A stretch of DNA of 29,851 nt from a virus. The notes beneath the pieces were generated by a model. It saw nothing but the letters and a program-made list of their open reading frames with translations, was not told where the DNA came from and searched no databases. Where the stretch lies: positions 1 to 29,851 of the IMG/VR virus record IMGVR_UViG_3300046656_000170. One strand, written 5' to 3'. This document shows, one piece after another, positions 1 to 29,851 of this stretch (positions are counted from its first letter, which is position 1; each line of letters opens with the position of its first letter). Both the position numbers and the translations under genes were made by a program.

Positions 1-397
1 CACGACGGTCTCTGGTGAATTGGCCCAGTATAAACAGGCCATGCCGGCGATCCTCTCCGTGGGCACACCGGAACGCCAGAAGATCGAACGCGAGTTCACC
101 TATCTGGTGAGTTTGGGGTATGACGCGAAGGATTTACGCACGGAACTCTTGGCCTGCCGGACGGCCCTCGGGGATATCCAGCAGATCAAGGAAAAGCAAT
201 TAGCCCGAGACATACCGAGTCAACGAGGGACCATGCAGGACATTCCCGCAAACGGCAAACCGAAGACGGATGGCAAAGATTCGCTCAAGGCCATTACGGC
301 GAGTGAGCGGAAGCATTATCAGCACATGATCGATATCGGACAGTACAAAGGCTGGGCCGATGTCCGGGCCGAACTGGACTATACGCCCAAGCGATGA
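1..397 (+). CDS. Putative scaffold/prohead-protease C-terminal region (5' partial)
   Basis: The reading frame is open to the left edge (it continues upstream of the TTG at 20), so this is most likely the C-terminal part of a longer protein and no start is assigned. The visible residues are polar and helical, rich in Lys, Glu and Gln, and end in a short segment with SERKHYQHM and YKGWADVRAELDY. Tails of this kind are found in capsid scaffold or scaffold-fused protease proteins, which sit just upstream of decoration and major capsid genes. The position two genes before the decoration-like gene fits that role. The next gene overlaps its stop by ATGA, indicating translational coupling. The scaffold assignment is inferred from position and composition; no protease motif is visible in the fragment. 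Confidence 0.5.
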   Translation, partial: TTVSGELAQYKQAMPAILSVGTPERQKIEREFTYLVSLGYDAKDLRTELLACRTALGDIQQIKEKQLARDIPSQRGTMQDIPANGKPKTDGKDSLKAITASERKHYQHMIDIGQYKGWADVRAELDYTPKR

Positions 398-756
398 GCC
401 AGACCATTCTCGTCAAGCAACAGTGGACCACGAAGGACAAGCTCAAGGCGCTCGAAGCCGGGGGCAAGAAACGCAATCGTCCTGCCGGGGGATGGATTGC
501 GGATTTGGCGGCGCAGAAGCGGGCCATTACCCTCTGTGGACCCTGTACGCCCAAGTTCAATCCGGCGCGTGTGGGCTATCGAAAGGAAAAGGAATTTCCG
601 GTCGTGCGGGCCAAATGTGACGGCTGCAGCACCGACGATATGTTTTGCACGCTCTATATCTATGAAGAATTGTATTCGCAAGTGCGCTCGACCGCCGAGG
701 AGCGGAGAGCCCTGGCGAAGTCACGCGAAGCACGAATTAAACGCGGCTACCTCTAA
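394..756 (+). CDS. Small zinc-ribbon protein in head module
   Basis: A 120-residue basic protein with cysteines at 48/51 (CGPC) and 75/78 (CDGC), plus C85, the spacing of a four-cysteine zinc ribbon. The N-terminal third is Lys/Arg-rich and the C-terminus is a charged helix. The start ATG overlaps the previous stop (ATGA). Zinc ribbons of this size in phage head modules are usually of unknown function; nucleic-acid binding or a structural metal knuckle are both possible. It is one of four small Cys-pair proteins spread along the window. I do not recognise a named family. Confidence 0.75.
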   Translation: MSQTILVKQQWTTKDKLKALEAGGKKRNRPAGGWIADLAAQKRAITLCGPCTPKFNPARVGYRKEKEFPVVRAKCDGCSTDDMFCTLYIYEELYSQVRSTAEERRALAKSREARIKRGYL

Positions 757-804
757 CGGGACCAGAGACCGTCCCTAGACGGGTCGTACAAGGAGACACC
801 TATT

Positions 805-1506
805 ATGCAGTATTCTGGGAATTTCAGCGGCTCGACTCCCTACATTGTGCGGTACAAGCTGAGTGCAACTGGGCTCGTGCCAGGCGTCATCGTCTGCTCG
901 GGACCGGATGGCAGCTCAGGGGAAATCATCGTGACGGCGGCGACCGCCACGGCGAACCAGATGGGGACCTGTCTCGATGCGGCGGATGCCCGGACGGGAG
1001 AAACCCTCGTCTACAGCACCACGCAGGGGAATGCGGAAGGGGCCTATAGCGTCATCATCAATCCCGATCAGATTCTGAGAGCCCAAATGGTGATGGGGGC
1101 GACCGGGACCGCCATGACGTTGGATACCATCGTCACGGCAGCCTCGAACGGCCTGACCACCGTAGGGGGCACGAGTGTGGCCTCACCGGACTTGGATCAG
1201 GGGACCGTCTGGTATGTGAGCGGCGCGAACGTCGGGCGGTCACGCAAGATCGTGAGTACGTCGTCCGTGACCGCGACCGTCGTGGTGCCCTTTGCGGGCA
1301 ATGCGGTGGGGGATACCTTCCTCTATGCCGGCATTTCGCCGGGGTTGCAGGGCATTACGCTCACGACTAGCGTGCAGAACTGCCGCGCAGATATTGCGGT
1401 CGCCACGGGCGTCAATATCACCGCCGTCAAAATGGAATGCAACGGAATCAATGACAGTTTTGTGCATGTCGTCTTAACCGATAGCGTGTTCCAACAGACC
1501 ACCTAA
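805..1506 (+). CDS. Capsid decoration/head-stabilising-like protein
   Basis: A 233-residue protein, rich in Thr, Val, Ala and Gly with few charges, predicted almost entirely beta. It starts at an ATG behind a strong ribosome site (AAGGAG, 8 bases upstream) and lies directly before the major capsid gene, the usual place of decoration or head-stabilising proteins. The repeated short Thr/Val/Ala strands and Gly turns fit a small beta-sandwich or beta-tulip fold. A strong ribosome site also suits a protein needed at capsid stoichiometry. The role rests on position and composition, not on a diagnostic motif. Alternative: a minor head fibre. Confidence 0.6.
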   Translation: MQYSGNFSGSTPYIVRYKLSATGLVPGVIVCSGPDGSSGEIIVTAATATANQMGTCLDAADARTGETLVYSTTQGNAEGAYSVIINPDQILRAQMVMGATGTAMTLDTIVTAASNGLTTVGGTSVASPDLDQGTVWYVSGANVGRSRKIVSTSSVTATVVVPFAGNAVGDTFLYAGISPGLQGITLTTSVQNCRADIAVATGVNITAVKMECNGINDSFVHVVLTDSVFQQTT

Positions 1507-1517
1507 TCGGGAGTGCG
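1507..1517 (+). repeat. Leader motif shared by capsid and beta-helix genes (copy 1)
   Basis: TCGGGAGTGCG occurs here, 30 bases before the major capsid ATG, and again at 2816-2826 before the beta-helix gene; in both cases a TAAAGGAGA ribosome site follows. Could be a duplicated leader. Confidence 0.45.
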
Positions 1518-1536
1518 ACTGTAAAGGAGACTCACG

Positions 1537-2463
1537 ATGCCAGTGCCACATAGTTCAGGAAATTTCGGGGATCTCATCGATCGACGCATTAAAAAGATTT
1601 TCTATCAGGAGTTGGAGGAGTTGCCCGATTATGTCGGCACCCTCTATACCGTGGAAGGCTCCAGCGGGCCATATGAAATATCCAGCGAAGTGGGCGAGCT
1701 GGACGATTTCACCGAGTTCACGGGCAGCGTCTCCTATGGTTCACAGAACCAGGGCTACGATGTGCGGGCCACGCATGTGGAGTTCAGCAAGGGCATTCAA
1801 GTCGAGCGGAAGCTCTTTGACGATGACCAGCACGGCATCATCAATAAGAAGCCGCAAGGCTTGGCGAACGCCTACAACCGCACGCGGCAGAAGCATGGGG
1901 CGCGGATGCTGAACAACGCCATGTCGGTCGATACCATGTTCTATTCGCATACGGAAGCGGTGGCGCTCTGTAGCGATAGCCACACCACCACCTCGGGGGC
2001 CTCAACCGCCGCCGGGTTCGACAATCTCACGACCGCCTCCCTCACGGCAGTCGGGGTATCGGCAGCGCGGATTCAGGCGTCCGGGTTCCGCGACGATATC
2101 GGCAATCGCTTCTCGTCCATGATGGATGAGTTGTGGATTCCGATCGATCTCTTCGAGCAGGCGCAGGAGATCGTGAAATCGAGCGGAAAGGTGGACAGCG
2201 CGAACAACAATGTGAACGTCCATAAGGATATGTTCAAGATCATGCCGACCGAGAACGGCTGGAATTACATGACGGACGCCAACAACTGGTTCCTCATGAA
2301 TGGCCGGCTCCGGAAGCGGTTTTGTACGTGGTACGACCGCGTGGCGCTGGAATTTGCGCAGGCGGAAGAGTTGGATACCTTGATTGCGAAGTGGCGGGCC
2401 TATTGCCGCTACAGCAATAAGTATCAGAACTGGAGATTCATCCTGGGATCGCAAGTCTCCTAA
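1537..2463 (+). CDS. Major capsid protein (Mu gpT-like, HK97 fold)
   Basis: A 308-residue protein matching the layout of the Mu gpT-type major head subunit. It has an N-terminal helical arm with a basic patch (DLIDRRIKKIFYQEL) and a central segment reading ALCSDSHTTTSGAS, similar to the conserved loop of gpT-like capsids. The segment beginning DELWIPIDLFEQAQEIVKS corresponds to the family's 'P-domain' helix, and the C-terminus has an aromatic RYSNKYQNWRFILGS motif typical of capsid proteins. Length is normal for the family. The ribosome site AAAGGAG sits 8-9 bases before the ATG. It would form the icosahedral shell, assembling around the scaffold upstream. No cleavable delta domain is obvious. 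Confidence 0.85.
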   Translation: MPVPHSSGNFGDLIDRRIKKIFYQELEELPDYVGTLYTVEGSSGPYEISSEVGELDDFTEFTGSVSYGSQNQGYDVRATHVEFSKGIQVERKLFDDDQHGIINKKPQGLANAYNRTRQKHGARMLNNAMSVDTMFYSHTEAVALCSDSHTTTSGASTAAGFDNLTTASLTAVGVSAARIQASGFRDDIGNRFSSMMDELWIPIDLFEQAQEIVKSSGKVDSANNNVNVHKDMFKIMPTENGWNYMTDANNWFLMNGRLRKRFCTWYDRVALEFAQAEELDTLIAKWRAYCRYSNKYQNWRFILGSQVS

Positions 2464-2464
2464 G

Positions 2465-2605
2465 ATGCCTCCAGCCTTCGACAGATGCGTGAAGAAAGTC
2501 AAAGCCAAAGGGGGCGCGGGGAATGCCTATGCGATTTGCCGCGCCTCCATGGGAACGGATGCAGAGATTATGAAAAAAGCGAAGAAGAAAAAGAAAGGCT
2601 ACTAA
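2465..2605 (+). CDS. Small basic phage protein (46 aa)
   Basis: The ATG lies one base after the capsid stop. The product has 46 residues: a CVKKVKAKGG stretch, then GNAYAICRASMG, then a Lys-rich tail (KKAKKKKKGY). The 'GG.(A/P)YA(I/V)C.AS' pattern recurs in small proteins of many phages, usually beside head or virion genes, with no established function. The Lys tail suggests nucleic-acid or capsid-interior contact. A longer in-frame ORF reaching back into the capsid gene is rejected because this ATG fits the stop-start spacing. Confidence 0.65.
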   Translation: MPPAFDRCVKKVKAKGGAGNAYAICRASMGTDAEIMKKAKKKKKGY

Positions 2606-2607
2606 CT

Positions 2608-2802
2608 ATGCCTTCTCGAATCTATAGTCGATTTCCTGAACGCAAGATCACGCAAGCGAGCCCTGCTGCCCTCCCGAAGCCGGGCAGTCAAGGGACCGTG
2701 AATGAGCGCACGGCCTCCTGGCCCAGTCTGCCGGGGAAGGCGCAGAAGTCGAGATTGACGGGACCGAAAATCAAACATTACGCGAGTTCACAAGGCATCT
2801 AA
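2608..2802 (+). CDS. Small hypothetical protein (64 aa)
   Basis: The ATG at 2608 is two bases after the previous stop, preceded by GAAAGG. The product is 64 residues, basic, rich in Pro, Ser and Lys, and probably disordered (many P-G-S turns, no hydrophobic core). It overlaps no other convincing gene. A longer version starting at 2485 would overlap the 46-residue gene by about 120 bases in another frame and is not favoured. Function unknown. Confidence 0.5.
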   Translation: MPSRIYSRFPERKITQASPAALPKPGSQGTVNERTASWPSLPGKAQKSRLTGPKIKHYASSQGI

Positions 2803-2809
2803 GCTGCGA

Positions 2810-2852
2810 GCCCTGTCGGGAGTGCGCGACACAGGGCCGTTCCATAAGGAAC
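2810..2852. promoter_or_regulatory. Two tandem hairpins in intergenic leader
   Basis: A 7-bp stem (GCCCTGT at 2810-2816 with ACAGGGC at 2831-2837) is followed at once by a 5-bp stem (GTTCC at 2839-2843, loop ATAA, GGAAC at 2848-2852). No U-tract follows, so neither is a standard terminator. They occupy the 79-base gap between the capsid-module microproteins and the first beta-helix gene. An mRNA processing/stability element or an attenuator is possible. Confidence 0.45.
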
Positions 2853-2881
2853 ACAGCGAAGCGTACTAAAGGAGAACTCTC

Positions 2882-3877
2882 ATGGGATTAATTACAAAAT
2901 ATGGATCATTCTGGGGTCTCGTGCCGCAAACGACAGGAAGAACCTTTTGGGTCGCGCCGTCCGCGTCCTATGTCGTAGAAGGTAACACTTATCCGGCTAG
3001 TGACAATAACGATGGCCTGTCTCCCGAGCGGGCGCTGCTGACAGCCAATCAGGCTATCACCAATGCGACAGCGAACGTGGGGGATGTTATTGTGCTGCTG
3101 CCTGGAGCGCATTCCGTATCCTCGACAATTGCCGTCACCAAGGCTGGTCTTACGATCGTCGGGATTCCTGGCGGCATGATGCGCACCACCACCCTCCGTC
3201 ACAATTCAGGCGGTCGGCGCACGCGCACCACGCTCACCTGTACGGCGACAGCCGGTATCTGCATCACAGTGAGTGCCGTCGATACTGAGATCGCCTACAT
3301 CACGTTCCTGCCTGCAGCGGCGGGTGGGCGTGGCATCAGCTTGGCCCCACTATCTGGGGCCGCGAATCGGACTTATATCCATGATTGCGCCTTCGCCATG
3401 GTCGCAACAGCCTCGGTCACGACCTATGGCGTGACGGTCCCTGCTGGTGTCACGGCAGACTTGCTGGAAGATACATTGGTCTCTCACTGTTATTTCGTGT
3501 CTGGGCTGGACACCTCGACTGGGGCCAACGGGTCTGCCGTGAATACCTTGGGGACGACCAGTAGCTTCACCATCGAGCAGTGTACCTTTGAGCTCAAGGG
3601 AACTGCGGCCTGGGCGAATGCGATCCTGGCCTCGAATGCTGGCGGGAAGGGCCTCGTCATCCGCGATTGCGATTTCATCAATCCGACCTCGGCCACAACC
3701 GTAATCACTACAGCCATCAACACGACGGGACAAACCATCGATGGCTCGACACAGGTACATCGATGCTACATCCCGACCGGCACCGATGGCGTCACCGCCT
3801 CGGCTATGGTCGATATCGTCTTGACGGAAACCTATCTCGCCAATTCAAGCGGCGGGGCACTCGTGACGAACGCATAG
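2882..3877 (+). CDS. Right-handed parallel beta-helix surface protein
   Basis: A 331-residue protein. Residues 25-60 resemble the opening of pectate-lyase-like phage and bacterial proteins (FWVAPSAS, SDNNDGLSPERALLTANQAI). Repeating short coils follow, such as GLTIVGI, DTEIAYITF, RTYIHDCAF, SFTIEQCTF, GLVIRDCDF and STQVHRCYI. These 'xxIxxCxF' rungs at roughly 20-30 residue spacing are the signature of a parallel beta-helix with stacked Cys/Phe. There is no signal peptide, as expected for a virion component. It starts at an ATG behind AAAGGAG. Position right after the capsid genes suggests a head fibre or decoration; a tailspike with depolymerase activity is possible but no catalytic cluster can be identified. 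Confidence 0.7.
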   Translation: MGLITKYGSFWGLVPQTTGRTFWVAPSASYVVEGNTYPASDNNDGLSPERALLTANQAITNATANVGDVIVLLPGAHSVSSTIAVTKAGLTIVGIPGGMMRTTTLRHNSGGRRTRTTLTCTATAGICITVSAVDTEIAYITFLPAAAGGRGISLAPLSGAANRTYIHDCAFAMVATASVTTYGVTVPAGVTADLLEDTLVSHCYFVSGLDTSTGANGSAVNTLGTTSSFTIEQCTFELKGTAAWANAILASNAGGKGLVIRDCDFINPTSATTVITTAINTTGQTIDGSTQVHRCYIPTGTDGVTASAMVDIVLTETYLANSSGGALVTNA

Positions 3878-3890
3878 TAAGGGAGCGGGC

Positions 3891-4697
3891 ATGATCCATT
3901 TGAGCGAATCGGGGCATGGGCCAGGCACGATCATTGTGGCTGCGAATATCCAGCCGCGCTATTACGAGTTCCATCTCTCGCTTGACGCGCTGGGTGCTCC
4001 AGCCGGGACCAAGCTCCACATTGAACGAAGCTGCGATATCACGCAGAACTTCAACAATGGCGTCAAGGCCATGATCGGGGAGTGGGCCTGGTTTCTAGGG
4101 GACGACCATTCGTTCTCTCCGACCGTCCTCATGCGTCTCTTGAGCCATCAGGTGGATGTGGTGGTGCCGATCACCCCCACGAAGACGCCGCCGTGGGGGC
4201 CGTGCGTGTTGCACGGTCCTACGGACGGGCGGATTTGGCATACGGAAATGCCGCTCTATCGCTGGTCTGAGTTATCAGGGCCAGGACTCTTGGCCTTGCC
4301 ACAGGGGGACTTTATTGGACAGGCGGGCATGTTGGTGCGTCGATCGGTGCTGGAGAAAATCGGCTACCCCACCTTTAAGGCGGGGCGACTCGATCCTGGG
4401 CGACTCCAAGAAGACCTCTCGTTTTGTCGTGAACTGCAGCAGATGGGCGTGACGATCTACATCGATCAAGAAATCATCTTTGACCATCATGCTCCGGTGT
4501 GCGTGACGGCCAGAAAGCATGAAGGCGTCTGGGTGCCATCACTGAAAGCCGGGACGGGCAGCGTGATGGTGATGGCTGGTGGGGTGCGGGTCATGGACGA
4601 TTGCAATAGCCAGGTTCCTAGAACCTCGAATGTGAAATGGGCGTTGGTGGATGAGACGCTAGCGAGAGAGGCGGCGGAAGAGGAAGCACCGGCATGA
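3891..4697 (+). CDS. GT-A fold glycosyltransferase (copy 1)
   Basis: A 268-residue enzyme of the family 2-like GT-A type, expected to transfer a nucleotide-activated sugar. The pattern is a first beta strand (TIIVAANI, 13-20), N-F-N-N-G near 53-57, the metal-binding GDDH at 70-73 after an aromatic strand (WAWFL), GQAGMLVRR around 143-151, an acidic QED at 173-175 in the usual catalytic-base position, and a DHH at 198-200 as a third metal ligand. It is a clear paralogue of the protein at 10199-10963, with all three motifs at the same residue numbers. It overlaps the acyltransferase gene downstream (ATGA), suggesting they act together. There is no transmembrane segment, so it should be cytosolic. 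Sugar donor and acceptor are unknown: virion protein, host O-antigen or DNA. Confidence 0.8.
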
Positions 4698-5161
4698 CCG
4701 CCTTTACGAACCCCATTATTCATGAGCCTTCGACCGTGCATCCCTCGGTCATCGTCGGGGAGAACTGTACGATTTGGCAGTATGCGACCTTGTGCGAAGA
4801 GGTTGAATTGGGGCAAGGAGTCGTGGTCGGGAGTCATGCCTGGATTGGACGGGGCGCCCAGATTGGGAATTATACCCGTATCCAGCATGGCGCGTTCATC
4901 CCGAACCATACGCAGATTGGGCGGGGCGTGTTTGTGGGGCCGAATGTGACCCTCACCGATGACAAGCATCCGAGGGCCGGGGCCTTCTATCGCCCGCTGC
5001 CGCCGATTCTGGAAGACGATTGTTCGATCGGAGCGGGTGCGGTGATTTTGCCAGGAGTACACATTGGCCAAGGGGCGATGGTAGGTGCCGGGGCCGTTGT
5101 CACTCAGGACGTGGCAGCGTTCTCAACAGTCACGGGCTGTCCTGCGCGTGCTAGCGCATAA
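4694..5161 (+). CDS. Left-handed beta-helix acyltransferase (WbpD/WlbB-like sugar N-acetyltransferase)
   Basis: A 155-residue hexapeptide-repeat protein. Successive [IVL]-G-x-x-x-x units run from about residue 13 to 135 ([54 protein letters not shown]) and the protein ends with VTGCPAR, close to the V-x-G-x-P-A tail of this superfamily. The [11 protein letters not shown] segment (86-95) breaks the coil as the 'FTN-x-x-x-PR' loop does in WbpD/WlbB-type UDP-sugar N-acetyltransferases. The enzyme would trimerise and use an acyl-CoA, acting on an amino-sugar nucleotide. It overlaps the upstream glycosyltransferase by 4 bases, so sugar acylation and transfer appear coupled. Exact substrate is inferred. 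Confidence 0.8.
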
Positions 5162-5179
5162 CCTAGCAAGGAGTATGAT

Positions 5180-5971
5180 ATGGACATTCTGAGTCCGACG
5201 CATGGGGAGCAAGTCCCGAAGGCATTGAACGATCCGAGCGGGAATCTGTTGCGCCCCGCGCAGATGGCGGAACACTATCACGATATTCAGGTCGCGAAAG
5301 CAGACCTGGAGAATCCTCGTATTCAGGATAAGGGCGCGGTGCGGCAGCGGGTCAGCAGTCTGCAGAAGCAGTATGAAACGCAGGCTCCACGACCCATTAC
5401 CAATGGGGCGACGAAGGACGCCCTGGCGAAAGAAGCGGAGACGCTGCTCGCGGATATCCTTCCGGGGATGCTCTCCAAAGAGGAGATGCGGAAGAATCCA
5501 GCCGGCAGTGTCGATAAGTATATGCGCTGGGAGCGGGTGAAGAAGCCGAAGATTCTGCGCTGGAAGAAGATTATGACGGTCCTCAATGCGGATGAGAGCG
5601 ACCCCATTACCTGGGATCGCGATGCCGCGAATTTGGAGCGGTTTCGTCCCGACGGCCCACAGGACCGCTTGCGCACGGACGCGCAAATCGGCGGGCATAT
5701 GACCTTTGGGAATGTCCCTGATGAGAACTGGGTACAGGCGTTCGGCACCACGCATCCGGATACCAGTGCCCTCGCACAAGCCAAACGGGCACAGGCACGT
5801 GAAGAACCCGAAGGGGCGGATCGGATTGGGTTGGATCTCCCGCCCCCGATCGTACCCATGCAGCGACCACAACGGAAACCACTATCTGACGAGCAACGAC
5901 GAATCATGGGCGAAAACCTGGCGCGTGGCCGTGCCGCGAAGAAGGCGCTCATGCAGGAGAAGGGAGTCTAA
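5180..5971 (+). CDS. Phage protein of unknown function, basic C-terminus
   Basis: A 263-residue soluble protein, largely helical and highly charged, with AAGGAG before the ATG. It opens with a Pro/Asn-rich segment, has a helical region rich in Lys/Glu (about 40-120), an aromatic-basic patch (YMRWERVKKPKILRWKKIM, about 114-132), and a C-terminal Arg/Lys helix (DEQRRIMGENLARGRAAKKA). The Trp/Lys patch and tail suggest nucleic-acid or nucleoprotein binding. I do not recognise the family. It lies between the sugar enzymes and a jelly-roll-like protein and is probably a virion or assembly protein. Confidence 0.6.
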   Translation: MDILSPTHGEQVPKALNDPSGNLLRPAQMAEHYHDIQVAKADLENPRIQDKGAVRQRVSSLQKQYETQAPRPITNGATKDALAKEAETLLADILPGMLSKEEMRKNPAGSVDKYMRWERVKKPKILRWKKIMTVLNADESDPITWDRDAANLERFRPDGPQDRLRTDAQIGGHMTFGNVPDENWVQAFGTTHPDTSALAQAKRAQAREEPEGADRIGLDLPPPIVPMQRPQRKPLSDEQRRIMGENLARGRAAKKALMQEKGV

Positions 5972-5972
5972 C

Positions 5973-6989
5973 GTGGCATTCCCCTGGATCTTTGAAAGCA
6001 TTTGGGAGCAGGGAGACAACTCCGAATGGACGAGTGAAGCGGATACCGGGTCCAAGCTCGACTATCCGCATTATACGGAATTGTCCCGCATCGACAACGC
6101 CCCTGTGCCCTATCGCGGGGCCTATTGCATGCGGATTGTGATGGGCGATACGAACGATCATACGCTCACCTCGACGACTATCGTAATCGCGGATGGTACG
6201 ACCAATTCCTTCCGCTGGTATATATACGCTTCAAACGATGTCACGGCGACGGCGGATGACACCTTCAACATCTTTGAACTCCAGCAGGCTGGCGGGACGA
6301 TCGAGCAATCAGTGAGCATGCGAATTACGGCAGCCACTAACCTCCTCGAAATCGGCGTGGGCGATGGCGTGGTCGCCACGAGCTGGGCGCCCTTTCCGCG
6401 TGGCCGCTGGGTGAATGTGGAACTGACGGATAAAGTCTCGACGGGGGGCTCGGGCCTCATGACGCTCTATCTCGATGAAACATCGGTGATTGCGCTGACC
6501 GGACAAACGCAAGCGGCAGCTGTTGGGAAGGGCGTGTTGGGCACGCAGGATACGCTCTCGACGACGACCGGGACGCTCTATTTCGATCAGTTCGTGCAGG
6601 ACGATCTGCGCATCTATGGATTGCCGATTCGCTATCCCGAGAACTTACTCATGACGAAGACGGGGCATGCGTTTGTGGGAGCAGGGACCGTGGAAAACGC
6701 CTCGCTCCTCTCTGGCGCCGGCACAGATTGCGTCTTGGCGATTTACGATACAGACGTGAACAACACGCTGCATGCGGGACGGGTGAAGCTCGAACTCAAG
6801 AACACGGCGAACAACGATATTGTTGATCCGGCTGGCGTGCCGGTCGTCTTGCAACGCGGCTGTTATGTCGTGCTCTCGGGGACTACGCCTCGCGCGCTCA
6901 TCAATATCAGTTGTGCGCAGGGCTACTTCAGCCAAGGGCGTATTAAGCAGCACGGCCAGAAACGCATTCCGTCGCCAGGGAATTGGTAG
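5973..6989 (+). CDS. Concanavalin/LamG-like jelly-roll virion protein
   Basis: A 338-residue protein read from the GTG at 5973, one base after the preceding stop, with AGGAGAAGGGAG upstream. A longer in-frame version back to 5706 lies on top of the upstream gene and is rejected. Residues 1-210 have the pattern of a concanavalin-like jelly roll: FESIWEQGDNSEWTS at the start, strands such as NSFRWYIYAS and TFNIFELQQ, PRGRWVNVELTDK, LMTLYLDET and TLYFDQFVQDDLRIY. The last 110 residues are a second beta domain (VKLELKNTANNDIVD, CYVVLSG). Such domains bind glycans or serve as fibre caps. It sits in the decoration block, so carbohydrate binding on the virion surface is a reasonable inference. Confidence 0.65.
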   Translation: MAFPWIFESIWEQGDNSEWTSEADTGSKLDYPHYTELSRIDNAPVPYRGAYCMRIVMGDTNDHTLTSTTIVIADGTTNSFRWYIYASNDVTATADDTFNIFELQQAGGTIEQSVSMRITAATNLLEIGVGDGVVATSWAPFPRGRWVNVELTDKVSTGGSGLMTLYLDETSVIALTGQTQAAAVGKGVLGTQDTLSTTTGTLYFDQFVQDDLRIYGLPIRYPENLLMTKTGHAFVGAGTVENASLLSGAGTDCVLAIYDTDVNNTLHAGRVKLELKNTANNDIVDPAGVPVVLQRGCYVVLSGTTPRALINISCAQGYFSQGRIKQHGQKRIPSPGNW

Positions 6990-7001
6990 TGTTGACGCAC
7001 G

Positions 7002-7430
7002 ATGCAAGTCACACTGGTATGGGACGCGAACACCGAACCGGACCTCGCCGGCTATCTCGTCTATCACGGCATCTCCACAGGCGTCTACGACCCTGGGATC
7101 ACCGTACTCGCGCCGACTACGACCTATACGTTTACGAATCTGCCGTTTCAGGTCACGAATTATTTTGCGGTCAAATCGTTCGATACGTCCGGCAACGTCA
7201 GTGCCAGCTATAGCAACGAGGTCTCGCACAAGGAAGAGTTCCCGATCTTCATCTATGGCACGCTGACGAATCGACCGATGGATCTCATGCGGTTGCGTTG
7301 GGATACGGATGCGAGCAATCAGGAGGCCGGGTTTATCGCGGAGGCGCTGGGGCTCAATATCATTATTGGCCCTCCACCTCCTCCCAGCTTTCCACTCGAT
7401 GTCGTCATCGGTGGATTTCAAATGATCTAA
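7002..7430 (+). CDS. Single fibronectin type III domain protein lacking strand A
   Basis: A 142-residue protein. Residues 1-75 are a bacterial-type FN3 domain: VTLVWDANTEPDLAGYLVY at the start (strands B-C with the core Trp and Tyr), TTYTFTNLPFQVTNYFAV in the middle and SFDTSGNVSASYSNEV at the end. The protein starts directly at strand B; the usual 'PP-x-AP-x-x-L' strand A is absent. Residues 80-142 form a different tail ending in a Pro run and a hydrophobic strand (FPLDVVIGGFQMI). The start ATG at 7002 is 12 bases after the previous stop and has only a weak ribosome site. FN3 domains in phages usually decorate heads or tails and may bind host surface sugars. Confidence 0.75.
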   Translation: MQVTLVWDANTEPDLAGYLVYHGISTGVYDPGITVLAPTTTYTFTNLPFQVTNYFAVKSFDTSGNVSASYSNEVSHKEEFPIFIYGTLTNRPMDLMRLRWDTDASNQEAGFIAEALGLNIIIGPPPPPSFPLDVVIGGFQMI

Positions 7431-7443
7431 GAGAGGAGTCATT

Positions 7444-7731
7444 ATGCCCACTGTCAATTTGACCTGGACCGCCAATACCGAAACTGATCTCGCGGGGTAT
7501 AAACTCTACCGAGGATTGGGTGCGTCGGCGCCGACCTTCCTCGCCGCCTTCCCGAAGACGGCGACCAGCGGGAGCGATGCGACCGTCCCGAATACCTCGC
7601 AGACCGTGACCTACAATCTGACGGCAGTAGACAATGCGGGGAACGAGAGCGCCCACAGCGCCGTGGCGACGGTGACGGTTGACGCAACCCCTCCCCAAGC
7701 CCCGACTGGCCTGACTGCTGTGTTGGCCTAA
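7444..7731 (+). CDS. Single fibronectin type III domain protein, strand A at C-terminus
   Basis: A 95-residue protein with AGAGGAG before its ATG. Residues 2-80 are one FN3 domain starting at strand B (VNLTWTANTETDLAGYKLY) and finishing with YNLTAVDNAGNESA and VATVTVD. The last 15 residues (ATPPQAPTGLTAVLA) match the linker plus strand A that normally opens the next FN3 domain, after which the protein stops. The chain therefore looks circularly permuted relative to a canonical FN3. It is paralogous to the protein at 7002-7430. Virion decoration is the likely role; polymerisation by strand donation is considered in the findings. Confidence 0.75.
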   Translation: MPTVNLTWTANTETDLAGYKLYRGLGASAPTFLAAFPKTATSGSDATVPNTSQTVTYNLTAVDNAGNESAHSAVATVTVDATPPQAPTGLTAVLA

Positions 7732-7786
7732 CCGGGGCACGCAAGAAGTTGTGTCGATGGTTTCACTGGTGCCCGTAAGGGGATAG

Positions 7787-9034
7787 ATGTCGATTTATTA
7801 TGTGCGGACAGATGGGAACAATGGCAACACGGGGCTGGTGAACTCGGCTGCCAGTCCAAATGGCGCATTTCGTTCGGTTCAAAAAGGCATTGATGTGATG
7901 GTGGCAGGGGATACCTGCAATGTGGTATCCGGCACCTATCTAGCGAGCGACGTCTCTGGCGGCACCCAACTCACGAACGTCGTCGGCAATGTTAGCAGTG
8001 CGAAGGCGAGCGGCACGGCACTGGCCCCAATCACGCTCAAGAGTCTGGTCACTGGTGCGGTACGCCTGACGGTGCCAAGCATCGCGGGCGTCCAAAATAG
8101 CGGGATTGTCATTTCGCGTCCCTATTGGATCATTGACGGATTTGAAATTTCAGGGGGCGCCAGCACCGATATAGGAGCCGCGCATCATGGCGTCGATGTC
8201 ACCACCGGGTCTGACAATTCCATCATTCGCCACAACCTCCTCCATCATATCGGGAACGTCTGCACGGATACCATCTTTGGCGAGGAAGGCATCTACGCGA
8301 ACGGCGGCAGTAATGTGACCATCGATGGGAACACCTTCCATGACATCGGCAGAAACTTCTCCCATACCTTCGATCCGACGAGTTTTTGCAACACGACCGT
8401 CGAAGCGGCCACGCATAATCACGATCACGGCATCTATACGGACGTAAGTGCCACGAACGTCCTCATTATCAATAACCTTTTCTACAATACCCTGCACGGC
8501 TGGGGGGTGCAGATCAAAGGCAATAGTTCGGCGAAGGTCTATAACAACACGTTCTATGGGGCGAATCCCAACAACACCTATCCGGGACAACTTGTGTTCG
8601 ACAATGGCACGCATAGCAATACTGATATTGCCAACAACATTGCCTATCAGCCAGGCGGGTACACGCCTGGATTCATCTTCTATTTCGACACTGCCGGGCC
8701 GTATAGCAACGTCACGGTGCGCAACAATCTCGTCTATCAGGGCGTACTGACGGCGTTGAACCTCACGGGCAATGCGCAACCAGCGGGAGTCACGGCCTCC
8801 GGGAACATCGTGAACGCGACGAATCCGAATCTCGTCGATCCGGTGAATCATGATTTCAGACTCCAGGCAAGCAGCGCAAGTGCCCTCAACGCGGGACTGA
8901 CGTTGGTGCAGGTGACGGCGGATTTCTTGGGCGTGGCACGCCCGCAGGGGGCGGGGTACGATATTGGGGCCTACGAATTTTCGAGTACGGATACCACGCC
9001 GCCAGCGGCTCCCATCAATCTGAGGATTGTCTGA
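7787..9034 (+). CDS. Right-handed beta-helix protein with C-terminal FN3 strand-A tail
   Basis: A 415-residue protein preceded by TAAGGGGAT. The N-terminus (YYVRTDGNNGNTG, FRSVQKGIDVMVAGDTCNV, SGTY) matches the start of secreted parallel beta-helix proteins related to pectate and alginate lyases. Rungs follow, such as YWIIDGFEISG, NSIIRHNLLHHI, NVTIDGNTFHDI, NVLIINNLFYNT, SAKVYNNTFYG and NVTVRNNLVYQ, with strong Asn stacking. The end, DFRLQASSASALNAG then GAGYDIGAYEF, is the common closing motif of 'choice-of-anchor' beta-helix proteins. The last 13 residues (TTPPAAPINLRIV) are an FN3 strand-A start, then a stop. No signal peptide. It could be a tailspike/depolymerase or glycan-binding fibre. 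The stop overlaps the next ATG (TGATG). Confidence 0.75.
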   Translation: MSIYYVRTDGNNGNTGLVNSAASPNGAFRSVQKGIDVMVAGDTCNVVSGTYLASDVSGGTQLTNVVGNVSSAKASGTALAPITLKSLVTGAVRLTVPSIAGVQNSGIVISRPYWIIDGFEISGGASTDIGAAHHGVDVTTGSDNSIIRHNLLHHIGNVCTDTIFGEEGIYANGGSNVTIDGNTFHDIGRNFSHTFDPTSFCNTTVEAATHNHDHGIYTDVSATNVLIINNLFYNTLHGWGVQIKGNSSAKVYNNTFYGANPNNTYPGQLVFDNGTHSNTDIANNIAYQPGGYTPGFIFYFDTAGPYSNVTVRNNLVYQGVLTALNLTGNAQPAGVTASGNIVNATNPNLVDPVNHDFRLQASSASALNAGLTLVQVTADFLGVARPQGAGYDIGAYEFSSTDTTPPAAPINLRIV

Positions 9035-9762
9035 TGGCGTACCGCAGCTCCGCAGCCAATTCAGCCGTGGCAGGGAATAACACGGCCACGCCCGCAGGTA
9101 CGGCGGCTGGAGATTATCTCTGTGGCGTGATGATCTGCGATTCGCAAACGCCTGGCGTCACGCCGCCGACAGGATGGACCACTCGCGTGACGGTAACGAA
9201 CACGGCTCCTGATGGGCAGACGATGGTGTTTGCCGATAAGGTGGCAGCGGGAGGGGATTCGTTTCAGTGGAATAACACGTCCGGCAATAGCATGGTGATC
9301 GCGGCGGCTTTCTCTGGACGCAACCAAACGTCTCCGCGTACTGCTATTACTGGGGAGAAGAACGAAAGCACCAATACAGATTCGTTCACTGTCTCACATA
9401 CAGGACTTACAGCGGCGACCGGCGACGATATCGCCGTCTTCATGCAAATTGATGAAGTGACCGGCAGTGATACATGGGATCTCGCGCAAATCACGAACTA
9501 CACCGAGCGGCAGGATAATGTTGCGAGTCAATCGTTCGTCCACGGCGCGGCCCTAGACACACGCGACAATGTAAGCGCGGGAGCGACCGGCGCATTGAGT
9601 TCAGCGACTACTTGCTTGACTAGGCCGGGAGTTGGGACAGGCGGGTGGAGCGTCATTGCGGTGGCGATTGCGATTGCTGGCACCGTCGATAATAGTCAAA
9701 TCGGTGCGGCGGTTACGCAACTCACTTCCGGTGGGAAAATGATTGGATTGCGCTATGTCTAA
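9034..9762 (+). CDS. Beta-rich virion/fibre protein
   Basis: A 242-residue protein composed mostly of Thr, Ala, Gly, Ser and Val. The patterns AGDYLCGVMI, PPTGWTTRVTV, GQTMVFADKVAAGGDSFQW and NSMVIAAAFSGR form repeated beta strands of a jelly-roll-like module often found in phage fibres and bacterial surface proteins. The C-terminal WSVIAVAIAIAG strand closes the module. The start overlaps the preceding beta-helix stop by one base, so the two are translationally coupled and probably made in similar amounts. A structural role is inferred. Confidence 0.6.
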   Translation: MAYRSSAANSAVAGNNTATPAGTAAGDYLCGVMICDSQTPGVTPPTGWTTRVTVTNTAPDGQTMVFADKVAAGGDSFQWNNTSGNSMVIAAAFSGRNQTSPRTAITGEKNESTNTDSFTVSHTGLTAATGDDIAVFMQIDEVTGSDTWDLAQITNYTERQDNVASQSFVHGAALDTRDNVSAGATGALSSATTCLTRPGVGTGGWSVIAVAIAIAGTVDNSQIGAAVTQLTSGGKMIGLRYV

Positions 9763-9895
9763 TGAACCGAAATATGTTCCGACGTGGGAAGAAGTGCAGA
9801 GCAATTCGTGGAACTATTGTTTTGGAGATCCCATCATTCCCTTACGTCCACTCCAGGACGAAGCGCCGAAGGAGTCAGATGAATCTCATCAGTAA
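9755..9895 (+). CDS. Acidic microprotein (46 aa) nested between two genes
   Basis: The ATG at 9755 lies 8 bases inside the end of the previous gene and the stop at 9893-9895 lies 17 bases inside the next one. The product (MSNEPKYVPTWEEVQ start, ending in EAPKESDESHQ) has 46 residues, is acidic and has a plausible composition with several aromatic residues, unlike a shadow frame. Without it the interval 9763-9878 would be non-coding in an otherwise gap-free cluster. The competing frame reaching back to 9762 reads as an Arg-rich, shadow-like sequence. No function can be assigned. Confidence 0.6.
   Translation: MSNEPKYVPTWEEVQSNSWNYCFGDPIIPLRPLQDEAPKESDESHQ
9870..9874 (+). promoter_or_regulatory. 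Ribosome-binding site fixing the start at 9879
   Basis: GGAG/AAGGAG immediately before the ATG at 9879 shows that the zinc-ribbon gene starts here and not at the in-frame ATG at 9762, which has no such site and would overlap the 46-residue gene. Confidence 0.7.
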
Positions 9896-10202
9896 CGGCT
9901 ATCGCTTTCGGCGCGGCACGGGCTCACCGTTTGATTCGCTCGTGAAGCCGGAGCATGACATGAGTGTGGCGCGGAATGGGGTGCCGTGTAAATGGTGCCC
10001 CACCTGCAAGCAGGGCGTCGATACGAAGATTGAACAGCCGAATCAGGCGCAGGTCTTTGGGTTTAAGGAAACCTGTAAACGCTGCGGGGCCGTGCTCATG
10101 AGCGCCGTCTACTATCACGTCGAATCGCTTGTAGAGAAGCCGACTGAATTGGTCAAGAAAGCGTTGCTCTGGACCAGCGAGAAGGAGTGTCTGACGAAAT
10201 GA
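9879..10202 (+). CDS. Zinc-ribbon protein (107 aa)
   Basis: A 107-residue protein with cysteines at 37, 40, 43 (CKWCPTC) and 66, 69 (CKRC), enough for one zinc ribbon plus one extra cysteine. The N-terminus is basic (SNGYRFRRGTG) and the C-terminus is a helix (ESLVEKPTELVKKALLW). The gene is preceded by GGAG and overlaps the downstream glycosyltransferase by ATGA, so it is coupled to it. The metal-binding knuckle may mediate nucleic-acid or protein contact. I do not recognise a named family. Confidence 0.7.
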   Translation: MNLISNGYRFRRGTGSPFDSLVKPEHDMSVARNGVPCKWCPTCKQGVDTKIEQPNQAQVFGFKETCKRCGAVLMSAVYYHVESLVEKPTELVKKALLWTSEKECLTK

Positions 10203-10963
10203 GACTCGATCATCCGCCTGGTGTCATTTGTGTGGCAAGCGGCGAATTGTCCCGCTATCCGCATTTCACCGATAGCATGCTGAACGTCTTGCGCCCCAAG
10301 GGCAGCCGCGTGCATATGGGCATCGGCCTCAATGTGGCCGCGAATTTCAATGCGGGCATTCGCCAAATGATGGCGGTCCCCAGCTTTGAATGGGTCTGGA
10401 TTATGGGCGACGATCATGAGTTCGATCCCACAACTCTCTTACGGTTATTGGATCATGAACTCGATATCGTCGTCCCCCTTGTGGTCCGCAGACAACCGCC
10501 GTTTATCCCGGTGCTGTTTAAGCGGCCAACAGACGAGACGCCGCTCGGGCAGTTCCCGCCGTTCTTCTGGCACGACCTGCCGGCAGGCGGCCTACTCGGG
10601 CCTGACGACGGGCTCTATACCTGCGGGAGTGCCGGGATGTTGATTCGTCGCGAAGTCCTAGAGACGCTGACGGACCCCTGGTTTGAAATGGGGAAGATGG
10701 GAAAGGATCTCACGAATGAAGACACGCATTTCTGCCTGAAGGCGCAAGAGGCGGGGTTCTCGATTCATGCCGATTTAGAGACGCCGATGGATCATTGGAC
10801 GCCGATTAGCTTGCGTCCGGTTAAAACAGATTCGGGGGTGTGGACGGTGGCCCTCAATCTCGGTGGCAATATCACAGTCTCCCTGCCGCCGTCGTTGCTC
10901 ACCGAATTACTCACGACCGTCACAGAGGGCACGAAAGAGAACTTCGCGCCCCCAACATTATAG
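10199..10963 (+). CDS. GT-A fold glycosyltransferase (copy 2)
   Basis: A 254-residue enzyme read from the ATG at 10199, which overlaps the previous stop (ATGA). With this start, GDDH falls at 70-73, NED at 173-175 and DHW at 198-200, exactly the residue numbers of the same motifs in the protein at 3891-4697, which supports both the start and common descent. Strand VICVASG (9-15), N-F-N-A-G (49-53), WVWIMGDDHEFDP and GSAGMLIRREVLE are also aligned. A GTG at 10187 overlaps the ribosome site and is less likely. It should transfer a sugar from a nucleotide donor in the cytosol. Sequence differences in the acceptor region (100-140) suggest a different acceptor from copy 1. Confidence 0.8.
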   Translation: MRLDHPPGVICVASGELSRYPHFTDSMLNVLRPKGSRVHMGIGLNVAANFNAGIRQMMAVPSFEWVWIMGDDHEFDPTTLLRLLDHELDIVVPLVVRRQPPFIPVLFKRPTDETPLGQFPPFFWHDLPAGGLLGPDDGLYTCGSAGMLIRREVLETLTDPWFEMGKMGKDLTNEDTHFCLKAQEAGFSIHADLETPMDHWTPISLRPVKTDSGVWTVALNLGGNITVSLPPSLLTELLTTVTEGTKENFAPPTL

Positions 10964-10973
10964 GAGGTTTCCG

Positions 10974-11450
10974 ATGCCAAAGTACGCCATCATGTTTGCA
11001 TCCCAAACAACCAGCACATCCACCAAATCCATCCTCGGTGCCTATATGCTGACCGACAGCACGCGCCAGGGAGAAATTGTGGAGTGTATTTGGACCGGCT
11101 CTGGGTCCGTCGCCGCTGCGGATATTCAACATCGCGGCGATCTCGCCGGCGTCACCTTCGGGGCGACCGGGGCCTCCACCTCGATCACGCCGATTCCATG
11201 GAATCCAGCAGCGGCAGCCGCGCTCGGCAACTATGGCGCCAACTACGGCACCGAGCCGACTGCTCTCTCTGCCGTCCATCCGGTGCAAGTCGGATTCAAT
11301 CAGCGCGGAGGCATACGCTGGGCCGTCCCACAGGGCGAAGGGTTTAAGATCACGAATGCCGGCACCACTGAGAAGGGCGCCGTCATGACGACCATCTCCA
11401 GTGCGGCTGGTAACGTCGATGGGAACCTTCATTTCTGGCAGGGCAATTGA
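10974..11450 (+). CDS. Virion-associated beta-rich protein (158 aa)
   Basis: The ATG at 10974 is preceded by an excellent ribosome site, AGGAGG, 6 bases upstream. Residues 1-158 are rich in Ala, Gly, Thr, Ser and Ile, with a hydrophobic beta pattern (AIMFASQTTSTSTKSILGAYMLT, split by polar turns) and a conserved-looking C-terminus (GGIRWAVPQGEGFKI, DGNLHFWQGN). The strong ribosome site points to high copy number. I infer a structural role; the family is not recognised. A longer frame from 10863 is overlapped by the glycosyltransferase and rejected. Confidence 0.6.
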   Translation: MPKYAIMFASQTTSTSTKSILGAYMLTDSTRQGEIVECIWTGSGSVAAADIQHRGDLAGVTFGATGASTSITPIPWNPAAAAALGNYGANYGTEPTALSAVHPVQVGFNQRGGIRWAVPQGEGFKITNAGTTEKGAVMTTISSAAGNVDGNLHFWQGN

Positions 11451-11456
11451 ACTGCA

Positions 11457-11696
11457 GTGACGCTGCACGTCTATCATTGTGAAACCGTCACCATCCGGTC
11501 TGAGCGGGTGCTGCGGATGAAGCCGGATGGTGTGTTTCACGGGTTGCGCTTGCACATGAATACTGATCAGGCGATTACGTTTTGGGCGCGCACGGAAGAG
11601 GGGCTGATGGAACTGGCAGAATCCTTGGCGAACACCATGCTCAGGCCCCTGCCGGCCATTACCCATTCGGCGTTGCCGGGACAAATGAGTCAGTAA
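11457..11696 (+). CDS. Small hypothetical protein (79 aa), GTG start
   Basis: A 79-residue soluble protein starting at GTG six bases after the previous stop, with a weak ribosome site. It alternates strands and helices (LHVYHCETVTI, FHGLRLHMNT, EEGLMELAESLA) and ends without a clear domain. The next gene overlaps its stop (TAATG). Composition is normal for a real protein. Function unknown; co-transcribed with virion genes. Confidence 0.55.
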   Translation: MTLHVYHCETVTIRSERVLRMKPDGVFHGLRLHMNTDQAITFWARTEEGLMELAESLANTMLRPLPAITHSALPGQMSQ

Positions 11697-11971
11697 TGTA
11701 TGTGAATACGGGCCTTGCGAATCCCGCCTATGTCACGCATCCGGCACTCGCTGGATCGAAGCGCATTCGGATTGAGGGCATCCATGATTCAGACTGCGAG
11801 TTAGTCATGGCGATGGTGCAGTTTAAGACGGGACAGGTGGGCATCGTCGTCGATAATGTCGAAGCGTCGTTTGAGAATTTGGTGAAGGTCCATCAACTGA
11901 TCTCGCTCGTGCGAGACGAAATGGACCGACGCCTGCAATTGCACGCGCAGACGGTCCCAGGAGAACGCTGA
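11696..11971 (+). CDS. Small hypothetical protein (91 aa)
   Basis: A 91-residue protein starting at the ATG overlapping the preceding stop (TAATG). The first 25 residues are a beta segment (YVNTGLANPAYVTHPAL), followed by KRIRIEGIHDSDCELVMAM and a long C-terminal helix (NLVKVHQLISLVRDEMDRRLQ) that could oligomerise. A longer in-frame ORF from 11582 lies on top of the previous gene and is rejected. The stop is one base before the next ATG. Function unknown. Confidence 0.55.
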   Translation: MYVNTGLANPAYVTHPALAGSKRIRIEGIHDSDCELVMAMVQFKTGQVGIVVDNVEASFENLVKVHQLISLVRDEMDRRLQLHAQTVPGER

Positions 11972-11972
11972 T

Positions 11973-12509
11973 ATGGGCAGACAATTATTCGGAGACGGAC
12001 CCTTTACCGATGCGCCAGTAGGCTTGGCGACGGCCCTGAGTTCCACCAGCGCCGAAGCGTTGTGGGTCGCCGCTACCTGGACGCCGATCTATGGCAATGA
12101 TGCGAAGGCGGGGAAAATCTATTGCGTGCGGGCTGGCGGGACCGGGTCACTGACTGGCGGCACGGGCATCATCACGCCAACCTTCACGACTGGGTCAGTG
12201 GCATTGGGTGCCAGCTTAACGCAAGGGACGGCGACGATCCTGGCGTGCGGATTCTACTTGATGTTCGACTTACTGATCCAGGCGGTGACTGGGGCGGCAG
12301 CCAGCGTCACCTCAATGACGGGCGCCGGCATGATGGCATTCGGCGGCGGCGTCGTGTCTGGGACGGCCAATCCGAACACCTTCAGCTTCGGCGGCACGGC
12401 GGCAACGGCGGTGGACACGTCGATCAACGGCGCGATCCAGATTCAGAAGACCTTGAGCACGACCAATTCGGTGACGCCAAGGATCGTCTACATCTTCGCG
12501 AGGAATTAA
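11973..12509 (+). CDS. Beta-rich virion protein (178 aa)
   Basis: A 178-residue protein rich in Gly, Thr, Ala and Ser. It opens with MGRQLFGDGPFTDAPVG and contains LWVAATWTPIYGNDAKAGKIYCVRAGG and repeated TGT/TSG turns, ending in RIVYIFARN. The pattern of short strands separated by Gly-Thr turns is that of a small capsid- or tail-surface beta-sandwich. One base separates it from the previous stop and it overlaps the next ATG (TAATG). Structural role inferred from composition and context. Confidence 0.6.
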   Translation: MGRQLFGDGPFTDAPVGLATALSSTSAEALWVAATWTPIYGNDAKAGKIYCVRAGGTGSLTGGTGIITPTFTTGSVALGASLTQGTATILACGFYLMFDLLIQAVTGAAASVTSMTGAGMMAFGGGVVSGTANPNTFSFGGTAATAVDTSINGAIQIQKTLSTTNSVTPRIVYIFARN

Positions 12510-12841
12510 TGAACGGATTGGGCATCCAAGGCGGTGTCCCGCTGACCATGGGCCTCCCTACCGTACAGGGCTTTCCGCAGATGGATGTCACGGTCGCTGA
12601 CCAGACGTTCATCTTGAGCGGCGTCACGCGCGATGCGCAAGGCAATGCGTTAGCCAGTTGCAAGGTTCGCCTCTTTATGACGAATACTGATGCACTATCG
12701 GCGGGCGTGCAGACCTCCGACCCCTCGACGGGCGCCTATGCCTTCGCCGTGCAGCCGCTCGTCACCTATTACGTCGTCGCCTACAAGACTGGTTCTCCTG
12801 ACGTAGAAGGCACGACGGTGAATACGCTGGTGGGAACCTAA
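12509..12841 (+). CDS. Carboxypeptidase-regulatory-like (Ig/transthyretin-type) domain protein
   Basis: A 110-residue protein from the ATG at 12509 (TAATG with the previous stop). Residues 35-110 have the order of a carboxypeptidase-regulatory/transthyretin-type beta-sandwich: FILSGVTRDAQGNALASCKV, then RLFMTN, SDPSTGAYAFAV and TYYVVAYKTGSP. In phages such domains appear as small add-on modules of virion proteins. A longer frame starting at 12122 overlaps the previous gene and its N-terminal part is Arg-rich shadow sequence, so it is rejected. Confidence 0.65.
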   Translation: MNGLGIQGGVPLTMGLPTVQGFPQMDVTVADQTFILSGVTRDAQGNALASCKVRLFMTNTDALSAGVQTSDPSTGAYAFAVQPLVTYYVVAYKTGSPDVEGTTVNTLVGT

Positions 12842-12842
12842 T

Positions 12843-13661
12843 GTGCCGGATGTCTACCTCTACCCAGGAGAGGCCAATCCCAACGATGTTCGTCTTCGCC
12901 CCGCATTCGACCCAGCGGTGTATCATGCCGTTCGTCAACTTACAGACAGCGTGCGCAACGTCAGACTCCTCTCGCTTACGGCTGGTGATGACGCGGCCCT
13001 CTTGGGCGGCTTCTTCAAGCCTGAAACCGTCCCGTGGTGGATTCCCTGTGAGCGCGTGGCAAGCAGTATTCGCTATCGGTATGAGGTGCCTCGGGACTTC
13101 ACGCCAATTCAATTTGTGCCGAATACGCAAGCCTGGTGGCTCGACAGCGTGCGGATGGGCACCGGCGTCCGTTATCAACGAGACACCCATCGAGATACCG
13201 CCTGGTCCTATCAAGCCGTTCCGGTCATCTTCGACCCGTCTGGACAGCCATGGACGATCGACAGTCAACGGAACATTCGGAGACAGCTTCTCACCGCTGG
13301 CGATGATGAGACGTTCCTGGGAGGATTCTTTGACCCCAAGACCGTCCCTTGGCACATCGAGAGCCGCCGTGTGGAGGCGCCAGCCTGGTGGCCAAGCGAT
13401 CAGCCTGACGCCGCTTGGATTACGCCGAACCTTGTGGTGGCGCCTCCATTTGATGCGGCATTGTTCCCGGCTATTGCGGAATTGGTGGGCCACCGGACAC
13501 CGAGGCAGGCGAGCCTGGTCCTCCAGGGCGGCAGTTATGTCTTCGATCTCAGCTTCGTCCATGACGTCCTCGGTCTTACGGACCCTGTGCCCTCCGCTCT
13601 TATCAAACTCCGTCCGATTGCGCCCATTATGAACCGACGACGACAACGCAGAAGGAGATAA
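12843..13661 (+). CDS. W/DSQR repeat protein 1
   Basis: A 272-residue protein starting at GTG. An ATG two bases earlier (12841) opens another frame of almost equal length, but that product is Ser/Arg/Pro-rich and lacks a fold pattern, so the GTG frame is taken. It opens with YLYPGEANPNDVRLR, a start seen in phage and bacterial hypothetical proteins. Four copies of a degenerate repeat follow, with 'R-x' cores near residues 67-71 (IPCER), 100-104 (LDSVR), 139-143 (IDSQR) and 172-176 (IESRR), and with [FV]-[DN]-P just upstream. The C-terminus is Arg-rich (NRRRQRRRR), partly because the codons include the ribosome site of the next gene. Virion or fibre component inferred. Confidence 0.7.
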   Translation: MPDVYLYPGEANPNDVRLRPAFDPAVYHAVRQLTDSVRNVRLLSLTAGDDAALLGGFFKPETVPWWIPCERVASSIRYRYEVPRDFTPIQFVPNTQAWWLDSVRMGTGVRYQRDTHRDTAWSYQAVPVIFDPSGQPWTIDSQRNIRRQLLTAGDDETFLGGFFDPKTVPWHIESRRVEAPAWWPSDQPDAAWITPNLVVAPPFDAALFPAIAELVGHRTPRQASLVLQGGSYVFDLSFVHDVLGLTDPVPSALIKLRPIAPIMNRRRQRRRR

Positions 13662-13663
13662 GC

Positions 13664-14182
13664 ATGAAGATTATAGCCCCTCCGCAAATCAATGGCGTCG
13701 ATGAACTGTTGGACCTCATCATCAATCCTGGCAAACTCGCCAAGATGCTGCAGGACCTCAAGGCGATGAAGGACGCCATCGCGGCGAACTGCGATATCTA
13801 TAATACGAAATCTCAGGCCGATGAATATCTCGCCCAGGCGCAAACGACGAGGGAGCAGGCGCAGGCGACTCTTGCGGAGGCGGATGCGGCACGACAGCAG
13901 GCCAAGGCATTTGCTGAACAAGTGAACCAAACGCTGAAGGCGGCGCAAGCGAAGCAGAGCGATGCGGACACGGCGAGCCGCGCCAAGCAAAAGGATTTGC
14001 AATTCTTAGAGCAATCACTCAATGAACGTGGGAAGGCATTGGCCACCCGCTCCGATGATCTCGACGCTCGTGAAACCGCCTTGAACGACGCGACGGCAGC
14101 GTTGATGCGCAAGCAGGCCGCGCTCGATGGTGAAGTGGATAAGATGAAGCAACGCATTGCGCTCTTTAGTGACCTGCACTAA
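13664..14182 (+). CDS. Coiled-coil protein (172 aa)
   Basis: A 172-residue protein with GGAG 6-7 bases before the ATG, between the two repeat proteins. Residues 1-45 form a helical hairpin (DELLDLIINPGKLAKMLQDL). Residues 50-165 are a long Ala/Gln/Lys/Glu-rich heptad coiled coil (for example QTTREQAQATLAEADAARQQ), with short breaks. No transmembrane or signal sequence. It could be a fibre stalk or a tail-core rod that links the two repeat proteins in one complex. Operon position is the only functional clue. Confidence 0.7.
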   Translation: MKIIAPPQINGVDELLDLIINPGKLAKMLQDLKAMKDAIAANCDIYNTKSQADEYLAQAQTTREQAQATLAEADAARQQAKAFAEQVNQTLKAAQAKQSDADTASRAKQKDLQFLEQSLNERGKALATRSDDLDARETALNDATAALMRKQAALDGEVDKMKQRIALFSDLH

Positions 14183-14195
14183 ATAAGGACAGCAT

Positions 14196-15323
14196 GTGGC
14201 TAGAGGGATTAAAGGTTCAGACGGGCTCATCATTGTTCGGCATCCTCGCACCGAGAGCCTGGACATGGGATGGCTGCGTGCCGTTACGAGCACGGCCTAT
14301 GACGCCAAAACGGGATTCGGCTGGTTCTCGGAAACGCAATCCTTCCGTCCTCCGACCTCCCTCCGCTATCGGTTTGATACCAACGATCAAAAGGAAGGCT
14401 GGATTGATGCCACACTGGAAAGCCCCAATAAATATCCAGCGATGGCGCAGCTTCTCAATTCCTTCCGCCATGTCCGCATTGCGTCCCTCTATCTGGACGG
14501 CGAGCGCAAACCCACTGATCCCGCGAGTGTGGGCGGCGGCTCCTCTGCACAGGCTGCCGCCTTTGATCCGACCTATTTGGGATGGGGCATCGACAGTCAG
14601 CGTCCGCAGCGCGCGCCGTATTGGCGCCTTACTGAATGGGATGTGGACTGGATTCGGTCTGATATTGAGGTTTTGGACCCGTCCACGCACGCCTGGTCTA
14701 TGGAGAGCGGGTGGGTCTACAAACGCAAAAGCGATCTCCCGATCTCCTGGACGCGCACGGGCTGGTTTGTCTCACTCTATCATGACGTCGCACGAGAATT
14801 TGATTGGACGGTTAATAGCCAGCGTGTGCCAGGTATTCGCTATTGGACGAGCCCCAGCCCCGCGACGGATTTCCTTACATCAGATGTTATCTCGGCGTTT
14901 AATCCGGCCCTGGAGGACCGTCAGATCGACAGTCAGCGTGTGCCGCATGCGCCGTACTGGACGAGCCAATGGTTTGGGAATGAGTGGGTCAATCCGGCCC
15001 TCCTCGCGCAAATTGCCTTTAATCCCGCGCAGGAGAATTGGCACATCCAAAGCGGCACCTATAAAAAGCGCGGGTGGTGGAGCGATCGACCACAAGAAGA
15101 TGCGTGGTTGGTGCCGAGTGCCGTCTTCGATAGGAAACTCTGGCCGGCCACGAAGGTGGATTCACAACGGCTCTGGCCCAAGGCCGTGGGCCGGTGGCAA
15201 CCGGATCTCGACAACGCCTGGCAGTTTACGAATCCCGTCGTGGTCAATTTGTTCAACGCCTCATTTGTCGCCTCCTCAAATCAATTGGACGATGCAGGCG
15301 GCTCACCGATAGGGAACCAATAG
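14196..15323 (+). CDS. W/DSQR repeat protein 2
   Basis: A 375-residue protein starting at GTG, with an ATG two bases earlier opening a rejected shadow frame. Six copies of a regular repeat are visible, with cores at 132-136 (IDSQR), 169-173 (MESGW), 206-210 (VNSQR), 244-248 (IDSQR), 284-288 (IQSGT) and 321-325 (VDSQR): periods 37, 37, 38, 40 and 37. Each unit reads roughly [FV]-[DN]-P ... W-x-[IV]-[DEN]-S-[QG]-R ... [AP]-YW ... W. Residues 1-125 contain earlier, less clear copies. The aromatic content is very high (many Trp). It is homologous to the protein at 12843-13661. Repeat solenoid or carbohydrate-binding array are both conceivable; no known family is recognised. Confidence 0.7.
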   Translation: MARGIKGSDGLIIVRHPRTESLDMGWLRAVTSTAYDAKTGFGWFSETQSFRPPTSLRYRFDTNDQKEGWIDATLESPNKYPAMAQLLNSFRHVRIASLYLDGERKPTDPASVGGGSSAQAAAFDPTYLGWGIDSQRPQRAPYWRLTEWDVDWIRSDIEVLDPSTHAWSMESGWVYKRKSDLPISWTRTGWFVSLYHDVAREFDWTVNSQRVPGIRYWTSPSPATDFLTSDVISAFNPALEDRQIDSQRVPHAPYWTSQWFGNEWVNPALLAQIAFNPAQENWHIQSGTYKKRGWWSDRPQEDAWLVPSAVFDRKLWPATKVDSQRLWPKAVGRWQPDLDNAWQFTNPVVVNLFNASFVASSNQLDDAGGSPIGNQ

Positions 15324-15324
15324 C

Positions 15325-16656
15325 ATGAGGAAAAACGTCTCAGGGCAAACCATCGGCGGGCAGATGGTGTCACGCATCGACGGCTCTCCCGTGATCACCG
15401 GGAATACGACCGTCTATGTCACAGGCGATGCGGGCACGCAGGCGGTCGGCTCAGTGGGCTCGGGCCTCTGTACGCATGAAGGCCAGGGATACTGGACCTA
15501 TACCCCCACGGCTGCCGAAACGAACTATACGCAAGTCACCTTTACCTTTGTCAATGCGTCGGCAGTCAATGCGAGTGTGCAGATTTATACAACGACGACC
15601 TCGGGACCCACCACAATGTCGTCGGCAACCACCTCGACGATTACCCAACTCACGACGTTCCGCGATCTCTACATGGACCTGCAGAACCGCGTGCGCGTGA
15701 CGACGGGCGTGGTGGCGACGGAGAACCAAGCGAAACGGTATATCAACATCGCTAATCAGGACTTCTATCTCGGATTCGATTACAAACTCCCGTGGGCGGA
15801 ACGTCGCGCGATCCTGCGCACCCATGCGCCCTATACCACCGGCACACTCAGTCTCTCGATTGGGGCGACAGCCATGACGGGCGCCTCCACGCTCTGGAAT
15901 ACCGCGAACGACTATGGCGAGTTCAACATGCGCGTGGGAGGAAAAGTTACGCTTGGGGGAGGACATGATATTTATCAAATTAGTTCCGTCACAAGCGATA
16001 CCATCTCGGCGATCAACGCCCGCTATGTTGGGTCGGCGGCCTTGAGTGCGGCGACCTATATCTATTTCGAGGATGAATATGCCCTCGCGAGCGACTTCCT
16101 GCGCCCGATCGATTTGCAATCCTTTACCGACGATTTCTCGATCCCGTTAATCGGACGGAGCGAATGGCGCAGGCGCTATCCCCGTCCCAACATTGCTGGG
16201 CGCCCGCGTGTGGCGTCGATTCTCGATCAGTCATTTAACGGCACGACCACGCCCGTGCGAAAGGTCACGTTCTATCCCTATCCGGATACGACCTATGTGA
16301 TTCCCTATTCCTACATTACCAGTGCGGTGATGGTCGCGACCGATGGCACGGAAGGCGTGAACATGAATGAGGACACCGATGAGCCGACGATGCCGCTGCG
16401 GTATCGGCATGCGCTCATCTTCCACGCGCTCACACACTGGTATCGGGACAAGAAGGACGATGCGCGTTCACAGGAAGCGAAGGCGGAATATACCGACATC
16501 ATGGGGCGCATTGTGAACGATCAGGAGATCGGCTCGCATGTGCAAGCGTCGATTCAGCCCAGGATGAACTTCTATACGCGCCAGGCCGTGCGGCCATATT
16601 CACGACGCGGGGGACGGCGGATGGATATCAATGGCGAATTTGATCGGATGAGATAG
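15325..16656 (+). CDS. Ig-like domain plus head-tail adaptor protein
   Basis: A 443-residue protein. Residues 1-92 are an Ig-like beta domain (VSGQTIGGQMVSRIDGSPV, then YWTYTPTAAETNYTQVTFTF). From about 110, FRDLYMDLQNRVRVTTGVVATENQAKRYINIANQ begins the helical adaptor core found in T7 gp11 / P22 gp4-like podovirus adaptors. The C-terminal helices (YRHALIFHALTHWYRDKKDDARSQEAKAEYTDIMGRI, spread over 360-400) match the usual adaptor end. It would form the dodecameric ring joining portal to nozzle; the Ig domain is an extra surface module. It is followed in order by the nozzle protein, as in podoviruses. The ribosome site is weak, so coupling to the upstream gene (one-base spacing) may drive translation. 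Confidence 0.7.
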   Translation: MRKNVSGQTIGGQMVSRIDGSPVITGNTTVYVTGDAGTQAVGSVGSGLCTHEGQGYWTYTPTAAETNYTQVTFTFVNASAVNASVQIYTTTTSGPTTMSSATTSTITQLTTFRDLYMDLQNRVRVTTGVVATENQAKRYINIANQDFYLGFDYKLPWAERRAILRTHAPYTTGTLSLSIGATAMTGASTLWNTANDYGEFNMRVGGKVTLGGGHDIYQISSVTSDTISAINARYVGSAALSAATYIYFEDEYALASDFLRPIDLQSFTDDFSIPLIGRSEWRRRYPRPNIAGRPRVASILDQSFNGTTTPVRKVTFYPYPDTTYVIPYSYITSAVMVATDGTEGVNMNEDTDEPTMPLRYRHALIFHALTHWYRDKKDDARSQEAKAEYTDIMGRIVNDQEIGSHVQASIQPRMNFYTRQAVRPYSRRGGRRMDINGEFDRMR

Positions 16657-16658
16657 CA

Positions 16659-16820
16659 ATGAATCTGCGATACATTCCAATGAGAAACGGGCAGCGCGTG
16701 CAGTGTTCGCACTGCATGAAATTAACAGAGCGGGCCTATGCTGACGATGACGACAAGGGGGCCTATGTGTGCCCCTACTGCGCTCCGATTGCGAACATAA
16801 CCGAGATTTCTAATGTCTGA
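16659..16820 (+). CDS. Zinc-ribbon microprotein (53 aa)
   Basis: The ATG lies two bases after the adaptor stop and the product has 53 residues. Cysteines at 16/19 (CSHC) and 38/41 (CPYC), with 18 residues between the pairs including an acidic DDDDK run, form a compact four-cysteine zinc ribbon. The stop overlaps the next gene by 8 bases. It closely resembles rubredoxin-like or ribbon microproteins found in phage genomes. Function unknown, probably a metal-stabilised structural or nucleic-acid-binding knuckle. Confidence 0.7.
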   Translation: MNLRYIPMRNGQRVQCSHCMKLTERAYADDDDKGAYVCPYCAPIANITEISNV

Positions 16821-17241
16821 AGGATTGGGATTGGCTGAAGCCATGCCTGGAGAACAACAGGGAGTTGGATTGTCCTCCATGGCTCCCATTGACTTGGCTC
16901 ATTCGCAGTTGAATCTGACACCAGAGGAACGCGGCCTCTATGAACGTCATCTGGCCAATTTGAATGGACCAGGGAAAGTCATGCACCCAGATGGGTCGAT
17001 CAGCACCCTTTACCAAATGAGCGTGTCGGGACCGGAGAACAAAATCTATAACATCCCGTCCGTCTACAATGGGAAAATCGTAGAGCCACAACAGGCGATT
17101 GCCAACGCGGAACGGCAAGGCTGGCACACCTTTCCTGCCTATCCTGATTCCGCAACAGCAGAAGCTCGCTATCAGCAAATGCACGAGTTTATGGATCAGG
17201 ACGTGGGGAACTATTTACAGGGACTCAAGAAGAAACGCTAA
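16813..17241 (+). CDS. Conserved phage protein of unknown function (IPSVYNGK motif)
   Basis: A 142-residue protein. Residues 30-110 read LNLTPEERGLYERHLANL, DGSISTLYQMSV, YNIPSVYNGKIVEPQQAIA and FPAYPDSATAEARYQQMHEF in separate blocks. This is a recurring phage sequence ('STLYQ...YNIPTVYNGK...QAI...FP.Y.....AEARYQ.MH.YM'), found near structural or muralytic genes but of no defined function. The stop overlaps the nozzle gene (TAATG). It may be a small virion or assembly component. Confidence 0.7.
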   Translation: MSEGLGLAEAMPGEQQGVGLSSMAPIDLAHSQLNLTPEERGLYERHLANLNGPGKVMHPDGSISTLYQMSVSGPENKIYNIPSVYNGKIVEPQQAIANAERQGWHTFPAYPDSATAEARYQQMHEFMDQDVGNYLQGLKKKR

Positions 17242-18842
17242 TGGCCTCCTCAGACCTGAAATGGGTGATGCACAAGTTTAAGGGCGGCTGGGGGACCGAC
17301 TTTGGCCCGACGCTCTATGGCGGGCCAGGGCCTGACGGCGTCATGGCGCTCACCTATCTGACCGATGCCAAGAATATCGTCTATGAATTGAACGGTGGGC
17401 CGCATACGATGCACGGCACGGCGAAGATGAACGCGACGACGCTCGGGACGTCCTCGACGGTCACGGGCCTCTACGATTTCTGGCGTCAGGGATCTATCGG
17501 CTCGCCCTCGCAGCGCGTGGTTGCGCATGTCGATAGTCGGTTTGTCGAAGCCTCCATCTCAGATGGGATCTTCAGCACTATCGGCACCGCCCTCACGGTG
17601 GGCGCCCATCCGTCTTATGCGACGTTCGACGACCTCTTGATTATTGCCAGCGATGCCGCTGCAGACCCGCCGACCTCGTGGGACCAGACTACCTATCAAG
17701 CCCTACTCGGGTCGCCGCCGAACTTCGCCTTTTCGTGCAATCATAAGAATCGCCAATGGGCAGCCGGCGATCGGGCGAATCCATCGCGCCTCTACTATAG
17801 CGACAACCTCGACCCGGAAAGCTGGACTGGCGTGACCAGCGGGAGTCTGGATATCGATCCCTCGGATGGCGATGCCATTGTCGGCCTCGCGAGCTTTAAG
17901 GATCAACTCTGGGTCTTTAAGGGACCATACAAGGGGAGTATCCATCGCGTCAGCGGGTCCTCCCCAGCGGACTTTAGCCGCGCCGTCTTTATTCGTGGGA
18001 TCACCGCCGCCTATCAAAACGTCATTTTCACACTCCCGAACGATCTCGGATTCATCAGCCCACGCGGGACCGTTCACTCCTTGGTAGCCACGCAGAACTT
18101 TGGCGATTACGAACAATCGACACTCTCGTTCCCGATCAACCGCTATCTGCGGAACTTCCTCGCCAACGACACTTATAAGCAATGGTGGGCCGTCGAGGAT
18201 AATCTGAACGGCATGGTCTATATCGCGGTGACGCCCACAGGCGAAACGCGGAACACCCAACTCCTCATGCTGGACTATCGCTTTCTGGGATTAGGTGAAC
18301 CGTTCGTGCGGTGGGCGCAATGGGACAGCTTTGGGGCAGACGCCTTGGCCTATGTGATCGATACGGGCAATCGCCCGATCCCGTTCTTTGGCATGAATGA
18401 CGGCTTTATCTATAAAGGCGGGCAGGCCGATCGCACGCACAACGGCAACAGCATTACGCCGCTCGTCACGACGCCCTATCTCAACTATGGCTCGAACCAC
18501 GAACTGAAGACCATTTATGCCGTGGGCATTGAACTGGCGCCGAAGAATGCGAACACCTTTACGCTGCGCTGGACGCGAGATGGGCAAGTGCAGAACAGCG
18601 AAGACGGCTTTACGCAAGGCGGGAGCCATTTGCTCGGTCCCTGGCCGGTCGATGTCTTTGTGCTGGATACGAGCGTCTTTGGGGGCACGCGCTACCTGAA
18701 CCGCTTTATGGAACTCGAAGAGGGCGGCGATTTTCAATCGATCCAATATCAGGTGACCGATACCCGTAATCATAGCGAGTTAGAAATCCATGGCTTGACC
18801 GCCTCGATTATGGGGGCCGGCGTGAGTACGGAGAACGCATGA
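17241..18842 (+). CDS. Tail nozzle/stabilisation protein (P22 gp10-like beta-propeller)
   Basis: A 533-residue protein with the pattern of podovirus tail-stabilisation proteins: a propeller of repeated beta blades (SQRVVAHVDSRF, FDDLLIIASD, NPSRLYYSDNLDPESWTG, DGDAIVGLASFKDQLWVFKG, NDLGFISPRGTVHSLV, YRFLGLGEPFVRWAQWDSFG). The 'NPSRLYYSDNLDPESW ... DGDAIVGLASFKDQLWVFK' arrangement is typical of the family. A C-terminal beta region (450-520) follows. It should attach beneath the adaptor and form the tail tube nozzle. It follows the adaptor, as in P22-like order, and overlaps the next gene by ATGA. Confidence 0.8.
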   Translation: MASSDLKWVMHKFKGGWGTDFGPTLYGGPGPDGVMALTYLTDAKNIVYELNGGPHTMHGTAKMNATTLGTSSTVTGLYDFWRQGSIGSPSQRVVAHVDSRFVEASISDGIFSTIGTALTVGAHPSYATFDDLLIIASDAAADPPTSWDQTTYQALLGSPPNFAFSCNHKNRQWAAGDRANPSRLYYSDNLDPESWTGVTSGSLDIDPSDGDAIVGLASFKDQLWVFKGPYKGSIHRVSGSSPADFSRAVFIRGITAAYQNVIFTLPNDLGFISPRGTVHSLVATQNFGDYEQSTLSFPINRYLRNFLANDTYKQWWAVEDNLNGMVYIAVTPTGETRNTQLLMLDYRFLGLGEPFVRWAQWDSFGADALAYVIDTGNRPIPFFGMNDGFIYKGGQADRTHNGNSITPLVTTPYLNYGSNHELKTIYAVGIELAPKNANTFTLRWTRDGQVQNSEDGFTQGGSHLLGPWPVDVFVLDTSVFGGTRYLNRFMELEEGGDFQSIQYQVTDTRNHSELEIHGLTASIMGAGVSTENA

Positions 18843-19276
18843 GTCTCGCTCGGCTCAAGAATTGGGTCTTAGGGGAAACGCTGAATGCGGCGGATTTGAA
18901 CGCGGAGTTCAATCATATTCTGAATAATCCCATGTCGCTGATCTCGCCCATCACGAATACCGTAGATATGGATGGGAACATTCTGAAGGATGCTGCCTTT
19001 ACGAATACGCCAGTCATCTTTACTGATGGCGATACGACCCCCTCGGTGGCCGGGGGCACCGTCTTTAAGACGGCGAATACGACCGGGACGATCATCTCGG
19101 CGCTGGATGCGGGGAACGATGGGCAAATCATTTGGGTCATTATCAACGATACGCATACGACCGTGGATTTTACGGGCACGACCTTGATCGGACATGGGGG
19201 CGTCGATTGGACGCCGACGACGGGCGACAGCTTTCAAGCAGTCTTTGTGAATCCCAACTGGTACTGCAGGATCTGA
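18839..19276 (+). CDS. Short tail-fibre-like protein with shared anchor domain
   Basis: A 145-residue protein. Residues 1-45 (ARLKNWVLGETLNAADLNAEF, NHILNNPMSLISPI) are an N-terminal tail-attachment segment common in phage fibres, and the same segment opens the next gene. The rest is a small beta-rich domain with Asp/Thr repeats (GDTTPSVAGGTVF, GTIISALDAGNDGQ, WTPTTGDSFQAVF). It overlaps the nozzle gene by ATGA, consistent with attachment to the nozzle. It lacks a collar or a receptor-binding tip, so it may be an anchor or an alternative fibre. Confidence 0.7.
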   Translation: MSLARLKNWVLGETLNAADLNAEFNHILNNPMSLISPITNTVDMDGNILKDAAFTNTPVIFTDGDTTPSVAGGTVFKTANTTGTIISALDAGNDGQIIWVIINDTHTTVDFTGTTLIGHGGVDWTPTTGDSFQAVFVNPNWYCRI

Positions 19277-19277
19277 G

Positions 19278-20636
19278 ATGCCGATTGCACGGGTCAAAAA
19301 CTGGGTCGCTGGCGACGAACTCGACGCGCAGGACCTCAACAACGAGTTCAATAATCTCTGCGACAGTGTGGTGATTGAACCCTTCGTCGCGACGCAATCG
19401 GTGGACCTCAACGGCAAATTGCTGATTCTGGATGAGAACGGCGATACGCTCCTCGATGCCAGCGTCGATAATACGATTGATATCACGATCGGTGGGGCCG
19501 ACGATTTTCGCTTCACCGCCAATACGTTCACGGCGTTATCGGGCTCCTCGATCGTCGTCGAGGCAGGGAATGTCACGGTCTCAAGCGGCGATGTCGTGGC
19601 GACGGCAGGACGGGTGCTGGAATCGAAGGGCACCGATGTGGCATCAGCCACGACGATTACGGTGCCGACCGATGGGAACGTCTTTGATATTACCGGAGAG
19701 GTGACCATTGCCGCCTTCTCGACCACACAGGCCGGTGCCCAATTCATCGTGCGGTTTACGACGTTGGTGGGCTTGAATATTACGCATAATGCCACGTCCA
19801 TGATTGCGCCCTGGGGGCGCGACTATCGGGTGGTGCCAGGAGAAATCCTCTGCTTCCTCTCACTGGGGACGGGAAACTATACCTTCTGGTCGATGAATGG
19901 GCCGAAGGAACGGGTGGGAGTGACGATTGAAGCGAACGTCGCCACGGCCCCGGCAGGCTATCTCAATGAAGATGGCATCGCGGTCTCGCGCACCACCTAT
20001 TCAGGACTCTATGCGGAAATCGGCACGACGTTTGGTAGTGGGGATGGGTCCACCACGTTCAATACGCCCAAATCGCCAGGTCGAGCGGCCATCAATCAAG
20101 GCGCGGGGCAGGTCTCCGTGTCCTGTCTCTTCTCGTCCGTCTCTGTGGCCGGCGACACGTTTACCGTGGCCTCTCAGTATTCGCTCTACACCGGACGGTC
20201 GGTGGTGCTCTCCACGACAGGGACCGCACCAGGAAATCTCACGGCTGGGAATACGTACTATATTATCCGTGACTCGGATACGCTGCTTGAACTCGCCACG
20301 TCCGAAGTGAATGCCAGGGCTGGCACCCAAGTGAACATTAGTTCGCAGGGGACTGGGACGCATACCTTGACCGCGAACGCCTTTGCGGCGCATAGCTTAG
20401 GCGCCGTTCTTGGAGAAGAAGACCATTTGCAGTTGGAGACTGAAATTGGCCCGCATGACCATGATCTGACCATCTTTACGTCCCCGACCAGCGGCACAGG
20501 TACCACCTGTCTTGGAGCCAATGCGGTGCTTGATAGCGATCCCACAAACGTCGATGTCATGGTAAATGCAGGCGGGGGCATCGCAATGCCCATTCAGGGT
20601 CCTGTGATTGTGAAAGCCAAATATATCCGGTTTTAA
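19278..20636 (+). CDS. Tail fibre with anchor and tail-collar domain
   Basis: A 452-residue protein. Residues 1-45 (ARVKNWVAGDELDAQDLNNEF) are homologous to the start of the preceding protein and form the anchor. Residues 50-210 are a beta shaft. The tail-collar motif runs at about 224-272 (PAGYLNEDGIAVSRTTY, FGSGDGSTTFNTP). The C-terminal collar half follows near 375-400 (LGEEDHLQLETEIGPHDHDL), resembling the 'GEExHxLTxxEMPxHxH' motif with a His cluster. Between the halves (about 275-365) sits an extra domain (SVAGDTFTVASQYSL, TYYIIRDSDTLLEL). It should bind the host surface; which receptor is unknown. Confidence 0.8.
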   Translation: MPIARVKNWVAGDELDAQDLNNEFNNLCDSVVIEPFVATQSVDLNGKLLILDENGDTLLDASVDNTIDITIGGADDFRFTANTFTALSGSSIVVEAGNVTVSSGDVVATAGRVLESKGTDVASATTITVPTDGNVFDITGEVTIAAFSTTQAGAQFIVRFTTLVGLNITHNATSMIAPWGRDYRVVPGEILCFLSLGTGNYTFWSMNGPKERVGVTIEANVATAPAGYLNEDGIAVSRTTYSGLYAEIGTTFGSGDGSTTFNTPKSPGRAAINQGAGQVSVSCLFSSVSVAGDTFTVASQYSLYTGRSVVLSTTGTAPGNLTAGNTYYIIRDSDTLLELATSEVNARAGTQVNISSQGTGTHTLTANAFAAHSLGAVLGEEDHLQLETEIGPHDHDLTIFTSPTSGTGTTCLGANAVLDSDPTNVDVMVNAGGGIAMPIQGPVIVKAKYIRF

Positions 20637-20638
20637 TC

Positions 20639-21127
20639 ATGACGTGGACACCAGAATATCTCAGATTGATGGAAGGATGGCTCAAGGGCCATGCGGAGGC
20701 AATCGCCTTTATTCATATGGCCTTTACCATCGCGCATACCTGTGACGATCTGACCGATCGGGATCAGACGGTGGAGACGGCGACGATGCAGCAGGCGTTC
20801 TGGATGGCCCTGATCGACTTGCCGCGCAATCGGTTCTACGTGGAACATTTCGCCTTACTGAACGGCACGCTCCAGACGGCCTTTCTCAACTGGCAGATTG
20901 CGAATCAATTGGAGCAGCTCGACGACCGGACTGCGAAAGCCGTGGCGTTTGTGTTGCGCTCCTCCTATACGGATCTCGTCACGCTCTGCGCCTGGATTCT
21001 CGGGGGAACCGACTGGGCCGTGCAGGTCGGGATCGAGTCACGACTTCATGCCAGCCAAGAAGGGTTTGACCTCTATCAATCACGACTCACGAACGAACGA
21101 CGGACCCCCTACGTCGTGGGAGGATAA
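20639..21127 (+). CDS. Helical phage protein of unknown function
   Basis: A 162-residue, mainly helical protein: AEAIAFIHMAFTIAHTCDDLTDRDQTV near the start, then FWMALIDLPRNRFYVEHF, LQTAFLNWQIANQLE and VAFVLRSSYTDLVTLCAWILGG in separate helices, ending SRLHASQEGFDLYQSRL. This helical arrangement with a conserved H-x-x-D-D and LIDLP recurs in tailed-phage proteins that lie between fibre and internal-protein genes; its function is not established. It has no signal peptide. A buried metal or active site (His/Asp) is possible but unproven. Confidence 0.65.
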   Translation: MTWTPEYLRLMEGWLKGHAEAIAFIHMAFTIAHTCDDLTDRDQTVETATMQQAFWMALIDLPRNRFYVEHFALLNGTLQTAFLNWQIANQLEQLDDRTAKAVAFVLRSSYTDLVTLCAWILGGTDWAVQVGIESRLHASQEGFDLYQSRLTNERRTPYVVGG

Positions 21128-21129
21128 GG

Positions 21130-21894
21130 ATGGGATGCGGATCATCGGAACAAAGCGGATCGAGCAGTTCGACGCAGGACATGACGCAGCAGACGACGTT
21201 TGCCAAGCGCACCCCCGCCGAGCAGGCCATTCTCGACCAACTCTCGGGCTTGGGCACCTCGCAGCGTGACGCGCTTATGCAGCAGATTCAATCGCTCACG
21301 AGTGGAGCGTCACCCTATGCCCTGTCTCCAGCAGACCAGCAGCAACTCGATCAATCCTACGGCTCGGCCCAACAGCAACTGAACTTGCAAAATAAGGACT
21401 ATGCCGATTTCCTCTCAGGCTCACGCGGCATGCGGATGAGTGATACGCCGATCTCCTCTCAAGCCTTTCAGCGGCAAGCGTTGGGGCAAGCGGATCTCTT
21501 GAGCAATAAGGCGAATATGGGGCTCAATCTCGGCATGGGGGCGAGCCAGTATCGGATGAACTCCGCGCTGGGTCTCGCCAACTCGCTGCCACAAGGATTA
21601 GTCGCCGCCTTCAATCCGCAGTTCCAAGAGCGTTTGGCTGGAGGCACGCAAAGTATGCACGGAACATCGTCGAGTACCTCAAATCAAGTGAATACCCCAT
21701 CGCTCATGTCTCAGATAGGACAAGGGATTGGGATTGCGGGGCAATTGGGGGCGATGGCGATGCCGTTCCTAGCGCCTGGGGTGGGGTCATTAGGAGCAGG
21801 GGCTGGCGCTGGAGCGAGTATGGGAGGCGCAAGTGGATTAGAGGGATTGACGAATCATATTAGTGCAGCCGGGTCATTTGGTCCAGGCTGGTAA
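21130..21894 (+). CDS. Putative internal virion/ejection protein (254 aa)
   Basis: A 254-residue protein. Residues 1-20 are a Ser-rich start (MGCGSSEQSGSSSSTQ, no lipobox). Residues 25-170 are Gln/Ala-rich helices (QQLDQSYGSAQQQLNLQ, FQRQALGQADLLSNKANM). Residues 190-245 are Gly/Ala-rich and hydrophobic (GIGIAGQLGAMAMPFLAPG, GAGAGAGASMGG), a likely membrane-active segment. Such layouts are typical of internal core proteins ejected with DNA in podoviruses. It stops five bases short of a gene on the opposite strand. Assignment is inferred from position and composition. Confidence 0.6.
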   Translation: MGCGSSEQSGSSSSTQDMTQQTTFAKRTPAEQAILDQLSGLGTSQRDALMQQIQSLTSGASPYALSPADQQQLDQSYGSAQQQLNLQNKDYADFLSGSRGMRMSDTPISSQAFQRQALGQADLLSNKANMGLNLGMGASQYRMNSALGLANSLPQGLVAAFNPQFQERLAGGTQSMHGTSSSTSNQVNTPSLMSQIGQGIGIAGQLGAMAMPFLAPGVGSLGAGAGAGASMGGASGLEGLTNHISAAGSFGPGW

Positions 21895-21898
21895 AGCG

Positions 21899-22252
21899 TT
21901 ATCTCTGCTGCGGAGGATTATTAAAGAATTGGTTATACCGCTCCCAGGTCGGTCCTCGATAGCCCAGTGGCCCAAATTGGTCCGGTTGACCGATCGTGGA
22001 GTATTGGGTCGCGCCAAGATTATACATCTGGACCATGGGGACTGTGCCGCTACCGCCTCGCATGCTTCGGCATCCGTCCGACGTGGCCCAGCGAATGACC
22101 GCCTCGGACGAGCTTTGGCTGGCGATGGCCGCACACTGCCGTTCAGACGCTCTCTGTGCGAGGATTTGCATGCCTTCATAGGAATAGTAGGCCGGCCCTT
22201 GGCCATAGCAACCAGCGAGAATGAGAATGGCGATGAGGAGTAATGGTCTCAT
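21899..22252 (-). CDS. Lipoprotein, moron-like gene on reverse strand
   Basis: A 117-residue protein with a lipobox signal: a basic MR start, a hydrophobic stretch (LLLIAILIL) and LAGC with Cys15 as the lipid site, followed by Tyr, which is not an inner-membrane retention signal, so outer-membrane location is likely. The mature 103 residues contain three further Cys and end in a Pro/Gln/Asn-rich tail (NNPPQQR). It is the only leftward gene inside the rightward late cluster, with its own promoter and a strong GGAGGT ribosome site. Possible roles: superinfection-exclusion lipoprotein, outer spanin, or host-modifying moron. It is separated from its + strand neighbours by only 4 and 69 bases. Confidence 0.75.
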   Translation of the reverse strand: MRPLLLIAILILAGCYGQGPAYYSYEGMQILAQRASERQCAAIASQSSSEAVIRWATSDGCRSMRGGSGTVPMVQMYNLGATQYSTIGQPDQFGPLGYRGPTWERYNQFFNNPPQQR

Positions 22253-22257
22253 GGGGC

Positions 22258-22303
22258 ACCTCCGATCTAATGATAGGATAGGGCTGAATTACCTCAATGT
22301 CAA
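22258..22303 (-). promoter_or_regulatory. Sigma70-like promoter and ribosome site for the lipoprotein gene
   Basis: On the minus strand, a perfect TTGACA -35 (22303-22298) is followed after 17 bases by TATCCT (22280-22275, 4 of 6 matches to TATAAT) and a predicted start near 22268. GGAGGT (22263-22258) sits 5 bases before the ATG at 22252. The leader would be only about 16 bases. No comparable promoter was seen on the plus strand in this gap. Confidence 0.7.
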
Positions 22304-22321
22304 CCCCTACGAAAGAATCAT

Positions 22322-23920
22322 ATGACTGATGAACCAGTAAGACTGCCGAGTCAAGATGATCCCGTCTTAGGAGAGAATGGCTCTCCCATGGGGTATGCCA
22401 CTCTGGGGCTGCAGGCGATGAGTCCTGACAACCTCTCGCAGTTCTACCAAGATCGCGTCTCGCCGGCCATCGATCAAGGGATTGGGTTGGCACAGCAGGC
22501 GGGGTCTGCGATGGGACGTGGCTTGGACGCCATGACGCCATCTCGCGACACCCTCTACAAGCTCGCGCAGGGGTTAGAAGCCGCTGGGGCCGTAGGGCGA
22601 GGCTCGACGCCGCTCTATATGCACCAGCAACAACTGGACATGAACCGCCAGCAGTTGATGGATCAGGCGGAAGAACGCAAGCAGGCGACGTTGCAAAGAA
22701 TCCAGCAGGCTGAGGAACAGAAGCGACAGCACAATTGGGGCATTGCAGAGAAACTGATTTCGACGGGCAACATGGGAGCCTTGGAGGAGTTTAGCAAATC
22801 CTTCCCTGACGTCGTGCCGATTGTGCAGGGCGTGTCGAAGCAGCATCTCTCGTCCATCCCGACCTTAGCGAAGAATGGGTATCTCCCAGAGGACTTTGTG
22901 CAGCGCGTGATGAGTCCACAGCCTGGCCAGCCGCCTGTGACGACCGCCGAAATGTCTACGCATGTCAAAATGGCGATGGAGAATTATCAGACGGACTTGA
23001 AGGAGCAGGCCAAGACGAAGCAATTGACGGATGCCTTGAATACCCCTGAAGCACAACGGAAACCCTACCAGCAATTGATGGTCGATGAGCATCAGCAGAA
23101 ACTCGATTTACAGTCCGCACAGACGGACCTGGCTCGGGCGAATGCACAGAAGGCGCGGGCCGATGCCAAAGAAGGACCTCCCGATCATTCAGAAGACAAT
23201 CGCGTCCATCAAGCCTTGAATAATGGATTGCCATGGGCGCAGGGGACGAATGAGACGCGCCGTGCTGCCTTGGAGTTTAAGTCGAAACTCTATCCTGGCG
23301 GCAAGCAAGCGGTGACGGAGGAGATTCCCGTTGGGCAAACCGGCAATGCGCAGGAATGGCGTGATCCAGTCACGGGGCAAGCGGCGCCCAGTTGGGCGAC
23401 AAAGAAGCAATTGGGAGAGTTGGGATTCGTCAACATCGAACCCTCGCAAATTGCGGCGGTGAATGGGATTCGTAACGTCGATGCGGCGATGAAGGAGATT
23501 CTGCAGGCTGGCTCCACGCTGGTCAGACATGAAGGCGCGAGTAGCCTCATGGATATTCCTCGCGGCATGATGCAGATGCCGATTGTCGGCCTCATTCGGA
23601 AATATGCCGGCAGCCCTGATGCGGCGGTGTTGGACAGTGCGATTAAGCGGATCTCGCCGACACTCGCCAAATTGAGCGGGGATACCGGGAACATTGCCTT
23701 AGCGGAACAGCAGCTCTATGCCTCGTCGATCTTCTCCGATGCCGACACCTTGGAATCGTTGCAAGCCAAGATTCGCTCCATTCAGAATGCCCAGTCGCGC
23801 ACACGCCAAGCCTTGGGATTCGTCCCTGATGAGAAAGCCTATATGCGCCGACAGATCATTCAAGGCAAGACTGACGAGCAAATTAAGGCGATTATGGCCG
23901 AACGGAAGCGGTATCAGTAA
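22322..23920 (+). CDS. Putative internal virion/ejection protein (532 aa)
   Basis: A 532-residue, mostly helical protein. The N-terminal part is rich in Gly/Gln (GLAQQAGSAMGRGLDAM); residues 100-140 form a Gln/Glu/Arg coiled coil (QQLDMNRQQLMDQAEERKQ and neighbours); residues 215-285 are another coiled-coil stretch; and the C-terminal half is globular (GFVNIEPSQIAAVNGI, DIPRGMMQMPIVG). Long Gln-rich helical proteins ahead of the endolysin are typical internal core/ejection proteins. The stop overlaps the next gene (TAATG), as for subunits of one complex. Ribosome site is weak and the gap upstream carries the reverse promoter. Confidence 0.6.
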   Translation: MTDEPVRLPSQDDPVLGENGSPMGYATLGLQAMSPDNLSQFYQDRVSPAIDQGIGLAQQAGSAMGRGLDAMTPSRDTLYKLAQGLEAAGAVGRGSTPLYMHQQQLDMNRQQLMDQAEERKQATLQRIQQAEEQKRQHNWGIAEKLISTGNMGALEEFSKSFPDVVPIVQGVSKQHLSSIPTLAKNGYLPEDFVQRVMSPQPGQPPVTTAEMSTHVKMAMENYQTDLKEQAKTKQLTDALNTPEAQRKPYQQLMVDEHQQKLDLQSAQTDLARANAQKARADAKEGPPDHSEDNRVHQALNNGLPWAQGTNETRRAALEFKSKLYPGGKQAVTEEIPVGQTGNAQEWRDPVTGQAAPSWATKKQLGELGFVNIEPSQIAAVNGIRNVDAAMKEILQAGSTLVRHEGASSLMDIPRGMMQMPIVGLIRKYAGSPDAAVLDSAIKRISPTLAKLSGDTGNIALAEQQLYASSIFSDADTLESLQAKIRSIQNAQSRTRQALGFVPDEKAYMRRQIIQGKTDEQIKAIMAERKRYQ

Positions 23921-26427
23921 TGGCAGAGAGCACGGACCAACGCCTGGAGCGGTTGATGAAAGAGACGGGCTCCGTCTCGTCTGATGCGCCCACATCGGCG
24001 GATGATGTCGAGCAGGCACTCAATGAGGATATGGGCTATCAGATGACGACGGGGCCTGATCGGGTCCTCGCTCGCAAGCAAGCTTATGAACAGCATGGCT
24101 TGACGCCGCCGACCTCCATCTCCAGCCCCGGCACCAAGGAATTGAACGAATCCGGTCCCATCCATACCTATGTGCGTCCCGCGTTGGAATTAGGTGGCAT
24201 GATGGCAGGAGGAGCAGCCGGGGCGGGGCTCGGGGCCATCACGCCCCTCACGCCGGTCGGCGGGGCCATGGTCGGGGGCACGCTGGGTTATGCCGGTGGC
24301 GATACCGCTGCCTCCTTCTTAGAGCGCATGGCCGGCGAGCGCCCACCCATCGACTCTGTTCAACAAGCCTTAGCGGAGACGGGGCGATCGCTTGGCACGG
24401 GGGGAACCTTGGAATCGGTCTCTCGACTCGTCGGCAAAGGTGTGGGGGCCATTGGATCGAAACTCCTGTCCCCCTTTGCGCGGCAATATGAAGGGGCGAA
24501 TAAAACGCTCGATGAAATCGCGAAGGCAAAAGGCGTGACATTGGACCCGCATGAAGTGGTGCAGAGCCGCCCGCTCTCGCTCGGGCATAAGGTCCTGGAG
24601 AACATTCCCTTTACCTCGGGCATGATCCAGCGCAATGAAATGAAGAAACTTGAAGGGCTCACCAAGGAATGGGAACGGATTCGTCAGAGTACCGGCACGG
24701 ATCGACGCCAACTCTTAGGGGATGTCGGGCAACGGATTCAGGACACCGTGGAGCGGAATCTTGACAAGATCGGGATGCGGCAGGGCGACATTCGCGACCA
24801 GGCCCGCGAGGCGATTTTGACACAACTGGGCTCGCCGGTCAGTTATAAAGAGCTGGGAGAGCAGACGCAGAAAGCGGTCACCGAGCACTATCAAGGGCTG
24901 AAGGAGTTGGAGCAAGTGGCCTGGAACACCGCGAAAGCGGCGATTCCTGCAGACGCCAGAGTGATACCCACATCGCTCCCGGCTGCGGCGAAGGACGTCG
25001 AAAAGAAGTATCAGAACATGCCGGCCTATACCGATGAGAATCTCCTGGGGAAGCTCCGTGATGCGCAGGGGTCTGGCAATAAACTCTACGATGCACGGCT
25101 GGCGAAGTTCAATGCGGAATATCCGGAAGCCTTAGATCCAGCGAAGGCGGGCAATCTCAAGATCAAGGAGAAATTACAGGCCGATAAGGACGCGGCGCAA
25201 GCGGAGGCATTGGGCGGCGAAAAGCCAGGCTGGAAGCTCGATGATCTCATGACGATGCGCTCCGAGTTGAGCAGCCTTGCGGCTGAACACCATTCCGGGA
25301 TTCAGCGCGGCGCCACGCAGCAAGGGAGTTCAGACACCTATGGCAAAATCTTCAACGATCTCAAATCGGCGATTGACCAAGATGTCGAAGCCTTTGCGGG
25401 CGCACAGAGCAGTGATGTGGCTGATTTGTTCCATGCCGCCCGCGCCGCTACAGGGATGCGCAAGTCTCTCTTCAATCCGAAAGAGCATCCTGGGATTGCA
25501 CGGGCACTCAAGGCTGATCCCGCGACGATTGCCAATGCGCTGATCAAGCCTGGTTCATCGGCGGGATTCGCCGAACTCAAGAACATGGTGGGGCCGCAAG
25601 CCTCCGATCCGGTGAAGCAGGCGTTTACCAATCAACTCCTCGGGGTGGGCGGGAAAGAAGCGGACGGATTGCCGGGACTCAGGAGGAAATTGGATCAGTA
25701 TGGTTTGCAGACCATGCAAGACGTCTATTCGCCTCAGGAGATCAAAGACCTCTATCATCTGGCCGATCAAAGTACCTGGATGGCGAAGTCGCCCGTGGGC
25801 AATCCCTTCTTTCGCCAGCTCGTGAAGACGTCGATCGACAAGGTGGCGCCCACGATCCTGGGGCATCCTGAATTGACCGCCAAGGTCTTGCGTCAGTTCC
25901 CGAATACGCGGGCTGATCTTCGCACCGCCTTTGTGGGATCACTCAAGCCAAAAGAGGCTATGCCATTCCCCACGCAGATGCTGCAGAATCTGAATGCCTA
26001 TCCGCCAGAGGTCCAGAAGCAATTGTTCTCGCAAGCCGAGATTCGTGATTTCTATGACTTGGCTCGGGTGGTGGAGCGCACGCGCGGCACCGTGAAGCTC
26101 GCCGAGAATCCATCGGGCACGGCGCAGAACTTGGTGACCTTCGCCACGGGCGGGGCCGTCTTGAAGCACCCGATTAAAATGATTCCGACTATTTTAGGGG
26201 CCACGTCGGTGGCGAAACTCTATCTCAGTAAGGTGGGTCGGCGCTTCCTTTTGGAGGGGCTCATGTCGCCTGCGAACGCCGAGCATGCAACCCGCAACGC
26301 CTATATCACGAGCCAAATCTTGGGGGTCGCCGGCATCGATGAAGCTGCCGATCTCCAAGACCAAGAGCGCAGACGGCGCGGCCTGATACGCGGCCTGCCG
26401 CCGCAACTCGAACAGGGGGCACCATGA
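23920..26427 (+). CDS. Large internal virion/ejection protein with glycine-zipper segment (835 aa)
   Basis: An 835-residue protein. Around residues 90-130 is a Gly/Ala-rich hydrophobic region of glycine-zipper type (GGMMAGGAAGAGLGAITPL, VGGAMVGGTLGYAGG), suited to inserting into a membrane. The rest is alternating helices with repeated Lys/Gln/Glu character and no recognised catalytic motif. The length and place (last gene before lysis) match the largest ejection proteins of podoviruses, which can form a channel across the cell envelope. It overlaps the preceding and following genes. The channel role is inferred. Confidence 0.65.
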   Translation: MAESTDQRLERLMKETGSVSSDAPTSADDVEQALNEDMGYQMTTGPDRVLARKQAYEQHGLTPPTSISSPGTKELNESGPIHTYVRPALELGGMMAGGAAGAGLGAITPLTPVGGAMVGGTLGYAGGDTAASFLERMAGERPPIDSVQQALAETGRSLGTGGTLESVSRLVGKGVGAIGSKLLSPFARQYEGANKTLDEIAKAKGVTLDPHEVVQSRPLSLGHKVLENIPFTSGMIQRNEMKKLEGLTKEWERIRQSTGTDRRQLLGDVGQRIQDTVERNLDKIGMRQGDIRDQAREAILTQLGSPVSYKELGEQTQKAVTEHYQGLKELEQVAWNTAKAAIPADARVIPTSLPAAAKDVEKKYQNMPAYTDENLLGKLRDAQGSGNKLYDARLAKFNAEYPEALDPAKAGNLKIKEKLQADKDAAQAEALGGEKPGWKLDDLMTMRSELSSLAAEHHSGIQRGATQQGSSDTYGKIFNDLKSAIDQDVEAFAGAQSSDVADLFHAARAATGMRKSLFNPKEHPGIARALKADPATIANALIKPGSSAGFAELKNMVGPQASDPVKQAFTNQLLGVGGKEADGLPGLRRKLDQYGLQTMQDVYSPQEIKDLYHLADQSTWMAKSPVGNPFFRQLVKTSIDKVAPTILGHPELTAKVLRQFPNTRADLRTAFVGSLKPKEAMPFPTQMLQNLNAYPPEVQKQLFSQAEIRDFYDLARVVERTRGTVKLAENPSGTAQNLVTFATGGAVLKHPIKMIPTILGATSVAKLYLSKVGRRFLLEGLMSPANAEHATRNAYITSQILGVAGIDEAADLQDQERRRRGLIRGLPPQLEQGAP

Positions 26428-26861
26428 CGGATGCAGAATCAATGATCATCCAGCAGGAAGGCACCGGCCCATATAAGAATGGGCGGTTCTATCCCTACGA
26501 AGATACCGTGGGGAAACTCACGATCGGCTATGGGCACAATCTGACAGATAAAGGGTTGACGTTGGATACGGTCTATGCGCAACTGAAGACCGATATTCTC
26601 GATGCCCTCGACGACGTGCGGCACAACTTCTCGTGCTATGACAGCCTCACGCGCCCACGGCAACTCGTCCTGATCTCGATGGCCTTTAATCTTGGCCGCG
26701 AAGGGCTTGGGAAGTTTATTCATTTCATCGGCGCCGTCCATCGCGGCGATTATGAAGAAGCAGCCTCGCAAATCGAGAACAGCAAAGCGGCGACACAGGC
26801 ACCACTCCGGTATAAAGAGTTGGCTCGCATGATGCGATTTGATAGCTCGGCCTGGATATGA
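26424..26861 (+). CDS. Endolysin, T4-lysozyme-type muramidase (GH24)
   Basis: A 145-residue enzyme that should cleave the glycan strands of peptidoglycan. Motifs: catalytic Glu12 (IIQQEG), Asp27 and Thr33 in YEDTVGKLTIGYGHNL, the classical GH24 active-site strand, and a C-terminal helical lobe with ISMAFNLG. The spacing between Glu12 and Asp27 is longer than in T4 lysozyme (15 against 9 residues), whereas Asp-Thr spacing is the usual 6. No signal peptide or SAR segment is present, so it depends on a holin. It overlaps the upstream gene (ATGA) and starts the lysis cassette. Confidence 0.85.
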   Translation: MTDAESMIIQQEGTGPYKNGRFYPYEDTVGKLTIGYGHNLTDKGLTLDTVYAQLKTDILDALDDVRHNFSCYDSLTRPRQLVLISMAFNLGREGLGKFIHFIGAVHRGDYEEAASQIENSKAATQAPLRYKELARMMRFDSSAWI

Positions 26862-27043
26862 GCGTCACCTACGTGTGCCGATACTGCCAGCAACGCTTGA
26901 CGCACGATCAGGCGTATCAGCATGTGCAGTATAACTGTCCCAAGAGACCGCGAGGGACGAATTTGGGATGGGGGCCATCGTGTCAGATATTTCAAAACTC
27001 GATGCGAGTGATTGGCTCACAGTGCTGGTTCCCGCCACCTTAG
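26858..27043 (+). CDS. C2HC zinc-finger microprotein (61 aa)
   Basis: The ATG overlaps the endolysin stop (ATGA). The first 30 residues carry C7, C10, H22 and C27 (CRYCQQ ... HVQYNCP), a C2HC zinc-finger spacing. The following 30 residues lie in a region overlapping the next gene by 76 bases and look less protein-like, so the true protein may be shorter in function than its ORF. Zinc-finger microproteins beside lysis genes have no established role. Confidence 0.55.
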   Translation: MSVTYVCRYCQQRLTHDQAYQHVQYNCPKRPRGTNLGWGPSCQIFQNSMRVIGSQCWFPPP

Positions 27044-27333
27044 CAGGCATGGGCGCGGCCATGGGATTCTTTAAGAACAGCAACCTCAAGCGTGACGAAC
27101 GAGCCGATGAATTGGAGAAGCGCATGAAGACCTATGAAGACAAGGGCGCTTTACACAATGATCGACTCATCGCGCTGGAAATCTGTCAACAGAACATCCA
27201 AGAAAAGATGGGTGAACTGAAGGATGAAATTAAGAATAGCGCCGAGCGAGGGGCGGAGTCAGTGAACACGCAATTCGCCACGGTCTTGGAGGCGGTCAAG
27301 CGCATTGTCCCCTATAATCCTCGGAGGTCGTAA
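26968..27333 (+). CDS. Membrane-anchored coiled-coil protein (lysis accessory, i-spanin-like)
   Basis: A 121-residue protein. One transmembrane segment (about 16-36: LTVLVPATLAGMGAAMGFF) is followed by a basic stretch and a long coiled coil (ERADELEKRMKTYED, LQQ-type heptads to about 100). The layout resembles an inner-membrane spanin or holin accessory. The start used is ATG 26968; GTG at 26980 is an alternative that would shorten the N-terminus by four residues. The stop overlaps the next gene (TAATG). No adjacent outer-membrane lipoprotein partner is encoded on the same strand. Role inferred. Confidence 0.6.
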   Translation: MGAIVSDISKLDASDWLTVLVPATLAGMGAAMGFFKNSNLKRDERADELEKRMKTYEDKGALHNDRLIALEICQQNIQEKMGELKDEIKNSAERGAESVNTQFATVLEAVKRIVPYNPRRS

Positions 27334-27512
27334 TGGATTTGATTATTCTTATTTTTGGTCTTGCACTCATTGGGCTGCTTGTCTGGGCCGTCACGACCTA
27401 TATTCCCATGCCTCCGATCTTCAAAACAGTCATTACCATCATTGTGGCGGTGATGCTCATCCTCTACCTCATTCGTCGGTTCGGGAGCACCGTGCCGAAC
27501 GTCATGCCATAA
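27333..27512 (+). CDS. Two-TM membrane protein (59 aa), holin candidate, Thivi_2564-like
   Basis: The ATG overlaps the previous stop (TAATG). The 59-residue product has two transmembrane helices (about 3-21, LIILIFGLALIGLLVWAV, and 32-47, FKTVITIIVAVMLILY), joined by TTYIPMPPI. The 'YIPM...' loop between two short helices resembles the Thivi_2564 family of small membrane proteins. Size, topology and place next to an endolysin without a signal fit a class II holin. It is too short for many gene finders. Confidence 0.65.
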   Translation: MDLIILIFGLALIGLLVWAVTTYIPMPPIFKTVITIIVAVMLILYLIRRFGSTVPNVMP

Positions 27513-27527
27513 GACAAGGGGGGCATC

Positions 27528-28013
27528 ATGGGTTTCTGGGATTTCATGAGCGGCAGCAGCCCAGCCGGTGTCATTAGCGATACCGGCCAGAAGGTAGTGG
27601 CGGGCGTCTTTCAAGGCGTGAAGGACTTAATTGAGGAGTTTCATCTCTCGCCAGAGCAGGCGCAGACGATGAAACTGAAGCTGGCTGAAATCGAACTGCA
27701 AGCCTATCAGGCGCAGATTACTGATGTGCAATCGGCTCGTCAAATGCAGATGGCGAATAAAAGCCCCTGGCCTGGCATCCTCACATTTGTTCTGCTGGTG
27801 GGGTTTTTTGGTGTCTTGATCATGATCATCATGCAGGGGATGCCATCAATGGATCAAGCGGGCGGTCAAGCGATCTTATTAATGATCGGGGCGCTCATCA
27901 CTGGCTTCGGCACAGCCTTACATTTCTGGCTGGGAGGCACCAGGAGTGGACAGGATAAGGATGAAATGCTGGCTAACTCAGTCCCCGCCTCCACGCTGGC
28001 GCCCAAGCCCTAG
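27528..28013 (+). CDS. Membrane protein, holin-like (161 aa)
   Basis: A 161-residue protein. Residues 1-75 are an amphipathic and coiled-coil region (VVAGVFQGVKDLIEEF, LKLAEIELQAYQAQITDVQSA). Two transmembrane helices follow (about 82-104, WPGILTFVLLVGFFGVLIMI, and 115-134, ILLMIGALITGFGTALHFW). The tail (GTRSGQDKDEML) is charged. The arrangement 'ITDVQSARQ...W...L..FF' and C-terminal 'FW.G...GS..K' matches a widespread phage holin-like family. It would be the main or antagonist holin. Its stop overlaps the first base pairs of a convergent gene. Confidence 0.65.
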   Translation: MGFWDFMSGSSPAGVISDTGQKVVAGVFQGVKDLIEEFHLSPEQAQTMKLKLAEIELQAYQAQITDVQSARQMQMANKSPWPGILTFVLLVGFFGVLIMIIMQGMPSMDQAGGQAILLMIGALITGFGTALHFWLGGTRSGQDKDEMLANSVPASTLAPKP

Positions 28014-28019
28014 CAGGGC
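28007..28019. terminator. Hairpin at convergent stop codons (possible weak bidirectional terminator)
   Basis: GCCCT (28007-28011) and AGGGC (28015-28019) flank a 3-base loop and span the CTAG (28010-28013) that supplies stop codons for both strands. No U-tract exists on either side, so termination efficiency is doubtful. Confidence 0.35.
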
Positions 28020-28204
28020 GGCTTCATGGGATTGCTGAACCGCTGAATGTCCTGCTGCTGGCGCTGATAGTTGGAATTGTTATTGAGATTGTTCAGCGCA
28101 TCGGTTTGCTGCTGCCCATAGGGCGTCCCCCACTGCTGCTGCGCATAGGTTTCGCCGGCAATTGCTACCATCACGCCTAAGACAAACCAGAGTAGAGCTT
28201 TCAT
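28010..28204 (-). CDS. Small exported protein (64 aa), Gln/Asn-rich
   Basis: A 64-residue protein with a signal peptide: MK start, hydrophobic core (LLWFVLGVMVAIAG), and T-Y-A at 19-21 before QQ, a good signal-peptidase-I site. The mature 43 residues are Gln/Asn-rich and disordered, ending in one Cys. AAGGAGG lies 4 bases before the ATG. It is the last gene of the leftward operon, overlapping the upstream stop (ATGA). It should act in the periplasm or envelope; a host-modifying or exclusion role is a guess. Confidence 0.65.
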   Translation of the reverse strand: MKALLWFVLGVMVAIAGETYAQQQWGTPYGQQQTDALNNLNNNSNYQRQQQDIQRFSNPMKPPC

Positions 28205-28314
28205 AACGCCTCCTTGGTGAACGGCCTACTGACTAGATAACCATCCAAGATGACTCGTCTATACCTCTTTCGTATTACCCCCAACACCAGCCCATGAAAG
28301 GCGTCGTCGGTCAT
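28201..28314 (-). CDS. Microprotein (37 aa) in leftward operon
   Basis: The ATG at 28314 overlaps the stop of the upstream gene (ATGA, 28314-28311) and the TGA at 28203-28201 overlaps the next ATG. The product is 37 residues, basic, with a hydrophobic strand (GLVLGVIRKRYRRVILDGYLV). A longer version extending upstream to 28491 is in an alternative frame over the neighbouring gene and its N-terminal part is shadow-like. The precise overlaps on both sides are the main support for this gene. Function unknown. Confidence 0.55.
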   Translation of the reverse strand: MTDDAFHGLVLGVIRKRYRRVILDGYLVSRPFTKEAL

Positions 28315-28568
28315 TTGAGCTTTCGCAGAAGTTCGTCGCAGGCGTCCAGCCACCCAATACGCAACGTCTGTTCGTGTTTGACCGTATAGGGGCAATCGTT
28401 TATGACAGCCCGCACCACCCGCCGTGCCCGCGCCCGCTCGGCGCGGAGGAGTGTGATGGCTTGTTCGGGCAAGACTACCCATTCGTACCATCCCGCTTGA
28501 CTTGAATGAATGGCGTTGTGTTGTTCAACCTGCGCCACCTTCTCCCGCGCCCAGTCTGGCTTGGTCAT
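28311..28568 (-). CDS. Small hypothetical protein (85 aa)
   Basis: An 85-residue soluble protein, ATGA-overlapping both its neighbours. N-terminal segment DWAREKVAQVEQHNAIHSS, then GWYEWVVLPEQAITLLRAERARARRVVRAVI and a C-terminal helix (GWLDACDELLRKL). Charged and helical, with two Cys. Comparable 'WVxLxxA-x-x-L' small phage proteins are common in accessory operons, with unknown role. Confidence 0.65.
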   Translation of the reverse strand: MTKPDWAREKVAQVEQHNAIHSSQAGWYEWVVLPEQAITLLRAERARARRVVRAVINDCPYTVKHEQTLRIGWLDACDELLRKLK

Positions 28569-28750
28569 GGGGACACCTTCAGATTTGAATCATTCCAATA
28601 CGCTTCGTCTTTCATCCACTGCGGAGCATTCGCAATGGCTCTAGCCCTAGCATTTCGTAAAGACTTTGCGCGAGGGCTGTTATAGTCAGGATGCGTATAG
28701 TCATAAATCCAACGCATCTCTGGGTCTGGCTGAAGAGATAATTTATTCAT
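28565..28750 (-). CDS. Small hypothetical protein (61 aa)
   Basis: The start is ATG 28750, with GGAGG (28761-28757) 6 bases upstream; the earlier in-frame ATG at 28813 lies inside the upstream gene and is rejected. The product is 61 residues: MNKLSLQPDPEMRWIYDYTH, then SLRNARARAIANAPQ and WMKDEAYWNDSNLKV. It is basic with several Trp/Tyr. It overlaps the upstream stop by 8 bases and the downstream start by 4. Function unknown. Confidence 0.6.
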   Translation of the reverse strand: MNKLSLQPDPEMRWIYDYTHPDYNSPRAKSLRNARARAIANAPQWMKDEAYWNDSNLKVSP

Positions 28751-29851
28751 CTTGCGCCTCCGTGGGTGGGGTGAGGGCGTGCTCCCACTTGTGAAATAAG
28801 TTCCAGACATCACCCATGTGCTCTAAGCCGTCAGGAGTGTCAACACCGTTAGGGCTGGCAGCTTGCTCGTGATAGACTTTCATAATTCGCAGTATTTCAG
28901 TACAGACGGGCTCGACCTGCGCCAGCCGCGCGGTGAGGGTGTGAATTTGTGTGTCCCGCTCATCGAGACACGCCTGCCCCTCCAGCCCATCTCTATTGCG
29001 TTCACTCACTAACTCCCGCACGCGCCCCTGGAGGACATCGCGCTCACCGATAATGCGCGTCAATGTATTGACGGCCCCCTCACTCACTCCAGATTCACCA
29101 CAGTGATTGCTCAAGATATGAACCAAGTCATTATTGTCTTGCACTCGCCCCTCGGCGGCGGCTAAGGCCTGCTTGGTTTCTACAAGATCATTGCAGATCT
29201 GTTCGCGGTATTGAATGCCATTGGCGTCCAAGTCAAAAGAGATCGCCTTTGAGCGGAACTCATCCCGCTCCTGCGTCACGGCGGCGAGCTGCTGCTTGCA
29301 CGCCTCCTCCAACTCCTGCACCCGCCCGGCGAGGCGGTCGCGCTCGGCGGCAATGGCGAACCAGTCGTCAAACCGTTTCTTGGCTTCCTGTTGCACCTGC
29401 GTATACATATTCATCCAATAGGTGACGGTGGGCGCATGCTGATCAGCCTCCAGCTCCCTTACGCGCCCCTCGGCGGCGGCAATGTCGTGAAGCAGAATGG
29501 TTGTCGCATGGTCAATGAAGCCCAGCCACATCGAGGATAGGCAATTGAGTTTTGGGTACTGCTCTCGTAACTTCGCTTCTATTGCTTGGATTCTATCTGT
29601 TGACACATTCACATCCCGCTCTTGGGTCACAGCGGCGAGCTGCTGCTGGAGCGCGGAGATAAAGCTTGGAATTACATTTATAAAATGTAGGGCTCCGTCG
29701 TCGTCATAAAAGACGAGCCCTAATGCCTCTAACGCTGTCTCCAGCTCAGCCTCATCTTTTGAATCGTTCTCAACGCATCTTTTCCATTTATCCCGCTCCT
29801 GCTCGACCTTGGTGAGTTGTTCGCGGGCGGCGTCTAAATCGTGCTTGCAGA
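28743..29851 (-). CDS. Long coiled-coil protein (5' partial, runs off the right edge)
   Basis: The frame stays open from its stop at 28743 to the right end of the window. A GTG at 29630 is not a start, because the same frame continues upstream with the same kind of sequence. At least 369 residues are visible. Heptad-like modules QLAAVTQERD, AAAEGRVRELE and LAGRVQELEE recur, and blocks of non-coil sequence (YWMNMYTQVQQEAKKRF, FDLDANGIQYREQI) lie between them. Such repeated coiled-coil proteins occur in phage early/accessory operons with unknown function. Closely similar DNA repeats underlie the protein repeats. Confidence 0.75.
   Translation of the reverse strand, partial: CKHDLDAAREQLTKVEQERDKWKRCVENDSKDEAELETALEALGLVFYDDDGALHFINVIPSFISALQQQLAAVTQERDVNVSTDRIQAIEAKLREQYPKLNCLSSMWLGFIDHATTILLHDIAAAEGRVRELEADQHAPTVTYWMNMYTQVQQEAKKRFDDWFAIAAERDRLAGRVQELEEACKQQLAAVTQERDEFRSKAISFDLDANGIQYREQICNDLVETKQALAAAEGRVQDNNDLVHILSNHCGESGVSEGAVNTLTRIIGERDVLQGRVRELVSERNRDGLEGQACLDERDTQIHTLTARLAQVEPVCTEILRIMKVYHEQAASPNGVDTPDGLEHMGDVWNLFHKWEHALTPPTEAQDE
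29146..29480 (-). repeat. Direct repeat inside coiled-coil gene (17 nt)
   Basis: CGCCCCTCGGCGGCGGC occurs at 29146-29162 and again at 29464-29480, encoding AAAEGR-type heptads. Confidence 0.75.
29261..29647 (-). repeat. Imperfect direct repeat inside coiled-coil gene (36 nt)
   Basis: About 36 bases at 29261-29296 recur at 29612-29647 with three mismatches, both encoding the QLAAVTQERD module. A weaker third copy begins near 29790. Recombination between copies could change protein length. Confidence 0.7.

Follow-up and report, generated by a model that had tools for sequence, protein, structure and literature searches.

The viral record IMGVR_UViG_3300046656_000170 raises the question of why two of three consecutive genes encode FN3 proteins that lack the first strand of the fold, and why two of the three encode proteins that end in a strand of just that kind. 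We refer to the whole 29,851-base stretch of this record as the window, and to the three genes by their start positions, 7002, 7444 and 7787 (Table 1). We consider it moderately probable that they encode a split-FN3 socket-and-plug system, which would work by donor-strand complementation between proteins.

Table 1. Features of the 7002, 7444 and 7787 genes, in window coordinates
Coordinates	Strand	Feature	Basis
7002..7430	+	FN3 protein from strand B, body about 7002-7226, without strand A and without plug tail; putative "socket only"	
7431..7443	+	Intergenic; AGAGGAG ribosome-binding-like site ahead of 7444	Sequence
7444..7731	+	FN3 strands B to G (7444-7680), then plug tail; putative "socket plus plug"	
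7681..7728	+	Orphan FN3 linker and strand A, DATPPQAPTGLTAVLA	29.6 bits, internal-A profile; coil in monomer model
7787..9034	+	Right-handed beta-helix protein, 415 aa, without signal peptide	Pfam Beta_helix
8852..8980	+	Choice-of-anchor Q domain, residues 356-398 of 7787	NF041518, 40.0 bits vs cut-off 25
8981..9031	+	Orphan FN3 linker and strand A at anchor position, SSTDTTPPAAPINLRIV; putative "plug only"	23.4 bits

The 7002 protein (142 aa) begins with MQVTLVWDAN and the 7444 protein (95 aa) with MPTVNLTWTAN, both of which correspond to FN3 strand B. Strand A is not recoverable for the 7002 protein, because an in-frame TGA lies at 6993, three codons 5' of its start; the 7444 start follows the preceding in-frame stop by only six codons. 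The two proteins are 38% identical. The Pfam fn3 profile (PF00041) aligns to the 7002 protein from profile position 16 of 84 with 12.7 bits, under the curated cut-off of 25, and a search of the 7444 protein with the same profile gave no match. At the other end, the 7444 protein closes with DATPPQAPTGLTAVLA, including VTVDATPPQAPTGLTAVLA, i.e. the usual FN3 linker and strand A followed directly by the stop codon; the 7787 protein, recognized by Beta_helix (PF13229) with 34.9 bits against a cut-off of 25.9, closes with DTTPPAAPINLRIV, so that only SSTDTTPPAAPINLRIV remains between its anchor Q domain and the stop. The first-pass annotation had described these missing first strands and these orphan ends; the sequence ends, the upstream stops and the structural alignment given below agree on the former, and the profile scores of the two tails bear out the latter.

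Beyond its FN3 body, the 7002 protein carries a C-terminal extension of 67 residues (7227-7427), proline-rich near its end (IIIGPPPPPSFPLDVVIGGFQMI), for which no match was found and which may attach the socket to something. The stretch between 7444 and 7787 (RGTQEVVSMVSLVPVRG) bears a faint resemblance to a strand B, for which we found no support. Close to these structural-type genes, at window 3891-5161 and 10187-10963, are glycosyltransferase-like genes and one with hexapeptide repeats.

Structure prediction for the 7444 protein is consistent with an open fold. The AlphaFold2 model (34 aligned rows; pLDDT 95) forms strands B, C, C', E, F and G; strand A is missing, so the domain is not seven-stranded, and residues 80-95 form coil that belongs to no strand. 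A complete FN3 within the monomer, with the tail packed elsewhere, had been named as the outcome that would speak against strand donation; the prediction gives an incomplete FN3 and an unpaired tail. The top matches in a structural search with this model are FN3 structures or FN3-containing proteins (Z about 10-11 over 75-80 residues). Single FN3 structures align with it from about residue 15-19 onward, and strand A is therefore absent from the 7444 body; the tandem FN3 chains 5n47 and 3t1w align over model residues 1-95, and the 7444 tail therefore runs like the linker into a next domain.

The likeness of the tails to strand A was quantified with a profile of 14 columns, built from 159 linker-plus-A segments that are internal to tandem FN3 arrays of related loci and are not protein ends. 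On this profile the 7444 tail scores 29.6 bits and the 7787 tail 23.4 bits; among the C-termini of other open frames of the same loci, 9 of 3,233 reach at least 6 bits, and the top two of these nine belong to beta-helix proteins, namely 7787 itself (the highest) and that of contig L015. At the strict threshold the tail is present in 13 of 39 distinct A-less single FN3 proteins versus 9 of 3,233 controls (p about 5e-24). Of these proteins 35 are viral, at least 12 of them with the tail. Further tails are recognizable by eye, though the strict profile detects none in many A-less FN3 proteins. Most viral relatives were fetched with strand B-C peptide patterns (WDANTEPD and similar), none of them derived from the tail. 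The reverse search, a DNA pattern for the tail and stop codon alone, returned two genuine proteins (L199 and L210), both of them FN3 proteins that terminate in it. An anticorrelation between N-terminal and C-terminal strand A was not significant (p 0.47 with a crude motif, p 0.22 with the profile) in a set where few proteins with an N-terminal strand A end near the domain.

The same two parts occur on separate proteins in Nitrospirota. A Nitrospira genome (L161) encodes an FN3 lipoprotein (lipobox LASC) that spans strands B to G only; the next gene downstream encodes a secreted beta-helix protein with an anchor Q domain and the end TTSPIAPRRFRLLRIQ, and the next gene upstream (L161:1461-3860) an unrelated secreted NHL-repeat protein with the end RTAPAKPSRFRLLRLQPQ. 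The tails of these two proteins, two genes apart, are nearly identical (RFRLLRLQPQ in the NHL-repeat protein vs RFRLLRIQ in the beta-helix protein); they score low with the array-trained profile, though their layout matches. Two related genomes (L278 and L279, the beta-helix frame of the latter being broken) have retained the pairing of lipoprotein and beta-helix genes, and a survey of anchor Q proteins in 246 Nitrospirota genomes yielded two further independent pairs (L324 and L333), in which an FN3 lipoprotein adjoins a secreted, tailed beta-helix protein. Thus four genomes (L161, L278, L324 and L333) have a gene for an A-less FN3 lipoprotein followed immediately by the gene of a secreted, plug-bearing protein with beta-helix and choice-of-anchor Q domains. 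A further locus (L352:3859-5394) is a natural socket-plug fusion, its one protein having a lipobox, an A-less FN3, a beta-helix, a choice-of-anchor Q domain and a plug. The Pfam fn3 profile matches L278, L324, L333 and L352 with scores above its cut-off, beginning at position 11-15 of its 84 positions and at 12-15 for the lipoproteins of the Nitrospirota pairs; this is independent confirmation that strand A is missing. Among the C-terminal anchor Q proteins read in two phyla, an A-less FN3 was found within 5 kb or on the same chain for 6 of 14 with a plug versus 0 of 29 without (Fisher p 0.0005), an approximate figure, as the plug was scored by regular expression and the loci were chosen by frame length.

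Two further groups of Nitrospirota proteins were seen. The secreted proteins L240:1453-2445 and L196:1112-2008 have an N-terminal A-less FN3, a further domain and a C-terminal plug, and many frames of 320-340 aa may belong with them. The anchor Q proteins L334, L337, L338, L340 and L341 have a shorter related end motif without the double proline (TAPTSLRVVN, IAPTSATAF), possibly a second plug type.

These observations are best accounted for by donor-strand complementation between neighbouring proteins; other readings compete with it. The A-less FN3 could be stable by itself; the tail would then be a separate motif at the C-terminus with some other target, for example a different virion protein or a factor for secretion or anchoring. 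Folding of FN3 begins with strands B, C, E and F, and strands A and G pack last (PMC4330816), which makes a split at strand A plausible and equally means that an A-less FN3 might be stable alone. The high AlphaFold2 confidence for the A-less body of 7444 fits a stable domain with a separate tail motif, as do the several plug-bearing proteins with no FN3 gene nearby and the sockets without a plug, such as that of a Nitrospira genome (L280) with none beside it. The L196 protein, a natural socket-linker-plug in which a long proline-threonine linker and another domain separate the A-less FN3 from the plug, was predicted by AlphaFold2 with its tail undocked and in coil (pLDDT below 50; pTM 0.43); this is a weak negative, because there was no alignment depth outside the FN3. 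A motif of independent function would, however, hardly be expected to match the strand A of tandem arrays as the 7444 and 7787 tails do, or to co-occur with A-less FN3 domains, and we regard this explanation as unlikely.

The viral relatives speak for complementation and also bear on a second explanation, that the ends are relics of domain shuffling. Related phages carry the same breakpoints: the cut between A and B and the tail recur in unrelated contigs, and the C-termini of homologues are related, contrary to the second outcome that the first-pass annotation had named as speaking against strand donation. In contig L062 a short FN3 protein without signal peptide that starts at strand B (3481-3756) is followed by an FN3 protein at 3747 with signal peptide and the tail NPPQAPTGLSVVSQ, and then by a beta-helix-like gene at 4129 that is cut off by the contig end; in L015 an A-less FN3 gene (2964-3254) is followed by a gene for a divergent secreted protein at 3279 and by a beta-helix gene at 3894, whose product has anchor Q and the tail TPPSIPTGVRVD. 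The first genes of these two series, L062:3481-3756 and L015:2964-3254, are the positional counterparts of 7002; L062 repeats the gene order of the window, and L015 does so with a divergent middle gene. An FN3-with-tail gene also precedes a beta-helix-like gene in L005, L041 and L051, and a protein of L039 has the order body, A, body, A, with as many A strands as bodies. Several tails run on into helices (L029, L032); in the phage FN3 proteins L029, L032, L034, L035 and L042 the segment after strand G leads into an aromatic and basic-rich C-terminal stretch that resembles an amphipathic helix. Isolated phages gave only weak FN3 matches, in tail proteins of Streptomyces and Marinitoga phages, and none for the beta-helix.

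In the shuffling explanation, recombination in the tandem FN3 genes of phages and bacteria tends to cut at the A/B boundary and leaves functionless A-less starts and A-only ends. Tandem FN3 arrays do consist of such parts, and every cut falls at that one point. Pairwise codon comparison gave tail pN/pS values of 0.23 for the Nitrospira beta-helix tails, 0.28 for a phage and bacterial FN3 family and 0.32 for L004/L005, all similar to the adjoining sequence; judged by these ratios, the tails are under purifying selection and are no decaying leftovers. Such selection, the presence of tails on unrelated proteins that adjoin A-less FN3 genes, and the clean ends after strand A in many divergent contigs all argue against functionless relics. 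The first-pass annotation had offered shuffling as the alternative to strand donation: we find its neutral version unlikely, because the tails are under selection and tend to occur with A-less FN3 genes, but shuffling may be the origin of the parts.

In 7444 and most tailed phage relatives, body and strand A are on one chain, an arrangement that would also suit a circular permutation in which the C-terminal strand folds back into its own strand-A position. In the FN3 topology, the end of strand G and the start of strand A lie at opposite poles, and the linker has only about 6-8 residues, three of them prolines; self-completion is unlikely for these reasons. AlphaFold2, moreover, leaves the 7444 tail unpaired, and a permutation leaves 7787 and the lipoprotein sockets unexplained, since body and strand A are carried there by separate chains; we therefore hold it to be very improbable. 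That sequencing errors or recoding broke one multi-FN3 protein is scarcely credible: the genes are adjacent and occupy three reading frames, but three different frames together with relatives that are also separate genes do not fit one gene split by error, a ribosome-binding-like site stands ahead of 7444, the tail of the second gene is followed by a beta-helix instead of an FN3, and the same ends occur in many independent relatives.

Donor-strand complementation would assign a role to each of the three proteins. An FN3 reduced to strands B to G would be an open socket; the missing strand would be carried by another protein as a C-terminal plug (PPxxPxxLxV) and would pair antiparallel with strand B to complete the socket in trans, as in tandem FN3 chains, where the following domain's strand A plays this part. 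The 7002 protein would be a terminal socket that only receives a strand; 7444 would be a link that both receives and gives one, so that head-to-tail chains would be possible; and 7787 would only give one, its plug serving as the anchor of the beta-helix. Together they could form a chain with the order 7787-(7444)n-7002. The Nitrospirota socket would be anchored in the membrane, and the plug would replace other anchors after the choice-of-anchor Q domain.

The place of use probably differs between these settings. The window proteins have no signal peptides, as would be the case for virion proteins, but most phage relatives have them; the phage system may serve in a virion appendage here, and the versions with signal peptides or lipoproteins elsewhere would serve at the cell surface. 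Some phage relatives lie away from structural genes, and in L031 the next frame downstream, of 861 codons, may encode a DNA polymerase. Of the original proposal of a self-assembling virion fibre made by donor-strand complementation, the complementation is supported by the incomplete monomer, the unpaired tail and the recurrence of the arrangement with its tail kept; a virion fibre is one possible form of the phage version. Because many phage relatives have signal peptides and the Nitrospirota partner is a lipoprotein, a more general socket-and-plug anchor is indicated. It is plausible, and we suggest it tentatively, that A-less FN3 domains and C-terminal strand-A plugs constitute a general split system for anchoring and fibre linking that needs no chaperone, protease or sortase, holding beta-helix and other secreted proteins on lipoproteins in Nitrospirota and linking appendage proteins in phages, with the plug as one of the anchors that follow anchor Q.

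These observations suggest a simple way to snap surface or virion proteins together. If the plug docks, one of the commonest domains in biology would provide a small, portable two-part joint; the many phage FN3 genes that start at strand B and end in strand A would be explained; and a class of beta-helix surface proteins would have its anchor.

The principle of donor-strand complementation is known, and an FN3 split across genes would, provided that docking occurs, be a new form of it; we found no paper in the open-access literature that links donor strands to phage FN3 proteins. In chaperone-usher pili and TasA fibres, a beta-sandwich without one strand is completed by the strand of a neighbour, which yields head-to-tail chains, and in TasA fibres the minor component TapA gives the first donor strand (PMC10903470). 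These systems and ours have in common a subunit fold without one strand and a matching strand as an extension of a partner, the docking being putative in our case; they differ in that the donor strand is N-terminal there, whereas here an FN3 fold lacks its first strand and the donor is C-terminal. A scan of a subset of the window proteins showed neither a chaperone nor an usher. In type V (Bacteroidetes FimA/Mfa1) fimbriae, a protease removes the first strand, so that the mature shaft subunit lacks it; a C-terminal donor has been proposed, and a lipoprotein that keeps its first strand is the membrane anchor (PMC5789003). The absent first strand, the C-terminal candidate donor and the lipoprotein anchor are shared with our loci; here, however, the gene itself does not encode a first strand that a protease could remove, the lipoprotein is A-less, and the fold is FN3, the 7444 protein being a single FN3-like domain of 95 residues that, among the structural matches listed, resembles FN3, in comparison with the two-domain fold of the FimA/Mfa1 type. 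Tandem FN3 arrays (PF00041; PHROG 11445 and 31), known from phage tail proteins and from secreted proteins of bacteria, are alike in the sequence of linker and strand A, but here the chain is cut between A and B and the halves are on different genes. Other choice-of-anchor Q proteins (NF041518) have, going by the family name, varied C-terminal anchors; in 7787 and its Nitrospirota counterparts this domain stands just ahead of the C-terminus, and an orphan FN3 strand A takes that place. A strand-A-swapped FN3 scaffold (PDB 4m6a) also exchanges strand A between molecules; that exchange is engineered, whereas the arrangement described here is genetic and recurrent and, if the plug docks, would be a natural peptide-socket pair like the engineered tag-catcher systems.
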